A stretch of DNA of 64,000 bases, from contig CANLQL010000003.1 in the NCBI GenBank assembly GCA_947493265.1, positions 372,001 to 436,000 on the forward strand, read 5' to 3'. A model generated the notes under the pieces. It saw only the letters and a list, made by a program, of their open reading frames with translations, was not told the DNA's origin and made no database searches. The stretch comes from an uncultured Litoreibacter sp. (GTDB lineage Bacteria; Pseudomonadota; Alphaproteobacteria; Rhodobacterales; Rhodobacteraceae). Below are positions 1 to 64,000 of the stretch, piece after piece; within the stretch, counting starts at the first letter, position 1, and every line of letters begins with the position of its first letter. The translations under genes were made by a program, and so were the position numbers.

Positions 1-145
1 AGCCGCTGGTGGAAATTTGATCTGCTGTGCGGAACGAGGACACCAAAAGTCCCAAGGTCGGCAGCAACCACGCCAACACCAATACCACCACTGAGATGTG
101 AACCGCCCAAGTGAGGCTCGATTTTTTTCCGGCAATATTGTCCAT
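1..145 (-). CDS. aglG: Carbohydrate ABC transporter permease, AglG/MalG type (5' part only)
   Basis: This is the N-terminal 48 codons of a binding-protein-dependent permease that runs off the left edge. The visible protein starts MDNIAGKKSSL, followed by one hydrophobic membrane segment (WAVHISVVVLVLAWLLPTLG) and then SSFRTADQIS, the usual first periplasmic loop of MalG-type sugar permeases. It lies 13 bp downstream of the MalF-type permease on the same strand, so the order is binding protein, AglF, AglG, as in known alpha-glucoside operons. The EAA loop lies outside the window, so the family call rests on the N-terminus and on context. Confidence 0.8.
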   Translation of the reverse strand, partial: MDNIAGKKSSLTWAVHISVVVLVLAWLLPTLGLLVSSFRTADQISTSG

Positions 146-158
146 AGTCCCAGCCTCC

Positions 159-1157
159 CTATCGCATTTCTTTGCGCACATTGTGCACATTCCAGATCAG
201 GATCGGCAGAACCAGGACCATGATCACAATCGCCGACGCCGAGCCCACACCCCAGTCAAAGGACCGAAACAGCTTGTCATACATGTAGTTGGCCAGCACT
301 TGCGTCTCCCACTGGCCGTTGGTCATTGCCAAGACCACATCGAAGACTTTCAAAACCACGAGTGTGATTGTCGTCCAGACCACCACGATCGTGCCCATGA
401 TCTGCGGCACTTTGATTTTGAAAAAGATCTGCAAAGGATTCGCCCCGTCAACAATCGCAGCCTCGATAGTTTCTTCGGGAATGCCGCGCAGAGCGGCTGA
501 CAAGATCACCATTGCAAAGCCGGTTTGGATCCAAATCAATACCGCCATCAGCAGAAAATTGTTCAACAGTGGTATCGTCAGCCATGTTTGCGGCTCGCCA
601 CCAAAAAAGACCCAGATCGCGTTGAGCATACCGATTTGCTCAGTGCCTTCGGGGCGCGTGTCATAAATAAGTTTCCAGATCACCGACGCGCCGACGAAGG
701 AAATTGCCATGGGCATGAAAATCAAGGACTTGGCGAAACTGCCCCAGCCGATCCGGTCGGTCAGTTGCGCTGCCAATAGCCCAAAAGCCGTCGAGAGGGC
801 AGGCACGACGATCAGCCACATCATATTGTTGCGCATTGCTTCCCAGAACTTCGCCTCACCAAACATCTGGCTGTAGTTGGCAAGCCCGACGAATGCTCCC
901 CCCTGATCCCGGTCCGTCAATGACAGCCATAGCGTCGCAATCACTGGGTAAACGAGGTATATCCCGAGCGCCAGGATCGCCGGGGCTAGAAACAACCAAG
1001 GGCGAACGATATTTGCGCGGTTAATATTGCGCCCGGCATTAGGACCGCGCGCAGGATAGAGAACTTTGTCCAAAAATTGGTTGGAGAAGTAAAAGTAGCC
1101 AATGCAGCCACCCACCCCGATGATGATTGTAAACAGACCTTGGAGCGCTGGATGCAT
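159..1157 (-). CDS. aglF: Alpha-glucoside ABC transporter permease, AglF/MalF type
   Basis: Inner-membrane permease of 332 residues, one half of the channel of a sugar ABC importer. An N-terminal hydrophobic stretch (residues about 8-25) precedes the usual MalF-type helices. The cytoplasmic EAA loop that docks with the ATPase is visible as EETIEAAIVDGANPLQIFFKI near residues 230-250. Its length fits AglF proteins, which carry an extra N-terminal helix compared with short sugar permeases. It is transcribed after the binding-protein gene, with a 98-bp gap that holds a strong hairpin, and ahead of aglG. The substrate is inferred from the neighbouring regulator, GH1 glucosidase and glucokinase. 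Other disaccharides such as trehalose or sucrose are possible. Confidence 0.88.
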   Translation of the reverse strand: MHPALQGLFTIIIGVGGCIGYFYFSNQFLDKVLYPARGPNAGRNINRANIVRPWLFLAPAILALGIYLVYPVIATLWLSLTDRDQGGAFVGLANYSQMFGEAKFWEAMRNNMMWLIVVPALSTAFGLLAAQLTDRIGWGSFAKSLIFMPMAISFVGASVIWKLIYDTRPEGTEQIGMLNAIWVFFGGEPQTWLTIPLLNNFLLMAVLIWIQTGFAMVILSAALRGIPEETIEAAIVDGANPLQIFFKIKVPQIMGTIVVVWTTITLVVLKVFDVVLAMTNGQWETQVLANYMYDKLFRSFDWGVGSASAIVIMVLVLPILIWNVHNVRKEMR

Positions 1158-1210
1158 CTGTCTCTCCCTCGAATTGGTGGCGCGAATGGATGGAAAACGT
1201 CTTGGTCAGT

Positions 1211-1240
1211 CCGCGCCCGAATGAGTGCATCCGGGCGCGG
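1211..1240 (-). other. Intercistronic hairpin between aglE and aglF
   Basis: A perfect 9-bp stem (CCGCGCCCG at 1211-1219 pairing with CGGGCGCGG at 1232-1240) with a 12-nt loop sits just after the binding-protein gene. No T-run follows on the minus strand, so it is not a classic terminator. Hairpins at this place in ABC operons commonly protect the 3' end of the binding-protein message and raise its level over the permeases. That role is inferred here. Confidence 0.6.
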
Positions 1241-1255
1241 GCATGTCTTGGTTAC

Positions 1256-2611
1256 TTATTTCAAGCCGTCCCAGCTGGACTGGATTTCTGCGGCAACATC
1301 CGCGGCAGATTTACCGCCCGCATAATCCACCATCCCCGTCCAGAAAGAGCCAGCGCCAACACCCGCAGGCATCAGGTCTGAACCGTCAAAGCGGAACGTT
1401 GTCGCATCGAGCAGGATTTGGCCCTGCTTTTTCAGCGCATCGTTGCCGTAAAGGTCTGTGTTAGCTGACTTCAATGGTGTCAGGAAGCCGGACTGCGACA
1501 TCCACAACTCATGTGCGATCGGTGTTTTCAGGAAGTCGATGAATGCACGCGATGCATCACTATCTTGCGTGATGAAGGCCAGTGTCCCTGCTCCCAAAAC
1601 CGGGTTGCCTAGCCCTTTGCTCTCGTAGCTTGGGAAGTAGAAGAAGTCCGCGTCCAAGCCTAGCTCTGTGCCTTCCGGGAAGAAGGTTGGAATGAACGAC
1701 GCCTGTCGGTGCATGTAGCATTGTGGCGGCGAAGAGAAGATCCCGTCAGGACTGTCTCGAAAATCGGTTGAGGCCACCGCCCCGGCACCACCTGAAACAT
1801 AGGCGTCATTCCGCGCGAAAGCGCCAAACTCATCGATTGCGGCGACGACACGCTCGTCTGTGAACGGAATTTCGTTGGCAACCCAGGCGTCATAGACCTC
1901 GGCTGGCTGGGTGCGCAGCATCATTTCTTCGACCCAGTCGGTTGCAGGCCACCCCGTCGCACCACCTGATCCCAGACCGATACACCAAGGCGTACCGCCA
2001 TCTGCGACGATCTGATCCGTCAGCGCCTTCAAATCTTCCATTGTTGTTGGCACTTCGTAACCTGCATCCTCAAAGTTTTCAGGGCTGTACCAAACCAGGG
2101 ATTTCACGTCGATTTTGTAAGGAAATGCGTAGAGCGCATCGTTACCGTCTGCCCCTGCAAACGTACCCAAACCAACCCAGCTGGACCCGGCGGCATAATT
2201 GTCTGCAAGCCAGCTTTCAGTTTCGTCGCCGAGCGGCGCAACAAAGCCCTTGGACACAAGATTGCCGATCAGGCCGGGTTGCGGCAGAATCGCGATATTG
2301 GGCGGGCTACCCGCTTCCGTATCGATCACGATCTGCTGCTCATAGGTCTCAGAGGAAGCATAGGTGACATCAGCACCCGTTGCTTCAGAGAAATAAGCAA
2401 AGATACTTTCGGCGAGCGCTTGGTCATCACCGCGCCATGGCCCGAAGATCGAAAGCGTTTGGCCAGACAAGTCGTTGCTGGCTGCAAACTCCTCGAAGCT
2501 GCCCCAGTTAAACGCCCCCTCACCCGGAGCCACAAACAAGTGACCATCGGCTTGTGCCATACCAGCTGTTAGCGCGAGCGCAGCAGCGCCAGCATAAAAA
2601 CGAGTCTTCAT
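1256..2611 (-). CDS. aglE: Alpha-glucoside ABC transporter substrate-binding protein
   Basis: Periplasmic binding protein of 451 residues that captures the sugar for AglF/AglG. A Sec signal peptide is visible (MKTRFYAGAAALALTAGMAQA, cleavage near residue 21). The mature protein has features of family 1 sugar-binding proteins, such as LSIFGPWRGDDQALAESIFAYFSEATGADV near the N-terminus and a C-terminal half with a long run of aromatic and Asp residues. The first base of the gene lies 66 bp from a CAAAGCGCTTTG palindrome, so it is probably controlled by the divergent LacI-type protein. The length and N-terminus match AglE-type proteins rather than the shorter ribose or xylose binders. Confidence 0.88.
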   Translation of the reverse strand: MKTRFYAGAAALALTAGMAQADGHLFVAPGEGAFNWGSFEEFAASNDLSGQTLSIFGPWRGDDQALAESIFAYFSEATGADVTYASSETYEQQIVIDTEAGSPPNIAILPQPGLIGNLVSKGFVAPLGDETESWLADNYAAGSSWVGLGTFAGADGNDALYAFPYKIDVKSLVWYSPENFEDAGYEVPTTMEDLKALTDQIVADGGTPWCIGLGSGGATGWPATDWVEEMMLRTQPAEVYDAWVANEIPFTDERVVAAIDEFGAFARNDAYVSGGAGAVASTDFRDSPDGIFSSPPQCYMHRQASFIPTFFPEGTELGLDADFFYFPSYESKGLGNPVLGAGTLAFITQDSDASRAFIDFLKTPIAHELWMSQSGFLTPLKSANTDLYGNDALKKQGQILLDATTFRFDGSDLMPAGVGAGSFWTGMVDYAGGKSAADVAAEIQSSWDGLK

Positions 2612-2676
2612 GATTTCCTCCCAAAGAGCGGTCGCACCGCTCGCATTTCAAACTCTGCCCCTTGGAGAATCATTTC

Positions 2677-2688
2677 CAAAGCGCTTTG
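2677..2688. promoter_or_regulatory. Probable LacI-family operator, copy 1 (aglE side)
   Basis: CAAAGCGCTTTG is a perfect 12-bp palindrome with a central CG, the hallmark of LacI/GalR operators. It stands 66 bp ahead of aglE, where it would overlap or flank the promoter. The same 12-mer occurs again at 2833-2844 in front of the regulator gene. Confidence 0.8.
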
Positions 2689-2832
2689 AATAACGCAAAA
2701 TTGAACGATGAATGCCCTTATGTCAACTGAGACCAGGTCCTTTCGACAAACCTATCTGTTTTCGCATAAATAACAGATAATATCGATAAAACCTTTGACG
2801 CCGCTTTGATCCTCCGCAATGCTATGTTGACC

Positions 2833-2844
2833 CAAAGCGCTTTG
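2833..2844. promoter_or_regulatory. Probable LacI-family operator, copy 2 (regulator side)
   Basis: Second identical copy of the palindrome CAAAGCGCTTTG, 16 bp ahead of the regulator ATG. Two copies 156 bp apart, centre to centre, could allow looping and joint repression of both divergent transcripts, including autoregulation. The pairing is seen directly; the protein that binds is inferred. Confidence 0.8.
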
Positions 2845-2860
2845 AAACGGACGCCAGAAG

Positions 2861-3892
2861 ATGAACCTTCGTGAACTTTCCGACATTCTTGGACTGTCAC
2901 AGACCACTGTGAGCAGAGCGTTGAATGGCTTTCCGGAAGTGAAGGAAGAAACCCGACGTCGTGTGCGCGAAGCTGCCGAAAAGCATGGCTATAGCCCCGA
3001 CACCCGGGCGCGATCTTTGGCAACAGGCCGCGCGATGGCCATCGGCCACGTGATCCCTGTGTCCAGCCAACATCAGATGGCCAACGTCGTTTTCGCTGAT
3101 TTCATTGCCGGGGCTGGCGAGGTCTACGGGAACCTCGGGTATGACATGCTGATCTCCTTCGTCACGGATGACGAGCAAGAGCAGACATATAGAAACCTTG
3201 TGCGGAAGCGGTCTGTCGATGGCGTTATCGTGCACGGACCTGTGCGCGATGATTTTCGTATCCCACTTCTCCAAGAGCTTGAGCTGCCGTTTTTAGTGCA
3301 TGGTCGCTCCAGCGATGTGATTTCGTCTTACAGCTGGCTCGACGTGGACAATGTTCAGGCGTTGCGCCGCGCGACGGCATATCTGATCGATCAGGGCCAT
3401 CGCCGCATTGCCTTGTTGAACGGCCCGGAGCATATGGACTTTGCCTGGCGCAGACGTACTGGCTACCTGAACGCGTTGCATGAGGTCGATATCACCGAAG
3501 ATCCCTATCTGATGCGCGATGGTGAAATGACCGAACCGTTTGGCTATAGCTCAACTGTTGAGATGTTGCGCTCGGACAATCCCCCGTCGGCGATTCTCAC
3601 GTCATCTATTGTTATTGCCCTCGGCGTTCGGCGTGCGATTGAAGAATGCGGGCGGACCATTGGCAAAGAAATCTCTGTGATCTGTTTTGACGACCGAATT
3701 TCCTACCTGCCCAACGGCACAGAAGAGCCGATTTTTACCGCTGTCAGATCATCCGTGTCCGATGCCGGGAAACGCTGTGCAGAACTGCTGATCGAGCAGA
3801 TCAACACGCCCGGCACTCCCGCCGCGCAAGAGCTGTGGCGCGCGGATCTGATTTTAGGTCAATCCACGGGCCCTGCCCTTCAGAAAGTATAG
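2861..3892 (+). CDS. aglR: LacI-family transcriptional regulator of the alpha-glucoside operon
   Basis: DNA-binding regulator of 343 residues. The N-terminal LacI helix-turn-helix is plain: residues 1-25 read MNLRELSDILGLSQTTVSRALNGFP, followed by the hinge region near residues 40-60. The rest is a periplasmic-binding-like effector domain. It is the first gene of a rightward operon with a GH1 glucosidase and glucokinase and is divergent from aglEFG. The twin CAAAGCGCTTTG sites lie in the shared 249-bp control region. By analogy with AglR it should repress sugar uptake and hydrolysis genes in the absence of an alpha-glucoside. The gene name is by context. Confidence 0.85.
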   Translation: MNLRELSDILGLSQTTVSRALNGFPEVKEETRRRVREAAEKHGYSPDTRARSLATGRAMAIGHVIPVSSQHQMANVVFADFIAGAGEVYGNLGYDMLISFVTDDEQEQTYRNLVRKRSVDGVIVHGPVRDDFRIPLLQELELPFLVHGRSSDVISSYSWLDVDNVQALRRATAYLIDQGHRRIALLNGPEHMDFAWRRRTGYLNALHEVDITEDPYLMRDGEMTEPFGYSSTVEMLRSDNPPSAILTSSIVIALGVRRAIEECGRTIGKEISVICFDDRISYLPNGTEEPIFTAVRSSVSDAGKRCAELLIEQINTPGTPAAQELWRADLILGQSTGPALQKV

Positions 3893-3894
3893 TG

Positions 3895-5208
3895 ATGGAC
3901 TTCAAGCGTTCTGACTTCCCGGACGGGTTTTTGTTTGCCGCCGCCACATCGAGCTATCAGATCGAAGGGCATTCCTTCGGTGGGGCTGGCAAAACCCATT
4001 GGGACACGTTTGCGCAAACGCCCGGCAATGTTGTGCGCGGCGAAAACGGCGACATCGCATGTGATCACTATCACCGGTTCGCTGAGGACCTTGATCTGGC
4101 CGCTGGCATGGGGCTGGATGGCTACCGGTTTTCAACGAGTTGGGCACGCGTTCTGCCAGAGGGACGCGGGACGGTTAATCAAGACGGGCTGGATTTCTAT
4201 GACAGGTTGGTCGATGCCATGCTGGAACGAAACCTGAAGCCGATGGCCACGCTATATCATTGGGAATTGCCTGTACCGCTGGCCGATCTGGGTGGCTGGC
4301 GCAATCCTGATATGCCCAATTGGTTTGCTGATTTCACCCAGGTGATCATGGGCCGGATTGGCGACCGCATCTATTCGGCCGCCCCCGTGAATGAGCCGTG
4401 GTGCGTCGGTTGGCTTAGCCATTTTCTGGGTCACCACGCACCGGGTCTACGCGACATTCGCGCCACGGCGCATGCGATGCACCACATTCTGCTGGCCCAT
4501 GGGCAGGCAATCTCGGTGATGCGCGACCTTGGCATGTCCAATCTTGGAGCCGTCTGCAATTTCGAATACGCGCAGCCCGTAGACGAAAGCCCGGAAGCAG
4601 CCAAAGCCGCCGCGCTTTATGACGGATATTACAACCAATTTTTCTTGTCCGGACTGTTCAAAAGTCGCTACCCCGACATCGTCATGGAAGGGCTAGAGCC
4701 GCACATGCCAAGGGGCTGGGATCAGGATTTCAAAACGATCCAAGCCCCGCTAGATTGGGTTGGTTTGAACTACTACACCCGCAAAGTCATCGCGCCCGAC
4801 AACAGCCCTTGGCCTTCCCATACGGAGGTTGACGGACCGTTGCCCAAAACCCAGATGGGCTGGGAGGTCTATCCCGACGGCCTGCGCCACTTCCTGAACA
4901 TGGTTCACAACGAATACACCAAAGGCTTGCCACTGCTCGTGACAGAAAACGGGATGGCCAATGAAGATACCGTCGGGCAGCCGGATCAGCCACGGATCGA
5001 CTATCTTGAGGCGCATCTTGCCGCGGCCAAGAGCGCGCTGGCAGATGGTGTTCCGCTGCGGGGCTACACATTTTGGTCGCTTCTCGACAATTACGAATGG
5101 GCGCTTGGCTACGAAAAACGCTTTGGTTTGGTGCATGTCGATTTTGAAACCCTTGAACGTACGCCAAAAGCCTCTTACCACGCGGTAAGCGCTGCTTTGG
5201 CGCAATAG
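3895..5208 (+). CDS. Glycoside hydrolase family 1 beta-glucosidase-type enzyme
   Basis: Cytoplasmic family 1 glycosidase of 437 residues that would release glucose from an imported glucoside. The GH1 N-terminus (FLFAAATSSYQIEG) is present. So are the acid/base glutamate in VNEPW near residue 168 and the nucleophile glutamate in LLVTENGMA near residue 350. I took the ATG at 3895, two bases after the regulator stop, because the upstream in-frame ATG at 3835 would add 20 residues translated from within the regulator gene and unlike GH1 starts. The close spacing shows co-transcription. GH1 enzymes usually cut beta linkages, which sits oddly with an AglE-type importer; the true substrate may be a beta-glucoside. 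Confidence 0.9.
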   Translation: MDFKRSDFPDGFLFAAATSSYQIEGHSFGGAGKTHWDTFAQTPGNVVRGENGDIACDHYHRFAEDLDLAAGMGLDGYRFSTSWARVLPEGRGTVNQDGLDFYDRLVDAMLERNLKPMATLYHWELPVPLADLGGWRNPDMPNWFADFTQVIMGRIGDRIYSAAPVNEPWCVGWLSHFLGHHAPGLRDIRATAHAMHHILLAHGQAISVMRDLGMSNLGAVCNFEYAQPVDESPEAAKAAALYDGYYNQFFLSGLFKSRYPDIVMEGLEPHMPRGWDQDFKTIQAPLDWVGLNYYTRKVIAPDNSPWPSHTEVDGPLPKTQMGWEVYPDGLRHFLNMVHNEYTKGLPLLVTENGMANEDTVGQPDQPRIDYLEAHLAAAKSALADGVPLRGYTFWSLLDNYEWALGYEKRFGLVHVDFETLERTPKASYHAVSAALAQ

Positions 5209-5221
5209 GAAGGTCAAATCC

Positions 5222-6178
5222 GTGTCTGCTGATACATTCGCAATTGTTGCCGATATTGGTGGAACGAATACGCGCGTTGCGTTCGCAGACGGCGCGCAAG
5301 TGCTGACCGACAGTGTCGCGCGCTACCGCAACACAGATCACGCAGGTCTGAAACCTATCCTAGTTGATTTCATCGCAAACCACCCAGATGCCAGATGCAA
5401 TGGGGTCTGTGTCGCGCTTGCCGGTCCAGTTCAAGACGGACATGGGCAGCTGACCAACCTCAACTGGGATATTGATGAGGCGATGTTGGCGGACACCACA
5501 CAGACGCAAAACGTAGCGCTTCTCAATGACTTGCAAGCTCAGGGCTATGCAATTGGACGCTTGCAAGAGGGGTCCGTCAGGTCGTTGGTTTCTGGACCAA
5601 GCGCGCCGGATCACGCGTCAAAGCTGGTCATCGGCATTGGCACCGGGTTCAACATCGCACCCGTTTTCGAAAGCGCCAATGGGCGGATCATCCCACCCGC
5701 GGAAGCAGGCCATACCGGCCTTCCTGCGCGCAGTGAAGACGAGTTGCGCTTTGCCGCCTATCTTGAAAAATCCGTAGGATATGCCGCAACTGAGGACATG
5801 TTGTCTGGCCGCGGATTTGAAAGGGTCTACGCGTGGCTTGCGCAGGAAAACGGTGGCAAGTCGGAAAAAACCGCTGCGCAGATCATGCAGGATTTTGAAG
5901 CAGGCACCGACCCGCTGGCGCAAAAGGCAGCGACGATGTTCGTGCAGATGGTGGGGTCCGTTGCAGGCAATCTTGCGCTGACCACCTTGCCCTTTGGCGG
6001 GATCTATTTTGCAGGTGGGGTTGCGCGCGCGTTTGCCCCGCATTTTGAAACGCTGGGCTTTGCGCAAGCATTCCGCGACAAGGGTCGCTTTGCCGCGTTT
6101 ATGGAACGGTTTTCAGTGCAGGTTGTCGAAGATGACTACGCCGCACTTACTGGATGCGCGAACTATCTGGCCAGTTAG
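5222..6178 (+). CDS. glk: Glucokinase
   Basis: Phosphorylates glucose to glucose 6-phosphate, taking the product of the preceding glycosidase into central metabolism. The protein has 318 residues. It has the ATP-binding phosphate-1 motif of the Glk family (VADIGGTNTRVAF, residues about 8-20), the sugar-binding block LLNDLQAQGYA, and GIGTGFN with a following PAEAGHTGLP where the bacterial Glk glucose-binding glutamate and histidine lie. The start is GTG at 5222, supported by AGGAAGG at 5208-5214, 7 bp upstream. It is 13 bp from the GH1 gene, so it is the third gene of the operon. Confidence 0.9.
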   Translation: MSADTFAIVADIGGTNTRVAFADGAQVLTDSVARYRNTDHAGLKPILVDFIANHPDARCNGVCVALAGPVQDGHGQLTNLNWDIDEAMLADTTQTQNVALLNDLQAQGYAIGRLQEGSVRSLVSGPSAPDHASKLVIGIGTGFNIAPVFESANGRIIPPAEAGHTGLPARSEDELRFAAYLEKSVGYAATEDMLSGRGFERVYAWLAQENGGKSEKTAAQIMQDFEAGTDPLAQKAATMFVQMVGSVAGNLALTTLPFGGIYFAGGVARAFAPHFETLGFAQAFRDKGRFAAFMERFSVQVVEDDYAALTGCANYLAS

Positions 6179-6949
6179 CTACTCGACAGCGTCGTAGACA
6201 CCCACGACCGAACCCGCAGCCGTTGAGATGCCAAAGCTTCCCGAAAACTGATCTGACGCACTTCCGCCGAATATCTGCCCGACCACGCGGCTGTCGGTAA
6301 CCGTGACGTCCGTGCTTGATAGGGTGCTGACAAACAGCGTTGAGTTCGGCGGCACATCGGTGGGCGCAATCGTAAAGCTGGCCGTAGGTACAGGGATATA
6401 GCCGCCATTGATCGTGCCACTCAGCCCATTATTGGCCGCGTCGAAATCCGCGGTTAGGGTGATCGTGCCGTTTCCGGTGTTCCCTGCTGCGTCGAAGGTT
6501 TCAACAACCCCATTATACGTGGCTGTGCCACCGGCACGCAGGTCGCCTTTGTTGAACCCGTCGACATGTACGAACGCGACATCAGTTGCGCCTGACGTAT
6601 CACGTCCGTTGATAAAGAACGTCTGATTTGCTGCCGGGCCACCCGCTAGGCTTGACCGGACTGTTACGACAATTTGCCCGTCTGCGCTTGAGAACGTGTT
6701 GCCAGTCCGGTTTGGCAAGTCGGTTCGAACGCCAGCAAGTTCGATCAGGGCAGATTGCTCATCGCTGGCAATCAATAACGCAAACGCTTCGGTCGAGATC
6801 GTCCCCGTTGCCTGGGCCACGTCAACATTGTCCTGACGGGCGAAGGTGAACAGGAATTCTGAGCTGGACAGTGATGGCGCTGTGCCGCCGCCACCGCAAG
6901 CAGAAAGGAGGCATAGCGCAGCCGCGGCAGACAAAAGGGTTCTAGGCAA
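6179..6949 (-). CDS. Lipoprotein of unknown function, transferrin-binding-protein-like C-terminus
   Basis: Predicted lipoprotein of 256 residues. A lipobox (LLSAC) follows a short hydrophobic signal, and acylation would fall on the Cys at about residue 18, followed by GGGG. The remainder is rich in Gly, Thr and Ala in alternating strands. It ends with IFGGSASDQFSGSFGIST, which resembles the small beta-barrel repeats seen in transferrin-binding-protein-like surface lipoproteins. It is convergent with glk and the stop codons abut. No enzyme motif is visible. The beta-barrel idea is inference from the C-terminal pattern only. Confidence 0.7.
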   Translation of the reverse strand: MPRTLLSAAAALCLLSACGGGGTAPSLSSSEFLFTFARQDNVDVAQATGTISTEAFALLIASDEQSALIELAGVRTDLPNRTGNTFSSADGQIVVTVRSSLAGGPAANQTFFINGRDTSGATDVAFVHVDGFNKGDLRAGGTATYNGVVETFDAAGNTGNGTITLTADFDAANNGLSGTINGGYIPVPTASFTIAPTDVPPNSTLFVSTLSSTDVTVTDSRVVGQIFGGSASDQFSGSFGISTAAGSVVGVYDAVE

Positions 6950-7066
6950 ATCGATACTCCAGGACTAGCAGACAGGCAGGTTGAGACCACACCGCGCAGA
7001 TGAATCCAAGACCGTGGCAATTCGATGTTAACACTTTTTTAATTTCGTGTCCTTTGGGTGCCAAAC

Positions 7067-8281
7067 TCAGCGCGCAGCGTTACCTGTTGCAGCAGCCTCA
7101 GCATCATAGGCGTAAATCCAGTTTTGCTGATTGTTCAGAAAGCTTGGCGCAAACTGCCCGGCGGCCCAAAGCGGGCCAAAAAACAGCGGCAATTGTGCGA
7201 ATCCTGCGCGGTGGAACAGCCGCAGGTTCTTGGAGGATCGTGCCTGCACTGAACTGGTACGTGGCTTTCGAAGCGCTTCATAGGATTTCAGATCCCTCCG
7301 TGATGACGCAATTTCTGCCAAAACAACCGCATCTTCCAGTGCTTGCACTGCGCCTTGCGCCATCGACGGCAACATCGGATGCGCAGCATCCCCAAGAAGC
7401 ACCACGGCGCCATCCACCCAAGTGGCAAGCGGCGCGCGGTCATGTAACGCCCACCGGAAAGGCTGCTCTGCTGCTGCAATGATGTGTTGCAACCCGTCAT
7501 CCCAACCTGCGAAATCCTTGGCCAGGTCTTCTTTGGCACCGGGCAAAGACCAGCCTTCTTCCTGCCAGCTGTCTTGTTCGACAATACCGACGAAATTGAT
7601 CTCGGACCCACCACGAACACGGGTTGTAACGGCATGTTTACCAGGCCCGGCCCAAATGCAGCCGCCTTCAGGCAAGGACACATCGCCAAGGGCCGCAGTC
7701 GGGACGACCAGACGCCACGCGACATTGCCTGTGAACCGAGGTCTGTCTGGCCCAAGCATCTTCGTCCGGATTGCAGAATGAATGCCATCTGCGCCGACGA
7801 TCAGATCACCATGACGCCGATCCGCGCCTTCCAAATAGACGGACGCGCCATTCTTTTCCTGAACATATCCAGTCACTTGCTGGCTTGTCTTCACAACAGC
7901 GCCAGCCACTTGCCCAAGCCTGCGGATCAGCGCTTTGTGCAGGTCCGCGCGATGTATCTGAGCAAAGCGCGCGCCCCATTTTTGCGCCGCCACATCCTTC
8001 ATCGGCAAGGAAAACACCCGCCGTCCGGTCTTCCCCGCAAATGACTGTCCCAAACGCAACTCAATCGCTGGCGGTTCAAACAAGGCGTCTTCGATCAGGG
8101 GTGTGACACTAAGGCTGTCCAGCAAGCGCATCCCGTTTGGGCTGATCTGCAAGCCTGCCCCGACCTCCGAAATCTCGGGGGCTTTTTCCAGGACCTCAAC
8201 CTGCCAACCACGCAAAGCGAGGGCCAACGCACAGGAAAGCCCTCCGATGCCAGCGCCGACGATGATCGCCTTTCGGGTCAC
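7067..8281 (-). CDS. FAD-dependent aromatic-ring monooxygenase family protein
   Basis: Flavoprotein hydroxylase of 404 residues, of the group with salicylate hydroxylase, 3-hydroxybenzoate 6-hydroxylase and UbiH. The N-terminal dinucleotide fold is clear (IVGAGIGGLSCALAL, residues about 7-21). The second FAD motif is VVLLGDAAHPMLPSMAQG near residue 290, and the DG motif (LIVGADGIHS) lies near residue 160. It starts directly after the stop of nothing else upstream, and its stop is 117 bp from the lipoprotein gene. The upstream SDR gene ends one base before its start, so the two are co-transcribed. The substrate cannot be read from sequence. Confidence 0.85.
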   Translation of the reverse strand: MTRKAIIVGAGIGGLSCALALALRGWQVEVLEKAPEISEVGAGLQISPNGMRLLDSLSVTPLIEDALFEPPAIELRLGQSFAGKTGRRVFSLPMKDVAAQKWGARFAQIHRADLHKALIRRLGQVAGAVVKTSQQVTGYVQEKNGASVYLEGADRRHGDLIVGADGIHSAIRTKMLGPDRPRFTGNVAWRLVVPTAALGDVSLPEGGCIWAGPGKHAVTTRVRGGSEINFVGIVEQDSWQEEGWSLPGAKEDLAKDFAGWDDGLQHIIAAAEQPFRWALHDRAPLATWVDGAVVLLGDAAHPMLPSMAQGAVQALEDAVVLAEIASSRRDLKSYEALRKPRTSSVQARSSKNLRLFHRAGFAQLPLFFGPLWAAGQFAPSFLNNQQNWIYAYDAEAAATGNAAR

Positions 8282-9037
8282 TTAAGGCATCCTGATCCCA
8301 CCATCCAAGCGGATCACCGATCCGTTCAGATAAGGTGTCTCAAGGACGAAATTTACCATCTTTCCGAATTCCTCCGGGTGGCCCAGACGTTTGGGGAATA
8401 GCGGTTGATCTGCCAAGGCCTGCCGCGCGGCTTCGGGTAAAGTTTCCATCATTGGCGTTAGGAACAGGCCCGGTGCAATCGCCATCACGCGGATGCCTTG
8501 CTGGGCCAGATCGCGCGCCATCGGCAGCGTCAGCGATACGACCCCGCCCTTGGACGCTGCGTAAGCCGGTTGCCCCTTCTGGCCATCAAATGCTGCGACT
8601 GAGGCCGTGTTGATAATCACCCCACGCTGTCCGTCCTTGTCTTGTGCATTGTCCTGCATTGCTTCTGCCGCCAACCGGGCCAGATTGAAACTGCCGGTCA
8701 GGTTGACATCGATTGTTTTCTTGAACTCATCCAACGCCAGAGGTCCGTCTTTCCCAACGGTTTTGCCGACAGTCGCGATACCTGCGCAACTGACAGCGCC
8801 TGTGATCTTTCCAAAGGCCGACAGGGTCGCATCACGCGCGGCTTTTACCGAAGCTTCGTCCACAACGTCGGTTTCACAAAAGATCGTTGATCGCCCAAGC
8901 TCTGATACCAAAAAGTCGCCGCGCACGGTGTTTTGATCCAGCAGTGCGACTTTGCCGCCCGCACTCAGAATGACCCGCGCAGCTGCCTCGCCCAGGCCGG
9001 ACGCGCCGCCACTGATCATGACCACCTTTTCTAGCAT
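8282..9037 (-). CDS. Short-chain dehydrogenase, 3-hydroxyacyl-CoA dehydrogenase type II-like
   Basis: NAD-dependent dehydrogenase of 251 residues. The cofactor loop GGASGLGEAAAR lies near residues 9-20, and the active site has Ser in NTASVAAFDG followed by YAASK. The C-terminus LNGSVIRLDGGIRMP is typical of the family that includes 17-beta-HSD type 10 and 3-hydroxyacyl-CoA dehydrogenase type II. I chose the ATG at 9037, preceded by AGGAAG, because the frame stays open for another 138 codons upstream but the extra sequence does not resemble a protein of this family. It is in an operon with the flavin monooxygenase, which suggests a shared degradative pathway, possibly of an aromatic or acyl compound. 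Confidence 0.88.
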   Translation of the reverse strand: MLEKVVMISGGASGLGEAAARVILSAGGKVALLDQNTVRGDFLVSELGRSTIFCETDVVDEASVKAARDATLSAFGKITGAVSCAGIATVGKTVGKDGPLALDEFKKTIDVNLTGSFNLARLAAEAMQDNAQDKDGQRGVIINTASVAAFDGQKGQPAYAASKGGVVSLTLPMARDLAQQGIRVMAIAPGLFLTPMMETLPEAARQALADQPLFPKRLGHPEEFGKMVNFVLETPYLNGSVIRLDGGIRMP

Positions 9038-9154
9038 CGCACTTCCTTTCCAGCGTTTCTGGCAGTTGAGTTTGTCTGATGTATCATGTTCCGGGTGGCG
9101 GAAAAGACCCAGAACGCGCAGAGTGCCGCTAAACTTCCTTGAAGATCGACTGAG

Positions 9155-10363
9155 ATGCCCAAAGCCACCGCGCCACTTCTTGATAACGCCACAGCACGGC
9201 GGATATTTTTGCAGCGTCACGGGTTGAGTGGATCGCCCATCGGAGCCCCGGCGCTTGGCGATATCATCGCAGATCTTGGTTTTGTTCAGCTCGACAGTAT
9301 CAACACGGTCGCCCGCGCCCATCACATGATCTTGCGCGCGCGCCAGCAATCCTATCGCCAGGAACATCTGGATAAATACTATGCCGGACGGCACCTGTTT
9401 GAGCATTGGACCCACGATGCCAGTGTCATTCCGATGACCCAGTTCCCGCAATGGCGAATGAAATGCGCGCGTGACGCAAAAACCCTGCGCAGCCGGTACA
9501 AGAACTGGCGACGAGACGGTTTTGAAGCGAAGTTTAACGACGTACTGCAGCGTATCTCGGACGGGGGTCCGTGTTCATCTGGAGATGTGGGTCAGGATGA
9601 AGAACGCTCCAAAGGCGGATGGTGGGACTGGCACCCGTCAAAGACCGCACTGGAATATCTGTGGCGATCCGGTGCGCTGACCGTGACCCGGCGCGAAGGG
9701 TTCCGCAAAATTTACGATTTGACCGAAAATGTGATCCCGCCCGAATACCTCAATGCCCGCATGGAAGATGCCGCGGTGATTGATTGGGCTTGCGGGGCTG
9801 CCCTTGATCGCATTGGCTTTGGCACATCTGGGGAAATTGCCGCGTTCTGGGATTTGGTTACCCCGAAAGAGGCACGCGATTGGTGCGCACGGCAACTGGC
9901 CGCAGGCGAGCTGATTGAAGTCGACATCGGGTGCGCCGGGGCCGGCCCGCGCCGCTCCTTCTGTCGTCCAACGCTTTTGGAAGAAACCCCACCCGACCCG
10001 ACGGCCCGTATACGGGTTCTGTCGCCTTTTGATCCCGCTTTGCGCGACCGAAACCGCGCAGAGAGATTGTTTGGCTTTCACTACCGGATCGAAGTCTTTG
10101 TCCCGGAAGCGAAGCGACAATACGGGTATTACGTCTTCCCGGTGATGGAGGGCGCGCGCCTGATCGGCCGGATCGATATGAAATCGCATCGCGATGTGGG
10201 CGAATTGCGCGTCCGGGCGTTTTGGCCAGAAGCAGGTATCAAGTTGGGTCCAGGCCGACTTGCCAGGCTTGAAGCAGAGCTTGACCGCATGGCGCGATTT
10301 GCCGGAACACCCGAGACTGTCTTTGCGTCCGACTGGATACGCGAACCGATGCCTGCAAGCTGA
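9155..10363 (+). CDS. YcaQ-type winged-helix DNA glycosylase family protein
   Basis: Protein of 402 residues in the HTH_42 family, whose best-known members (AlkZ and YcaQ/AlkX) unhook crosslinked or alkylated bases. The signature LGFVQLDSINTVARAHH is near residues 44-60. Its QLD triplet matches the Q-hydrophobic-D form I recall for YcaQ-type members, where AlkZ has Q-hydrophobic-Q. Other conserved blocks are FEHWTHDASVIP and, further on, LSPFDPALRDRNRAERLFGF and GRIDMKSHR. The length matches E. coli YcaQ. It is divergent from the SDR gene by 117 bp and stands alone ahead of the Anbu operon. Confidence 0.82.
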   Translation: MPKATAPLLDNATARRIFLQRHGLSGSPIGAPALGDIIADLGFVQLDSINTVARAHHMILRARQQSYRQEHLDKYYAGRHLFEHWTHDASVIPMTQFPQWRMKCARDAKTLRSRYKNWRRDGFEAKFNDVLQRISDGGPCSSGDVGQDEERSKGGWWDWHPSKTALEYLWRSGALTVTRREGFRKIYDLTENVIPPEYLNARMEDAAVIDWACGAALDRIGFGTSGEIAAFWDLVTPKEARDWCARQLAAGELIEVDIGCAGAGPRRSFCRPTLLEETPPDPTARIRVLSPFDPALRDRNRAERLFGFHYRIEVFVPEAKRQYGYYVFPVMEGARLIGRIDMKSHRDVGELRVRAFWPEAGIKLGPGRLARLEAELDRMARFAGTPETVFASDWIREPMPAS

Positions 10364-10469
10364 CACTCGAAAGGCCAAGGGTACGAAACTGCCTAAGAAC
10401 TGAGCTCGTTTCACCGCACCAAGTGACATAGCTCCGCGATCACAGCTTTTCGGGCTCTTTCCAAAGCGA

Positions 10470-10492
10470 GTGTTTGCACTTTTGCAAAACAC
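10470..10492. promoter_or_regulatory. Inverted repeat ahead of the Anbu operon
   Basis: GTGTTTGCA at 10470-10478 and TGCAAAACAC at 10483-10492 form a near-perfect inverted repeat with a four-base centre and a single unpaired base. It ends 17 bp before the first ATG of the four-gene operon. It could be an operator or a leader hairpin near the ribosome binding site. The symmetry is seen directly and the role is inferred. Confidence 0.45.
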
Positions 10493-10509
10493 CGTGTTAG
10501 CCTTCCCTA

Positions 10510-11937
10510 ATGCCTGATAAAATTGAATTTTTCGACGAGATGTTTGGATATGGCGCAGACCTGCGCACGCCATATGTCGACTATAACGACTGGTTTTCTT
10601 CCGAAGACGTCGCCAATCTAAAGAGCAAATCCAAACAGGCGGAAACGCTGTTTCGACTGACAGGGATCACCTTCAATGTCTACGGTGCTGAAGAAGCGGC
10701 CGAGCGGCTGATCCCGTTTGATCTGGTTCCGCGGATCATCACAGCAAAGGAATGGGGCAAGCTGGCCCGGGGGATCGACCAACGGGTTCGCGCCATCAAC
10801 GCATTTCTGCATGATATCTATCACCGTCAGGAAATCGTCAAAGCCGGACGCCTTCCGGCAGAGATGATCGCAAACAACGAAGCGTTTCTGCCGCAGATGA
10901 TCGGCGTGTCCCCACCGGGCAATATCTACACCCATATCGTTGGGACCGATCTGGTGCGCGCCGGGCCGGATGAATTTTACGTTTTGGAAGACAATGCGCG
11001 CACGCCGTCTGGCGTGTCTTACATGTTGGAAAATCGCGAAACGATGCTGCACATGTTCCCGGAGCTATTTTCCAAGATCAATGTGCGCGGTGTTGGACAT
11101 TATCCGCGTGCGTTGCGGCGGTCCCTTTCTGCCTGTGCCCCACCCGCCTGTAACGGCAAGCCGTGCGTTGCGGTTCTGACGCCCGGCATTCACAATTCCG
11201 CCTATTACGAGCATTCGTTTCTTGCGGACCAAATGGGCGTTGAGCTTGTTGAAGGTCATGACCTGCGGATCATCGATGGGCGCGTCGCGATGCGCACGAC
11301 GGAAGGCTACAAACCTATTGATGTGCTTTACCGCCGTGTTGATGACGATTTTCTGGACCCGCTGAATTTCAATCCGGACTCGATGTTGGGTGTACCCGGC
11401 ATCATGGATGTCTACCGCGCGGGCGGCATCACCATCGCCAATGCACCGGGAACAGGCATTTCCGATGACAAGGCGATCTATTCTTACATGCCTGATATTG
11501 TTGAGTTCTACACAGGCGAAAAAGCGATCCTGAAGAACGTTCCGACATGGCGCTGTTCGGAAAAGGACGCTCTCGGTCATGTCTGTGACAATCTCGAAGA
11601 ACTCGTCGTCAAGGAAGTACACGGATCCGGCGGATACGGCATGTTGGTCGGACCCGCTGCCAGCAAGAAAGAGGTGGAGGAGTTTCGCGCCAAGCTACTG
11701 GCGCGCCCTGACAACTACATTGCACAACCCACGCTGGCCCTGTCGACGGTACCGATCCTGACGGAGGCCGGACTGGCCCCGCGTCATGTTGATTTGCGGC
11801 CCTTTGCACTTGCGTCCCCGAAAGGGGTGGACTTGATCCCTGGTGGTCTGACGCGGGTCGCGCTGACCGAAGGGTCTCTGGTCGTCAACTCGTCGCAAGG
11901 TGGCGGCACCAAAGACACCTGGGTTCTGGAGGACTAG
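10510..11937 (+). CDS. Circularly permuted ATP-grasp type 2 protein (former DUF404/DUF407)
   Basis: A 475-residue protein of the circularly permuted ATP-grasp family, predicted to form peptide or amide bonds using ATP. Recognisable blocks are LARGIDQRVRAINAFLHDIY, YVLEDNARTPSGVSYMLENR, VLTPGIHNSAYYEHSFLA, YRRVDDDFLDPLNF, VKEVHGSGGYGMLVGP and the C-terminal SSQGGGTKDTWVL. It heads a tight operon with an alpha-E protein, a transglutaminase-like protein and Anbu. Comparative work on amidoligases and Anbu describes this same neighbourhood and suggests synthesis of a peptide tag or product. The exact substrate is unknown. Confidence 0.9.
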   Translation: MPDKIEFFDEMFGYGADLRTPYVDYNDWFSSEDVANLKSKSKQAETLFRLTGITFNVYGAEEAAERLIPFDLVPRIITAKEWGKLARGIDQRVRAINAFLHDIYHRQEIVKAGRLPAEMIANNEAFLPQMIGVSPPGNIYTHIVGTDLVRAGPDEFYVLEDNARTPSGVSYMLENRETMLHMFPELFSKINVRGVGHYPRALRRSLSACAPPACNGKPCVAVLTPGIHNSAYYEHSFLADQMGVELVEGHDLRIIDGRVAMRTTEGYKPIDVLYRRVDDDFLDPLNFNPDSMLGVPGIMDVYRAGGITIANAPGTGISDDKAIYSYMPDIVEFYTGEKAILKNVPTWRCSEKDALGHVCDNLEELVVKEVHGSGGYGMLVGPAASKKEVEEFRAKLLARPDNYIAQPTLALSTVPILTEAGLAPRHVDLRPFALASPKGVDLIPGGLTRVALTEGSLVVNSSQGGGTKDTWVLED

Positions 11938-11941
11938 GCGG

Positions 11942-12883
11942 ATGTTGGGAAAAACAGCAGGCGGCCTGTTCTGGATGTTGCGCTACATGGAGCGGACAGA
12001 AAACACAGCGCGGATGATTGATGCCGGGCTTCGAATTTCCCTGACACGGTCCAGTGCGGCCGAAAGCGAATGGAAATCCATCCTGACCGCAACGGGACTA
12101 TTGGCGGATTATTCCGCGAGGTATGACGAGGTTATCGGCGCACAGGTCATCGACTTTCTGCTGCGGGACAAAAGCAACGGCGGCAGCGTGATTTCAGCGG
12201 TGGAAACTGCGCGCATGAACGCAAAACTGGTGCGCACGGCCCTGACCCGTGAGGTTTTTGAAGCGGTCAATGAATGCTGGATCACGCTTAATGAATTGCT
12301 GGCAAACCCGGTGCGCGAACAAGCCTTGCCCGAAGTTCTGCAAACGATCCGGCAGCGGGCGGCTTTTGTGCGCGGTGCCCTTCAAGGTTCGATGATCCGC
12401 AATGATATCTATGACTTCGCCCGGATCGGGACGTTCTTTGAACGGGCTGACAATGTCGCGCGGATTATGGATGTGAAATATTACATCCTGTTGCCCACGA
12501 TCATGCATGTGGGATCAGCGCAGGACAACGTTCAGTGGGAAGCCATCTTGCGCGCGACCTCGTCCGTGCGGGCCTATCAGACGCTGAATGAGGGCGAGTA
12601 CAACCCGCGCCAGATCGTTGAACATCTTGTGCTGGACAAGCGCCTGCCCCGGTCGCTGGCATTCTGCTACAAGAAGATCGCTGACAACCTGGCCTATCTG
12701 GAATCCGACTATGGGGTCCGGCATCCCTGTCACGACATGGTCGAAGAGATCAACAACCGCTTCGCCACGACGTCGCTTGATGAGATTTTCGACACCGGTT
12801 TGCACGAGTTTCTGACCGCCTTTGTCAATGACAGCCAAGCGCTTGGGGCCCAGATCGAACGCGACTACCGGTTTACGGAATGA
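11942..12883 (+). CDS. Alpha-E domain protein (former DUF403)
   Basis: An all-helical protein of 313 residues, with the alpha-E signature at the start (MLGKTAGGLFWMLRYMERTENTARMID) and further conserved helices (RIGTFFERADNVARIMDVKYY near residue 165). I took the ATG at 11942 because GGAGG at 11928-11932 sits 9 bp upstream and the family begins this way. The frame is open for 14 more codons back into the ATP-grasp gene, but those add nothing conserved. Its partner in most genomes is the circularly permuted ATP-grasp, as here. It may hold or present the peptide substrate, though no catalytic residues are known. Confidence 0.9.
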   Translation: MLGKTAGGLFWMLRYMERTENTARMIDAGLRISLTRSSAAESEWKSILTATGLLADYSARYDEVIGAQVIDFLLRDKSNGGSVISAVETARMNAKLVRTALTREVFEAVNECWITLNELLANPVREQALPEVLQTIRQRAAFVRGALQGSMIRNDIYDFARIGTFFERADNVARIMDVKYYILLPTIMHVGSAQDNVQWEAILRATSSVRAYQTLNEGEYNPRQIVEHLVLDKRLPRSLAFCYKKIADNLAYLESDYGVRHPCHDMVEEINNRFATTSLDEIFDTGLHEFLTAFVNDSQALGAQIERDYRFTE

Positions 12884-13686
12884 TCATGCGGCTGAAAATC
12901 TCCCATACCACAACCTATAGCTACGACGCGCCGGTTGCCTACGCGCTGCAACAGCTTCGGTTGCGGCCAAAGTCGCGGCCGGGTCAAACGGTCCTTCGCT
13001 GGGATATTGATGTCGAAGGGGGGACAAAGCAGGCCTTGTTTGAGGATGAGCATGCCAATTCCGTAGATTTGGTCAGCTTTCTGCCGCAAACAACGCAAGT
13101 GACAATTCACAGCCATGGCGAGGTCGATGTCGAGGATCAGAAAGGCATCGTCGGGCCCCAGAAAAGCTGCGTGCCCCTGTGGTTGTATCAGCGCCCAACG
13201 CCGCAAACGGTTGCAGGCGAGAAGGTCAAGAAACTTCTTGGAACGCTGGAAAAGACCGATGACAGGCTTGCGCAATTGCACGCCTTATCTGCCCATATAT
13301 TGGCGTCCCTGCCCTACTCCACTGAACAAACCAACGTCACGCTTAGCGCAGAAGACGCATTGGGGTCCGGGCATGGGGTATGTCAGGACCACGCCCATGT
13401 GTTTCTTGCTGCGGCCCGCTCAATGGACATTCCGGCGCGCTATGTGTCGGGCTACCTGATGCTGCAAGACAGTGTTGATCAAACAGCCAGCCATGCCTGG
13501 GCGGAAGCGCATATCGATGGATTGGGCTGGGTTGGGTTTGATATCTCCAACGGCATATCGCCCGATGCACGCTACGTGCGCGTCGCAACCGGCTTGGACT
13601 ACTATTCAGCGGCCCCGATCCGAGGGATGCGACAAGGCAGCGGAACCGAAGATCTTGAGGTTCAGATTCAGGTTCAACAACAATAA
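12880..13686 (+). CDS. Transglutaminase-like cysteine peptidase of the Anbu operon
   Basis: A 268-residue protein with an N-terminal bacterial transglutaminase-like beta domain (MRLKISHTTTYSYDAPV) and a papain-like core. The catalytic triad can be read as Cys168 in GHGVCQDHAHVF, His205 in SHAWAEAH and Asp221 in GFDISNG. It overlaps the stop of the alpha-E gene by ATGA, showing translational coupling. Start codons at residues 1 and 3 are both possible. In related operons this protein is thought to cleave or transfer the peptide product of the ATP-grasp enzyme. No signal peptide is visible, so it should act in the cytoplasm. Confidence 0.9.
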   Translation: MIMRLKISHTTTYSYDAPVAYALQQLRLRPKSRPGQTVLRWDIDVEGGTKQALFEDEHANSVDLVSFLPQTTQVTIHSHGEVDVEDQKGIVGPQKSCVPLWLYQRPTPQTVAGEKVKKLLGTLEKTDDRLAQLHALSAHILASLPYSTEQTNVTLSAEDALGSGHGVCQDHAHVFLAAARSMDIPARYVSGYLMLQDSVDQTASHAWAEAHIDGLGWVGFDISNGISPDARYVRVATGLDYYSAAPIRGMRQGSGTEDLEVQIQVQQQ

Positions 13687-13764
13687 GCCGATTGCGGTTT
13701 TCCGCGTTTCAGGCCTATTCTGCACCGCAGCGCGACTCTGCGCGACAAACAGGCAGAATTTCGA

Positions 13765-14502
13765 ATGACATATTGTGTTGGCATGCTTTTAGACCGCGGA
13801 CTCGTCTTGATGTCAGACACGCGCACCAATGCCGGTCTCGACAACATTGCGACCGCCAAAAAGATGCACACCTGGACTGTCCCGGGCGAACGGGTGATCA
13901 CGTTGATGACCGCCGGCAACCTTGCGACGACACAAGCCGTGGTTGGGTTGATTGACGAGCGTACGAAAGCGCCGGAAGACCGCAGCCCATCTATTCTGGA
14001 TGCGCCGTCAATGTTCCAGATCGCCCAGACCGTCGGCGCAACCCTGCGCGAGGTTATTTCCGAAAACGCGTCGTCCAATTCAGAAGAACAGTCTGCGGCG
14101 GCGTTCAGCGCGACGATGATCATGGCGGGTCAAATCAAAGGTGGGCCACCTCGGCTGTTTTTGATTTATCCAGAGGGGAATTTCATTGAAGCTTCGCCCG
14201 ATAACCCGTTCTTTCAAATCGGAGAAACCAAATACGGCAAACCAATTCTGGTTCGCGCCTATGATCCCGAAATGAGTTTTGAGCGTGCGTTGAAATTACT
14301 GCTCGTAAGCTTCGATTCCACGATCAAATCGAACCTGTCGGTCGGGCTACCGCTGGACTACATCACATATGAGGCCGGGTCGCTGGAGATCACCAGTCAG
14401 GAGAGAATTGAAGCTGATGATCCGTATTTCCTGTCGATTTCGAATGGCTGGGGGGACGCGCTCAACACGGCATTTGATCAGCTTCCCGATTTCGAATTCT
14501 AG
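13765..14502 (+). CDS. Anbu (ancestral beta-subunit) proteasome-type peptidase
   Basis: A 245-residue member of the Ntn-hydrolase fold, a bacterial relative of the proteasome beta subunit and HslV. After removal of Met, Thr1 is the expected nucleophile (MTYCVGMLLDRG), followed by Asp17 in SDTRTNAG and a lysine pair at about residues 31-32 (TAKKMH), the usual Ntn positions. The other blocks are TAGNLATTQ and FLIYPEGNFIEASPDNPFFQIGETKYGKP, typical of Anbu. It closes the operon with the ATP-grasp, alpha-E and transglutaminase-like genes, 78 bp after the last. Known Anbu proteins assemble into large open rings. Whether this one cleaves peptides is not shown by sequence. Confidence 0.92.
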   Translation: MTYCVGMLLDRGLVLMSDTRTNAGLDNIATAKKMHTWTVPGERVITLMTAGNLATTQAVVGLIDERTKAPEDRSPSILDAPSMFQIAQTVGATLREVISENASSNSEEQSAAAFSATMIMAGQIKGGPPRLFLIYPEGNFIEASPDNPFFQIGETKYGKPILVRAYDPEMSFERALKLLLVSFDSTIKSNLSVGLPLDYITYEAGSLEITSQERIEADDPYFLSISNGWGDALNTAFDQLPDFEF

Positions 14503-14533
14503 CGAGCAGTCGGATCGGGACAGAACGCCAGAA

Positions 14534-15034
14534 CTAGCTCGCCCTGTAGCGCCAAGACATAGCTGCGCCCAGTGCGATACAGACAAGCCCTGAAAGCTCC
14601 AGCAGCCAATTCATGCGCATGTTTGCGACATTCAACCCGATGAACTGATCAAAGTGGTGGAACCCGACCGCTCTTATGGCGATGAATGCCAAGAGGAACG
14701 AAATTCCAAGGATTGCGGGCCATAAAACGCGAATATGGGTCTGCAATCTGGCCCAAAGCATCACCGCAAACAGGAAGGCACCAGCCAGAAGCACCGCGAT
14801 GAAAACCAATTGAACGGTTCTGCGGGCGTCATACCAGCCGGTCGCCTGCGCTTGGCACCGCCCGAATGCCGTCAGTGCAGATTGTAGGTCCAATTGTTTG
14901 TTCAGCGCCAGAAACGCCAAACCACAAGACAAGCAAAGCCAGAACATGCGACGGGTGGCGACGGTTTGTGACTTGGCCACCTGAAGCCCGACCAATGCCA
15001 CGGCGACATAGCAGGCTACGGTCACCCATCCCAT
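14534..15034 (-). CDS. Small integral membrane protein of unknown function
   Basis: A 166-residue membrane protein with four or five hydrophobic segments: MGWVTVACYVAVALVGL, MFWLCLSCGLAFLALN, TVQLVFIAVLLAGAFLFAVMLWA, VLWPAILGISFLLAFIAI and WLLELSGLVCIALGA. I set the start at the ATG at 15034, whose first helix follows directly. The longer frame back to 15154 would overlap the neighbouring regulator gene and adds no helix. A conserved-looking HHFDQFIG sits in the loop before the last helix. I do not recognise the family. It lies between the convergent Anbu operon and a LacI gene on the same strand as the latter. Confidence 0.6.
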   Translation of the reverse strand: MGWVTVACYVAVALVGLQVAKSQTVATRRMFWLCLSCGLAFLALNKQLDLQSALTAFGRCQAQATGWYDARRTVQLVFIAVLLAGAFLFAVMLWARLQTHIRVLWPAILGISFLLAFIAIRAVGFHHFDQFIGLNVANMRMNWLLELSGLVCIALGAAMSWRYRAS

Positions 15035-15107
15035 AGCGCTTGTGTCGCCGATACTAGGTGACCACCGGCTCTGAGTGCAAAGAAGCAGCGCGTTCAGTCT
15101 TTCCAAA

Positions 15108-16145
15108 CTATTGAAGCAATTCTGAATAGGGCGGCGCGGTCGTGTCCCGTACAATACAGGTCACGTCACATTTGACCCTTTGTACCGGCCCGGCCCCCGA
15201 TGCGATGCTTTCAACCATTTGTTTTCCTGCCAATGCCCCGATCGTGTCTGCAGGGATAGAGATTGTCGTCAATGCAGGCTCTATATCGCCAGAACCTTTA
15301 AAATCTCCTATCCCGACAATGGACACATCGCGGGGGACGGACAAACCGATCTGATGCGCCGCATAGACCGCCCCCTGCGCAATCACATCATTGCCGCAAA
15401 GCAATGCCGATGGACGATTTGGTTGCTTGAGAAGCCGCACGCAATCGCGCTTGGCATGGGCGATAGAATACAGCGTCTCGACCTGCCAGTCGTCAGAAAC
15501 CGCGCAATTGTTTTCTGCCAGCACGTCGCGCGCACCCTGCAAACGGCCCCGCGCCCGATCGTTTTCTTCGGTTGCGGGAAAAACCAGCGCGATATCGCGG
15601 TGCCCCAGATCAATCAGATGTTGTGCGGCAAGCCGTCCGGCCTGCGTGTTTTCAGCCCCGATGCAGGAGATGCGCGAGCCTGCGTCATAGTTCCAGATCG
15701 CCAGTGCCGGGACATCTTGCTGGTCGATCAGGTTGAACGTGGCGTCTCGGTGGTCCAAGCCGATCAAGGCAATGCCATCGACCCGATGCTCAAGAAATTT
15801 CCGCAGGATCGAGTATTCGCGCTCCAGATCGAACCCGTGGCTGGCCAGCAGGATCGTGAACCCAGCCTCATCCACTGCATCTGAAAAGGATTGGATCACT
15901 TCCGCAAAAATCGCGTGGTTAATGGTTGGAACCAGTACGCCGATAGTGCCGGACCGCTTGCCGTGCATCGCCTGCGCCGCGCGGTTGCGGATATAGCCCA
16001 GCTTTTCGACCGCGCGCTCGATCTTCTTGCGAGTCGTCGGACGCACCAGATCCGGGTGGTTAAACGCCCGTGACACAGTTGACGCAGAGACTTTTGCAGC
16101 CTTTGCGACAGCAACAATATCGGCTTTAGTCGATTGTTTATCCAA
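15108..16145 (-). CDS. LacI-family regulator divergent from a TTT transporter and sulfoacetate-type genes
   Basis: A 345-residue LacI/GalR regulator. The helix-turn-helix is at residues about 10-35 (VAVAKAAKVSASTVSRAFNHPDLV), followed by the hinge (RNRAAQAMHGKRSGTIGVLVPTINHAIFAEV) and a sugar-binding-protein-like effector domain. It is divergent from tctA by 98 bp. That gap has an AT-rich inverted repeat at 16173-16200 that could be its site. By position it should control the transporter, aldehyde dehydrogenase and CoA ligase operon. The inducer is probably the transported organic acid or a CoA ester of it, which is inference. Confidence 0.85.
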   Translation of the reverse strand: MDKQSTKADIVAVAKAAKVSASTVSRAFNHPDLVRPTTRKKIERAVEKLGYIRNRAAQAMHGKRSGTIGVLVPTINHAIFAEVIQSFSDAVDEAGFTILLASHGFDLEREYSILRKFLEHRVDGIALIGLDHRDATFNLIDQQDVPALAIWNYDAGSRISCIGAENTQAGRLAAQHLIDLGHRDIALVFPATEENDRARGRLQGARDVLAENNCAVSDDWQVETLYSIAHAKRDCVRLLKQPNRPSALLCGNDVIAQGAVYAAHQIGLSVPRDVSIVGIGDFKGSGDIEPALTTISIPADTIGALAGKQMVESIASGAGPVQRVKCDVTCIVRDTTAPPYSELLQ

Positions 16146-16172
16146 GATAATACCCGCCTTTTCGCCGCAAAA

Positions 16173-16200
16173 ATGAAAACATTTGCAAAACTATTTTCAT
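16173..16200. promoter_or_regulatory. Inverted repeat in the regulator-tctA control region
   Basis: ATGAAAA at 16173-16179 and TTTTCAT at 16194-16200 form a perfect 7-bp inverted repeat with a 14-bp centre. An off-centre palindrome TTTGCAAA lies within it at 16182-16189. It sits between the divergent LacI gene and tctA, where an operator would be expected. The assignment to the LacI protein is inference. Confidence 0.4.
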
Positions 16201-16243
16201 TGCCTAGTCTTTTTTGTCAACAAATGGGTTGGGAGGCCTTGGG

Positions 16244-17752
16244 GTGGAATTCATCTACTATTTCGGAGACGTCTTCACGCCGATCTCGTTTGGCCTGTTG
16301 CTTCTTGGAACTATTGGTGGCCTGATCCTCGGGGCGACACCTGGCCTGTCTCCGACAATGGCAGTGGCCCTGCTCATCCCGTTTACATTTCAGCTTGAAG
16401 CGGCACAGGGCCTGATCCTTCTAGGCGCCGCCTACACCTCGACCGTGGCGGGTGGCGCGGTCAGTGCGATCTTGCTGAAAATTCCCGGCGCACCGGCCAA
16501 TATCGCGACAACGTTGGACGGCCATACAATGGCCAAGAAAGGCCAAGGCGCACGCGCGCTGCAATTGTCATTCCTTGCGTCCGCCGTGGGTGGTGTTTTT
16601 GGCGTATTGCTGTTGATTTTCCTGACACCCGTTCTGGCGAAATGGGCGTTGGCCTTTGGGCCGTCGCATCTGTTCTGGCTGGCAATACTCGGCGTGACGA
16701 TTATTGGCTCACTTGACGGAAGCTCGGTTGTAAAAGGCCTCTTGTCGGGCTGCATCGGGCTCTGGCTGTCGACGATCGGCTTTGATGACATCATGGGCGC
16801 GCAGCGGTTTATCTTTCACCCCTCGCTCGGCGGCGGCATCAACATCATCGCAGCGTTGATCGGGTTGTTCGCGATCCCGCAAGTGCTCAGCATGTTTGCG
16901 AAGGGCCGCAAGGATACAACGTCCGAGCTGATCTCGGTCGAAAAACACTCCATCATGGATGCGCTGCGGGAAGTCGTGTCCAGCGTGCGCGCACTGTCTA
17001 TTGGGACAATCACCGGGTCGATCATTGGCTTGATCCCGGGCGTTGGCGGCCAGATTGCAGGGCTTGTGGCCTATGACCAGTCGAAGAAATTCAGCTCCGA
17101 GCGCGAGAAATTCGGCACGGGCCATCCCGAGGGTATTATTGCGGCGGAAAGTGCCAATAACGCGATGGTCGGGCCGTCGCTGGTCCCGCTGCTGACTTTA
17201 TCGATCCCCGGATCGCCAACAGCTGCTGTTTTGCTGGGCGGCTTGCTGATCCACGGGATTTTCCCTGGGTCCGATCTGTTTGACAACCATCCACAAGTGG
17301 CTTGGACCTTCATCAACTCGATGCTGATCGGGCAGGTTCTGATGTGCATCTTCGGGCTTTACGTGGCGGGTCTTGCAGCGCGCGTTGCCACCGTACCGCA
17401 ATATGTCATGGCCGCGATTGTACTGGGGCTGGCGGTTTTTGGCAGCTATTCGGTCCAAAGCTCCATGGGGGATGTCTATGTGATGCTGAGCCTCGGGGTG
17501 ATGATGTATTTCCTTGAACGGTTTGGCTTTTCTGCCGCGCCGCTGGTGCTGGGCCTCATCCTTGGCCCGATCGCAGAGGCCAATTTCATCCAAGGCTCAA
17601 TGATTGCCAACGCGACGTCTGGTCTGGGCCCGTACTTCCTAACCGGGACGCTGAACCTGTTCCTGATCGCCATTGTGATTGCGTCAATTATTTATTCGGT
17701 CTGGATGGAACTTCGGTCGCGCCGCTACACAGCCAAAGAGGATTTGATCTGA
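16244..17752 (+). CDS. Tripartite tricarboxylate transporter permease, large subunit (TctA family)
   Basis: A 502-residue inner-membrane protein with about 11-12 helices. The TctA family motif GLILGATPGLSPTMAVALLIPFTF is near residues 30-53, and the second pseudo-repeat motif IGLIPGVGGQIAGLVAYDQSKKFS is near residue 265. I chose the GTG at 16244 because GGGAGG at 16231-16236 is 7 bp upstream and TctA proteins start close to this point; the ATG at 16214 has no ribosome binding site. The next gene overlaps its stop. With TctB and the periplasmic binding protein it makes a secondary carboxylate importer. Confidence 0.9.
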   Translation: MEFIYYFGDVFTPISFGLLLLGTIGGLILGATPGLSPTMAVALLIPFTFQLEAAQGLILLGAAYTSTVAGGAVSAILLKIPGAPANIATTLDGHTMAKKGQGARALQLSFLASAVGGVFGVLLLIFLTPVLAKWALAFGPSHLFWLAILGVTIIGSLDGSSVVKGLLSGCIGLWLSTIGFDDIMGAQRFIFHPSLGGGINIIAALIGLFAIPQVLSMFAKGRKDTTSELISVEKHSIMDALREVVSSVRALSIGTITGSIIGLIPGVGGQIAGLVAYDQSKKFSSEREKFGTGHPEGIIAAESANNAMVGPSLVPLLTLSIPGSPTAAVLLGGLLIHGIFPGSDLFDNHPQVAWTFINSMLIGQVLMCIFGLYVAGLAARVATVPQYVMAAIVLGLAVFGSYSVQSSMGDVYVMLSLGVMMYFLERFGFSAAPLVLGLILGPIAEANFIQGSMIANATSGLGPYFLTGTLNLFLIAIVIASIIYSVWMELRSRRYTAKEDLI

Positions 17753-18207
17753 TGAACCGGTCCCAACATATCATTCCGTCCGGCATCGTTGCCGCTGTTG
17801 GGCTTTGGGTGGCCTATATCAGCTTCACGCAGCAACCTTCGGAAGCGTTTTTATTCCCACGCCTGATCGCGACGATCTTTGTCGTTCTCGCGCTCTGGAC
17901 TTTCGCTAAAGCGTTGTTGGGCCGATCCCGCACTGGCGCTGGTCTGTCATGGGAAATCATTCGTAACATGGCCCCCGGTCTGCTTGTTGCCCTGATCTAC
18001 GTGTTCTGGGCCGCCAAGGGCTTGGGGTTCTACACCGCCACGACAATTGCCTTTTTCATCTTGCTTTGCCTCTATGATCCAGCGCCTCACAACGTGCTGA
18101 AATCCTGGGGCAAACGTCTGCTCATCACGGTCTGCTTTATGGCCGTTATGTACGGTCTCTTCGCAAAACTTCTGAAAGTGTACACACCGCGAGAGATTTT
18201 CTTCTGA
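17752..18207 (+). CDS. Tripartite tricarboxylate transporter small subunit (TctB family)
   Basis: A 151-residue protein with four predicted helices (SGIVAAVGLWVAYISF, LIATIFVVLALWTFA, MAPGLLVALIYVFWAA, TATTIAFFILLCLY). The length and helix pattern are those of the small membrane subunit of TTT transporters. Sequence conservation in TctB is low, so the call leans on its place between TctA and the binding protein. Its ATG overlaps the tctA stop (ATGA), which implies coupled translation. Confidence 0.87.
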   Translation: MNRSQHIIPSGIVAAVGLWVAYISFTQQPSEAFLFPRLIATIFVVLALWTFAKALLGRSRTGAGLSWEIIRNMAPGLLVALIYVFWAAKGLGFYTATTIAFFILLCLYDPAPHNVLKSWGKRLLITVCFMAVMYGLFAKLLKVYTPREIFF

Positions 18208-18250
18208 ACGGCAAGAGCCGCAGATTTCACCATCCTAGGGAGGACTACCA

Positions 18251-19219
18251 ATGAAACACCTTATCGCCGGAGCTGCTATGGCTCTTATGGCTGTTACCGG
18301 AACGGCTTCCGCTGACGGTCACGCAAACTACCCCGAACGCCCGATCATGATGATGGTCAGCTATGGTGCTGGCGGGGCGACTGACTTTCAGGCCCGCATT
18401 GTCACCATGACAGCAGGCAACGAAGACGCTTTGGGCATGCCGATCGCGATCCTCAACAAACCCGGCGCTGGCGGACGTGTCGGTTGGAACTGGCTTGCAG
18501 GTCAGGCCGAAGCTGACGGCTACACACTGGGTGCCTACAACGTGCCACACTTCATCGCACAATCGATCAAAGGCGGCGTTGAGTATTCCGCAGACAGTTT
18601 TGAGCCGATTGCAAACTGGGGCGCAGACCCTGCCGTATTCGTCGTCGGCAAGGACAGCGAGTTCAACTCCATGGACGATGTCGTGAACTTCGCCAAGGAA
18701 AACCCTGGCAAGCTGACATTCTCTGGCGCGGGCCTGTTCGTGGGTCACCACATCGCAGCATTGCAGCTGGAAAAAGCCTCTGGTGCACAACTGGCCTACA
18801 TCCCGAACAACAAGGGCGGCGCAGGTGCAATGAAGGCTGTGATCGCGGGCGAAGTCATGGGCGGCGTCAACAACTTGTCTGACGCGTTCCGCGCAGAACA
18901 AGCGGGCAACGTCAAAATCCTTGGCGTGTTCGATCTGGAGCGCAACGACTTCCTGCCAGACGTCCCGACGTTGAAAGAGCAAGGCTATGACATCGACAAC
19001 GCCTCCGTGAACTTCCGCGGTGTGATGGTGCCAAAAGGCACGCCACAAGGCATCATCGACAAGCTTGCGGCCACAGTGCCTGAGATGTTCAAGAACGGCC
19101 GTGTGGCTGGCAAGATGAAGGCCGGTGGCTCGCCCATGCACATCATGACACGCGACGAAGTGTTGGAGATGTGGGCTGCTCGCGAAGTGACCCTGAAAGA
19201 ACTTCTCGCAGGTCTCTAA
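18251..19219 (+). CDS. TTT transporter periplasmic substrate-binding protein (TctC/Bug family)
   Basis: A 322-residue periplasmic binding protein. The signal peptide is MKHLIAGAAMALMAVTGTASA. The mature start is the family hallmark, with YPERPIMMMVSYGAGGATDFQARIV, where Tct binding proteins carry their ligand-holding loop. The later block VNFRGVMVPKGTPQGIIDKLAA is also conserved. A good GGGAGG site at 18238-18243 precedes the ATG. It is the third gene of the transporter, 43 bp after TctB. The ligand is predicted from the two downstream enzymes to be a sulfonated or other short carboxylate, possibly sulfoacetate. Confidence 0.9.
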   Translation: MKHLIAGAAMALMAVTGTASADGHANYPERPIMMMVSYGAGGATDFQARIVTMTAGNEDALGMPIAILNKPGAGGRVGWNWLAGQAEADGYTLGAYNVPHFIAQSIKGGVEYSADSFEPIANWGADPAVFVVGKDSEFNSMDDVVNFAKENPGKLTFSGAGLFVGHHIAALQLEKASGAQLAYIPNNKGGAGAMKAVIAGEVMGGVNNLSDAFRAEQAGNVKILGVFDLERNDFLPDVPTLKEQGYDIDNASVNFRGVMVPKGTPQGIIDKLAATVPEMFKNGRVAGKMKAGGSPMHIMTRDEVLEMWAAREVTLKELLAGL

Positions 19220-19230
19220 AATAACTTTGG

Positions 19231-19257
19231 GTGGGGCGTTTGACGCGCCCTGCCCAC
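19231..19257 (+). other. Intercistronic hairpin after the binding-protein gene
   Basis: GTGGGGCG and the CGC-CCCAC half at 19231-19257 fold into a GC-rich stem with the small loop TTTGA and an internal bulge. It lies between the tctC-type gene and the aldehyde dehydrogenase. No T-run follows. It may protect the upstream message and keep the binding protein in excess over the enzymes. Confidence 0.4.
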
Positions 19258-19278
19258 TCTAACCCAAGGAATTTAGCC

Positions 19279-20682
19279 ATGAATGCCCAAGACGATCTTG
19301 CAAGTGTTGACGCCGTTATCGCGCGCGCAAGAGCGGCGCAAAAAGCCTATGAGGCCGGTGCCAGCCAGGATCGCTATGACCGCGCGGCACAAGCCGCCGC
19401 CTGGGCCATCATGGAGCCCATCCGCAACCGCGAATTGGCGGAACTGGCCGTCAAGACCACCGGGCTTGGTAATGTCGAAGACAAAGTTGTCAAGAACCAT
19501 CGCAAGACGCTGGGCCTGATGCGCGATATCGCGGGTGCGAAGACACATGGCGTAGTCTCTGATGATCCTGAGACGGGCATCACGGAAATTGCGCGTCCAA
19601 TTGGTGTTGTAGGTGCTGTCGTGCCCTCCACCAATCCGGCAGCGACACCGGCCAATAATATCATTAATGCGCTGAAGGGCGGCAACGCGATCGTCCTGTC
19701 ACCGTCACCCAAAGGGGTGCCCGCCTGCGAGGTTTTGCTGGGGTATATCCATGCCGAGTTCGCCAAGATCGGGCTTGATCCGGATTTGGTGCAAATGGTC
19801 CCTGCCCCCGGCTCAAAGGCCAAAACGCAGCGTATGTTGGAAGAAACTGATCTGGTTGTGGTGACCGGCAGTCAGGACAATGTGCGGCGCGCCTATACGT
19901 GCGGCACACCCGCCATCGGGGTCGGTGCCGGCAATGTCACAGTGATCGTCGACGAGACCGCTGATCTTGACGCGGCAGCCGCAAAAATCGCCGCCTCAAA
20001 GACGTTTGACAATGCGACGTCCTGTTCGTCCGAAAACGCCGTGATTGTTGTCGATGCCATTTACGACGCGTTTGTGGAGGCGCTGGCGAAACACAAAGGC
20101 GTTTTGACCAAGGACGAGGACACGATCGTCAGCAAGCTTTGGCCAGACGGTCATCTGAACCGCAACGCGATCGCCAAGGACGCGAAACCGTTGATGGAGG
20201 CTCTGGGTCTAAGTGGCAGCGTTCCAGAAGACACAGAATTTGTGGTTGTCGAGACCTCAGGTATCGGGCCGCAGCATCCTTTGTCGGGCGAAAAGCTCAG
20301 CCGGGTGTTGGCGCTTTACCGGGCGGCAGATTTCGACGCTGCAGCGCAAACGGCGGCGGAAATTCTGTCCCACCAAGGGGCAGGACATTCCATTGGACTG
20401 CACTCCACTGATGACGCGCGCGCCATCGAATTAGGAAAATCCATCCCCACCTGCCGGGTAATCGTGAACCAGGCGCATTGCTTTGCAACGGGCGGTGCAT
20501 TCAACAACGGCTTGCCGTTTTCGCTGTCGATGGGCTGTGGCAGCTGGGGTGGCAATTCTATCGATGAAAACCTCAACTGGACGCATTTCATTCAAACGAC
20601 AAAAATCGTGCGCGAGATCCCCTCGAACGAGCCGTCTCTGGACGATATTTTCACCGACTACTGGGACGCAGCAGGCGCATGA
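19279..20682 (+). CDS. sauS: Acylating aldehyde dehydrogenase, sulfoacetaldehyde dehydrogenase (SauS)-like
   Basis: A 467-residue enzyme of the CoA-acylating aldehyde dehydrogenase family (relatives of AdhE, EutE and SauS). The NAD-binding and substrate loops VVPSTNPAATPANNIINALKGGNA and GVGAGNVTVIVDETADL are present. The catalytic Cys is in FDNATSCSSENAVI at about residue 255. The start is the ATG at 19279, with AAGGA 8 bp upstream; the ATG at 19231 lacks a site. It is followed, with an ATGA overlap, by an AMP-forming CoA ligase. That pair, next to a carboxylate importer, matches the sulfoacetate route (sulfoacetate to sulfoacetyl-CoA to sulfoacetaldehyde). Succinate semialdehyde or other acyl substrates cannot be ruled out. 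Confidence 0.75.
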   Translation: MNAQDDLASVDAVIARARAAQKAYEAGASQDRYDRAAQAAAWAIMEPIRNRELAELAVKTTGLGNVEDKVVKNHRKTLGLMRDIAGAKTHGVVSDDPETGITEIARPIGVVGAVVPSTNPAATPANNIINALKGGNAIVLSPSPKGVPACEVLLGYIHAEFAKIGLDPDLVQMVPAPGSKAKTQRMLEETDLVVVTGSQDNVRRAYTCGTPAIGVGAGNVTVIVDETADLDAAAAKIAASKTFDNATSCSSENAVIVVDAIYDAFVEALAKHKGVLTKDEDTIVSKLWPDGHLNRNAIAKDAKPLMEALGLSGSVPEDTEFVVVETSGIGPQHPLSGEKLSRVLALYRAADFDAAAQTAAEILSHQGAGHSIGLHSTDDARAIELGKSIPTCRVIVNQAHCFATGGAFNNGLPFSLSMGCGSWGGNSIDENLNWTHFIQTTKIVREIPSNEPSLDDIFTDYWDAAGA

Positions 20683-22157
20683 CAGGGGATATGGCCTGGA
20701 ATGCCGAGACCCCACCGGGTGGTACGATCCGCGACTGGGTTGACGCGAGCAAGGATGATCCGCGCCCGGCTTTTGTGTTCCCCCGCGGTGACGCGGTGCT
20801 GACATGGGCGGACTTACAGTCGGAAGCCCGTGGCATCGCACAGGCGCTAACCGCGCTTGGCATGTCGAAGGGCGAAAGCGTCGCGATTATGATGCCAAAT
20901 GGGCGGGAGGCCATTCTGGCCCTGTTCGGCGTCCTCTATGGCGGGTTTCGCGCAACGATGATCAATCTGGCAGCCGGGCCTGATGCGATTGCATATGCGC
21001 TTGACCACTCCGACGCGCGCTGTGCCTTTGTCGGAATAGACCAGCTACCGCTATTTGATACGACCCGTCCGAAAGGAATGAGCGTGATGTCGATCAGCAT
21101 CCGCGCGGATGGAGCCTTGCACGACATTTCGCCCAGTGATCATGCGCTCCTGATGTATACGTCTGGCACAACCGGGCGACCAAAAGGTGTCGTGCACACC
21201 CATTCCAGCCTGCTTGCCGGCGGCTGGACGTCTGCGGTTGCACATGATCTGGGCCAGAATGATTGCGGCATGTGTGTCCTGCCGATCTATCACATCAATG
21301 GTCTTTGCGTCTCGGTCATGAGTGCGCTTATCGCCGGCGGAACGGTTGCGATGGTGCCGCGCTTTTCAACACGCGAGTTTTGGCAAGACTGCGGACGGGT
21401 AAATGCAACTTGGTTTTCCGCGGTTCCAACGATCATTTCGCATCTCTTGCACAGTGAGCTGACACCAGACGAAGCGACCCGTGCGCGCCTGCGCTTTGCG
21501 CGTTCGGCCTCTGCGCCTTTGTCGCCGGATGTCCAATCCGCGTTTGAGGCCCGCTTTGAGGTGCCTATTGTCGAGACGATGGGTCTGACAGAGACCGCTG
21601 CGCAAATCCTGTCCAATCCGCTGCCACCCGGCACGCGAAAGATCGGATCACCCGGCATAGCCTATGGCAATGAAGCGACCGTGCGGGACGGCGAGATTAT
21701 CGTCCGCGGGCCCAATGTCATGTTGGAATATCTGAAGAATCCGACAGCGACAGAAGACACCTTCACCAAAGATGGCTGGCTGCGCACCGGCGATTTGGGT
21801 CGGATCGACGAAGATGGCTATCTATTTGTCACTGGCCGCATAAAGGAGCTGATAATCAAGGGCGGCGAAAATATCGCCCCGCGCGAAATTGACGAGGCGC
21901 TATACGCGCACCCCGATGTCATTGAGGCCGCGGCCTTTGCCTGCCCCTGCCCAACCTATGGCGAACGGGTGGAGGCGGCTGTGACGCTTAGCGCGGGGTC
22001 AAGCCTTGCCAATGAGACGTTGGTGGCGCTGTGCGTAGACAAACTGGGAAAATTCAAAAGCCCAGACCGGGTACATATCCTCGATGACTTGCCAAAAGGC
22101 CCGTCGGGCAAGATCCAACGCCTCAAATTGTTTGAGATGATGGCGGAGAAGGTCTAG
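20679..22157 (+). CDS. sauT: AMP-forming acyl-CoA ligase, sulfoacetate-CoA ligase (SauT)-like
   Basis: A 492-residue ANL-family ligase. It has the P-loop YTSGTTGRPKGVVHTHSS, the A5 motif MGLTETAAQ, the hinge GWLRTGDLGRIDEDGYLFVTGR and the C-terminal catalytic lysine region GPSGKIQRLKL. It would activate an imported carboxylate for the preceding acylating dehydrogenase, which fits SauT. Its ATG overlaps the dehydrogenase stop. It is convergent with the thiamine operon and the two genes share four bases at their ends. No sulfoacetaldehyde acetyltransferase (xsc) is in the window, so the last step must lie elsewhere if this reading is right. Confidence 0.75.
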   Translation: MTGDMAWNAETPPGGTIRDWVDASKDDPRPAFVFPRGDAVLTWADLQSEARGIAQALTALGMSKGESVAIMMPNGREAILALFGVLYGGFRATMINLAAGPDAIAYALDHSDARCAFVGIDQLPLFDTTRPKGMSVMSISIRADGALHDISPSDHALLMYTSGTTGRPKGVVHTHSSLLAGGWTSAVAHDLGQNDCGMCVLPIYHINGLCVSVMSALIAGGTVAMVPRFSTREFWQDCGRVNATWFSAVPTIISHLLHSELTPDEATRARLRFARSASAPLSPDVQSAFEARFEVPIVETMGLTETAAQILSNPLPPGTRKIGSPGIAYGNEATVRDGEIIVRGPNVMLEYLKNPTATEDTFTKDGWLRTGDLGRIDEDGYLFVTGRIKELIIKGGENIAPREIDEALYAHPDVIEAAAFACPCPTYGERVEAAVTLSAGSSLANETLVALCVDKLGKFKSPDRVHILDDLPKGPSGKIQRLKLFEMMAEKV

Positions 22158-22894
22158 CGCCCTGCGGCGTAGGCTTCCAGGCGGCGCACAAGGATGCCGA
22201 TCAACTGGTGAAGCAGCACTGCAAAAACAGCCAAAGTGATCAAGGCCGCAAACATCAGGTCAATCTTGGCACGTCCATTGGCCAGAAGCATCAGGTAGCC
22301 AAGTCCTCGCGACGCGCCGACCCACTCGCCGATAACAGCCCCGATGGGGGCGTAGACTGCGGCAAGACGCAAGCCCGACCCCAATGCTGGCAGTGCCGCA
22401 GGGATTTGAATGTGGCGCAATGTCCGCCATTTGCCAGCCCCCATAGACTTCGCCAGATCAAACGTGCCCGGCGGTTGGCGCATCAATCCGTCGTGGAAGG
22501 CAGAGGTAACCGGGAAGTAGATAATGATCACCGCCATCACGATCTTCGAGGCGATCCCGTAACCAAACCAAAGCGTCAGGATCGGGGCCAGCGCAAAGAC
22601 AGGCACGGCTTGCGTGAAAACGAGAATAGGCAAGAACAAGCGGCGCGTTGTTTCAGATAGCGCCAGTTGGATGGCCGTTATCGCCCCAAGGGCCGTGCCG
22701 ATGATCAAACCAAGAATTACTTCTGTCGCTGTCACCAAGGCATGTTCCGCGATAAGGGCCTGACTGGACCAAGCGGCCTGCGCCACGCGGCTGGGTGATG
22801 GAAGAATGAAATGTGGGGCTTGCGTGATCCAGACAATGGCTTGCCAGATCGCGATGCCAATCAACGTTGCCCAAAGAACATCCAACCGTTTCAT
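22154..22894 (-). CDS. thiX: Thiamine-precursor ABC transporter permease (ThiX)
   Basis: A 246-residue inner-membrane permease with six hydrophobic segments and the EAA-like loop MGAGKWRTLRHIQIPAALPALGSGLRLAA. It is the last gene of the thiamine operon, overlapping thiZ by ATGA. With ThiY and ThiZ it should import a pyrimidine precursor such as HMP or its formyl-amino form. The sequence alone is close to SsuC and TauC permeases; the operon gives the function. Confidence 0.85.
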   Translation of the reverse strand: MKRLDVLWATLIGIAIWQAIVWITQAPHFILPSPSRVAQAAWSSQALIAEHALVTATEVILGLIIGTALGAITAIQLALSETTRRLFLPILVFTQAVPVFALAPILTLWFGYGIASKIVMAVIIIYFPVTSAFHDGLMRQPPGTFDLAKSMGAGKWRTLRHIQIPAALPALGSGLRLAAVYAPIGAVIGEWVGASRGLGYLMLLANGRAKIDLMFAALITLAVFAVLLHQLIGILVRRLEAYAAGR

Positions 22895-23616
22895 GCCACA
22901 TGCCCCCGCAGGTGATCGAGAAGTGCGGATTGGCAGGCCAGCGTTTCTGGCGCATTGATGGCTCGAATAGGCGGTGTGTCAGGTGTCGGCCAGACATTGA
23001 CCGCCCCGCCCTCCATAACGAAAATCTTTCGGCCAAGGCGTGCGGCTTCGGCTGGGTCATGAGTTACCAGAACCACGGTTTTGTCTTTCAGCACTTCTGC
23101 TGCAAGCTCCTGCATATCGGCGCGGGTACTGGCGTCCAGCGCAGAAAACGGCTCGTCCAGCAGCACGATGGGCCGGTCTTCCATCAGGGTTCTCGCAAGG
23201 GCCACGCGCTGGCGCATTCCGCCCGACAAGGCAGCGGGCTTTTTGCTGGCATGATCCCCAAGGCCAACGCGGGCGATCAGCTTGTCGGCGCGCGCCATAT
23301 CCGGTGCCTCGCCCCGCAGACGCGCGCCAAGAACAACGTTTTCGCGCACAGGCAGCCACGGCATCAACAGATCGGACTGCGCCATCATCGCAACGCGCTC
23401 TGCCAACGGTGCCCCGTCGCTGGCGGTGACTGTGCCGTGAAATGTTCCACCGGTTTCCAGATCAAGCAGCAGCCGCAGGATTGTTGATTTACCTGCCCCG
23501 GACGGTCCCAAAACGCAGCTCCATCCTGCGGCTGGGAAGCTCAGATCAACCGGACCAAACAACTGTTTGCCACCGATTTGAAACACACCGGCCATATGGA
23601 GCGCGGGGGCTGTCAT
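22891..23616 (-). CDS. thiZ: Thiamine-precursor ABC transporter ATP-binding protein (ThiZ)
   Basis: A 241-residue ABC ATPase with Walker A (LGPSGAGKST), signature (LSGGMRQRVALARTL) and Walker B (IVLLDEPFSALD). I took the ATG at 23616, which overlaps the tenA stop as ATGA like the other junctions of this operon. The ATG at 23640 would overlap tenA by 28 bases and is less likely. It powers the ThiXYZ importer. Confidence 0.88.
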   Translation of the reverse strand: MTAPALHMAGVFQIGGKQLFGPVDLSFPAAGWSCVLGPSGAGKSTILRLLLDLETGGTFHGTVTASDGAPLAERVAMMAQSDLLMPWLPVRENVVLGARLRGEAPDMARADKLIARVGLGDHASKKPAALSGGMRQRVALARTLMEDRPIVLLDEPFSALDASTRADMQELAAEVLKDKTVVLVTHDPAEAARLGRKIFVMEGGAVNVWPTPDTPPIRAINAPETLACQSALLDHLRGHVA

Positions 23617-24287
23617 GCCCCGCGCAATCCCATTTCCCAAAAGCCAACCTCTAGTTCAGTGGCTTTGGTGAAGCGGGCTTGCAAGCTGGCCCAACGTGGC
23701 GACAGATCAGGGCTGCCCCCGATCCGCAGATCGACAGCATCGTCGATCATCTGGCCGACATCGCGGCAGACCTGCTGGTAGTCATCACCTGCGTAGGTGT
23801 TGATCCAGTCTGCATAGGTGTCCGCCCCGCCCTTCAGCTGCAATCCGATTTCGCCATACCCCATCACACAAGGCGCAAGCGCTGCCATCATGTCCAGAAA
23901 ATCACCTGAGAGCCCCGCATCCATGACATACCGCGTATAGGCAAGGTTCTCGACCTCCTCGGACGCAGCATAGAGCTGCGCTTCGCTGATCCCCTCGGCC
24001 GCGCAGGTTTTCACATGCAACGCCATTTCGTGATTGACCAATGCATCAACCGTGCCCGTGCAGGTTCGCATTTCTTCAATGGTTTCCGACTTCACAACCG
24101 CCAATGCCCAGGCGCGCGAGAAATGCACAAGGAAGACGTAATCCTGCACAAGGTAATGCAGAAACGCTGAACGCGGCAGGCTGCCATCGCCCAGGCCTTT
24201 TACAAAGGCATGTTGCGTGTAGGCGGCCCATGGCCCCTCCGCGCCCTGTTTCAAAGACGCGAAGGTGGTTCCGTAAGGCGCGCTCAT
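23613..24287 (-). CDS. tenA: Thiaminase II / aminopyrimidine aminohydrolase (TenA)
   Basis: A 224-residue all-helical enzyme that deaminates the aminopyrimidine from degraded thiamine to HMP. Conserved features are FVKGLGDGSLPRSAFLHYLVQDYVFL near residues 28-53 and the catalytic Cys in LAPCVMGYGEIG near residue 140, which marks the TenA-C type. It lies between ThiY and ThiZ with overlapping ends. TenA in an operon with ThiXYZ is the known base-degraded thiamine salvage arrangement. Confidence 0.93.
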   Translation of the reverse strand: MSAPYGTTFASLKQGAEGPWAAYTQHAFVKGLGDGSLPRSAFLHYLVQDYVFLVHFSRAWALAVVKSETIEEMRTCTGTVDALVNHEMALHVKTCAAEGISEAQLYAASEEVENLAYTRYVMDAGLSGDFLDMMAALAPCVMGYGEIGLQLKGGADTYADWINTYAGDDYQQVCRDVGQMIDDAVDLRIGGSPDLSPRWASLQARFTKATELEVGFWEMGLRGA

Positions 24288-25219
24288 TCGGCGGTCACAT
24301 CCATTGTGATGGTGCTGACCGGATTGATGCTGGGGATCAGGCCAGACGCGGCCAAAAATGCTTCAAACGCGGCATAGCGGCCGGCATCCATCGCAGTTGG
24401 GCGCAAGGCAAACCGTGGGATGGTGTCAGCCCAGGCCCGCTCGTTCAGTTCGTCCTGAAGCTCTTTCGATGTGCCTGAGAAGATTTCCCAGCTGTCTTGC
24501 GGATGGTTCACGATATATTGTGTCGCCTTCTCGGTCGCTGCCAGGAACCGAGCAATCATGTCCTTGTCCATGCGGTCAGGATTGGCGACATAGATCAGCT
24601 CGTCGTAAGGAGGCAGACCCTCTTCTTCGACGAAGAAGCACCGACCCGCGACACCTTCGATATCCATCTGGTTCAACTCAAAATTGCGAAACGCACCGAT
24701 CACGGCATCAACCTGACCCGACATCAGGGACGGTGACAGCGACCAGTTGACGTTGATCAGCTCAATATCATCCAGCGTCAGGTCATTTTCCGCAAGGATC
24801 GCTTGCAGAACTGCCTCTTCAACGCCCCCAACAGAAAAGCCCACTTTCTTGCCTTTCAAATCGGCAGGCGTCTCAATCGGGCTATCGGCCAAAACCAACA
24901 AGCAATTCAACGGTGTCGCGACCAGAGTTCCCACGCGCTTCAACGGAAGCCCTTCGTGAATTTGCAGGTGCAGCTGTGGTTGATAGGAAATCGCCAGATC
25001 AGCTTGGCCTGCCGCGACCATTTTAGGGGGATCAGACGGATCAGCCGGCGCGATCACCTCAACTTCCAGGTTCTGTTCGGCAAAATAACCCTTTTCCTGC
25101 GCGACGATAATTGGCCCATGATCCGGGTTCACAAACCAGTCCAGCATCAGTGTCATCTTGTCCTGCGCGAAGGCAGGTGTTGCAAAGGCAAACGCTGCCA
25201 GCCATGCCAAGTGTTTCAT
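24284..25219 (-). CDS. thiY: Thiamine-precursor ABC transporter substrate-binding protein (ThiY-like)
   Basis: A 311-residue periplasmic binding protein with a signal peptide (MKHLAWLAAFAFATPAFA). The mature start (DKMTLMLDWFVNPDHGPIIVAQEKGYFAEQNLEVEV) is the NMT1/THI5-like fold of pyrimidine-binding proteins. I set the start at the ATG at 25219, because the 39 extra residues of the longer frame overlap thiF and would bury the signal. Its ATG overlaps the thiF stop. ThiY relatives bind formylaminopyrimidine. Confidence 0.9.
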   Translation of the reverse strand: MKHLAWLAAFAFATPAFAQDKMTLMLDWFVNPDHGPIIVAQEKGYFAEQNLEVEVIAPADPSDPPKMVAAGQADLAISYQPQLHLQIHEGLPLKRVGTLVATPLNCLLVLADSPIETPADLKGKKVGFSVGGVEEAVLQAILAENDLTLDDIELINVNWSLSPSLMSGQVDAVIGAFRNFELNQMDIEGVAGRCFFVEEEGLPPYDELIYVANPDRMDKDMIARFLAATEKATQYIVNHPQDSWEIFSGTSKELQDELNERAWADTIPRFALRPTAMDAGRYAAFEAFLAASGLIPSINPVSTITMDVTAE

Positions 25220-26214
25220 ATTACGTCCTTTTTCTGAGTTGTGTTTGTGTCTCCCATTGCGATCAAAGCGATCTCGCCGGGCCAATAGGTTTGAAGATGT
25301 CGCGCGGCCTGCCAGGCCCGAAGGCCTGATTTGCACGTGAAAACCGCACGTTGGGTGTTATCGGGTGTCATTTGTTCAGCCTTGAATTGCGCCACCGTGA
25401 ACCGTTGCGCATGTGGGGCAAATGGGGTTTGCGTTTCAGCCTCTGATCGCAGTTCAATCGCAAAATCTGATTGTATAACGTCCTTTGGCGAAACGAACCG
25501 CAAGGCTGTTTGCGGCTCGGGTGCAGAATCGAACCGGAAACTTGTGGCACGAAAATTCTGCAGATCCAGTTGCATCATCTGTCCCAACGGACTTGGGTCC
25601 AGTTGCAACACAACATTCATTGCCATCTGCGCCTGTATCGCGCCCAATGTCCCAACGACAGGGCCCATCACGCCCGCAGTTGCACAGTTCGCAGCGTTCG
25701 CCGGCAAATCGGGAAAGACCGCGCGAAGCGACGGTGCAGTGGCGCAAAACCCTCCGACATATCCCGTCACTCCCAATGCAGAGGCCGAGATCAGCGGGAT
25801 CTCCGCTGCCAATGCCGCGTCCGATAGAATATAGCTGACCGCGAAACTGTCAGCGCAATCCAGCACGACATCAACGCCCTGCAATAATTCGTCCACATTG
25901 TCTGGCGTCAGCGGGTGCGTGACTGCCTGCAGTTCACAGTCCGAATTTAATTGCGTCAAAACTTGAACCGTCGCCCTGGCTTTTAGCGCACCTAGTTGCT
26001 TTTCGGTGAACAGTATCTGGCGATGCAGGTTGCTGCGTGACACGGTATCTGGATCGACGATTGTGATCCGCCCCGCACCAGCGCCAACAAGATATTGCAA
26101 GGCCGGACAACCAAGCCCGCCTGCGCCCACGACAAGCATATGTGCCTGCGCCAAACGCGCCTGCCCCTCCGGGCCGATTTCGGGTAGGACCTCTTGGCGG
26201 GCATACCGGGTCAT
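25216..26214 (-). CDS. thiF: ThiF-type sulfur carrier adenylyltransferase with C-terminal rhodanese-like tail
   Basis: A 332-residue E1-like enzyme that adenylates the C-terminal Gly of ThiS. The nucleotide loop VVGAGGLGCPALQYLVGAGAG is near residues 29-49, and the active Cys region is ANCATAGVMGPVVGTLG near residue 185. The C-terminal 60 residues end with a rhodanese-like active loop (FTCKSGLRAWQAA), so sulfur could be passed within one protein. I chose the ATG at 26214, overlapping the thiE stop; the frame extends 59 codons further but only as a shadow of thiE. The fused tail resembles MoeB/MOCS3-type proteins. Confidence 0.9.
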   Translation of the reverse strand: MTRYARQEVLPEIGPEGQARLAQAHMLVVGAGGLGCPALQYLVGAGAGRITIVDPDTVSRSNLHRQILFTEKQLGALKARATVQVLTQLNSDCELQAVTHPLTPDNVDELLQGVDVVLDCADSFAVSYILSDAALAAEIPLISASALGVTGYVGGFCATAPSLRAVFPDLPANAANCATAGVMGPVVGTLGAIQAQMAMNVVLQLDPSPLGQMMQLDLQNFRATSFRFDSAPEPQTALRFVSPKDVIQSDFAIELRSEAETQTPFAPHAQRFTVAQFKAEQMTPDNTQRAVFTCKSGLRAWQAARHLQTYWPGEIALIAMGDTNTTQKKDVI

Positions 26215-26816
26215 CCCGGCACCCGCGTCTCGGTGATCCATTCCCGCACCCGCGCTTCGGGATTTTCGTTCAGCGTGATATCCGTGACAGCAGAAACCAC
26301 ATCTGCCCCTGCGGCGAACGCCCCTGCGGCGCGGTCGACCCGCATCCCACCAATGGCGATCAGTGGCGTCTCTCTGATGATCGCTTTCCATTCCGTAAGT
26401 TTTTCAAGGCCTTGCTGGTGCCACTTCATCTTCTTCAGGATGGTCGGATAGACTGGGCCAAGCGCCACGTAGTCGGGATCAAACGACATGGCGCGATCCA
26501 ATTCTGCGTGGTCATGCGTGCTGAGACCCAGCTTGATCCCGGCTTTCCGAATGGCTGGAATGTCTGCATCATCCAGATCTTCCTGACCCAGATGCACCCA
26601 GTCGCATCCCATATCAATGGCTGTTTGCCAATGATCATTTATGATCAAGACACACCCCGCCGCATCGCAAAGCCGCTTGGCTTTTTCGATCTCGCTACGA
26701 ATGTGATCATCTGAGGCATCTTTGATGCGAAGCTGGACGGTCTTGATGCCTTCGGGCACAAGTCGTTCCAGCCAGGATGCGCTGTCGAAGATTGGGTAAA
26801 ATCGGTCAAGTGTCAT
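26211..26816 (-). CDS. thiE: Thiamine phosphate synthase (ThiE)
   Basis: A 201-residue TIM-barrel enzyme joining HMP pyrophosphate and thiazole phosphate. Signatures are VQLRIKD near residue 27, [25 protein letters not shown] near residues 57-81 and the phosphate loop [10 protein letters not shown] near 120. The end carries [28 protein letters not shown]. The gene overlaps thiG and thiF at both ends. Slightly shorter than E. coli ThiE. Confidence 0.93.
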
Positions 26817-27586
26817 GACAAAAACGCCTTGCCGATCACCGGGGTCGATGGGGCTGCCATATCGCGGGGCTCCATCGGATCTGCGCTGCGGGCCAGCAAG
26901 CCTGCTTCAAGGCCGCGTGCAAAGGCTTCCGCCATCGCAGCAGGGTCCCCAGCCTTGGCCACGGCGGTGTTCAATAAGACCGCGTCATAGCCCAGCTCCA
27001 TCGCTTGGCACGCGTGTGACGGAAGGCCGAGGCCTGCGTCAATCACCAACGGAATATCGGGAAAATGCGCCCTCATTGCCCGCAACCCAAAGACGTTGTT
27101 GAGACCTTTTCCCGATCCAATAGGCGCGCCCCAAGGCATCAGAACCTCACAACCGGCATCCAGAAGTTTCCCCGCAACAACAAGGTCTTCTGTTGTGTAG
27201 GGAAAGACCTGAAAGCCGTCATCAGACAGGATACGTGCGGCTTCAACCAACCCGAACACATCAGGTTGCAGCGTGTCCTCTTCACCGATTACCTCCAGCT
27301 TGATCCACGGCGTGCCAAAAACCTCACGCGCCATATGCGCGGTGGTCACAGCTTCCTTGACGGAATGGCACCCAGCCGTGTTGGGCAAAACCACAACACC
27401 CAGGTCCTTGATCAAAGACCAGAAATCCTGACCCGCCCGCGCGCCGCCGCTTTCACGGCGCAAAGACACCGTCGCCACCCCAGCGCCTGAGCGCTTGAAT
27501 GCGTCTGCCAAGATTGCGGGTGACGGGTATTGCGCTGTCCCCAACATCAGCGGATTTGGCAAATCAGTGCCATAAAAGCTGCGCAT
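26813..27586 (-). CDS. thiG: Thiazole synthase (ThiG)
   Basis: A 257-residue TIM-barrel enzyme that builds the thiazole ring from deoxyxylulose phosphate, dehydroglycine and ThiS thiocarboxylate. The Schiff-base Lys is in [12 protein letters not shown] near residue 95. Other blocks are [14 protein letters not shown] and [33 protein letters not shown]. It lies 3 bp after thiS. Confidence 0.95.
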
Positions 27587-27589
27587 CCT

Positions 27590-27787
27590 CTATCCGCCTT
27601 GCATTGGTGCCAGAACTTCCAGCGCATCGCCCGCGGACAGTTCGGTGGTTTCGCGTGCGCCAACGGGGATGAACACGCCGTTTAGGGCGGTCGCCACGAC
27701 GGCCCCGTCAAATCCGGCCTCAGTCAGGATATCGCTCAGCTTGTGATACGCGCTTTCCTGTGGCCTTCCGTTAAGCATGAATTTCAT
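27590..27787 (-). CDS. thiS: Sulfur carrier protein ThiS
   Basis: A 65-residue ubiquitin-like carrier. It starts MKFMLNGRP and ends in the Gly-Gly tail (LAPMQGG) that ThiF activates. It overlaps thiO by 17 bases and precedes thiG by 3 bp, the usual thiO-thiS-thiG order. Confidence 0.95.
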   Translation of the reverse strand: MKFMLNGRPQESAYHKLSDILTEAGFDGAVVATALNGVFIPVGARETTELSAGDALEVLAPMQGG

Positions 27788-28778
27788 CCATCACCTCCGG
27801 GGTTTGGTTGTCAAAAACCTGCGCCGCGATCATTCGTGCCAATGCGGGTGCCAGCAAAAAACCGTGGCGGAACAGGCCATTGGCTTGGATCAGATTGCCC
27901 GTCCGTCGAATGCGTGGGAGATTATCAGCAAAGGCCGGACGCGTATCGACACCTATTTCCAGCACTTCGGCCTCTGCGAATGCGGGATGCAGCGCGTAGG
28001 CGGCACTCAGCAATTCCAGCAGCGCGCGGGCGGAGACATTCTGGCCTGCACTCGCTTCAATCATCGTGGCCCCAAGCATGAAGACGCCGTCACCGCGCGG
28101 CACAATATAAAGCGGAATACGCGGATGCAGCAGCCGAACGGGGCGGTGAAGCGTGACATCCGGGCAGCGCAGCACCAGCATTTCGCCCTTTACGCCGCGC
28201 AGGCCCTCAACCGTATCTTTTGCTGAATATCCGCGACAATCAATAGTCAAGCCTGCTTTGGCTTCAGTTTGGGGGTCCGCCTGCCGGGTTTCAAACTCGA
28301 CACCACTTTCGATCAGCCCCGCGCGCAAAGATTGCAGGGCCGCACGCGGGGCCAAATGCGCCTCTGACGGGAAAAACAATCCCGCCTTAAAACGCCCTTC
28401 CAAGTCCGGCTCCAAATCAGCGATCTGGTCGGCGTTTAGGCTTTCGCTCATGCGGGTCAGCCGCGCAAAGCGGGTCAGGTCGCCTTGGTCGCGCGCAGCG
28501 GACACGACAAGCGATCCGTTTTGCGTCACCAGCCCTGTTTTATCCTGCCACCAGGTTGCCGCTTCCTGGCCCAGTCGAACCACCGGTTCTTCAGCGCTTT
28601 CGCCTTCGCAGAACGGGGCCAGCATACCGCCAGCCCACCATGAACATGCATGCGGGCCGATATCGCCACCGCGGTCAATCACCGTGACGGATGCCCCCCT
28701 GTCGCGCAGCGCGCGTGCAGCACAAAGCCCGGCGACACCGCCACCTATGATCGTTGCCGCAATCAATTCGCCGTCCAA
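27771..28778 (-). CDS. thiO: Glycine oxidase (ThiO)
   Basis: A 335-residue FAD-dependent DAO-type oxidase that makes dehydroglycine for ThiG. The FAD loop ATIIGGGVAGLCAARALRDRG is at residues about 8-28, followed by CSWWAGGMLAPFCEGE. The C-terminal block (NGLFRHGFLLAPALARMIA) is conserved in this family. Its presence explains the absence of thiH in the operon and implies an oxygen-dependent thiazole branch. Confidence 0.92.
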   Translation of the reverse strand: MDGELIAATIIGGGVAGLCAARALRDRGASVTVIDRGGDIGPHACSWWAGGMLAPFCEGESAEEPVVRLGQEAATWWQDKTGLVTQNGSLVVSAARDQGDLTRFARLTRMSESLNADQIADLEPDLEGRFKAGLFFPSEAHLAPRAALQSLRAGLIESGVEFETRQADPQTEAKAGLTIDCRGYSAKDTVEGLRGVKGEMLVLRCPDVTLHRPVRLLHPRIPLYIVPRGDGVFMLGATMIEASAGQNVSARALLELLSAAYALHPAFAEAEVLEIGVDTRPAFADNLPRIRRTGNLIQANGLFRHGFLLAPALARMIAAQVFDNQTPEVMDEIHA

Positions 28779-29587
28779 ACCGCGTGAAAATGATGAACCG
28801 GGCCATGTCCTGCACCAATTTGCAGATCATCGCTCGCTTGGATGGCCGCCTGCAAATAGCTGTGCGCGGTGGCAACGGCGTCCGCCAGATCAAGGCCATT
28901 GGCCAGACCAGCTGTTATGGCCGAGCTGTATGTGCACCCCGTTCCGTGTGTGTTTTTCGTGTCCTGACGCGGGGCCTCTAGCCAGATCGGATCGGCACCA
29001 TCAGTGAGCAGAAGATCAGAGCAGACATCGCCGGTTCCGTGCCCGCCCTTCAAAAGCACCGCACGAGGCCCCAATGCCAGCAAGGCACGGGCTTGGGTCA
29101 ACATCTCCGTTTTGCTGGACGCGTCGGACGTCCCAAGGATGCGCGCGGCTTCTGGTAGGTTCGGGGTCAACAAATGCGCTTGCGGCAGAAGCTTCGCGAC
29201 TAAGGCTGCAACGGCTTCGTCCTGCAATAGTGCGTCGCCAGACTTGGCGATCATAACCGGGTCAAGAACGACAGGCCCGTCAAAGTTTTTAAGGGCTTCC
29301 GCAACGACCGCGATAATTGCGGGCGAAAACAACATGCCCAACTTGATCGCACGAACAGGCAGGTCGCTGAGCACCGCGTCTATCTGGGCTGCGACGACAT
29401 CACTGGGGATCTCGTGAACCGCTGTCACCGCGCAGGTGTTTTGCGCCGTCACGGCTGTGATGACACTGGCACCGTAAGACCCCAAAGCTGAAAACGCCTT
29501 GAGATCCGCCTGAATACCGGCCCCACCGCCGCTGTCAGATCCGGCGATCGTTAATGCTATCGATCCTTGTCGCACACGCGCCCTCAT
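28763..29587 (-). CDS. thiD: Hydroxymethylpyrimidine/phosphomethylpyrimidine kinase (ThiD)
   Basis: A 274-residue ribokinase-fold enzyme with two phosphorylations of HMP to HMP-PP. It has IAGSDSGGGAGIQADLKAFSALG near residues 14-36, VLDPVMIAKSGDALL near 105 and KGGHGTGDVCSDLL near 175. The end carries DTKNTHGTGCTYSSAITAGLANG, the anion-hole loop. It is the first gene after the TPP riboswitch, 60 bp downstream, and overlaps thiO by 16 bases. Confidence 0.95.
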   Translation of the reverse strand: MRARVRQGSIALTIAGSDSGGGAGIQADLKAFSALGSYGASVITAVTAQNTCAVTAVHEIPSDVVAAQIDAVLSDLPVRAIKLGMLFSPAIIAVVAEALKNFDGPVVLDPVMIAKSGDALLQDEAVAALVAKLLPQAHLLTPNLPEAARILGTSDASSKTEMLTQARALLALGPRAVLLKGGHGTGDVCSDLLLTDGADPIWLEAPRQDTKNTHGTGCTYSSAITAGLANGLDLADAVATAHSYLQAAIQASDDLQIGAGHGPVHHFHAVWTAN

Positions 29588-29647
29588 TCGTTACTGGGCA
29601 TGGGCGAATATGGGAGTGGGAAAGCCGACCTTGCGACACTGACCCGT

Positions 29648-29723
29648 TCCCTACGCCGGTATTGCCCGGATCAGGTTCGACGGGTCGATGCATGCGCATC
29701 TCTCAGCCCCTTTGGGCCCCCCG
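29648..29723 (-). promoter_or_regulatory. TPP riboswitch (THI element) controlling the thiamine operon
   Basis: On the minus strand the conserved THI-box parts occur in order: GGGGCTGAGA at 29709-29700, then GAACCTGATCCGGG, then AATACCGGCGTAGGGA ending at 29648. The 5' strand that pairs to close the element (GGGGGGCCC) begins near 29723. These are the P2-P3 and P4-P5 cores of the TPP aptamer. With thiD starting 60 bp downstream it should shut off the operon when TPP is plentiful, probably by hiding the ribosome binding site, since no T-run terminator is seen between. Confidence 0.95.
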
Positions 29724-29840
29724 ACGGATGACAAACAGGTAGTCCATGGCACTGGTTTTGGCAAGAGCCGCCGCGCGATGTCGCAATCAGTATGGACGGG
29801 GTGTTGCGTGCCTAGTAGCAACGCAGATGGAGGTTTTCCA

Positions 29841-30803
29841 ATGTTCCGCCTATCCCCTGCTCTGATTGGCCCTGTTCTGGCTGCGATTGCGATCACTTTG
29901 TTTTCGCTCAACGATGTGACGATGAAATTTCTCAGCGGTGGATATGCGCTGCACCAGATCGTGCTAATCCGATCCGTAGTTGGTTTGGCGCTTGTTCTGG
30001 CGGTTTTTGCCCCGCTGAGCGGTGGTTTCGCCTTGCTGAAAACCCGCCATCCAGGATTGCATATCGCGCGCGCACTTTGCGTTCTTTTTGCGAATATGAT
30101 GTTTTTCATGGGGTTGGCCGCTTTGCCGTTGGCCGATTGCGTGGCGTTGTTTTTCATCAGCCCGTTTTTGATCACAATTTTTTCGGTGATGTTTCTTCGC
30201 GAAACCGTCGGGCTCAGACGCTGGCTGGCTATCGCGGTTGGGCTTTTGGGCGTCGGGATCGTTCTGCGCCCCGGGACATCGGCTTTTCAGCTTGCCTCAC
30301 TCTACCCGCTGGCCGCGGCGTTTGGATATGCTGGGTTGCACATCATGACCCGCCATATGCGTGAAACTGAAAACGCGACCTCCATGACATTCTACATCCA
30401 AATCACTTTTATCGTCGCAACGGTCCTCGTCGGGTTGTCAATCGGCGACGGGCGCTTTGCAGGGTCAAGCGATCCGTCTATGGAGTTTGTGTTGCGCAAA
30501 TGGGATTGGCCCCTTGGAAGCGACCTACCCTATTTGGTTGTGCTGGGGTTCTTCGCAGCAGCTGGCGGGTATTGCATTTCGCAAGCCTACCGCTTGAGCG
30601 AGGCCGCGTTGGTGGCCCCGATTGAATATATCGCCCTGCCAATGTCGATTTTGTGGGGGATCATGTTCTTCGCTGAATGGCCCGACTTCTTCGCCTGGAC
30701 CGGCAGTACGCTGATCGTCGCCTCGGGGCTCTATACCGTTTGGCGGGAACATCAGGTTTCCGAGATCACAACCAAAGGCGCGATCAGACCGCAGCCGCAT
30801 TAG
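29841..30803 (+). CDS. DMT-superfamily (EamA) permease
   Basis: A 320-residue inner-membrane protein with about ten helices in two EamA halves, such as LIGPVLAAIAITLFSLNDVTMKFL near the start and LVVLGFFAAAGGYCISQAYRLSEAALVAPIEYIALP near residue 230. I set the start at the ATG at 29841, with TGGAGGT at 29828-29834 just upstream. The 51-codon longer frame runs backward through the riboswitch on the other strand and is not coding-like. It is divergent from the thiamine operon and could export a metabolite, but no thiamine link is shown for this family. Confidence 0.85.
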   Translation: MFRLSPALIGPVLAAIAITLFSLNDVTMKFLSGGYALHQIVLIRSVVGLALVLAVFAPLSGGFALLKTRHPGLHIARALCVLFANMMFFMGLAALPLADCVALFFISPFLITIFSVMFLRETVGLRRWLAIAVGLLGVGIVLRPGTSAFQLASLYPLAAAFGYAGLHIMTRHMRETENATSMTFYIQITFIVATVLVGLSIGDGRFAGSSDPSMEFVLRKWDWPLGSDLPYLVVLGFFAAAGGYCISQAYRLSEAALVAPIEYIALPMSILWGIMFFAEWPDFFAWTGSTLIVASGLYTVWREHQVSEITTKGAIRPQPH

Positions 30804-30850
30804 GCGCTTCATTTGACCGGTCTAGGGAAGTTTCTGGGGAGGAAAGAAAA

Positions 30851-30884
30851 AGCCCCCCGGGATTTGACACGATCCCGAGGGGCT
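30851..30884 (-). terminator. Rho-independent terminator for a leftward transcript
   Basis: AGCCCCCCGGGAT and ATCCCGAGGGGCT form a 13-bp stem with one weak pair and a loop of 8 bases. On the minus strand the stem is followed by TTTTTCTTT, while on the plus strand it is followed by AGAAAAAG. So it ends a leftward RNA rather than the permease gene. The nearest leftward gene ends 450 bp away, which points to an RNA gene or a long 3' tail. Confidence 0.8.
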
Positions 30885-30930
30885 AGAAAAAGAACACCCA
30901 TGCGATCGTGACTTTGCGAGCCCATCCCAT
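30883..30930 (-). CDS. Possible 15-codon peptide ORF at the end of a putative small RNA
   Basis: On the minus strand an ATG at 30930 opens a 15-residue frame, MGWARKVTIAWVFFF, whose stop codon lies on the first bases of the terminator stem. There is no good ribosome binding site upstream. It could be a real tiny peptide or chance within a small RNA. Only conservation would tell. Confidence is low and it is listed because the frame abuts the terminator exactly. Confidence 0.25.
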   Translation of the reverse strand: MGWARKVTIAWVFFF

Positions 30931-31334
30931 GAATGAATACTTGTTACTCGCTACAGGATCTATTCACACGACGAACGTGGTCGCAGTGAGGCGCAAGATG
31001 TCACAAAAAGGGCCAAGAATATTAGGCTCTTCTTAACCAAGGCCCAAAAGCAGTCGTTCAATCGTTTTCCAAATTGCGACAATTACCCGGAATCTGATCG
31101 GAATTGTCCTGCATACATGCTGTACTGTCGCCGAACCGGAAACATTTGACCGGGTTAATCATTCCTTAGAGTTTCAGGCAAAATCGACACAATTAGATTG
31201 TGCCTAAATTCGAAACTCTGTGTTTCATGCGTTTCGACGGAAGATTCACCAAAATCTCTGACGATCCTTGCTCAAAGGACAGGTGATCGGAGGTGATTCC
31301 TCCTCAAAATCGATGCCAAAAATGGATGCCTGTG
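30931..31334. other. Non-coding stretch with an inverted repeat
   Basis: No convincing protein gene is seen in this 404-bp part of the gap between the DMT permease and the SDR gene. It is clearly richer in A and T than its flanks. It holds a nested inverted repeat at 31168-31219: outer arms AGAGTTTC and GAAACTCT, and an inner hairpin CACAAT-TAG-ATTGTG at 31188-31202. A minus-strand promoter for the RNA ending at 30851 might lie in it (TAATAT near 31020), but that is weak. Confidence 0.5.
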
Positions 31335-32042
31335 CTAGACTGCGCGCGTGATGCCTCCATCCACGCGGATGTTCTGCCCAGTGATATAGCCGCCGCCCGG
31401 TCCCGCCAAGAACGCCACGACACTTGCGATTTCATGCAGTGAATTTCCGTAACGCCCCATCGGGATTTGCGACCGAAATTCCTCTTTTTCTGGAAGGCTG
31501 TCGATAAACCCGGGCAGCACGTTGTTCATGCGAATATTTTCCGCCGCGTATTTGTCAGCAAACAGTTTGGAAAAAGCAGCAAGCCCGGCCCGGAAGACCC
31601 CGGATGTTGGGAAAACAGGGTTCGGTTCAAACGCCGCAAAGGTGGAAATGTTGATGATTGTGCCGCCACCTTGCGTTTGCATGATCGGGGTCACAAGGCG
31701 CGTAGGCCGCACAACATTGAGGAAATAGACCTCCATGCCGGTGTGCCAGTCTTCGTCGGTCAGCTCCAGAACAGGCGCGCGCGGGCCATGACCCGCAGAG
31801 TTAACAAGGACATCGACCCGCCCCCAATGGTTCATCGCCGCATCGACCAGTGCTTGCAGGTCTTGGGTGGACTGGTTCGACCCGGTTACGCCAACGCCGC
31901 CCAATTCATGGGCCAACGCCTCCCCTTTCCCGGACGAGGACAGGATGCCGACTTTGTAGCCGTCCGCTGCCAACGCCCGCGCGCTATCTGCACCCATGCC
32001 GCTGCCGCCCGCTGTGATCAGCGCTACTTTTTCGTCTGCCAT
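31335..32042 (-). CDS. Short-chain dehydrogenase-like protein with a degenerate active site
   Basis: A 235-residue SDR-fold protein. The cofactor loop is TAGGSGMGADSARAL near residues 10-24, NSAGHG lies near 82, and the C-terminus GYITGQNIRVDGGITRAV is classical. The catalytic YxxxK, however, is replaced: the segment that aligns with YAASKGG in ordinary members reads SGVFRAG here, so Tyr becomes Ser and Lys becomes Arg. The Ser of the triad is kept in INISTFAAF. It follows the uronate dehydrogenase-like gene by 15 bp on the same strand. It may bind NAD(P) without normal catalysis or use another mechanism. Confidence 0.85.
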   Translation of the reverse strand: MADEKVALITAGGSGMGADSARALAADGYKVGILSSSGKGEALAHELGGVGVTGSNQSTQDLQALVDAAMNHWGRVDVLVNSAGHGPRAPVLELTDEDWHTGMEVYFLNVVRPTRLVTPIMQTQGGGTIINISTFAAFEPNPVFPTSGVFRAGLAAFSKLFADKYAAENIRMNNVLPGFIDSLPEKEEFRSQIPMGRYGNSLHEIASVVAFLAGPGGGYITGQNIRVDGGITRAV

Positions 32043-32057
32043 GTGTCTTGCTCCCGC

Positions 32058-32894
32058 TTAGGTTTTCTTCGCGTCATCAATGATGTTCATCGTTGCCAAG
32101 CCGCTATTTCCTAGATCGACCGAGGCAAACGGCCCGCCATGGCACATGTTGCCGGGATCGGTCGGATCAAGTGGCCCCGCTTCGGCGAATATCTTTTCGG
32201 CAAACTGTTCGGCATTGTCTTTCGGGCGGTAACCCAGATGCGCCGCCTTGGAGTTGTCGACCGGAGCGCGGTCATTGTTGGACACGCCATAGACCAGCGA
32301 AAATCCAGTGACCGGTGTGTCGATGGCGCGTTGAACCAATTGGATCAGATCATCATAGCTGAGCCAACTGCCAACCGCGCGCGGGTTGGTGACTTGCGCG
32401 CAACTGAGAATTCTCAGGCAAACACTTTCCAACTGGCGTTTGTCCCAATACATGCTGCCCAGATTTTCGGCAAAACACTTGGCCAGACCATAGAACGTAT
32501 CGGGGCGCGGTAGCGCATCGATCCCGATAAAATCAGTTTTCTTGTGCATGCCCACAGCGTGGATGGAGCTGGCATAGACCACCCGCCGCAGACCGTTCTG
32601 ATACGCCGCTTCCCAGATGTTATACGCACCAATGAAGTTTGGGCCGAGAAGTTGTTCAAACGGACCTTCATCTACAAAGGCCCCGAAATGCACGACCATG
32701 TCAGCCCCCTTAAGAAGGTCCATCATCGCGGGCATATCCGCAAGGTCGGCCTGAACGTAGCTTTCACCGGGATAAAGCTTGCCGATATCATCGGCGATAT
32801 CCGTGCTGACTAGCTCATCGGCCATCTTGCTAAGCGGTTCACGCAGGTAAGACCCAAGGCGGCCAGCGGCACCGGTAAGAACAAGTTTTTTCAT
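32058..32894 (-). CDS. NAD-dependent epimerase/dehydratase family, uronate dehydrogenase-like
   Basis: A 278-residue extended SDR. The cofactor loop is LTGAAGRLGSYLRE near residues 6-19. HFGAFVDEGPFEQLLGPNFIGAYNIWEAA near 69-97 and YASSIHAVG match the shape of uronate dehydrogenases (Udh). The active Tyr-Lys is in TFYGLAKCFAE near residue 135. Udh oxidises galacturonate or glucuronate to the aldarolactone. It lies 94 bp after hyuB, on the same strand. The name is by similarity of blocks; the substrate in this operon is not certain. Confidence 0.75.
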   Translation of the reverse strand: MKKLVLTGAAGRLGSYLREPLSKMADELVSTDIADDIGKLYPGESYVQADLADMPAMMDLLKGADMVVHFGAFVDEGPFEQLLGPNFIGAYNIWEAAYQNGLRRVVYASSIHAVGMHKKTDFIGIDALPRPDTFYGLAKCFAENLGSMYWDKRQLESVCLRILSCAQVTNPRAVGSWLSYDDLIQLVQRAIDTPVTGFSLVYGVSNNDRAPVDNSKAAHLGYRPKDNAEQFAEKIFAEAGPLDPTDPGNMCHGGPFASVDLGNSGLATMNIIDDAKKT

Positions 32895-32988
32895 CGATCT
32901 GTCTTTCTATTCATGGGACGGGTCAGCATTTCGAGAAATGTTACCCCAAAGGTTTTGCGATGTCAGATCAGAGTGATCCGAACTGGTG

Positions 32989-34701
32989 TCATATGGACGT
33001 TTCTCCGTGCCGGATGGCGGTTTGGACAGTGGCGATGTCCGCCTCACTCAGCCCGTAGATTTCCGATGCCGTCTGAACAGAGATATAGCCCAGCAGAAGG
33101 TCCCGCATGACAGCTTCGCGCGGGCGATCGGCCGCTGGTCCGTAGCCAGCGCCGCCCGGGAACGCCATCATCACTTTACGGCCATGCGGGACAAACTGTT
33201 TGCCTTTGCCGTTCATCGCGGTGCCGTCATCTTGGGCAATTGTTGTGGCTGCACCTGCCTGTCCACCGCGCCGTCCGCGGGCGGGATGATCGACGCGGTC
33301 AAACATGGCCTGAATGTCGAACTCATGTCCCTCGCGGGCACCGACCTCCATATATTGCCCCAGGCCGCCGCGCTGTTTGCCTGCCCCACCTGAATCAGGT
33401 CGAAGTTCTTTGCGCCAGATGATCACCGGGCCTGCGTGTTCCGTGGCCTCAACAGGCATGGTCATGACCCCTGATGGGAAGGCGGTGGCGTTCAAGCCGT
33501 CATGTTCCGGCCGCGCCCCTGAACCGCCGGAGTTGAACGTCAGCACCTCAGCGCGCCGCGCCTCTTTCGGAGCAGGCGCATCCGTGCGGGGTCGCAAGCT
33601 TACTTGGAAATTGCACAGGCACCCCGCCCCTTCCGCCGGAACGACACCGGGCAGGATCTTGTCGAGCGCATCGTAGACAGTGTCCGGCACGAAATGCCCG
33701 ACGATATGGCGCAAAGCCACTGGCGCAGGATGAACAGCGTTGACGATGGAATTGACCGGGGCGCTGATCTCAAACGGGGCCAGAGACGCGGCGTTGTTTG
33801 GGATCTCCGGCGCGATTGCACATTTCAGCGCGTAGCAGGCATAGGCCTTCGTGTAGACCAACGGGCAATTGATCCCTTTCTTGTCGAGCCCGGACGTTCC
33901 TTCGAAATCGCTGATGATCCGGTCTTCATGAATAGTCAGTTTGACCTTCATTGTGATCGGCGCGGCGAACCCGTCCACGGTCATCTCACCGGTTGCGGAA
34001 ATTCGTGGAAGTTTTGCGATTTGTGCCAGCGTCGCGCGCCTGGAATTTTCGAGGATGAATTCGGCGATGCCATCCAGATCCTCCAGATCGAATTCTTCCA
34101 TCATGTCGATCAGGCGGCGATGGCCGATCTCGTTGCAAGTGGCCAGCGCGTAGATGTCGCCAACAAGCTGGTCTGGTTCACGGACATTGCCGCGAATGAT
34201 CCGTAGAAGCGTTTCATCGACCTCACCCCCGGCGGCAAATTTCATGATCGGAATATAGAGCCCTTCTTCATAAACGCTCGCTGCGTCCGCCCCGAAACCA
34301 CGCCCGCCGATATCGACGATATGCGCGGTACAAGCGAAAAACCCGACAAGCAGGCCATTGTGGAACGACGGCGTGACCATCGTGATATCATGCAGATGAC
34401 CCGTCCCTTCCCACGGATCATTGGTGATATAGACGTCCCCTTCGAAGATGTTCTGACGTCCAATCCGACGGATAAAATGTGCCACTGCGTCGGCCATGGC
34501 ATTGACGTGACCCGGCGTGCCGGTAACGGCTTGCGCCAGCATTTGACCATGAGTGTCGTAAACCCCAGCTGACAGATCACCTGCTTCCCGAACCGAGGTT
34601 GAAAACGCCGTGCGCACAAGCGCTTGGGCCTGTTCTTCCACGACCGAAATCAGTCTGTTCCACATGACCTGATAGGCGACATTTGAATGCGATTTTGCCA
34701 T
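32989..34701 (-). CDS. hyuB: Hydantoinase B / oxoprolinase family protein
   Basis: A 570-residue HyuB-type subunit. Conserved stretches are NRLISVVEEQAQALVRTAFSTSVREAGDLSAGVYD near the N-terminus, FEGDVYITNDPWEGTGHLHDITMVTP near 100-125, and PGGAGYGPAADRPREAVMRDLLLGYIS near the C-terminus. It starts 2 bp after hyuA ends. HyuA and HyuB together hydrolyse cyclic amides such as hydantoins or 5-oxoproline with ATP. The HyuA/HyuB family also includes acetone and acetophenone carboxylase subunits, so the substrate is open. Confidence 0.88.
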   Translation of the reverse strand: MAKSHSNVAYQVMWNRLISVVEEQAQALVRTAFSTSVREAGDLSAGVYDTHGQMLAQAVTGTPGHVNAMADAVAHFIRRIGRQNIFEGDVYITNDPWEGTGHLHDITMVTPSFHNGLLVGFFACTAHIVDIGGRGFGADAASVYEEGLYIPIMKFAAGGEVDETLLRIIRGNVREPDQLVGDIYALATCNEIGHRRLIDMMEEFDLEDLDGIAEFILENSRRATLAQIAKLPRISATGEMTVDGFAAPITMKVKLTIHEDRIISDFEGTSGLDKKGINCPLVYTKAYACYALKCAIAPEIPNNAASLAPFEISAPVNSIVNAVHPAPVALRHIVGHFVPDTVYDALDKILPGVVPAEGAGCLCNFQVSLRPRTDAPAPKEARRAEVLTFNSGGSGARPEHDGLNATAFPSGVMTMPVEATEHAGPVIIWRKELRPDSGGAGKQRGGLGQYMEVGAREGHEFDIQAMFDRVDHPARGRRGGQAGAATTIAQDDGTAMNGKGKQFVPHGRKVMMAFPGGAGYGPAADRPREAVMRDLLLGYISVQTASEIYGLSEADIATVQTAIRHGETSI

Positions 34702-34703
34702 AT

Positions 34704-36815
34704 CTACGCGCCTCTTTCGGGGATGCTGGTCAGATCGATACAGCCATCAGGTTGCCGTATTGCGCGTCTGCTTGCGGGAACAATGATCGTCGTTTCGTCT
34801 TCGGTGATCGCTGCTGGCCCTTTGACTTGCACGCCCGCAACCATGTCGTCGCGCAAGACCACCGACGCCTCTACAAAGTCTGCCAATGCTGGATCAAAAA
34901 CGTCTCGTGTCCCAATAGCCTTCGCGTCAGCCCCTGGATTGGCCGCACGTTCCGGCGTGACTTTTTCAGGAGGTGTCGTGGCATTGACCGACCAAACGGT
35001 GATCTCGATATCCAGGCCTGAGACGACCCGGCCAAAAAGCTTTGTGTAGTCTTCCTCAAATAAGCGCTCAAACGTTTCCGCATCGGGGTCCATCGCCTGC
35101 GTTTCGCTCAGGACGATCGGGATTTCCCAGCCCTGCCCGGTATAGCGCATGTAAACTTTGAACTCCGACAGAATGTCAGCATCCGCATCACAAGTTCGCA
35201 CGAATCCAGTGGCTTCCTGCTGCAGCTCGGACAGGAGGGCCTTGATCCGCATCGAGTCGAAATCCGACAGCTTCATATAGACGGACCGGTTCGCCTCAAA
35301 ACTGAATGGTGCCCGCAAGAACCCGATGGCGGACCCGACACCCGCCCCCGGCGGCACCAACAAACGCTCCACTCCCAGTTTTTCACAGAGGCGCCCGGCA
35401 TGAAGCGGGGCCGCGCCGCCAAACGCAATCATCGTGTAGTCGCTGAGGTCTTCGCCGTTTTCAACCGCATGGACGCGCGCGGCATTGGCCATATTCTCAT
35501 CAACAACTTCTGCCAGCCCAAAGGCCGCTGTTGTGGGGTCCATGTCCAAGGGGCCACCCAAAACATCGCCTATCGCGGATTTGGAGGCATCCGTGTGCAG
35601 CGCAATCGTGCCGCCTGCGAAATTTGCAGGGTCCAGCTTGCCAAGAACCAGATCAGCATCGGTAACAGCAGGCTTGTCGCCGCCACGCCCGTAGCATGCC
35701 GGCCCAGGTTCTGAGCCCGCACTTTCCGGGCCGACCCGAATTTGGTTCAGGCTGTCGACATGGGCCAGACTGCCCCCGCCTGCCCCGATTTCGACCATAT
35801 CAATCACCGGGATCGAGATCGGCATGCCGGAGCCTTTCTTGAACCGGTATGTCCGCGCGACCTCAAACACGCGCGAGGTTTTTGGGGTCTGGTTCTTGAT
35901 CAGGCAAATCTTTGCCGTGGTCCCGCCCATGTCGAAGGAAAGTACTTTGTTGAGCCCGTATCGCGCCGCGATATGCGCCGCGAAAACAGCCCCGCCAGCC
36001 GGGCCGGATTCAACCAATCGAACCGGAAATTCAGCCGCACTTTCAAGCGAGATAATACCGCCACCTGAATGCATCAGGAAAATATTGCAGTGCGCGCCCT
36101 CGGCGTTCAATCGACCCTCAAGCCGACCCAGATAGGATTTCATCAGCGGCTTGATATAGGCGTTTGCAACGACGGTATTGAACCGCTCGTATTCACGCAT
36201 CTGCGGGGACACTTCACTTGACAGCGAGACCATGACATCCGGCAAATAATCGGAAAGAACGTCGCGGATCATGTGTTCATGGCTGTCGTTCAGGTAGGAA
36301 TGCATCAAACCAACAGCGACACTTTGATAGCCCGCTTGCTTGATCGTTTCGGCCAGTTCTTCAATTTCCGCGCGTTGCAACGGGATCAAAACTGCGCCCG
36401 TTGCGTCGACGCGTTCGCGCAAGGTGTAGCGCATGTGACGCGGCAAAAGCGGCTCCGGCAGATTTAGGTTCAGGTCATATTGCTCAAACCGGGATTCTGT
36501 TCGCATTTCGATCACATCACGGAACCCTTCGGTCGTGATCAATGCGGTTTTCGCGCCGCGCCGTTCGATCAACGCGTTGGTGGCCAGCGTAGTGCCATGA
36601 ATGATTTGTGTGATTGCCGAAGGTGAAATCCTGGCTTTCGCGCAAACCTGACCCATCCCGTCAATAATTGCGTCCTCAGGGGCGGCATAGGTCGTCAGGA
36701 CTTTTGTGGAATACCGCGCGCCACCCACTTCCAAAACAACATCTGTAAATGTGCCGCCGATATCGACGCCAAGTCTGGCATTTCCATGTTTGGCATCCGC
36801 TGTGGTCATCTGCAC
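34704..36815 (-). CDS. hyuA: Hydantoinase A / oxoprolinase family protein
   Basis: A 703-residue HyuA-type ATPase of the ASKHA fold. The first phosphate loop is RLGVDIGGTFTDVVLEVGG near residues 15-33, then TTLATNALIERRGAKTALITTEGFRDVIEMRTE, VESGPAGGAVFAAHIAARYG with LSFDMGGTTAK, and FGGAAPLHAGRLCEKLGVERLLVPPGAGVGSAIGFL in the C-terminal half. It heads the operon with hyuB and lies 90 bp after the LysR gene. Length and motifs fit N-methylhydantoinase A subunits. Confidence 0.9.
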   Translation of the reverse strand: MQMTTADAKHGNARLGVDIGGTFTDVVLEVGGARYSTKVLTTYAAPEDAIIDGMGQVCAKARISPSAITQIIHGTTLATNALIERRGAKTALITTEGFRDVIEMRTESRFEQYDLNLNLPEPLLPRHMRYTLRERVDATGAVLIPLQRAEIEELAETIKQAGYQSVAVGLMHSYLNDSHEHMIRDVLSDYLPDVMVSLSSEVSPQMREYERFNTVVANAYIKPLMKSYLGRLEGRLNAEGAHCNIFLMHSGGGIISLESAAEFPVRLVESGPAGGAVFAAHIAARYGLNKVLSFDMGGTTAKICLIKNQTPKTSRVFEVARTYRFKKGSGMPISIPVIDMVEIGAGGGSLAHVDSLNQIRVGPESAGSEPGPACYGRGGDKPAVTDADLVLGKLDPANFAGGTIALHTDASKSAIGDVLGGPLDMDPTTAAFGLAEVVDENMANAARVHAVENGEDLSDYTMIAFGGAAPLHAGRLCEKLGVERLLVPPGAGVGSAIGFLRAPFSFEANRSVYMKLSDFDSMRIKALLSELQQEATGFVRTCDADADILSEFKVYMRYTGQGWEIPIVLSETQAMDPDAETFERLFEEDYTKLFGRVVSGLDIEITVWSVNATTPPEKVTPERAANPGADAKAIGTRDVFDPALADFVEASVVLRDDMVAGVQVKGPAAITEDETTIIVPASRRAIRQPDGCIDLTSIPERGA

Positions 36816-36905
36816 CCCTTGGCTTTTCCAGCCGGATTAAGCCAGAGCGAAGCCATAAGATCAAATTAGGTGTTTTAATATGGGTGATCGTTTTTATTGA
36901 TCGAA

Positions 36906-37823
36906 CTAGCAGTCTGTTTCGGCTTTGAAATCGGACGAGACTTCTGCCGCCAAATGGGCCGCATTCTCTACAAATCTGGCTGCGCGATCTTTCTGAAATC
37001 TGGCCGCGAAGCGCAGTGGGCTTGGGGTCCAACCAACCGAAAGCTCTACCAGATCGCCGGCGCTGAGCTGGTCAATCACCATCGCCCTTGGCAGCGTTGC
37101 GACCCCCATTCCGTCAAGTGCCATATGCAGACAGGATGTCAGGCTGCTGGAAGGGACAAATCGCGCATTGACACCAGTGCGACCACTAAATTTCTCTTCC
37201 AGATCAAGATAGATTTGCGTGTGCCGGGCATGGGTTAACAGCGGTTGCGTGGCGAGGTCTTCCAAGCTGGGGTTTTTCCCTAAGGTGCGGGCGACATCGG
37301 GGGCTGCAACCCAGATGAACTCAAACGCACCCAGTTCGATCACGCCAGTTGCGCTGGAGCCGAAAGGCGCATTTTGTATCGTTAGATCAAGGGTTTTACT
37401 GGTGAGCTCTTTGTCGAGGTTGCGCGAAAGATCAACGGTTAGCTCAACCGCCACGCCGGGATACCGTTCTTTCATGCGGCGCAGAAATGTCCTGATCCAA
37501 GTGTTGGCAACCATTTCCGTGACACCCAATCGTAGCCGGTCTTCGATCAAATCCGGCCGCGCGGCAATCTCAAGGAAGCGCTCAGTCTCGTTCAGAATAC
37601 TGCGCGCTTGCCCAAGCAATTCCACCCCGCGATCGGTCAGACGCAACTGGCCGCCACCGCGATGCATCAGCCGGACTTCCAAGGTTTTTTCCAGCGTCGC
37701 AATCCGCGCGGAAATATTTGGTTGGGTCGTGTTCAAATGCGTCGCGGCTTTGCGAAAGCTGCCAAGCTCCGCCACCCATATCAGGGCTTCCAATTGCTTG
37801 AGTGTCACTGCGTCACTGATCAT
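36906..37823 (-). CDS. LysR-family regulator upstream of hyuAB
   Basis: A 305-residue LysR-type regulator. The helix-turn-helix is in TLKQLEALIWVAELGSFRKAATHLNTTQPNISARIATLEKTL, residues about 7-48. I set the start at the ATG at 37823, since the 16 extra residues of the longer frame precede the canonical start. Its gene is in the same direction as hyuA, 90 bp before it, rather than divergent as LysR genes usually are. It should regulate the hyu operon and be part of it or its own transcript. Confidence 0.87.
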   Translation of the reverse strand: MISDAVTLKQLEALIWVAELGSFRKAATHLNTTQPNISARIATLEKTLEVRLMHRGGGQLRLTDRGVELLGQARSILNETERFLEIAARPDLIEDRLRLGVTEMVANTWIRTFLRRMKERYPGVAVELTVDLSRNLDKELTSKTLDLTIQNAPFGSSATGVIELGAFEFIWVAAPDVARTLGKNPSLEDLATQPLLTHARHTQIYLDLEEKFSGRTGVNARFVPSSSLTSCLHMALDGMGVATLPRAMVIDQLSAGDLVELSVGWTPSPLRFAARFQKDRAARFVENAAHLAAEVSSDFKAETDC

Positions 37824-37950
37824 GGCCTGACTGTTGCACAGCGCACGGGATGAAGGCCAGCCCGACAGCAAGCTTGGGAAGCCCGCTTTGGTTTGCTATA
37901 CTCAAACAATAGTTCCGAGGTTTTTTAGTCAGTTTTTGAAAGCAGGTTTT

Positions 37951-39258
37951 ATGGCCGGATATGACCCCGATTTTCTTGGTGATGGCATCCACATTGAACT
38001 GCCCAGATTTGGCAGCGTTTTGGGCCGGTCGGTGCTGCGCAAGCCAGGCGTTTTGCGTCAGGACATTTATTCAGATCATCTGAACTTCACCATCGTGATG
38101 AACAAGCACACCAAGCAGCTGGTGTATTCTGCGTTCAATATGGATCAGGCGCAATTGCGCCCACTGGGCAGCACGAAAGGCAAGCGGTCCTGGCGCAAAG
38201 ACAGCAATATCGGGGCGGAGTTTCAGTTGGGCAACGAGTTTTACAAGGACCGTGAAGACGGGGCCGGAAATCCGCTGCCCAACCCCTATGATCGCGGGCA
38301 TATGGTAATGCGCCACAACGCGATGTGGGGCAGCTCGAACACTGCGGCGGACAAAGCGGGCAAAGCGACCTTCACCTACGCAAACTCATCCCTGCAACAT
38401 CAAAACCTGAACCGGGACGAGTGGCGCGCTTTGGAAGAAAAGGTGGTTCGAACCTTCAGCGATGATGCAAATGACAAACTAATCGTGTTCACAGGACCAA
38501 TCTACGGGGATCTCGACCGGGAAGTGCACTTGTCTGACACCAAGTCGGCGCGGGTTCCATCTGGGTTTTTCAAGGTCATCTGCTACCGAACAACCAGCGA
38601 TGACCCAGATGAAAAGCTCGGGGTTAAAGCCTTCGCAATTTTCCAGGACGAGCGCGTTTTGCGGGACAGAAACGGCGCTGCAACTGTCAAAACTGATCGG
38701 CGATACCAAGTGACGATCAGCGAATTACAGGACATGACGGGGGTAAATTTTGGGGCGTTGCTTTATGCACGAAACCCACTGTTTTATCACGACCGCGCGG
38801 ACCGAAACGCACGGTTCAACGTCTCCTTCGTGCCTGAGCGTATTCCAATTGGCGAAATGGACGACGTGGTCGAGCACAGCACGGATATGCGGTGCAGCAT
38901 CGAAAAACTGGCCGAGCGACAGATCGTGATAAATGCCGCGATGATCGACCCTATTGGGGATGAGCAGTCAGGCGAATGGGTGTCGTTGTTCAACCGGGGC
39001 AGCCACGCGGTGAATTTGGCAAACTGGCAGCTGATCGATGGCAGCGGGCGCGTTGCACAGATTAACGGGCGTCTTGAAACAGGTGAAATTTTGCGCCTGC
39101 AGGGTCAGGATTTGGGGACAGTGAAGCTGTCTAACCAGGGCGGTAGCCTGATCCTCTATGACGATCACAAATGTATAATTGACCACGTGACATGGTCCAA
39201 GCATGACCTCGCGCGGATTGATGAGGGTATGGCCTACCTGTTTGAACGCGGCCAGTGA
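37951..39258 (+). CDS. DNA/RNA non-specific endonuclease with C-terminal lamin-tail domain
   Basis: A 435-residue fusion. The N-terminal nuclease has the DRGH active site at residues 114-117 (PNPYDRGHMVMRHNAMWG) and the following Asn-rich helix (YANSSLQHQNLNRDEW) that holds the metal. Residues about 315-430 fold as a lamin-tail domain (GEWVSLFNRGSHAVNLANWQLIDGSGRV, later DHVTW). Start at ATG 37951 after AGCAGG; the frame upstream of it is not coding-like. No signal peptide is visible, unusual for this nuclease family, whose members are mostly secreted. It is next to, and convergent with, the formate dehydrogenase operon. Confidence 0.88.
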   Translation: MAGYDPDFLGDGIHIELPRFGSVLGRSVLRKPGVLRQDIYSDHLNFTIVMNKHTKQLVYSAFNMDQAQLRPLGSTKGKRSWRKDSNIGAEFQLGNEFYKDREDGAGNPLPNPYDRGHMVMRHNAMWGSSNTAADKAGKATFTYANSSLQHQNLNRDEWRALEEKVVRTFSDDANDKLIVFTGPIYGDLDREVHLSDTKSARVPSGFFKVICYRTTSDDPDEKLGVKAFAIFQDERVLRDRNGAATVKTDRRYQVTISELQDMTGVNFGALLYARNPLFYHDRADRNARFNVSFVPERIPIGEMDDVVEHSTDMRCSIEKLAERQIVINAAMIDPIGDEQSGEWVSLFNRGSHAVNLANWQLIDGSGRVAQINGRLETGEILRLQGQDLGTVKLSNQGGSLILYDDHKCIIDHVTWSKHDLARIDEGMAYLFERGQ

Positions 39259-39262
39259 GCGT

Positions 39263-39391
39263 TTAGTTATCCAAGCGCACCGCGTTCCCAGATGCTCGGT
39301 CTTGCGCCGAGAACCCCATTTCGTTCAGAACCATGTTGGAGCCGATGGCGATCAGTGCCATGGCGGCGAAGGCGGCAAGCATTGCTTTCAT
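39263..39391 (-). CDS. 42-residue small protein at the end of the formate dehydrogenase operon
   Basis: A short frame starting MKAMLAAFAAMALIAIGSNM, one hydrophobic segment, then a polar tail ending NAVRLDN. GAGGAA lies 5 bp before the ATG. It begins 13 bp after the WD40-cytochrome gene and ends 4 bp from the convergent nuclease gene. It looks like a single-span membrane or exported peptide and may help anchor or complete the formate dehydrogenase. I do not recognise the family. Confidence 0.65.
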   Translation of the reverse strand: MKAMLAAFAAMALIAIGSNMVLNEMGFSAQDRASGNAVRLDN

Positions 39392-39404
39392 CTCAGTTCC
39401 TCTT

Positions 39405-40679
39405 TCAATTTGACGCATCGCGCAGATAGGCAATCAGGTCGTCGCGATCTTGTTGTTTTGCAATACGTTGCATCGGCATCTTGGTGCCCGGAATATAGTG
39501 ATCCGGTCCTTCGTCGAACAAAGCATTGATTGTCTCTGCTGACCAGATGATTTCTGATCCGGTCAGCGTGTCTGAATAGCTGTAGTCTGTGACGGTTCCG
39601 GCTTTGCGTCCAAAGACCTGATACAGACTTGGCCCTGCCTTGCGCGCACTGCCTTCGGTCAATGTGTGACAGATGGAACATTTGCGTTTGAACTGCCGCT
39701 CCCCATTGCCGAGGGTTTTTGGGTCTTCAAGGAAACTTCGCGCTGTGTTCGTCATCTGACCATGGGCGTCCATTGTGGCGACAGGCCAAGAATAAAGGAT
39801 ATCTTCGATCCCGCCCGCATGGATGTTCTGGCCATCGGGGGAAAATGCCAGCGCCCAGATCGGTCCGCGTTGCGTTGCCCGAAAATCACGGGCGATCTTC
39901 CATGCAGCAGCGTCGATGACCATGATGTACCCTTCGCCGTCGCCAACCGCCAGTTGCTGGCCATTTGGATCAAAAGCCAAGGCCAGAATGGGACGGCGAT
40001 CGAGCGTGAAGTCGGCAATCTGTTCCCCAGTTTCCAGGTCCAGAATTCGGGTGGCCCCGTCGACCGCGCCATAGGCGAGCCAATTGGCCACGGGGTTCAC
40101 AACCAATCGGTTCACTCCAAACCCGTGACTGACCAGAATGCGTTTTTCCGTGCCGCTCCACCGATCCCACTCGCGGATGGTTCCATCCGCCGAGGCCGAA
40201 AAGAAGGTTTGCCCATCCGGGGCAAATTCCACATCATTGACTGCGCCCTTGTGACCCTTGGCAAAGACCTGATCGTTGTCATGCCACAGACCGATTGTGC
40301 CGTCCCAACTGGCTGACAGGATTGTGCCACCATCAGGTGCCTCGGCAAGGTCCATGACTTTCCCGGAATGGCCTTCCAGCCGGGTCACCTTTCCTGTTTG
40401 CGTATTCCAGATCCGCACGGAAAAATCGTCGCTGGCCGAATAGACCAGATCGTCTTTGCCAAACAACACAGTGTTTACGGCCGCTTCATGCCCGTCGAGC
40501 CATTTCGGGGTGTCCCCGGTCCATAGCCCGACAGCGTTGTCAAAGCTCGCCGTGGCGATCTGCCCTGTCTTAGACACATCGATATCCATGATCGGACCGC
40601 CATGGCCCTTCAGCGTAAAGAAGTCCTGCGCCCCCGCAGGCGCAGCTAGCAGAAAGAGAACCGCAAGGGCGCGTCGCAT
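39405..40679 (-). CDS. Periplasmic WD40-repeat / cytochrome c fusion protein
   Basis: A 424-residue exported protein with a signal peptide (MRRALAVLFLLAAPAGA). Residues about 20-300 are a seven-bladed WD40 propeller (repeated GH...W units such as LEGHSGKVMDLAEAPDGGTILSASWDGTIGLW). A class I cytochrome c follows, with heme-binding CSICH at residues 334-338 and a likely Met ligand in GTKMPM near 401-403. It abuts the formate dehydrogenase gamma gene and may accept electrons from formate oxidation in the periplasm, a direct route toward c-type cytochromes. The fusion is seen directly; the electron route is inference. Confidence 0.88.
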   Translation of the reverse strand: MRRALAVLFLLAAPAGAQDFFTLKGHGGPIMDIDVSKTGQIATASFDNAVGLWTGDTPKWLDGHEAAVNTVLFGKDDLVYSASDDFSVRIWNTQTGKVTRLEGHSGKVMDLAEAPDGGTILSASWDGTIGLWHDNDQVFAKGHKGAVNDVEFAPDGQTFFSASADGTIREWDRWSGTEKRILVSHGFGVNRLVVNPVANWLAYGAVDGATRILDLETGEQIADFTLDRRPILALAFDPNGQQLAVGDGEGYIMVIDAAAWKIARDFRATQRGPIWALAFSPDGQNIHAGGIEDILYSWPVATMDAHGQMTNTARSFLEDPKTLGNGERQFKRKCSICHTLTEGSARKAGPSLYQVFGRKAGTVTDYSYSDTLTGSEIIWSAETINALFDEGPDHYIPGTKMPMQRIAKQQDRDDLIAYLRDASN

Positions 40680-41876
40680 CTATTCAGCAGGCGACGCGCT
40701 TTCCGGGGCGGCGCGTTTTTTGGCCAATTCTTCCTCAACCCACAGCGAGTGGTGTTCGCGGGCCCATTGTTCTTCGACCTCGCCCGATCCCATCGCGTCA
40801 TACGCGCCTTCCATGCCAACCGTACCGATATAGATATGGGCAAAGATGATCGCGATCAGAATGAAGCTGACAATTGCGTGCCAGAGCTGCGCATATTGCA
40901 TTTCTTCATGCGGGGCGAGGACCTCGCGCAGTTCGCCAAAGCCCAGCGCTTGCGGGATACCGAACGCGTTCAGCTTCTCAAAGGTTGCTGCGAACATGTT
41001 GATCTCGAACGGGAAAAGAAGGGCCAGCCCTGACGCGGAAATTGACCCGCCCAGAATGATGACGGACCAGAAGATCAGTTTTTGACCAGCATTGAATTTC
41101 TTTGCAGGCGGGTGGCCTTTGCCAAAAATTCCGCCGCCTTTCAGCAACCAGTTGATGTCGGTTCGATGCGGCAGATTATGGATCACCCACATCACGAAGA
41201 TCATCACCAGCGCGATCATAAACGCCCAGGAGACGTTGTTATGGACCCATTTGGACGCCATCGCGACGGTCGCAAATGCCTCATGCCCGAAAGTTGGGAT
41301 CAGAACTTTGCGCCCGAACAGGGACACCAGCCCGGTGATGCCCAGCAGAATGAACGAGCCTGCCAACAACCAATGGCCGAAACGCTCTATCGCTTTGAAC
41401 CGGGTGATCTTGCGGCCGGTCTTTTCACCGTCGATGCGGATGCGACCACGCAAAAGCAGGAAGACCAACAGCAGGACAAGGGTCACCGCCAGTAGCGCGG
41501 AGCCGTATTTTTGCAGTGGGCCTTCCCTGAACAAGAGCCAGCGCATCCCGCCATCTTGGACCAAGACACCGGCGGCGTGGCTGTTGTTAGATGCCGTGAC
41601 ATTTGCGGACCCATACCGCAGCGCGCGCCACAGGTCCGGGTCGGATGCACCGCCCAATGTGCCAAGCTGACCCGTAATGGCCGCAGCGCTGTCAGGATCG
41701 CCGGTTTCATTGCGCCGGAAAGCGTCATCAACCTTTTCGCCATTTTGGCGGGCGATGATGTCGGCAAGGGTTTGGGCCCCGCCAGTTTCCGCACGATCAG
41801 GCGTGGTGGCTTCCTGGGCCATTGCACTGGACAGAAACGACACAGTCAGAAGCAAAGCGATCAAGGCACGAAACAT
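40680..41876 (-). CDS. Formate dehydrogenase gamma subunit, cytochrome b556
   Basis: A 398-residue membrane protein. A signal-like N-terminus (MFRALIALLLTVSFLSSAMA) and a periplasmic stretch of about 100 residues precede four helices with heme-ligand His residues, as in RFGHWLLAGSFILLGITGLVSLFG, VHNNVSWAFMIALVMIFVMWVIHNL and HAIVSFILIAIIFAHIYIG. It anchors the alpha-beta dimer and carries electrons into the membrane. It follows the beta gene by 85 bp, a gap with a terminator-like hairpin, and abuts the WD40-cytochrome gene. Confidence 0.9.
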   Translation of the reverse strand: MFRALIALLLTVSFLSSAMAQEATTPDRAETGGAQTLADIIARQNGEKVDDAFRRNETGDPDSAAAITGQLGTLGGASDPDLWRALRYGSANVTASNNSHAAGVLVQDGGMRWLLFREGPLQKYGSALLAVTLVLLLVFLLLRGRIRIDGEKTGRKITRFKAIERFGHWLLAGSFILLGITGLVSLFGRKVLIPTFGHEAFATVAMASKWVHNNVSWAFMIALVMIFVMWVIHNLPHRTDINWLLKGGGIFGKGHPPAKKFNAGQKLIFWSVIILGGSISASGLALLFPFEINMFAATFEKLNAFGIPQALGFGELREVLAPHEEMQYAQLWHAIVSFILIAIIFAHIYIGTVGMEGAYDAMGSGEVEEQWAREHHSLWVEEELAKKRAAPESASPAE

Positions 41877-41904
41877 ATCGGGTCCCCATAGATTATTCGG
41901 AGTG

Positions 41905-41933
41905 GAAAAAGGGCGACCCTTGTGGACCGCCCT
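41905..41933 (-). terminator. Terminator-like hairpin between FDH beta and gamma genes
   Basis: On the minus strand AGGGCG and CGCCCT pair around a 12-base loop (stem arms 41928-41933 and 41910-41915 in plus coordinates), followed directly by TTTTT. It has the form of a rho-independent terminator within the operon. Partial read-through could lower the amount of gamma and WD40-cytochrome message relative to alpha and beta. Confidence 0.65.
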
Positions 41934-41961
41934 CCTCTGTTCACGTGATCAGATTTGGGTG

Positions 41962-42555
41962 TTAGCCGTCTTTCTGATCATAGGCTGTACCCCAGCCCCA
42001 AGCCCCGGAGCCGAAGCCACGGGCCACCACGCGTTCGCGGTAGATGCCGGACACGATGTCCCCGTCACCTGCCAGAAGCGCTTTTGTGGAACACATCTCG
42101 GCGCAGATCGGCAACTTGCCTTCCGCGATCCGGTTGCGCCCATATTTGGCGAATTCCGCTGTGGAGTGGGTTTCTTCCGGACCACCGGCGCAGAAGGTAC
42201 ATTTGTCCATCTTGCCCCGGGAGCCAAAATTGCCTGCTTGCGGATATTGCGGCGCGCCGAACGGGCACGCGTAGAAGCAATAGCCACACCCAATGCAGAG
42301 GTCTTTAGAGTGCAGAACCACCCCTTCCTCGTTCTGGTAGAAGCAGTCTACAGGGCAGACCGCCATACAAGGTGCATCGGAACAGTGCATGCACGCCACA
42401 GAGATCGACCGCTCACCCGGGGAGCCGTCATTGATCGTGACAACTTTCCGGCGGTTAATGCCCCAAGGCACTTCATGCTCGTTCTTACAGGCAGTGACAC
42501 AGGCGTTGCATTCAATGCAGCGTTCGGCGTCGACGAGAAACTTTGCTCTTGCCAT
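41962..42555 (-). CDS. Formate dehydrogenase beta subunit, four [4Fe-4S] ferredoxin domain
   Basis: A 197-residue electron-transfer subunit. Four cysteine groups are visible: [35 protein letters not shown], and CTFC with CAEMC. They hold four [4Fe-4S] clusters that pass electrons from the molybdenum subunit to the membrane cytochrome. It lies 12 bp after the alpha gene. The length matches FDH3-type beta subunits, and no membrane anchor is present. Confidence 0.95.
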
Positions 42556-42567
42556 CTTACTTCCTCC

Positions 42568-45462
42568 TTACGCTGTCCAGATTTTGCAGAGAGTGGCTTT
42601 CGTCTCCTGCATCTGGGTTACTGAATCGTAGCCATAGGTCTGGGCTGTGTTGGTGGATTCACCAAGCACATAAGGGTCAGCGCCATCAGGGTATTTGCCC
42701 CTCAGGTCTTCGCCTTCAAAATGACCGCCGAAGTGGAACGGCATGAAGGCAACGCCTTCGCCGACCCGTTCGGTGACCATAGCCATAACCTTGACCTTTG
42801 CTCCTTCTGGACCTTCCACCCAGACTTGTGTGCCGTCACGGACCCCAAGGTTGTTGGCGTCGCGTGTGTTGATTTCGACAAACATGTCTTGCTGAAGTTC
42901 GGCCAACCAAGGGTTGGAGCGGCTTTCGTCACCACCACCCTCATATTCGACCAAACGACCGGATGTCAGGATCATCGGATACTCTTTCGAGAAATCCTGC
43001 TTCTGGATCGAGGCATACATGGTCGGAAGACGATAGAACTTCCGATCCTCATATGTTGGGTAGTCCTCAACCAGATCCCTGCGGTTGGTATAGAGCGGTT
43101 CACGGTGGACCGGGACAGGGTCTGGGAATGTCCAGACAACTGCGCGGGCCTTGGCATTACCAAATGGCGCACATTCATGCGCAATGGCCACCCGTTGGAT
43201 ACCGCCGGACAGGTCGGTCTTCCAATTGGTTTTTGGTCCGGCGATACCATCAATGACAGCGCGTTCTTCTGCTGTCAGCTCGCTGTCCCAACCAAGATCC
43301 ATGAGCATCTGCATGGTAAATTCCGGGTACCCATCCTGGATATCTGAATCTACCGAGTAGACGCCTTCGGCCAACAGGTTGTCACCGTCACGTTCCACAC
43401 CGAAGCGGGCGCGGAAGGTCAACCCACCCTCAGAGACACGTTTGGACATGTCATAGAGGTTTGGCGTACCGGGGTGCTTCATCTCAGCTGTGCCCCAGGA
43501 TGGCCATGGCAGACCGTAATAGTCACCATCTGCCGGACCGCCATTGGCCTGCAGCGTGGTTCTGTCGAACGTGTGCTGGTTGGCCATGTGCATCTTGATG
43601 CGATCTGGGTCCTGTCCGGTATAGCCGATCGTCCACATACCCTTGTTGAACTCGCGGGTGACGCTTTCGACGACGGGTGTCTCGGCATCTTCCATCTCGA
43701 TATTGCGGAAGAAGCGATCTGCCCAACCAAACTTGTTGGCGAACTTGGCCATGATGACCTCGTCCGGCAGGCTTTCAAACAGTGGATCAACCACTTTATC
43801 GCGCCATTGGAACGACCGGTTCGATGCCGTGACAGAGCCACGGGTCTCAAACTGGGTACAGGCTGGCAGCAGGTAAACGCCGTCAGTCCGGTCATGCAGA
43901 ACCGCGGACACAGTTGGATAAGGATCCACGACAACCAGCATATCAAGCTGCTCCATCGCGGTTTTCATTTCCTTCATCCGGGTTTGCGAGTTCGGCGCGT
44001 GACCCCAAAGAACCATGGCCCGGACTTTGTTCGGGTTGTCCATATTCTCAGGATCTTCCAGGACACCATCGATCCAGCGCGAAACCGGAATACCGGTCAA
44101 TTGCTGTAGCGACTTGTCCTTGCCTTCCGCATCTTTGGTCATGGCGAACTGACCTTTCAGCCAATCGCCATCTTCACCCCAGACACGGGCCCAGTGCGCC
44201 CAAGAGCCTGCGGACAGACCGTAGTAGCCCGGCAAAGTATGGGACAGAACGCCAAGGTCTGTTGCACCTTGCACGTTGTCGTGGCCACGGAAGATGTTTG
44301 TACCACCCCCGCTGGCGCCCATGTTGCCCAAAGCAAGCTGCAACACACAGTAGGCGCGCGTGTTGTTGTTGCCGTTGGTGTGCTGTGTGCCGCCCATGCA
44401 CCAAATCACAGTGCCCGGACGGTTGTTGGCCATGGTCCGTGCGACGCGGCGCAGCTGAGTGCCTGGCGTGCCAGTGACACGCTCAACCTCTTCAGGTGTC
44501 CATTTCGCAACTTCTTCCTTGATCTGATCCATGCCCCAAACACGGGTGCGGATGAACTCTTTGTCCTCCCAGCCGTTTTCGAAGATGTGCCACAGGATAC
44601 CCCAGACCAGGGCTACGTCTGTGCCCGGACGGAAACGGACAAACTCATCAGCGTGGGCGGCCGTACGGGTGAACCGTGGATCACAAACGATCAGTGGCGC
44701 GTTGTTCTGCTCTTTGGCTTTCAGCACGTGAAGCAAAGAAACCGGATGCGCCTCGGCGGGGTTACCACCGATGATGAAGATCGCTTTGGAATTGTGGATG
44801 TCGTTGTAGCTGTTGGTCATGGCGCCGTAGCCCCATGTATTCGCCACACCGGCCACTGTTGTGGAGTGGCAAATCCGCGCTTGGTGGTCGACGTTGTTTG
44901 TCCCCCAGTAGGCGGCGAATTTACGGAACAGGTAGGCCTGTTCGTTGTTGTGCTTGGCAGATCCCAGCCAGTAGACGGAATCCGGTCCGCTTTCTTCGCG
45001 GATGTTCATCATGCCGTCGCCGATCTCGTCGATGGCTTGTTCCCACGAGATGCGCTTCCACTCTCCACCCTCTTTCTTCATTGGGTATTTCAAGCGGCGC
45101 TCACCATGGGCGTGTTCCCGAACGGCAGCACCTTTCGCGCAATGCGCGCCTAGGTTGAACGGGCTGTCCCAACCAGGCTCTTGGCCGGTCCAAACGCCGT
45201 TGCTGACTTCAGCCACAACAGTACACCCGACCGAGCAGTGCGTGCAGACGGATTTGATCGTCTCAACCGCGCCGTTGGCCGCTGTCTGAGCGGTCGCCTG
45301 TGTTACAGACCCGCCTGTTGCGGAAATTGCAGCAAGGCCACCAATGGCCAAACCAGAACCGCGCAGGAATGTGCGGCGATCGACAGATTTCTCTGCCATT
45401 TCAGATAGGATGCCAGTCCTCTGGGGGCGTCGCGCAACCCCGTTGGTCTTTTTCCTTAGCAT
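42568..45462 (-). CDS. Formate dehydrogenase alpha subunit, molybdopterin-dependent, Cys type
   Basis: A 964-residue catalytic subunit. A Tat signal RRTFLRGSGLAIGGLAA is at residues 29-45. A [4Fe-4S] site (C73, C76, C80 and C108) and the molybdopterin domains follow. The active-site ligand is Cys198 in DHQARICHSTTVAG, where many FDH enzymes have selenocysteine. There is no in-frame TGA, so the enzyme is the Cys form. GGGAGG precedes the ATG at 45462. It oxidises formate to CO2 in the periplasm. Molybdenum against tungsten cannot be told from sequence. Confidence 0.95.
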   Translation of the reverse strand: MLRKKTNGVARRPQRTGILSEMAEKSVDRRTFLRGSGLAIGGLAAISATGGSVTQATAQTAANGAVETIKSVCTHCSVGCTVVAEVSNGVWTGQEPGWDSPFNLGAHCAKGAAVREHAHGERRLKYPMKKEGGEWKRISWEQAIDEIGDGMMNIREESGPDSVYWLGSAKHNNEQAYLFRKFAAYWGTNNVDHQARICHSTTVAGVANTWGYGAMTNSYNDIHNSKAIFIIGGNPAEAHPVSLLHVLKAKEQNNAPLIVCDPRFTRTAAHADEFVRFRPGTDVALVWGILWHIFENGWEDKEFIRTRVWGMDQIKEEVAKWTPEEVERVTGTPGTQLRRVARTMANNRPGTVIWCMGGTQHTNGNNNTRAYCVLQLALGNMGASGGGTNIFRGHDNVQGATDLGVLSHTLPGYYGLSAGSWAHWARVWGEDGDWLKGQFAMTKDAEGKDKSLQQLTGIPVSRWIDGVLEDPENMDNPNKVRAMVLWGHAPNSQTRMKEMKTAMEQLDMLVVVDPYPTVSAVLHDRTDGVYLLPACTQFETRGSVTASNRSFQWRDKVVDPLFESLPDEVIMAKFANKFGWADRFFRNIEMEDAETPVVESVTREFNKGMWTIGYTGQDPDRIKMHMANQHTFDRTTLQANGGPADGDYYGLPWPSWGTAEMKHPGTPNLYDMSKRVSEGGLTFRARFGVERDGDNLLAEGVYSVDSDIQDGYPEFTMQMLMDLGWDSELTAEERAVIDGIAGPKTNWKTDLSGGIQRVAIAHECAPFGNAKARAVVWTFPDPVPVHREPLYTNRRDLVEDYPTYEDRKFYRLPTMYASIQKQDFSKEYPMILTSGRLVEYEGGGDESRSNPWLAELQQDMFVEINTRDANNLGVRDGTQVWVEGPEGAKVKVMAMVTERVGEGVAFMPFHFGGHFEGEDLRGKYPDGADPYVLGESTNTAQTYGYDSVTQMQETKATLCKIWTA

Positions 45463-45472
45463 TTTAGTTCCT

Positions 45473-45506
45473 CCCTTGCTTGCTCGGGGAAATCCCCTTG
45501 CTTGCT
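45473..45506 (-). repeat. 12-bp direct repeat in the leader of the FDH alpha gene
   Basis: AGCAAGCAAGGG (read on the minus strand) occurs twice, at 45506-45495 and 45484-45473, separated by a short GGGG...CCCC hairpin at 45486-45497 that overlaps the first copy. The second copy runs into the ribosome binding site of the alpha gene. It could tune translation; this is inference. Confidence 0.5.
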
Positions 45507-45579
45507 TGGCTACTTTTTTAAACCTCAGGACAGTCGGGCGTCACGCAACCAGTCGCCTGCGGGTAGAATTGACGACGTC

Positions 45580-45771
45580 CTAGAAGCGGGCGCTGTCGAG
45601 ATATGCGCGGGTATGCGCTGTGTCCTGCATCTTCTCAGATGTCAGATCGACGGGCTGTGCTTCCGCCGCCGTCGTACCGCTGGCAAGTGCCACTGCGGCC
45701 ACTGGCGCGGTCGTTCCCGCCAGCTTTAGAAAATCGCGCCGGCTGGTGCCGTCATCCGTTTTCTTGGTCAT
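45580..45771 (-). CDS. Small Tat-signal protein of formate dehydrogenase regions
   Basis: A 63-residue protein with a Tat motif (SRRDFLKLAGTTAPVAAVAL) and a short tail ending YLDSARF. It matches the small 'formate dehydrogenase region TAT target' family that always neighbours FDH genes. It stands between the chaperone gene and the alpha gene. It may be exported with the enzyme or aid its assembly. No catalytic motif. Confidence 0.88.
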   Translation of the reverse strand: MTKKTDDGTSRRDFLKLAGTTAPVAAVALASGTTAAEAQPVDLTSEKMQDTAHTRAYLDSARF

Positions 45772-45824
45772 GGGATGTCTCCCTCCCTTGTTGCGACGGG
45801 CATCCCCGCCATTATAGACAGCCG

Positions 45825-46430
45825 CTAAGCTGTCGTTAATCTGAACGCTTCGCGCTCAATCTCCATAAACGCCTTGCCCACACTGCCAACCGAGGCATAG
45901 AGGACCGAGTTTTTCGCCGCTTCCAGGTCCGAGAAGAAATGCTCGGCCCAAGGGGCGATATGTTTGTTAAAGAATGTCTTTTGATCGTCGAGCGCTGCTG
46001 GCGCGCCAAAGCGGCCCACAATCATGCTGCCCATCATTTCCATCAGCGAAGCGATGTTGTCCTCCGGCTCATAGACATTCGGCGCACGGGTCATCCCCCG
46101 CACCGCCATATCCGTCCGCAGCGCCGCCAACGGCTTTTCGTTGAGAAACCCGGTCAGATAGTAGCTGGCATAGGGCAGCAATTCGCCCCGCCCCAAACCG
46201 ATGAAGAGCGCGTTAAACTCGCTTTCCACCCGCTTTGGTTTGGACACTTTCGCGACGCGGGCCAAAGCGGCAATCGCTTTGCCAAGATCGCTATCATCGC
46301 CAGACAACGCCTTGGTCTGGTCCAACAGAATTTGATCAGGTGGCGCGGACAAAAGCAGGCCAAGAAAATTATAAAGGTCCGCGCGCAGACGGTCCTCGGA
46401 CGCGATCTTGATATCCTGAGCGGCGCTCAC
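45825..46430 (-). CDS. TorD/DmsD-like molybdoenzyme chaperone
   Basis: A 201-residue helical protein of the TorD family. It has the features RADLYNFLGLLLSAPPDQILLDQ near residues 15-37, LPYASYYLTGFLNEKPLAALRTDM near 81-104, PNVYEPEDNIASLMEMMGSMI, and a last helix ending in the stop near 45825. It should bind the Tat signal of the alpha subunit and guide cofactor insertion. Its ATG overlaps the DUF3306 gene stop. Confidence 0.85.
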   Translation of the reverse strand: MSAAQDIKIASEDRLRADLYNFLGLLLSAPPDQILLDQTKALSGDDSDLGKAIAALARVAKVSKPKRVESEFNALFIGLGRGELLPYASYYLTGFLNEKPLAALRTDMAVRGMTRAPNVYEPEDNIASLMEMMGSMIVGRFGAPAALDDQKTFFNKHIAPWAEHFFSDLEAAKNSVLYASVGSVGKAFMEIEREAFRLTTA

Positions 46431-47065
46431 GCGGTGCTTCCTTCTACAGTAAATGTCATCCGGCGCGGCGTCGGTGGCGCGTAAGTCTCGACCAACTCTT
46501 CTTCCTGTGTTTCAACAAAAGCAATGCTGTCCGCTTCGTCAAAGGGATCTGCGTCCGCCATCAATACATCTTCTTGTACTTCTTCTTCGATCTCATCGGC
46601 ATCGTCCGGGGTATCGTCCTCGGACGCCCCTTCTCCCGCCAGCGCTTTGGCCTTTTCTTCCGCCTGGCGGGCCATTTCCTCGACATGTTTCAACATGCCT
46701 TTGCCGACCTGATAGGCTGTTTGCATATTCTCAACGACCGTCGCGCTGTCGGTGAAATCTTCGCCGTAATCCACCAGCATATCAACATTTGCCAACACCG
46801 GGTTGGAGCGCCAAAGCGTTCGCAATGCCCGGCGACGCAGGCGGTCCGGTATGGCCTTGGACATGAAGACAGAGAAATCGTCCCCCATCTTCAGCGTCTC
46901 AGGATCCGGAAGTCCAAATTCTTCCAGCAACTCTGCATCGGTCTTTTCTTCCAACGCTGCGTGTTCTTCAGCAAGCGTTTGTGCTTCCAGCGCGGCTTTC
47001 TCGGCTTCAGCCTCTGCCGCGACATTCGCCTTGCGGCGCGCCCAGAATGTCTCCCCGCTGGTCAA
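46427..47065 (-). CDS. DUF3306 family protein
   Basis: A 212-residue acidic protein with an opening FWARRKANVAAEAEAEKAALEAQ and the DUF3306 core (DDFSVFMSKAIPDRLRRRALRTLWRSNPVLANVDMLVDYGEDFTDSA, residues about 60-110). The C-terminal half is a low-complexity run of Glu and Asp. DUF3305 and DUF3306 occur together in FDH operons, as here, with an ATGA overlap. The function is unknown; probably an assembly factor. Confidence 0.88.
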   Translation of the reverse strand: MTSGETFWARRKANVAAEAEAEKAALEAQTLAEEHAALEEKTDAELLEEFGLPDPETLKMGDDFSVFMSKAIPDRLRRRALRTLWRSNPVLANVDMLVDYGEDFTDSATVVENMQTAYQVGKGMLKHVEEMARQAEEKAKALAGEGASEDDTPDDADEIEEEVQEDVLMADADPFDEADSIAFVETQEEELVETYAPPTPRRMTFTVEGSTA

Positions 47066-47664
47066 TGCACGATCTCCTTGCGGGATGGCGCGCGGTAGAC
47101 GTCGCTTGTCTGGCGGATGCGCGCATCGCCAATGCCATCTTCCTTGCGGTCGATCCGGGCTTTGTCCCGGCGGCGCTTGATGAACACTTCATCCTCGTGA
47201 TGGGTTTCGACAAATTCACGGATCCAGGCGATTAGGCCTTCTGGCATCGGAACTTTTTCAACCAGCTCTTCCCCGGTATCTGCATAGTCCTGCGCCTCAT
47301 AGGGGGATGCCGTGACCAAAACCATATCGAGGGGTTGGTCGTCTTGTGCTTCGCGCATCACAACGTAAAGGGCTGGGACTTTCGCGGACAAGCCGTGCAA
47401 GTAGCTTTCTGTATCAGTGCGGAACAGTTCTAGCGGTAGGGTTGTCGCGTGGTATTCGACAGTGTCGCCTTCGCGGCGCAGCTCTTTCCAGCGGGCCTCT
47501 CCAGCGCCGGGCAAAATCGCCACGGCTTTCCAAACGAATTTCACCCACTTGGTCGCGCCAGGCATTTTTCGGATCACGATCCCGACGGGCATCGAAATCG
47601 AATTTCGACTGGTGGATTCGCTCACTGTCGCTGATGTGCCCCTACTCATATCGAAATTCTGCAT
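47062..47664 (-). CDS. DUF3305 family protein
   Basis: A 200-residue protein, first gene of the formate dehydrogenase operon. The family block is SMPVGIVIRKMPGATKWVKFVWKAVAILPGAGEARWKELRREGDTVEYHA at residues about 24-73. The start could be the ATG at 47664 or a nearby internal one, because GGAAGG sits only 2 bp before 47664. The N-terminal 20 residues are Ser/Thr-rich and may not be translated. Its function is unknown. Confidence 0.85.
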   Translation of the reverse strand: MQNFDMSRGTSATVSESTSRNSISMPVGIVIRKMPGATKWVKFVWKAVAILPGAGEARWKELRREGDTVEYHATTLPLELFRTDTESYLHGLSAKVPALYVVMREAQDDQPLDMVLVTASPYEAQDYADTGEELVEKVPMPEGLIAWIREFVETHHEDEVFIKRRRDKARIDRKEDGIGDARIRQTSDVYRAPSRKEIVH

Positions 47665-47688
47665 GACCTTCCGACGAACTCAAAGCTT

Positions 47689-47746
47689 TTTTCGAGGGTC
47701 TGAAACATGTTTTTTCGCTACGCCGCAACGCAGCATTTTCGAGGGT
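47689..47746. repeat. Two 11-bp direct repeats ahead of the formate dehydrogenase operon
   Basis: TTTTCGAGGGT occurs at 47689-47699 and 47736-47746, 47 bp apart start to start. They lie 25-82 bp before DUF3305, in the 290-bp divergent region. Spacing near four or five helix turns suggests paired sites for an activator or repressor. No known consensus is recognised. Confidence 0.5.
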
Positions 47747-47823
47747 GGTCTCTGGTATACCAAAGCGGTCATGAAAATAAGGTAAGTCGCCAAAAATTGT
47801 TTTTTTCTGAAGCAAATAAAGCT

Positions 47824-47860
47824 CTGAGAACTTTGCACATGCAGCAAAACTGTTTCTCAG
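47824..47860. promoter_or_regulatory. Nested inverted repeat in the divergent FDH/ferredoxin control region
   Basis: CTGAGAA at 47824-47830 pairs with TTCTCAG at 47854-47860, and inside them TTTGC pairs with GCAAA. The structure is near the middle of the 290-bp gap between DUF3305 and the large ferredoxin-like gene. It could be an operator or a leader hairpin for the rightward gene, 95 bp upstream of its ATG. Confidence 0.5.
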
Positions 47861-47954
47861 TGCTGACCTGAAGATTGAGGTTTACGCCACCCAAGATTCC
47901 CGGCTAGCGTTTGACGCGGCGCTGATCTGCGGCGCGAGGGAGCACCGATTCACC

Positions 47955-49898
47955 ATGACGAAGAAACTGGTTTTATGTGATTGCCTGGGCAGCCAGAAAA
48001 TCGACGCCGACGGGATCGCGGAGGCCAGTGGACTGGCCTGCTCAAAAGTCTACACCAGCTTGTGCATGGACCAGATCGACGCGGCCGCAAGCGAGATTGC
48101 GCAAGGCGACGCGATCCTTGCTTGCCAGCAGGAACGAAAGCGGTTCGAAGACCTCGCGCTTGAAATCGACGTCGAGGCACCCGGTTTTGTCGACCTGCGC
48201 GACCGGGCCGGCTGGGGCAGCGAAAAACCTACGGCCAAAATGGCAGCGCTCGCCGCTGAAGCGACTGTCGCGGCCCCTGCCCCAAAAACTGTTGATGTGG
48301 TCAGCGAAGGTACCTGCCTGATCCTTGGCGGGCACGCAGCCCTTGAAGCGGCAGACCAGCTTTGTGACATCTTGGCGGTCACTGTGCTGCTGGACAACGC
48401 GGCAGAAATTCCCGCGACCCGTAAGTTTGACGTGATCCGCGGAACCCTGCGCCAGGCGCATGGCGCTTTGGGACAGTTTGAGACAAAGTTTGATCAGCTT
48501 CAGCAAGTCACCCTTGGCGGGCGTGGCGGGTTTGAGCTTGGACCGGCACAGGATGGGGCGGCATCATTCTGTGACGTGATTTTGGACCTGAGCGGTGAAC
48601 AACCGCTGTTTTCTGCCCATGAAAAGCGCGAAGGATATCTGCGCGCTGATCCCGGCCATGCCCCGTCAGTCGCTACGGCTGTGTTAGAAGCTTCCCAACT
48701 GATCGGAACGTTTGAAAAGCCGCTTTATGTGCGGATGGAAGCGACGCTATGCGCCCATAGCCGGGCAGAACAGCCTGCGTGCTCCAACTGTTTGGATATT
48801 TGCCCAACAGGCGCAATCACATCGGCGGGCGAGCATGTGCAAGTTGATCCCATGATCTGTGCGGGATGTGGGGCGTGTTCCGCGGTGTGCCCTTCTGGTG
48901 CGATCAGCTACGATGCGCCGCCACCAAGTGCAGTGTTCAGGCGGTTAAGTACGCTGGCCTCCACCTATTTCAAAGCGGGCGGTGAGGCCCCTCGTCTGCT
49001 GGTACATGATGCGGAATATGGCCTTGAGATGATTGAACTTTCGGCGCGTTTTGGCGATGGCCTGCCTGCCGATGTCATTCCGCTGGAGGTTGACGCTTTG
49101 TCAGGCTTTGGCCACGCAGAGATGCTTGCCGCACTGGCAACAGGTTTTGTCCATGTCGATGTTCTACTTAGCCCGAAAACAGATCGCGACGTGATCACAT
49201 CGCAATGCCAATTGGCTTGCGCCGTTGCGGGCACTGACAGCGTCGCGCTGCTGGATCTCGCGGATCCGGACGGACTGACAGCGGCGGTGTCAAATACGGT
49301 CTCACTTGTATCTTGTGAACCAGTGTTGCCGATGGGAACACGCAGACAAGTGACACGTCTTGCCGCAATGGCATTGAACCCCGATGAAACGATGTTGGAA
49401 TTGCCCGAAAATGCACCTTATGGGGCCGTTGTTGTGGATGCAGACGCCTGCACATTGTGCTTGTCTTGTGTATCGCTTTGCCCATCAGGTGCACTTGGCG
49501 ACAATCCAGATCAGCCGCAATTGCGGTTCCAGGAAGATGCGTGCCTGCAATGCGGGCTTTGCAGCAACATCTGCCCGGAGAATGCGATTACGTTGCAGCC
49601 GCAACTCAACCTGACAGAGACTGCGCTTAGCCAAGTTGTCCTGCATGAGGAAGAGCCTTTCGCCTGCATCGAATGCGGCTCCCTTTTCGGGGTCAAATCA
49701 ACGGTTGAGAAAATCACCGAAAAGCTGGCCGGATCGCATTCCATGTTCGCAACCTCCGAGGCTGCGAAGATGATCCAGATGTGTGACAATTGCCGGATAC
49801 AGGCGCAGTTTCATTCGGAAAACAACCCGTTCCAAGGGGGCGAAAAACCACGCGTTCGCACCACTGAAGACTATCTATCGAAACGGAAAGATCATTGA
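47955..49898 (+). CDS. Large 4Fe-4S cluster protein associated with formate dehydrogenase
   Basis: A 647-residue soluble protein. The first 330 residues have a Cys-containing N-terminus (CDCLGS, CSKVYTSLC, ACQQERKR). Two pairs of ferredoxin clusters follow, CSNCLDICPTGAI and CAGCGACSAVCPSGAI near 275-320, and CTLCLSCVSLCPSGA and CLQCGLCSNICPENAI near 495-545. The C-terminus adds CIECG and CDNCR pairs that may bind zinc or another cluster. It is the divergent partner of the FDH operon. No signal peptide is visible, so it should work in the cytoplasm, perhaps supplying low-potential electrons or helping Mo-enzyme maturation. Confidence 0.85.
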   Translation: MTKKLVLCDCLGSQKIDADGIAEASGLACSKVYTSLCMDQIDAAASEIAQGDAILACQQERKRFEDLALEIDVEAPGFVDLRDRAGWGSEKPTAKMAALAAEATVAAPAPKTVDVVSEGTCLILGGHAALEAADQLCDILAVTVLLDNAAEIPATRKFDVIRGTLRQAHGALGQFETKFDQLQQVTLGGRGGFELGPAQDGAASFCDVILDLSGEQPLFSAHEKREGYLRADPGHAPSVATAVLEASQLIGTFEKPLYVRMEATLCAHSRAEQPACSNCLDICPTGAITSAGEHVQVDPMICAGCGACSAVCPSGAISYDAPPPSAVFRRLSTLASTYFKAGGEAPRLLVHDAEYGLEMIELSARFGDGLPADVIPLEVDALSGFGHAEMLAALATGFVHVDVLLSPKTDRDVITSQCQLACAVAGTDSVALLDLADPDGLTAAVSNTVSLVSCEPVLPMGTRRQVTRLAAMALNPDETMLELPENAPYGAVVVDADACTLCLSCVSLCPSGALGDNPDQPQLRFQEDACLQCGLCSNICPENAITLQPQLNLTETALSQVVLHEEEPFACIECGSLFGVKSTVEKITEKLAGSHSMFATSEAAKMIQMCDNCRIQAQFHSENNPFQGGEKPRVRTTEDYLSKRKDH

Positions 49899-50629
49899 GA
49901 TTGGACCGGCGCGCCCAAATCTGCTGGCGGGATCGAAGACACGAATGCCGTGATCGCCTCTATTTCGTCGAGGGTGACTTCAATCGGATGGATGGGCGAC
50001 GGCAGGTTTTCAGCAAAGGGCTCGGTTACATCCTCGACCTGCGTGAAAGACGGATGCGGGTTCAACAGAAAAAACGTCTCGAACCGTTCCTGCCAATCGC
50101 CAAAATTGCGCATCAGCGCAAAGGACGGCGTGGAGCCGATGGCGTTCATCCGGTTGGTGTCGTTGACCACATGGCATCGACCGCATTTTTTCAGGCTGAC
50201 CGCCTCGCCGAGTTTTGCGTCCCCCGTCAGTGCCGCAACCTTGGCGACCTTTGTCGCGGAAACATCGGCACTGAAAACCGGAGCTCCGTCCGGGGCGAAC
50301 GCCTCGATCGTGCGTTTTCCAACATCCGACAAAAGCCACGCCTCAAAGGCCGAAGTGAAATCAGTTTCTGCATGGGCGAAATGCCAAAGTGTGTCACCTT
50401 GTCGAAAAACCGGAGTGCCGTCAGCCCCGAAGCTGGCAGCGCCCGTGTCATCAAGGGTGATGCGAATGCCCGTCTTCAACGAAAACCGCGGCAGCAAATG
50501 CTTCATAAACCCCGTATCAGTCAACGCGTCCGGACTGGCCAGTTTGAAGCTTTTGTCCTGGGCCTGCACAGGGACCGCTTGCGTGAAAATCAACGCCGCA
50601 GCTGCGATCACCATGTGATTTCTGAACAT
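49892..50629 (-). CDS. Periplasmic cytochrome c fused to remnants of a TupA-like binding protein
   Basis: A 245-residue exported protein with a signal peptide (MVIAAAALIFTQAVPVQA). Residues about 27-60 (LASPDALTDTGFMKHLLPRFSLKTGIRITL) and 90-120 (FEAWLLSDVGKRTIEAFAPDGAPVF) match the beginning and end of tungstate-binding proteins of the TupA type, but the roughly 150 residues between them are missing. A single heme site CGRCH is at about residue 150, followed by a possible distal Met in ALMRNFG. It is convergent with the ferredoxin gene and lies beside a Mo/W enzyme. Known family name not recognised. Confidence 0.72.
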   Translation of the reverse strand: MFRNHMVIAAAALIFTQAVPVQAQDKSFKLASPDALTDTGFMKHLLPRFSLKTGIRITLDDTGAASFGADGTPVFRQGDTLWHFAHAETDFTSAFEAWLLSDVGKRTIEAFAPDGAPVFSADVSATKVAKVAALTGDAKLGEAVSLKKCGRCHVVNDTNRMNAIGSTPSFALMRNFGDWQERFETFFLLNPHPSFTQVEDVTEPFAENLPSPIHPIEVTLDEIEAITAFVSSIPPADLGAPVQSQ

Positions 50630-50722
50630 TTCAACCCCTCCCCAACGGCGTCAGGTTGCATGTCAGCCTAGGAGCGCTAGGGTCTCAGCGTCAACACTTT
50701 CATAAATAGCAAAGGTCACCTC

Positions 50723-50914
50723 ATGAGCGAAAACTTCAACATGTCGATGCGGAAATTTCTCAAGCAAGTTGGCGTCACCTCCCAGCAAGCTATCGAAGAA
50801 GCAATGCGAAATGCAGGCGAGACTAAGGGCAAAACCTTCGATGCAAAGATCGTTCTGACCATCGATGGTTTGGACATTGAACATGTCGTCACTGGCAAGA
50901 TCGAAGGCCCGTAA
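50723..50914 (+). CDS. DUF6494 family small protein
   Basis: A 63-residue protein: MSENFNMSMRKFLKQVGVTS, then an Ala/Glu-rich helix and a beta-hairpin ending KIEGP. It matches the small DUF6494 family. Its stop is directly followed by the start of the Mrp gene, so the two are coupled. It heads a rightward operon with Mrp, a ligase-like protein and a DUF6505-like protein. Function unknown, no metal or redox motif. Confidence 0.75.
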   Translation: MSENFNMSMRKFLKQVGVTSQQAIEEAMRNAGETKGKTFDAKIVLTIDGLDIEHVVTGKIEGP

Positions 50915-51973
50915 GTGAGTTTGACCCGCGACCAAGTTCTTGCCTGTCTCAGGCAGATCACTGATCCGTCCGGAACCGATATCGTCGAAGCCGGTCTGGT
51001 GCGTGCGCTGAATGTCGACGCGGGCACAGTCCGGTTCGTGATGGAGGTCGCCGATCCTGCCCCCTATCACGAGATCAAAACCAAAGCCGAAGAGGCATTG
51101 AAAGAAAGCGGGGCCAGCGCGGTTTCGATCGTTCTAACCGCGCACAGCAAGCCAACACCGCCCCCTGATCTGAAGGCCGCCGCAAAACCCGCAGCCCCTG
51201 CTGGTCCCGAAAAAATTCCAGGCGTTGCGCATATAATTGCGGTTGCATCTGGCAAGGGTGGTGTCGGCAAATCTACCGTGGCATCCAATCTGGCCTGTGC
51301 GCTTGCCGCCGAGGGTCGCCGTGTCGGCCTGCTTGACGCAGATGTATATGGACCGTCGCAGCCGCGGATGATGGGGATCTCGGGAAGACCTGCAAGTCCT
51401 GATGGCAAGACGATTTTGCCAATGCGAAATTTCGGCGTAACGATGATGTCGATGGGGCTTGTGGCGAATGAAAACGAGGCCGTCGTTTGGCGCGGGCCCA
51501 TGCTGATGGGCGCGCTGCAACAGCTTTTGACCCAGGTGCAATGGGGGGCATTGGATGTCTTGATCGTTGATCTGCCACCGGGCACGGGTGACGTGCAAAT
51601 GACTTTGACCCAGAAAGCAGATGTGGATGGCGCGATCATCGTCTCTACACCGCAGGATGTCGCTTTAATGGACGCCCGTAAGGGTATTGATATGTTTCAA
51701 CAAATTGGAACACCAATCCTGGGTATGATCGAGAACATGAGCACGCATATTTGCTCCAATTGCGGCCATGAGGAACATGTTTTTGGCCATGGCGGCGTTG
51801 CCGCTGAAGCCGAAAAACTCGGCGTGCCGCTGCTTGCCGAAATCCCGCTGCATCTGGATATTCGCCTCGCGGCGGACACCGGGACCCCAATCGTCGTTGC
51901 CGATCCAGACAGCGCGCAGGCGCAGGGCTTCCGGAAAATTGCGCAAGCTCTTATCGCGGCGGAAAGAGCATGA
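50915..51973 (+). CDS. Mrp/NBP35-type iron-sulfur cluster carrier ATPase
   Basis: A 352-residue P-loop ATPase. An N-terminal MIP18-like domain (LTRDQVLACLRQITDPSGTDIVEAGLVRALNVD) precedes the deviant Walker A ASGKGGVGKSTVASNLA near residues 112-128 and the switch DADVYGPSQPRMMG. The CxxC carrier pair is in CSNCGHEEHVFGHGG near 272. The start is GTG at 50915, immediately after the DUF6494 stop. It delivers clusters to target proteins. Next to the FDH region, it may serve the FeS subunits, which is inference. Confidence 0.9.
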   Translation: MSLTRDQVLACLRQITDPSGTDIVEAGLVRALNVDAGTVRFVMEVADPAPYHEIKTKAEEALKESGASAVSIVLTAHSKPTPPPDLKAAAKPAAPAGPEKIPGVAHIIAVASGKGGVGKSTVASNLACALAAEGRRVGLLDADVYGPSQPRMMGISGRPASPDGKTILPMRNFGVTMMSMGLVANENEAVVWRGPMLMGALQQLLTQVQWGALDVLIVDLPPGTGDVQMTLTQKADVDGAIIVSTPQDVALMDARKGIDMFQQIGTPILGMIENMSTHICSNCGHEEHVFGHGGVAAEAEKLGVPLLAEIPLHLDIRLAADTGTPIVVADPDSAQAQGFRKIAQALIAAERA

Positions 51974-52674
51974 CCGAACCGACATTTCCACCCCTCCTGA
52001 CCGGAAGCGCCGTAGACGGCCAAATCGATCCGTTCGACAAGGCCTGCGTGGAGGCCATGAAAGGCTGCGACGCCGGCGTGGTTGTCTATAACCTCGGGGC
52101 GAACACTTTGCGGGCGGCCTTGGTTTTTGCCCCTGAAGTGCCTTTGAAGGATGCGATGGCGATGCTGCCTTTGTGCGGCGTCGGCTTTCAAAATGCTCTT
52201 GGCGCGCTTGCACCGCCTGAAGTTGCCGTTCATCTGGATTGGGACGGTGGGATGCGCATTAACGGGGCCAGCTGTGGTCGCTTGCGTGTCGCGGCGTCGC
52301 AAACCGACCCGGAAACACCCCCTGATTGGCTGGTTGTCGGGTTTGAATTGCCCCTTTGGCCGGAAAGTGATGACCCAGGAGAAACGCCTGATACGACCAC
52401 ACTCTATGCGGAAGGCTGCGCGGATGTGAATGCCCGCGATCTTTTGGAAAGTTGGGCGCGTCACACGCTGGCCGGGATCAATCGCTGGTCGGATGAAGGC
52501 GTGGAGCCATTGCACAAAGAATGGCGCGGACTGGCCCACGGTATCGGCGAAGACATTGAAATGGATGGGAAATCTGGAAGTTATCTTGGTGTCGATGAAC
52601 GCTTTGGCCTTTTGATCCGCGACGCTGAAACAACCCATTTGATCCCACTAACCACGGTATTGGAGGCCTCCTGA
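51970..52674 (+). CDS. Biotin/lipoate protein ligase-like family protein
   Basis: A 234-residue protein. The central core resembles the BirA/LplA fold family (VVVYNLGANTLRAALVFAPEVPLKDAMAMLPLCGVGFQNALGALAPPEVAVHLDWDGGMRINGASCGRLRVAA), with SYLGVDERFGLLIR in the C-terminal part. The usual glycine-rich biotin-binding motif (GRGRxGR) is not seen. So it is probably not a simple biotin ligase. Its ATG overlaps the Mrp stop. Function unknown. Confidence 0.72.
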   Translation: MTEPTFPPLLTGSAVDGQIDPFDKACVEAMKGCDAGVVVYNLGANTLRAALVFAPEVPLKDAMAMLPLCGVGFQNALGALAPPEVAVHLDWDGGMRINGASCGRLRVAASQTDPETPPDWLVVGFELPLWPESDDPGETPDTTTLYAEGCADVNARDLLESWARHTLAGINRWSDEGVEPLHKEWRGLAHGIGEDIEMDGKSGSYLGVDERFGLLIRDAETTHLIPLTTVLEAS

Positions 52675-52675
52675 G

Positions 52676-53155
52676 ATGATGCTTGCCCGCGCGATCCACT
52701 TTGACGAAAGCGATATGAACGTCTTTCACTCTCCGGCGAGAACCGGTGAATGGTGCATCGCGGGTGGCTTCGAATTCTCCAACTGGACCGAAGGCGATCT
52801 TGTCGGAAAGGCCCGTCAGGCGTTTTCCAATGGGTGGCTTGGGGCAGAAACCTTCGGACGGGTGACTTTCGTCGCCACCACCCAGATAGAACCTTCAGAA
52901 TTCGAGACACTGAAAACCGGGTTGGCGCAGCATTTTGTGGACCTTTACGGGGCCCCATCGCTGGATGCGGCGGCGGGTGTTGCGGAAGACGAACTCAGGC
53001 ATATGGCCGAACTTTGTGATGGCCAAACGCCGAACACGTTGTTGACCGTCGCGCGCGAGCTTACACCTGATGGCGTGAAAGAAAGCTTTCGGATGATCGA
53101 GCCGCAGGATGCAGGGCTAGATCAATTTGCGATCCACGGCTCCCTCGACGAATAG
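52676..53155 (+). CDS. DUF6505 family protein
   Basis: A 159-residue protein of unknown function. It starts MMLARAIHFDESDMNVFHSPARTGEWCIAGGFEFSNWTEGDL, with two adjacent ATGs at 52676 and 52679 after GGAGG at 52662-52666. It begins one base after the previous stop. It appears to be the DUF6505 family, found with DUF6494, Mrp and ligase-like proteins. No catalytic motif is visible. Confidence 0.72.
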   Translation: MMLARAIHFDESDMNVFHSPARTGEWCIAGGFEFSNWTEGDLVGKARQAFSNGWLGAETFGRVTFVATTQIEPSEFETLKTGLAQHFVDLYGAPSLDAAAGVAEDELRHMAELCDGQTPNTLLTVARELTPDGVKESFRMIEPQDAGLDQFAIHGSLDE

Positions 53156-53182
53156 CGCGCATCGCCAGTTGAAAGGACGAAC

Positions 53183-54829
53183 ATGCTGACGCGCAAGGCC
53201 ACGATTGATGCGACGCGGGACGCGTTTCGCTGGCAAATCCCCGCGCGCTACAACATTGGCTTGGATATCTCTGACACACCCGCCGCGACTGTGCCTGACA
53301 AACCGGCGATCATTGATGTCGCAGAAGATGGAAGCGTCAGAACCCTCAATTTTGCCCAGCTGCGCGACAGATCCAACCAGTTTGCGCATGTGGTGTCAGA
53401 TCTTAGCCAGCCCGGCGACCGCATTGGGGTTTTGCTGCCGCAATGCATCGAAACAGCGGTTGCGCATGCGGGCATCCTGAAGTCTGGCCGCATCTCGCTG
53501 CCACTCTTTACCTTGTTTGGACCAGATGCATTGCTGCACCGCCTTTCGGATTGCCAAGCCAGCGTTGTCCTCACAGACCGGGAGGGCGCTGAAAAACTCG
53601 CGCAGATCAAGGCGCAACTGCCCGATCTCCAGCAGGTTATTTCTGTCGATCCAGAAGCGGAAAATACGCATTCTTTCAGCTTCTTATGCGATGATGCTCC
53701 GAAAGATTTTACCGCTGTTGACAGCAAACCGGATGATCCCGCAATCCTGATCTACACGTCAGGGACGACAGGAAAACCAAAAGGGGCGCTGCACGCCCAT
53801 CGCGTTTTATTGGGCCATCTGCCCGGCGTTGAAATGAGCCATAATTTCTTCCCGGAACCAGGTGACAAGATTTGGACCCCTGCGGATTGGGCATGGATTG
53901 GCGGCCTGCTGGATGTGTTGATGCCGGCGCTCCATCACGGTGTCACGGTCGTGGCTTGTAGGTTTCGGAAGTTCACAGCGGAGGCGGCGTTCGACTTGAT
54001 CCGAACGCAAGGTATCCAGAATGCGTTTCTGCCGCCGACGGCGCTGAAAATGATGCGCCGGGGAACTGGTGAGGCGACCCGCCCGCTGCAAATGCGGTCT
54101 GTTGCCAGCGGCGGTGAAACCTTGGGCAAAGAGTTGATCACCTGGGGGGAAGAGTTTCTAGGCACAACAATCAACGAATTCTACGGCCAAACAGAATGCA
54201 ACATGATTGTGTCATCATGCAGCGCGCTTGCCCCTGCAGAGCCCGGTGTCATGGGCTACGCCGTGCCCGGACATGTAGTCGAAGTCTTCCAAGAAGACGC
54301 GCCTGCCCCCGCAGATATCGGTGTCCAAGGGCGTATTGCAGTGCGCGCGCCCGATCCGGTTATGTTTTTGGAATATTGGAATAATCCTGATGCAACGTCC
54401 CAGAAATTCTTGCACGCCGACGGACATGATTGGTTGCTCACCGGTGACATGGGATCGAAAACCGCGTCCGGGCGGATCGCATTTGTGGGGCGGGATGACG
54501 ACATCATCAGCTCATCTGGCTACCGCATCGGCCCGGCAGAGATCGAAGATTGCTTGATCACGCATCCGGCTGTGCAGATGGCGGGCGTTGTCGGCAAACC
54601 AGATCCACTGCGCGGGGAAATCGTGGCGGCATTCATAATGCTCGCTGACGGATTCTCCCAAAGCGACGCCCTGGCCGCCGAGATCGCTGATCATGTCAAA
54701 GATCAATTGGCGGCCTATGAATTTCCGCGATTGGTGCGGTTCGTGAGCGAAATGCCGATGACCACAACCGGAAAGATCATCCGGGCAGAGCTGCGCCGCA
54801 TGGCGATCTCTGACACTCTAGACGCCTGA
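53183..54829 (+). CDS. AMP-forming acyl-CoA synthetase
   Basis: A 548-residue ANL-family ligase similar to medium-chain and acetyl-CoA synthetases. The P-loop is LIYTSGTTGKPKGALHAHR near residue 190, with A5 EFYGQTECNM near 335 and the catalytic region TGKIIRAELRRM near residue 533. It lies 27 bp after the DUF6505-like gene on the same strand. The substrate is not clear; acetate, propionate or a medium-chain acid are all possible. Confidence 0.88.
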   Translation: MLTRKATIDATRDAFRWQIPARYNIGLDISDTPAATVPDKPAIIDVAEDGSVRTLNFAQLRDRSNQFAHVVSDLSQPGDRIGVLLPQCIETAVAHAGILKSGRISLPLFTLFGPDALLHRLSDCQASVVLTDREGAEKLAQIKAQLPDLQQVISVDPEAENTHSFSFLCDDAPKDFTAVDSKPDDPAILIYTSGTTGKPKGALHAHRVLLGHLPGVEMSHNFFPEPGDKIWTPADWAWIGGLLDVLMPALHHGVTVVACRFRKFTAEAAFDLIRTQGIQNAFLPPTALKMMRRGTGEATRPLQMRSVASGGETLGKELITWGEEFLGTTINEFYGQTECNMIVSSCSALAPAEPGVMGYAVPGHVVEVFQEDAPAPADIGVQGRIAVRAPDPVMFLEYWNNPDATSQKFLHADGHDWLLTGDMGSKTASGRIAFVGRDDDIISSSGYRIGPAEIEDCLITHPAVQMAGVVGKPDPLRGEIVAAFIMLADGFSQSDALAAEIADHVKDQLAAYEFPRLVRFVSEMPMTTTGKIIRAELRRMAISDTLDA

Positions 54830-54940
54830 CATATCCAGTTTGAGGATAAAACGCTTTTTCAGGTGTCATTGCCTAATTCAGACAAGGTCACATTGATCGC
54901 CGCGCAGGTTTGGGACGCTGTCAAACAGCGCCCCGCCAAG

Positions 54941-55858
54941 TTACAAGCACCCCGCCAAAGCATGGGCGAGGTTTCGCATCATCTGCGGATAGAGGTCTGG
55001 ACCAAGATCCAAGTCAGACCCAAGCGGATCAAGCGTGGCCGTTTTTGCGTTTGTTCCATCCAGAACGGTTTGCACCAGTGACGCGTTAAACTGCGGTTCT
55101 GAAAGGACGCAGCTCACGCCTTGCTCAGCAACACGGGTTTGGATTTCAGATATCCGCGCAGGGCTGGGGTCAGCCGCGTCACCAACAGAAATGGCACCCG
55201 AGGCCGTAAAATCAAAACTGGTTTCGAAGTATTGATAAGCGTCATGGAACACGACGAAGTTCTGCCCGCGGAACGGCTGCAGAATATCGCGAATCTCAGC
55301 ACTCATCCCGTTAATCTCCGCGCGGCCAGATGCGGCGTTTGCGCGGTAGGTACCGGCGTGTTCAGGATCAATCGCGGAAAGTTCCGTCGCGATCAGGTCA
55401 AGCCAGACAACGGCATTTTCAGGGGAAAGCCAGGCATGCGGATCATGGGCGTCATGATGATCGTGGTCGTGATCATGCCCGTCCTCGTCTCCGTCCTCAA
55501 ACAGCGCGCCTGTGCGAAATTCAAGCGTTTGTGTCGACGGATGTTCTAGCAATTCGATGGATTTGGCATCATGCGCAACTGTTTCGAGGGCTCCGGCCAG
55601 CCAAGGGCTGAGATCTTCACCAATCCAGAAGATCACATTGGCGTCCTGCAACGCACGCGCTTCGGAAGGGCGCAAGGCATAGCTGTGCGGTGTCGCCCCT
55701 TTAGAAATAATCAGCTCCGGCTCTGCGACCCCGTCCATAACTTGTGAAACAAGCGAATGAAGCGGCGCAATATCGACGGCAACCATCGGTGCGTCGGCGC
55801 TCGCTACTTGTGGTGTGAGCGCGGATAAAGCCAATACGGCAGCAAGTTTTCTGGACAT
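54941..55858 (-). CDS. znuA: Zinc ABC transporter substrate-binding protein (ZnuA)
   Basis: A 305-residue periplasmic zinc-binding protein. The signal peptide is MSRKLAAVLALSALTPQVASA. Cluster A-1 traits include PLHSLVSQVMDG near residue 33 with a metal His, and a His/Asp-rich mobile loop at residues about 123-140 (GDEDGHDHDHDHHDAHDPHAW). The remaining metal ligands lie in VFHDAYQYFE. It is divergent from zur, with the box at 55871-55890 between them. The His-rich loop is the mark of the Znu subfamily rather than manganese binders. Confidence 0.95.
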   Translation of the reverse strand: MSRKLAAVLALSALTPQVASADAPMVAVDIAPLHSLVSQVMDGVAEPELIISKGATPHSYALRPSEARALQDANVIFWIGEDLSPWLAGALETVAHDAKSIELLEHPSTQTLEFRTGALFEDGDEDGHDHDHDHHDAHDPHAWLSPENAVVWLDLIATELSAIDPEHAGTYRANAASGRAEINGMSAEIRDILQPFRGQNFVVFHDAYQYFETSFDFTASGAISVGDAADPSPARISEIQTRVAEQGVSCVLSEPQFNASLVQTVLDGTNAKTATLDPLGSDLDLGPDLYPQMMRNLAHALAGCL

Positions 55859-55870
55859 CTCGACCCCTAT

Positions 55871-55890
55871 GTGATTTTATAACATATCAC
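55871..55890. promoter_or_regulatory. Zur-box-like palindrome between znuA and zur
   Basis: GTGATTTTATAACATATCAC is a 20-bp imperfect palindrome (arms GTGAT and ATCAC, centre TATAAC), 12 bp upstream of znuA. A second half-site, GTATAACATG, overlaps the zur start codon. Alphaproteobacterial Zur sites have the same TATAAC core. Zinc-loaded Zur should repress both divergent transcripts through them. Confidence 0.82.
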
Positions 55891-55912
55891 GCGATAAATG
55901 AAATAGTATAAC

Positions 55913-56431
55913 ATGACAAGCACCAACCGAAAGAAAAGCGCAAACGCGGACGCCGCGAAGGGATTTGCTCGTCACGATCATGACGATTGCATGTCTGCGG
56001 CCATGTCCGCAGCGGAAGTCTATTGCGCTGAACATAGTCTGCAATTTACCCCCGTCAGGCGGCGTGTTCTGGAGATTTTGCTACAAGAACACAGTGCCTT
56101 AGGTGCCTATGACATCTTGGAGAAACTGCGCGAAGAAGGGTTGGGATCTCAGCCACCTGTGGCCTACCGCGCGCTCGATTTTCTGGTCTCGAACGGTTTT
56201 GTCCACAAGATCGAACGGATGAATGCCTTTGTTGCCTGCGCCCATCCCGGCCGCGATCACGCGCCTGCATTCATGATCTGCCGGTCCTGCGACATGGTTG
56301 CGGAAACGCAAACAGCCCCAACCAAGGAAAGTTTTAATGCCGCCGCGCAAGCAGCGGGCTTTCTGATTGAACGGACGGTTGTGGAGGCGGAAGGTCTCTG
56401 CCCGAAATGCCAAAAGGAAGACACCGCATGA
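55913..56431 (+). CDS. zur: Zinc uptake regulator Zur (Fur family)
   Basis: A 172-residue Fur-family repressor. It has an extended N-terminus with RHDHDDC, the DNA-binding helix (LQFTPVRRRVLEILLQEHSALGAYDILEKL near residues 43-72) and structural zinc Cys pairs CRSC near 122 and CPKC near 164. It is the first gene of a rightward operon with znuC and znuB, and it is divergent from znuA. It controls these genes by zinc. Confidence 0.95.
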   Translation: MTSTNRKKSANADAAKGFARHDHDDCMSAAMSAAEVYCAEHSLQFTPVRRRVLEILLQEHSALGAYDILEKLREEGLGSQPPVAYRALDFLVSNGFVHKIERMNAFVACAHPGRDHAPAFMICRSCDMVAETQTAPTKESFNAAAQAAGFLIERTVVEAEGLCPKCQKEDTA

Positions 56432-57213
56432 GCCTTGTCAGCTGCGAAGGGCTCGGCATTCGATTGGGCGGGAAAACTGTGCTCGACCGGGTGAATTTCA
56501 CGATTGACCGCGGGGAGATTGTGACTGTTGTTGGCCCAAATGGCTCCGGAAAAACGTCGCTTCTGCGTGCGATTATCGGGGCGGTGGTGCCTGATACCGG
56601 TCGGGTTCAGAAGGACCCTGCCCTTAAGATTGGCTACGTTCCTCAGAAACTGCATATCGACGCAAACCTTCCCATGACCGTCGCGCGATTTTTAAGTTTG
56701 CCAGGCGCGGTCGGCAAGAAAGCTGTGGCTGATGCGTTGGCGCAAGCCGGTGTCCCAGATCTAGCGTCCCGGCAAATGTCGGCGCTGTCGGGCGGGCAGT
56801 TTCAGCGCGTACTTTTGGCCCGCGCTTTGCTTGAGAAACCCGATCTGTTGCTGCTTGATGAAGCGACGCAGGGTCTGGATCAGCCGGGCTCTGCCGCATT
56901 TTACCGTCAGATCGAAGAGGTCCGCCAAGCCCTTGGGTGTGCCGTTTTGATGATCAGCCATGAGTTGCACGTGGTGATGAGCGCATCTGATCGGGTCATC
57001 TGCCTCAACGGTCATGTGTGTTGCGAAGGAACGCCTGATATTGTCGCCTCCGCACCGGAATACAGGGCACTGTTTGGAACGGGTACGATGGGGGCTTTGG
57101 CGCTTTACCGTCATGACCACGATCACCACCACCATCACCACGACGACGGTCAAGGGCATGATCATGGCCACGGGACTGATGCACCGTCTGAAAAGGCCAA
57201 CGAAGATGCTTGA
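56428..57213 (+). CDS. znuC: Zinc ABC transporter ATP-binding protein (ZnuC)
   Basis: A 261-residue ABC ATPase with Walker A GPNGSGKTSLLRA near residue 38, the signature LSGGQFQRVLLARAL near 120 and Walker B LLLLDEATQGLD near 139. The C-terminal tail is His-rich (YRHDHDHHHHHHDDGQGHDHGHGTD, residues about 228-252) and may hold zinc. I chose the ATG at 56428, overlapping the zur stop as ATGA; the ATG at 56407 adds seven residues from within zur. Confidence 0.93.
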   Translation: MSLVSCEGLGIRLGGKTVLDRVNFTIDRGEIVTVVGPNGSGKTSLLRAIIGAVVPDTGRVQKDPALKIGYVPQKLHIDANLPMTVARFLSLPGAVGKKAVADALAQAGVPDLASRQMSALSGGQFQRVLLARALLEKPDLLLLDEATQGLDQPGSAAFYRQIEEVRQALGCAVLMISHELHVVMSASDRVICLNGHVCCEGTPDIVASAPEYRALFGTGTMGALALYRHDHDHHHHHHDDGQGHDHGHGTDAPSEKANEDA

Positions 57214-58000
57214 TGATTTTCTGGTACGCGCCAGCCTTGCTGGTCTGGGCGTCGCCCTTGCGGCTGCCCCTTTGGGCTGTTTTGTCGTCTGGCGACGTAT
57301 GGCCTATTTCGGGGATGCCACTGCCCATGCTGCAATTTTGGGCGTCGCCATGTCGCTGGCCCTGTCGACCTCGATTTTCGTGGGTGCCTTGGTGATTGCT
57401 TTGCTGATGGCGCTGACAGTCAACGCATTAAGCGGACGCGGATACGCGATGGACACACTTCTTGGCGTTTTTGCGCATTCCGCCCTGGCCTTTGGGCTGG
57501 TCGCTGTGTCGTTTCTGTCAGGCGTGCGGATCGACCTGATGGCCTATCTTTTTGGCGATATTCTTGCGGTATCTCGCGGTGATCTTGCGATTATATGGAC
57601 CGGCGCATTGCTAGTTGTCGCTCTTATCGGGTGGCGTTGGCAGGCTTTGCTGACCTCCACCCTGAACACCGATCTGGCCTATGCCAGCGGCATTGACCCA
57701 AAGCGGGAGCAGTTGGTCCTGACCCTATCGCTGGCGATCGTGGTGGCGGTTGCGATCAAAGTGGTCGGGGTTCTGTTGATCGCAGCGCTGCTGATCATTC
57801 CTGCGGCGGCGGCCCGCCCGCTGAGCCGAACGCCAGAAGGAATGGCCGTTGGCGCCGCCGTCATCGGCGGGCTCTCTGCCCTGCTTGGGCTGCGTGCCGC
57901 GTTTGTTTTCGACACACCGGCTGGGCCATCCATCGTCTGTGTTGCGACACTTCTGTTCGCGCTGTCAGGCATTTTCGGAATTGTGAAACGCGCAACCTAA
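57206..58000 (+). CDS. znuB: Zinc ABC transporter permease (ZnuB)
   Basis: A 264-residue integral membrane protein of the ABC-3 family with seven or eight helices. It starts MLDDFLVRASLAGLGVALAAAPLGCFVVWRRMAYFGDATAHAAILG, where the His-bearing loop is typical. The real start is the ATG at 57206, 8 bp before the znuC stop; the frame upstream runs through the His-rich znuC tail. It closes the zur-znuC-znuB operon. Confidence 0.94.
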   Translation: MLDDFLVRASLAGLGVALAAAPLGCFVVWRRMAYFGDATAHAAILGVAMSLALSTSIFVGALVIALLMALTVNALSGRGYAMDTLLGVFAHSALAFGLVAVSFLSGVRIDLMAYLFGDILAVSRGDLAIIWTGALLVVALIGWRWQALLTSTLNTDLAYASGIDPKREQLVLTLSLAIVVAVAIKVVGVLLIAALLIIPAAAARPLSRTPEGMAVGAAVIGGLSALLGLRAAFVFDTPAGPSIVCVATLLFALSGIFGIVKRAT

Positions 58001-58009
58001 TTGCGTCTG

Positions 58010-58042
58010 GTCCGGCCCACCAAACCCGTCGGCGGGCCGGAC
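58010..58042. terminator. Hairpin between convergent znuB and SCO1 genes
   Basis: GTCCGGCCC (58010-58018) and GGGCCGGAC (58034-58042) form a 9-bp perfect GC-rich stem with a 15-base loop. It lies in the 46-bp gap between two converging genes, where a two-way terminator is expected. Neither side is followed by a T-run, so its strength as a terminator is uncertain. Confidence 0.6.
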
Positions 58043-58046
58043 AAAC

Positions 58047-58661
58047 CTACATCGCGTTAACGTAGCACGCGATATCATCAGCCATTTCTTCCGCAGTATC
58101 TTCTCTGCGGAACAGCTCCACAAAGCCGTGGTCCGGCAACATCAGGTAGCTGAAGGTCGTGTGGTTGACCAAGTAATAGGGATCGCTCGTATCGCCGATC
58201 TGATAGAAGGTCTTGTAGGCCTGCGAGGCGGCTCTGACCTGTTCCTGGCTGCCCGTCAAACCCAGCATTCTGGGGTGAAACAAATCGGTGTAGTCCCGCA
58301 CGACTTCGGCAGTGTCGCGACCCGGATCGATCGAGATAAAGACCGGTTGAACCTTAACGTCACGTTCGTCCAGAAGTGCGATTGCATCGGCGTTGCGTGC
58401 ATTGTCCAGCGGGCAGACATCAGGGCAGAACGTATAGCCGAAATAAACGAGCGAGGGTTCCGACAGAACATCTGCATCGGTGACCGTTTCCCCCGTTTCA
58501 TCGACCAAGGTGAAAGGCCCGCCGATTGCCCCGCCAACAGCGGTAGAGCTGGAACATTGCGCGAATTGATCGCCGGAGCGATCCGTGTTCAGATACCAAC
58601 CAACGCCAAGACCACCAAGAACAACGACCGCCAAAAGGGCCGCAATAACAGGAAGTTTCAT
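58047..58661 (-). CDS. SCO1/SenC-family copper protein
   Basis: A 204-residue membrane-anchored thioredoxin-fold protein that delivers copper to the CuA site of cytochrome c oxidase. One N-terminal helix (KLPVIAALLAVVVLGGLGVGWYL) precedes the CxxxC site in YTFCPDVCP near residue 79 and the ligand His in LVNHTTFSYL near residue 168. It forms an operon with PCuAC and a DUF2946-like gene, a common arrangement for copper delivery. Confidence 0.92.
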   Translation of the reverse strand: MKLPVIAALLAVVVLGGLGVGWYLNTDRSGDQFAQCSSSTAVGGAIGGPFTLVDETGETVTDADVLSEPSLVYFGYTFCPDVCPLDNARNADAIALLDERDVKVQPVFISIDPGRDTAEVVRDYTDLFHPRMLGLTGSQEQVRAASQAYKTFYQIGDTSDPYYLVNHTTFSYLMLPDHGFVELFRREDTAEEMADDIACYVNAM

Positions 58662-58682
58662 AATTCAATCTCCAAAGTTTAG

Positions 58683-58715
58683 CCCCGGCAGCGAACTGTC
58701 ATGTCCACGCCGGGG
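58683..58715 (-). other. Intercistronic hairpin between PCuAC and SCO1 genes
   Basis: CCCCGGC (58683-58689) and GCCGGGG (58709-58715) form a 7-bp GC stem with a 19-base loop between the two copper genes on the minus strand. No T-run follows. It may tune the ratio of the two messages. Confidence 0.4.
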
Positions 58716-58741
58716 AGCGGCATCAGGACCGCTGGCCGCTG

Positions 58742-59251
58742 CTAGTTAGACGCGCCGTGATTGCTGTGATCGCCGTGACCACTGTGATCACCGTCTTTGG
58801 GTGCATGCTCTTCGCGGGCTTCAACCTGCAAAATCACATCAACCGCGCCGGCTTTTTCAAAGACCAATGTCACTGGAATTTCCCGTCCCACTTGAAACGG
58901 ATGGCCCTCCAGCCCCATGAACATGACATGCATTCCGCCGGGTTTCAGCGTGACAGTTTCACCTGCCGGGATATCAATCCCGTCCAGACGCACCATGCTG
59001 ACCAGCCCGTCAACGTCTTTGCTTGTGTGCAACTCAACGCGTAGGAAATCTGCGCGCGCCTCGACGAGTTTATCATCTGTGTCGCCTGTGTTGGTTACAC
59101 TTAGGTACCCGCCCCCTGCGCGTGCAGTTGCAGGCGTTTCGATGGCCATCGGGTGGTCGATCACCAGGTCAGCGATCTTGTAGTCATGTGCCATTGCCAG
59201 ATGCGGCAATACCATCAATGCAGCACTCGCCGCGATTGTCATAAATTTCAT
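58742..59251 (-). CDS. Periplasmic copper chaperone PCu(A)C
   Basis: A 169-residue protein with a signal peptide (MKFMTIAASAALMVLPHLAMA). The copper site H-Met-His-Met is visible as ELHTSKDVDGLVSM, then PGGMHVMFMGL near residues 106-116. The C-terminus is His-rich (HAPKDGDHSGHGDHSNHG), another possible copper binder. It hands copper to SCO1 and cytochrome oxidase and lies upstream of the SCO1 gene on the same strand. Confidence 0.93.
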   Translation of the reverse strand: MKFMTIAASAALMVLPHLAMAHDYKIADLVIDHPMAIETPATARAGGGYLSVTNTGDTDDKLVEARADFLRVELHTSKDVDGLVSMVRLDGIDIPAGETVTLKPGGMHVMFMGLEGHPFQVGREIPVTLVFEKAGAVDVILQVEAREEHAPKDGDHSGHGDHSNHGASN

Positions 59252-59311
59252 GGTTGTATCCTTTTCGCCCCGTCACGGGGGACTTCGTCAGTGAAAATGA
59301 GGTTGGAAAGC

Positions 59312-59677
59312 TCAGACTGACGGGGGACCACGTGTGGGTTTTGAAAGGTCGAGATGCGATACAGCAACGGGCGACGGGATTGCCAAAACCCGGGACGCTT
59401 GCCGAACGGATTGCAGTGCGCTGAATGTTGACGGTGCGTCTGCCAGCAATGCGTTGGTCATCAAACGGCACACGTCGCAACCGTCGGAATTGCTGTGCTC
59501 CGATCCGTCAAAATCGCCGCAGAAATCATCTGCGATGCCGATTGCTTTCAGGTAGGCAACAACTTCGGTGTCACTTTCAAACGACGGGAAGTGATGCGCA
59601 AAACCGGAACTGGCCACAGCAAGAAACAAGCTGATGGCAACAAGAAATCTGGAAACAGGGCGAAGAATGCGTTTCAT
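59312..59677 (-). CDS. Small exported DUF2946-like protein of the copper operon
   Basis: A 121-residue protein with a signal peptide (MKRILRPVSRFLVAISLFLAVASSGFA). A short His/Asp region (HHFPSFESDTEV) is followed by CGDFDGSEHSNSDGCDVCRLM, whose Cys residues (CDVC) and His could hold copper. It is the first gene of the leftward operon with PCuAC and SCO1. The length and Cys pair resemble DUF2946, a family often seen with copper genes; the match is weak. Confidence 0.65.
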   Translation of the reverse strand: MKRILRPVSRFLVAISLFLAVASSGFAHHFPSFESDTEVVAYLKAIGIADDFCGDFDGSEHSNSDGCDVCRLMTNALLADAPSTFSALQSVRQASRVLAIPSPVAVSHLDLSKPTRGPPSV

Positions 59678-59969
59678 CTTTTTCCAGACTTACTGAAGTT
59701 TTTTCGTGGCGACCAGTCACCTTATTGCGACGAAAGAGCCCAGGGGAATTCTGGTGCTACTCCTGCAAAGACTTGCTTCTTCGGTCCAATTTTTTATTGT
59801 TTACTTTCAATAAATTAAACTTCTTTCTGAAGATAAGATCTGTGGAATTGTTCGAATAGTACAATCCCGCCAGACCACCCTATGTTTGGAAAACACCCAA
59901 TTTTATGATACCCTCTCGCCATTATACAGATTCTATTTTGATACACTCCCAACCTCATTGAGGTGCATT

Positions 59970-62567
59970 TTGACAGAAAAATCTTTGCCGCAGATCGCCT
60001 ATGGCGATCTGGTTGAAAAGTTGAGCGATCCTGACGAAGACCTCGACTACTACATGCAGTACATGATCGAAGTTCCGGTCCCTGGTGCCACCACGCCAGA
60101 GCTGGAACCGAACCCCAGTCTGGTCACCGAAATCCCGCCGCGCGTGGAAGGTGGTGTCGGGATGGGGTTGGCCAATTGGTTCATGCGCAAACGTCGCCAT
60201 CGCGCGTATCGCAAGCGGATCAAAGACGGATGGAACGGCCACCGGATCGTTTCCGAAGGGGACAGCTGGTTTCAGTACCCGACGAAATTGCAAGATATCA
60301 TCGACCACCTGATGAAGGATCACGCGATCCTGTCGCTGGGGGCGGCTGGTGATGAGCTGGAAGACATTCAGGAGCAGCGGGAAATCCTGGTTAACATTCA
60401 GGCAGAGCGCGCGTCGGCGCTTTTATTGTCCGCGGGCGGCAATGACCTGTTTGACAATGGCCAGCTTGGCACGTTGATTGAGACCCCATTTCCCGGTGCA
60501 TCCGCAGATGATTTGGTGGGCGCAAAGCTTGACGCGTTTCTGGCCACCATACAGACCAAGTTTCTGCAACTGTTTCGCCGCGTGCACAACGCGGCCCCAC
60601 ATGTGCATATTCTGATCCACGGCTACGGCCCTGCGTTTCCGCGCGATGGTGCATGGATCGAAAAACCGCTTACGAAAGCGGGCGTGCCTTCCGAAATTCA
60701 GCATGACATCGTCAAGATCATCCTGCGCAAGTTCAATAACACCTTGTCCCAGATCGCTGGGCGGTCCGAGTTTCACGGCAAGATCAAGCATCTGGATGTG
60801 ACCAATATCGGCAAGAACCCCGGCGATTGGCATGACGAGATTCACCTGAACGGCCCGAACGCCGCGAAAGTCGCAGAGCGGTTTCGCAAGGAACTGCGCA
60901 AGCGTCTGACGGGACCGGCACCAGAAACGGGCATTATCCCTCAAGCGGCGCCACAAGCCGTTACTGTCGCCCAACAAGCCGAAAGCCTGTCCGCCCTTGA
61001 TGAGCCATTGTTGTTGCGAGAACTGGACTTGCGCGTCGGGCTTTTGGAAATGGACCCAACTGTTGCCGATGAGGCTGAGTTGGCTCCGTTGGTCATCGGT
61101 CGGGAAATGCCCGAAATCGGGATCACCTCTTTGCGGCAGGCCACGCGCCGGTTCATCCGCAATGCTGAGGCCGACTTGCATGATCTGATCTGCCGCGGCA
61201 GCGCTGATAGCAAGGTCGATACCGCTATCCTTGACGCTGTAGACAAAGGCAAAACCGCACTTTCCGGGGCTATCGCTGGCTGGCTTGTGACAGGTCCTTT
61301 GGCCGTGCCCGCTGTGATTGCGGGGGCGTTGGCGGCCTGGCTTGCCACAAAAGTCGTCACAGTCGGCCAAAAGCATATCTGCCAACTTTGGAAACACGGA
61401 AGCCCCGAAGTCCCACCTGTTTTGCATGGTTCCGTTGAAACTCAGGCCCCGACAATGGGCGAGATGCGTGCGAAATTCAGAACGCCGAAAGGCGATGGTG
61501 ATTTCTCGAAAACTGCCCAAAAAGAACAATTGGAACAGCTGGACGAAGACTTGGCCAAGCAGGTTGTCGAGGTTCCTTCGGTGCCTGTAGACGCGGATGG
61601 TGCCAAGAAATTCCGCCAGTCTGCCGCCAACATTTTCAAACTGCTGGGTGGTGAGCCTGATGACGTGACCCTCAGCCCGTCTGAATTCGGCACCGCGGAG
61701 GCTATGGTGGCCGTCAATGGCAGCCGTGTCGCGCTCTATGTGCGCGATGGATTCGTCGATACAAGTGACCCGAAGCTTGTCGCCAGCGGGTGGCAGGATG
61801 AGGTTGTGACCCATGAAGCGGAACTGCGCGATCTGATCGCGTGTTCTGGTCGAATTATCCGAGGTTCCGACCGGTCGGCCAATCAGGTCTATGGCTCAGC
61901 CTGGATGCTCGACAATGGACGCGTCGCGACCGCGCGGCATGTTCTGGAAGCCATGGCCATCGAAGTCGGTGGAGAATGGTTTTTGAAAGACATCTTCTTC
62001 GTCGACTTTTCTGTGGAAGCTGATCGCGACATCAATCCCGATGCCGTATTCAAAATCACTGGTGTCGACTGGGCCAGCCCAACGGAGATCGCGGGCCGGG
62101 TTGATCCCCGGCAATTGGACGCGGCCGTATTGAAGCTGGAACCGGTCGCCGGGCGGCCCTTCCCTGCCCCACTGGCCTTGACCGACACCGCCAACGAAAC
62201 GGTGGTGACGGATGCCGGTTGGTTCTTCAATGTAGGCCACCCTGGTCAGCCGTTTGGATCCTGGCTTGTCGACACGGAAGATGGTGACAGCGAAACGATT
62301 TCGAAAGCGCTTCTTTTTGCGCTGATCGGAGACAGGTTCGGGGTCAAGCGATTGTCACCGGGTTGGATCGATTTCAAACCCGGCAAATTTCCAAACGACG
62401 ATGACGCGCATGTCTTTACCCATGACGCAACCACGCTGGGGGGATCTTCAGGTTCGGCCATACTCAGCACGGCGCCTGGGCCATCCATTTGCGGCCTTCA
62501 TTTCGCAGGCTTGTTCGGGACGCGCAATTACGCGCATTTCATCCCGGCGATCCGCAACAATTGGTAA
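59970..62567 (+). CDS. Fused SGNH/GDSL hydrolase and trypsin-like serine protease
   Basis: An 865-residue protein if started at the TTG at 59970, preceded by TGAGG; a TTG at 59886 in the same frame is possible but the added residues look non-coding. Residues 95-320 have SGNH blocks: EGDSWFQ with Ser99, AGGND with Asn158, and HDEIHLN with Asp289 and His292. Residues 433-463 form a hydrophobic segment (GAIAGWLVTGPLAVPAVIAG). Residues about 620-865 are trypsin-like, with His657 in TARHVLE, Asp717 in QLDAAV and Ser827 in GGSSGSA. No signal peptide. It precedes a heme peroxidase by 86 bp. Confidence 0.85.
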   Translation: MTEKSLPQIAYGDLVEKLSDPDEDLDYYMQYMIEVPVPGATTPELEPNPSLVTEIPPRVEGGVGMGLANWFMRKRRHRAYRKRIKDGWNGHRIVSEGDSWFQYPTKLQDIIDHLMKDHAILSLGAAGDELEDIQEQREILVNIQAERASALLLSAGGNDLFDNGQLGTLIETPFPGASADDLVGAKLDAFLATIQTKFLQLFRRVHNAAPHVHILIHGYGPAFPRDGAWIEKPLTKAGVPSEIQHDIVKIILRKFNNTLSQIAGRSEFHGKIKHLDVTNIGKNPGDWHDEIHLNGPNAAKVAERFRKELRKRLTGPAPETGIIPQAAPQAVTVAQQAESLSALDEPLLLRELDLRVGLLEMDPTVADEAELAPLVIGREMPEIGITSLRQATRRFIRNAEADLHDLICRGSADSKVDTAILDAVDKGKTALSGAIAGWLVTGPLAVPAVIAGALAAWLATKVVTVGQKHICQLWKHGSPEVPPVLHGSVETQAPTMGEMRAKFRTPKGDGDFSKTAQKEQLEQLDEDLAKQVVEVPSVPVDADGAKKFRQSAANIFKLLGGEPDDVTLSPSEFGTAEAMVAVNGSRVALYVRDGFVDTSDPKLVASGWQDEVVTHEAELRDLIACSGRIIRGSDRSANQVYGSAWMLDNGRVATARHVLEAMAIEVGGEWFLKDIFFVDFSVEADRDINPDAVFKITGVDWASPTEIAGRVDPRQLDAAVLKLEPVAGRPFPAPLALTDTANETVVTDAGWFFNVGHPGQPFGSWLVDTEDGDSETISKALLFALIGDRFGVKRLSPGWIDFKPGKFPNDDDAHVFTHDATTLGGSSGSAILSTAPGPSICGLHFAGLFGTRNYAHFIPAIRNNW

Positions 62568-62653
62568 TTTTTCAAGCCGCCGGAAACGGAGGACAGGCGG
62601 CGATCTAGCTAGAACAATTTTCGTTCCAAATCAGCTACTTTAGGAGAACTCAC

Positions 62654-64000
62654 ATGTTATTTTCACTTGGACATGGCCAGCATATTATTCTGCCAGCAGA
62701 CGGCCAAACCGAAAGTGGGACACTTCCCGGAGCCGCCAGACATTTGTCTGCTGTCGCACCCGGCGCAAAGATGGGCAAGATCGCCACAGACGGGGTCGAG
62801 GCCGGATTGTCAGGCAGCGACGCACAAAGCTTCGGGTATATGTTTCCAGACGCCGAAGGCGCTGTGGGCAGCGATCCTGCCACGGTTAACGCACTGATCG
62901 CGCTTGCGGACGCTATGACTGAAGATCCGGGAGACCCAGCGGCTGCAAATTCGTCCATCCCGCCGATCTTCACCTATCTTGGCCAGTTCATTGACCACGA
63001 TATCACCGCCAACACGGACAGGGATGCCCCGCAGCCAAATCCGATTTCCGAGATGACGGGTCCGGTTGTGCCACCCTTGGACCGCGCCGACGTGGTGTCC
63101 AACATCGTGAATTTGCGCAATGGATCACTGCGCCTCGACAGTCTTTACGGTGAGGGTCCGTCTGATACGCCTTTCACGATCAAAGTGCGCAATGCGCTGC
63201 GTGATCCGTCAGATCGCGCCAAAATGCGGCTTGGCACGCTGGCTCCGTCGCCGGGTGACACAATCGCGTTGCCTGCCGATGGCATGGCCGACCTGCCTCG
63301 CCTGGGCGAGATGGTCGATGATCCCGCCTCTGGCCTCAGTGAGGCGGATATAGACGCCCTGCCAGATGGTCCCTTTAAGAACGGGTTCAAGGAAGGCGGT
63401 CAGTTGAAGCGCGCCCGCGCTATGATCGGTGATGGTCGCAATGACGAGAACCTGATCGTGGCGCAAACGCATCTGGCGTTCCTGCGGTTTCACAATGCAA
63501 TTGCAGCCAGTCTGGAAGGCGATATCGCCGATGCAGACGCGCGGTTTGTTGAAGCAAAACGCATCACGACGATGATCTATCAGTGGCTTGTTGTGAATGT
63601 GTACTTGCCGAAGGTTTGCCAACCATCCGTTGTGGACGGGGTCAAAGCTGCCGGTGCGCCGCTTTACAAAGACTTCCGCGCCCGGGTTGCAAGCTCGGCC
63701 GCGGAGTTGCCGCTGTCACTGGAATTTTCTGTCGCGGCGTTCCGCTTTGGCCATTCGATGGTACGGGCGGAATACGACCATAACAGCAATTTCGGTCGCC
63801 CCGGCACGTTGAAATCCCGCGCGAGTTTCCTTGACATGTTCTCCTTCACCGGAGGGGACCAACTGGGCAACGAGTCAATCGGCCGAACCCATGATCGCTT
63901 GCCGTCAAACTGGGTGATCGACTGGGAGCGTTTTGCAAAGGACGTGCCGGATGAGGCCGACCAGCGCGCGCGCAACATTGATACCAAACTGGCCCCGCCT
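62654..64000 (+). CDS. Animal-type heme peroxidase (3' end outside the window)
   Basis: The first 449 residues of a heme peroxidase of the myeloperoxidase/peroxinectin superfamily. The distal His115 is in LGQFIDHDIT with the usual Asp at 114, the catalytic Arg262 and Glu265 are in GDGRNDENLIVAQTHLAFLRFHN, and the proximal His367 is in FRFGHSMVRAEYDH. AGGAG at 62642-62646 precedes the ATG. No signal peptide is seen. It follows the SGNH-protease gene on the same strand. Many bacterial members carry calcium-binding repeats for type I secretion at the C-terminus, which cannot be seen here. Confidence 0.9.
   Translation, partial: MLFSLGHGQHIILPADGQTESGTLPGAARHLSAVAPGAKMGKIATDGVEAGLSGSDAQSFGYMFPDAEGAVGSDPATVNALIALADAMTEDPGDPAAANSSIPPIFTYLGQFIDHDITANTDRDAPQPNPISEMTGPVVPPLDRADVVSNIVNLRNGSLRLDSLYGEGPSDTPFTIKVRNALRDPSDRAKMRLGTLAPSPGDTIALPADGMADLPRLGEMVDDPASGLSEADIDALPDGPFKNGFKEGGQLKRARAMIGDGRNDENLIVAQTHLAFLRFHNAIAASLEGDIADADARFVEAKRITTMIYQWLVVNVYLPKVCQPSVVDGVKAAGAPLYKDFRARVASSAAELPLSLEFSVAAFRFGHSMVRAEYDHNSNFGRPGTLKSRASFLDMFSFTGGDQLGNESIGRTHDRLPSNWVIDWERFAKDVPDEADQRARNIDTKLAPP

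Follow-up and report, generated by a model that had tools for sequence, protein, structure and literature searches.

Three neighbouring genes of an uncultured Litoreibacter sp. code for an SGNH-trypsin fusion, an animal-type haem peroxidase and a papain-like protease, and this trio is kept in seven genomes of one SGNH clade. In our reading, to which we give about an even chance, the set is an intracellular, latent, protease-gated destruction module serving self-destruction or defence. The stretch of DNA analysed, called the window here, is 64,000 nucleotides long. The features are as follows.

59960..59965, + strand: GAGGTG, likely ribosome binding site of gene 1, from the sequence
59970..62567, + strand: gene 1, SGNH-trypsin fusion, TTG start, 865 residues
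59970..60944, + strand: SGNH hydrolase domain of gene 1, about residues 1-325 (S99, N158, D289, H292), from an 18-row alignment and a sub-cut-off match to Pfam Lipase_GDSL_2
61254..61358, + strand: hydrophobic stretch of gene 1, about residues 429-463, from hydropathy; two helices in the model, absent from some relatives
61725..62564, + strand: trypsin-fold protease domain of gene 1, about residues 586-865 (H657, D717, S827)
62642..62646, + strand: AGGAG, likely ribosome binding site of gene 2, from the sequence
62654..64000, continuing to L002:8552, + strand: gene 2, animal-type haem peroxidase, ATG start, 449 of 632 residues inside the window
L002:8624-10498, just beyond the window: gene 3, next after gene 2, papain-like (C1) protease with an extra C-terminal domain

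The coordinates confirmed the first-pass annotation of genes 1 and 2 as two genes on one strand with a gap of 86 bp, each behind a likely ribosome binding site. For gene 1, the TTG at 59970 was preferred over the longest-ORF start at 59886 because its relatives begin at that same place. The 18-row alignment showed that all SGNH hydrolase blocks (Ser, Gly, Asn and His) are present, S99, G127, N158 and H292 being invariant and D289 conserved in at least 90% of the rows. The Lipase_GDSL_2 score of 26.0 bits lies under the Pfam cut-off of 32.9, which 6 of the 10 scanned relatives reach. The C-terminal part has both the fold and the His-Asp-Ser triad of S1-like proteases; the triad is invariant in seven aligned rows, and Trypsin_2 scores 29.7 bits against a cut-off of 27.6. 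The positions originally proposed for a complete SGNH set (Ser99, Asn158, Asp289/His292) and a serine-protease triad (His657, Asp717, Ser827) agree with these results. A hydrophobic segment had also been described as splitting gene 1. At a single hydropathy threshold it is found in L085 as well as in the window protein, and is not detected in L083 or the 710-residue L086 protein.

Gene 2 scores 66 bits with Pfam An_peroxidase (cut-off 25). H115, R262 and H367 are invariant in a 19-row alignment and N474 is conserved in at least 90% of the rows, which bears out the initial view that the active residues of mammalian peroxidases are present. With its distal His, Arg, proximal His, Asn and Pfam score, the protein belongs to the peroxidase-cyclooxygenase superfamily (PF03098) and is a relative of human white-cell peroxidase, i.e. 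a myeloperoxidase relative. It is not an RTX-type long haem peroxidase, given its 632 residues and An_peroxidase as the sole Pfam match at E-values up to 1. Gene 3 has the fold and the Gln, Cys, His and Asn of the C1 papain family, with an intact active site. We read its extra domain as probably alpha/beta-hydrolase-like, from the order of strands and helices in the model and a Ser-x-Ser-Ala-Gly motif. The structure matches took in one domain per protein, which for genes 1 and 3 is the protease domain.

The three proteins are devoid of N-terminal hydrophobic segments, in line with the absence of Sec signals noted at first. Rightward of the window, where RTX repeats or a secretion gene had been proposed as targets of a search, the peroxidase ends without an RTX match and the next gene codes for the papain-like protease; a secretion gene is also absent among the ten neighbours scanned. 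Secretion of the set was rejected on these grounds, and from the initial suggestion of a protease-gated or exported module we retain gating, as the best reading. The same observations argue against an antibacterial or predatory weapon, secreted or injected, as the first-pass annotation had offered. A peroxidase makes sense extracellularly and relatives of the set carry wall-cleaving domains, two points in favour of a weapon, but we regard this explanation as quite unlikely. The neighbours include metal-uptake, copper-chaperone and BCCT transporter genes, and no defence island was found among the ten scanned. Folding predicted a terminator-like hairpin between genes 2 and 3, and thus these two genes may not share one transcript. 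Hairpins without a clear T run are also found at this junction in L083 and L086, with none notable in L085, and promoter and terminator scans gave no more matches than in shuffled sequences.

The genomes that keep the trio are those of the window, L083, L085 and L086-L089, with pairwise identities of 48-75% when four close ones are excluded. As the fused frame of gene 1 is open in the six other loci, the fusion is genuine, and a split gene or frame error, which had been named as a possible refutation, is ruled out. True split forms are present in L090 and L128, and in L084 the SGNH gene is followed by the peroxidase gene with no trypsin between them. The SGNH model is present in 17 of 295 family genomes. 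In this family draw, a peroxidase gene lies within 11 kb of the SGNH gene in 5 of the 17 and none was found nearby in the other 12, some of which are fragmented drafts, yet in the window's peroxidase clade SGNH is near peroxidase in all eight rows, five of them found via the SGNH gene. The SGNH-peroxidase pairing is therefore clade-limited, and the possibility raised initially that the two genes are rarely neighbours is half borne out. Of 10 genomes with C1 genes in the family draw, 7 have them beside SGNH genes, and 2 have them fused behind a trypsin domain. One plasmid of Rhizobium CC1099 carries both peroxidase and SGNH/C1 matches, but some 1.4 Mb separates them. A viral origin was considered and rejected, with five relatives in viral contigs, at 23-28% identity.

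The SGNH domain exchanges partners, which include trypsin, caspase, nuclease and wall hydrolases. Among 92 SGNH domains, the partners are trypsin (26), caspase-M15 (23), caspase (16), trypsin-EndoNS (4), amidase-M15 (3) or none of these (20), and the SGNH tree requires 10 partner changes, the minimum possible being 5. The genome collection has 389 stretches that encode SGNH relatives. L083-L162 were chosen by the SGNH domain as the best 80 of the 389, and hence rates among them are not family rates. L114 was dropped from the first alignment because of a stop; L070, with a peroxidase match of about 1e-4 to 3e-6, is in the raw 92-domain table and was not counted as a neighbour. The PADLOC 'nacht' model matches the trypsin part of gene 1 (E 1.7e-25), with no other good match in the set. 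Together with the fusions of the SGNH domain to caspases and trypsin-nuclease, this match strengthens the kinship to conflict systems suggested at the outset.

We also analysed the surroundings of the peroxidase relatives. In the family draw, a protease is encoded within 7 kb at 13 of the 18 best-scoring peroxidase loci, which exclude the weaker matches of 38 among 56 genomes. Without the S8b profile the count is 9 of 18; this profile recovers the four peroxidase loci (and L154) on which it was trained, which is circular. Pfam S8 is above its cut-off only in L049, L053 and L154 and slightly under it in L056 and L059, and the remaining profiles were likewise seeded from these loci, after identification by Pfam or direct similarity. 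At the class level, with 12 of 14 peroxidase places taken in, a protease lies within 7 kb at a single locus, and none is near 20 arbitrary stretches from 13 genomes. Protease neighbours are thus lacking at 5 of the 18 family loci and 11 of the 12 class loci, and also, by annotation, for the peroxidase relative of Paracoccus yeei. The peroxidases form three clades, each with a different protease cassette, and two relatives of the family draw (L057 and L058) are near trypsin-EndoNS genes.

TPR-regulator and PAP2 genes are present at 11 peroxidase loci, nine of which also have an S8-like protease gene, and at none of the 20 arbitrary stretches. The window's own genome harbours a related regulator-PAP2-S8-SGNH row elsewhere, with a second SGNH. 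PAP2 and S8 relatives are side by side elsewhere in all three window-type genomes searched versus one of seven arbitrary genomes. Counts from whole-genome searches are lower bounds throughout, because these searches score few first-look candidates per genome. No PAP2-S8 pair was found in G051 and G023, both of which have SGNH and peroxidase. As the best PDB matches of the PAP2 genes by sequence are acid phosphatases, we do not claim that they code for vanadium haloperoxidases. A tentative extension, which we find possible but rather doubtful, is a two-locus cell-destruction system. The regulator-PAP2-S8(-SGNH) locus would sense and trigger, the locus of SGNH-protease, haem peroxidase and C1 protease would execute, and the myeloperoxidase relative would be a protease-gated intracellular oxidative effector. 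By analogy, white-cell granules and lysosomes also bring together a peroxidase with enzymes of the trypsin and papain folds.

Alternatively, the set might serve in stress clean-up, the peroxidase clearing peroxide while oxidised protein and lipid are left to the proteases and esterase to recycle. For short bacterial peroxicins, a role in coping with reactive oxygen has been proposed (PMC4420034), but the patchy distribution, the partner swapping and the SGNH fusions to nuclease, caspase and wall hydrolases make the set unlike housekeeping, and we consider this role quite improbable. Gene 2 shares with the superfamily and its bacterial peroxicins the conserved His, Arg, proximal His and Asn of catalysis, but its neighbourhood is protease-linked; protease neighbours are not mentioned in the accessible part of that article.

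The set was not met in the open-licence literature. The first-pass annotation knew of no such combination, and partial precedents exist. Trypsin-NucA-S8 operons were noted in 2020, in System 3, where trypsin-like peptidases are coupled to NucA (Endonuclease_NS) (Kaur et al. 2020, PMC7159879). According to the available text, System 3 resembles our set in its mostly alphaproteobacterial distribution, trypsin core, S8 partners and papain-like partner. The window set has the trypsin-like peptidase, and SGNH relatives of gene 1 are fused to trypsin-EndoNS; trypsin-EndoNS genes also lie near the peroxidases of L057 and L058. In contrast, the defining NucA was not found in the three proteins (Pfam) or in L002 (own profile), and the words SGNH, GDSL and peroxidase are absent from the main text of PMC7159879. 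A GDSL-amidase-caspase protein of Chitinophaga pinensis, one protein in a 2012 survey (PMC3501461), combines GDSL/SGNH with a wall amidase and a protease of the caspase type, partners also seen in the window's SGNH family; no trypsin, C1 or peroxidase partner is mentioned in the accessible text. In nuclease-protease pairs and caspase-nuclease (canu) loci, trypsin-like and caspase proteases likewise replace each other beside one kind of partner, as far as described in PMC12799240. However, that partner is a metallo-beta-lactamase-fold nuclease, for which neither the three proteins nor the ten neighbours gave a match.

The CARD-NLR/LypABC systems also have trypsin-fold proteases, and cell lysis requires LypA and LypC to be active as peptidases, according to the part of PMC13236601 available; in that text, SGNH is absent and 'peroxidase' occurs once. 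Among relatives of the window's trypsin domain, S8-trypsin proteins are encoded in operons that also have a second trypsin gene and AAA/NACHT genes. In contrast, Pfam gave no match to AAA or NACHT, a sensor ATPase, a known toxin domain or CARD in the three window proteins (for CARD a sequence-level search, the fold search having taken the protease domains). An NLR-type STAND ATPase is thus lacking in these proteins, and an ABC transporter is the sole ATPase among the ten neighbours. Gene transfer agents are common in Rhodobacterales, which counts for another possibility, that the same destruction module was co-opted for programmed lysis releasing such agents or other particles, rather than for antiphage defence. 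Relatives with M15, Amidase_3 or a gene annotated as peptidoglycan-binding are consistent with this, as is LypABC of Caulobacter, which includes the trypsin-endonuclease LypC and is required for lysis and release in the text seen (PMC13236601). However, the module is patchy in the family, and we hold programmed lysis to be unlikely.

The best reading remains a protease-gated module that resembles LypABC and the trypsin-NucA System 3 but lacks their defining parts, with the peroxidase as a possible effector. A trigger would release the trypsin-fold or C1 protease, whose proteolysis would free or activate the partners. The SGNH esterase could then act on lipid or wall acyl groups and the peroxidase convert H2O2 to damaging oxidants, with lysis or growth block of the infected or damaged cell as the predicted outcome.

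Bacterial protease cascades are being studied actively, and nucleases, gasdermins and phospholipases are the effectors that the available texts name (PMC12799240, PMC13236601). If our reading is correct, the recurrent tie between animal-type haem peroxidase and proteases, specific to certain clades, would add an oxidative class of effectors, bacterial peroxicins would gain a testable role, and the core of SGNH-protease and C1 protease would represent a new searchable family. The recurrence of relatives of these genes in exchangeable combinations suggests a bacterial kit for self-destruction or defence that has so far gone undescribed.

The first-pass annotation described an SGNH-trypsin fusion followed by an animal-type haem peroxidase, a description borne out by the sequence and the ORFs. 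The window corresponds to C3:372001-436000 (C3 being a contig of a 3.52-Mb genome). The adjoining sequence to its right (stretch L002) completes the peroxidase at 632 aa and contains a third gene.

Window 59970-62567, + strand: gene 1, SGNH-trypsin fusion, 865 aa
Window from 62654, + strand: gene 2, animal-type haem peroxidase
L002:8624-10498, same strand as genes 1 and 2, 71 bp past the peroxidase end: gene 3, C1 (papain-family) protease that has an additional domain

The second domain of the gene 3 product is read as alpha/beta-hydrolase-like, judging by how strands and helices follow one another in its model. Genes 2 and 3 are separated by a 9-bp hairpin (folding z -3.7). The flank left of gene 1 encodes SCO1, a copper chaperone and an ABC-transporter pair accompanied by a Fur-family gene. 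The opposite-strand genes right of gene 3 specify a membrane protein resembling acyltransferases, a methyltransferase and a transporter of the BCCT family.

Of 295 same-family genomes, 31 contain a relative of at least some part of gene 1 and 56 a relative of gene 2; the SGNH model matched 17 of the 295 and the C1 model 10. SGNH and peroxidase genes lie within ~11 kb of each other in five of the 17 SGNH genomes (G000, G294, G185, G051 and G023). In the named-genome collection, 389 stretches harbour SGNH relatives. Among the best 80 of these plus the window, the order SGNH-trypsin, peroxidase, C1 is common to seven genomes, namely the window, L083, L085 (Paracoccus tibetensis), L086, L087, L088 and L089, with L086-L089 being close kin (79-99% identity across the three proteins). 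L084 has SGNH followed by peroxidase, without trypsin or C1, while in the sister row L090 (Roseivivax isoporae) SGNH and trypsin are two separate genes, and no peroxidase was found in the stretch examined. The gene set is real, conserved and clade-limited.

A protease is encoded within 7 kb of the peroxidase at 13 of the 18 best family-draw loci (E up to 4e-41; the matches in a further 38 genomes are weaker and outside this count), or at nine without the S8b profile, our own S8-like profile trained on four of the peroxidase loci and L154. Elsewhere in the class, this is the case at one of 12 peroxidase loci, and the profiles matched nothing in 20 arbitrary 20-kb stretches drawn from 13 genomes. 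The 40-row peroxidase tree (nine rows found via their SGNH gene) has three strong clades, each with a different cassette: SGNH(-trypsin) in 8/8 rows (3/3 without those found via SGNH), C1 with SGNH-caspase in 5/5 (2/2 likewise), and trypsin-nuclease or hydrolase-trypsin in 4/6. A 41%-identical peroxidase of Paracoccus yeei has no annotated protease within 10 kb.

The domains behind 92 distinct SGNH domains are trypsin (26), caspase-M15 (23), caspase (16), trypsin-EndoNS (4), amidase-M15 (3) or none of these (20). Proteins that carry an extra endonuclease/exonuclease/phosphatase domain (established for L091) are counted under 'trypsin'; counted under 'none' are L109 and L134, whose metalloprotease-like ends score above and just under the Pfam cut-off, respectively. 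On the SGNH tree, which has several long branches, these labels need 10 changes versus 53.7 in shuffles, and trypsin and caspase interchange at the same place behind SGNH. A C1 gene is near 23/23 caspase-M15, 12/16 caspase and 7/26 trypsin forms, the latter seven being the same seven with a peroxidase; the C1 and peroxidase genes of Palleronia span its plasmid's start and are outside these counts. Family-draw C1 genes adjoin an SGNH gene in seven of 10 genomes, are fused behind a trypsin domain in two (G288 and G292), as also in Paracoccus aminovorans, and in one (G081) the gene is split and alone.

SGNH-trypsin proteins with conserved neighbours are present in L091, L120, L145, L150, L151, L154 and L155. 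The L091 protein has an endonuclease/exonuclease/phosphatase-type end, and among the neighbours are genes for an S8-like protein (seen in L154) and a RimK-like ATP-grasp protein (seen in L145). In L100, L102, L105-L107, L110-L112, L124, L133 and L138, the gene 3' of SGNH-caspase-M15 encodes a conserved membrane protein of ~350 aa; seven hydrophobic segments were counted in L138.

At 11 peroxidase loci (L023, L049, L050, L052, L053, L055-L057, L059, L125 and L129), nine of which have an S8-like protease according to our own profiles, a TPR protein weakly resembling SARP-type regulators is accompanied by a soluble PAP2-family protein whose motif is complete. The TPR and PAP2 genes of Loktanella (L125, L129) and Palleronia are upstream of, and co-oriented with, those for peroxidase, C1 and SGNH-caspase. 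The window's genome encodes, on one strand of contig C2 (L080), a TPR protein, PAP2, an S8-like protein and an SGNH-like protein of 431 aa.

L080:12796-13989, contig C2: own-genome PAP2 gene

The S8 match is under the Pfam cut-off (19.6 versus 21.8), and the SGNH part, recognised by our own profile only, is the closest in the set to the window's SGNH (29%, 1e-30). PAP2 and S8 relatives are side by side elsewhere in 3/3 searchable window-type genomes versus 1/7 arbitrary family genomes; among three further genomes, G171 has PAP2-S8 pairs, and G051 and G023 have none. With few genomes compared, the link between window-type genomes and separate PAP2-S8 pairs is a lead.

All 13 aligned soluble PAP2 proteins (L080 and 12 others) have an intact catalytic motif and, close to the N-terminus, a run of short peptide repeats whose unit varies by genome (GGV, GNA, GQ, HGM, GRS, HGAT, SR, NR). 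At the DNA level, TRF detected a tandem repeat in four of five tested genes (L080, L049, L125 and L157) and none in L057.

The first-pass proposal of an exported antimicrobial module is unsupported, as none of the three window proteins has an export signal. The partner enzymes around SGNH and peroxidase are predicted cutters of protein, nucleic acid, wall or lipid, and relatives of the window's trypsin domain occur in operons with AAA/NACHT genes. For LypABC, a Caulobacter lysis system, the published account states that LypA and LypC must both be active as peptidases for lysis to occur, and that LypC also has an endonuclease whose activity is dispensable for lysis (PMC13236601).

Three-gene rows of an S8-trypsin, a second trypsin and an AAA/NACHT protein (L078:7282-15298, L079:7441-15409 and L071:3200-11243) are perhaps relatives of CARD-NLR/LypAB systems. 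In the second trypsin, AAA is above the cut-off in L078, weak in L079 and absent in L071; PADLOC gave no match for the second and third L078 proteins.

The SGNH-protease and peroxidase combination had no match in the open-licence literature searched. Because of the partners' enzyme types, the lack of export signals, the trypsin/caspase exchange, the AAA/NACHT operons and LypABC lysis, we favour the trio as a putative latent destruction module, whose peroxidase might be an effector or a protector of the cell. The trio would then be a new variety of protease-cascade conflict system.
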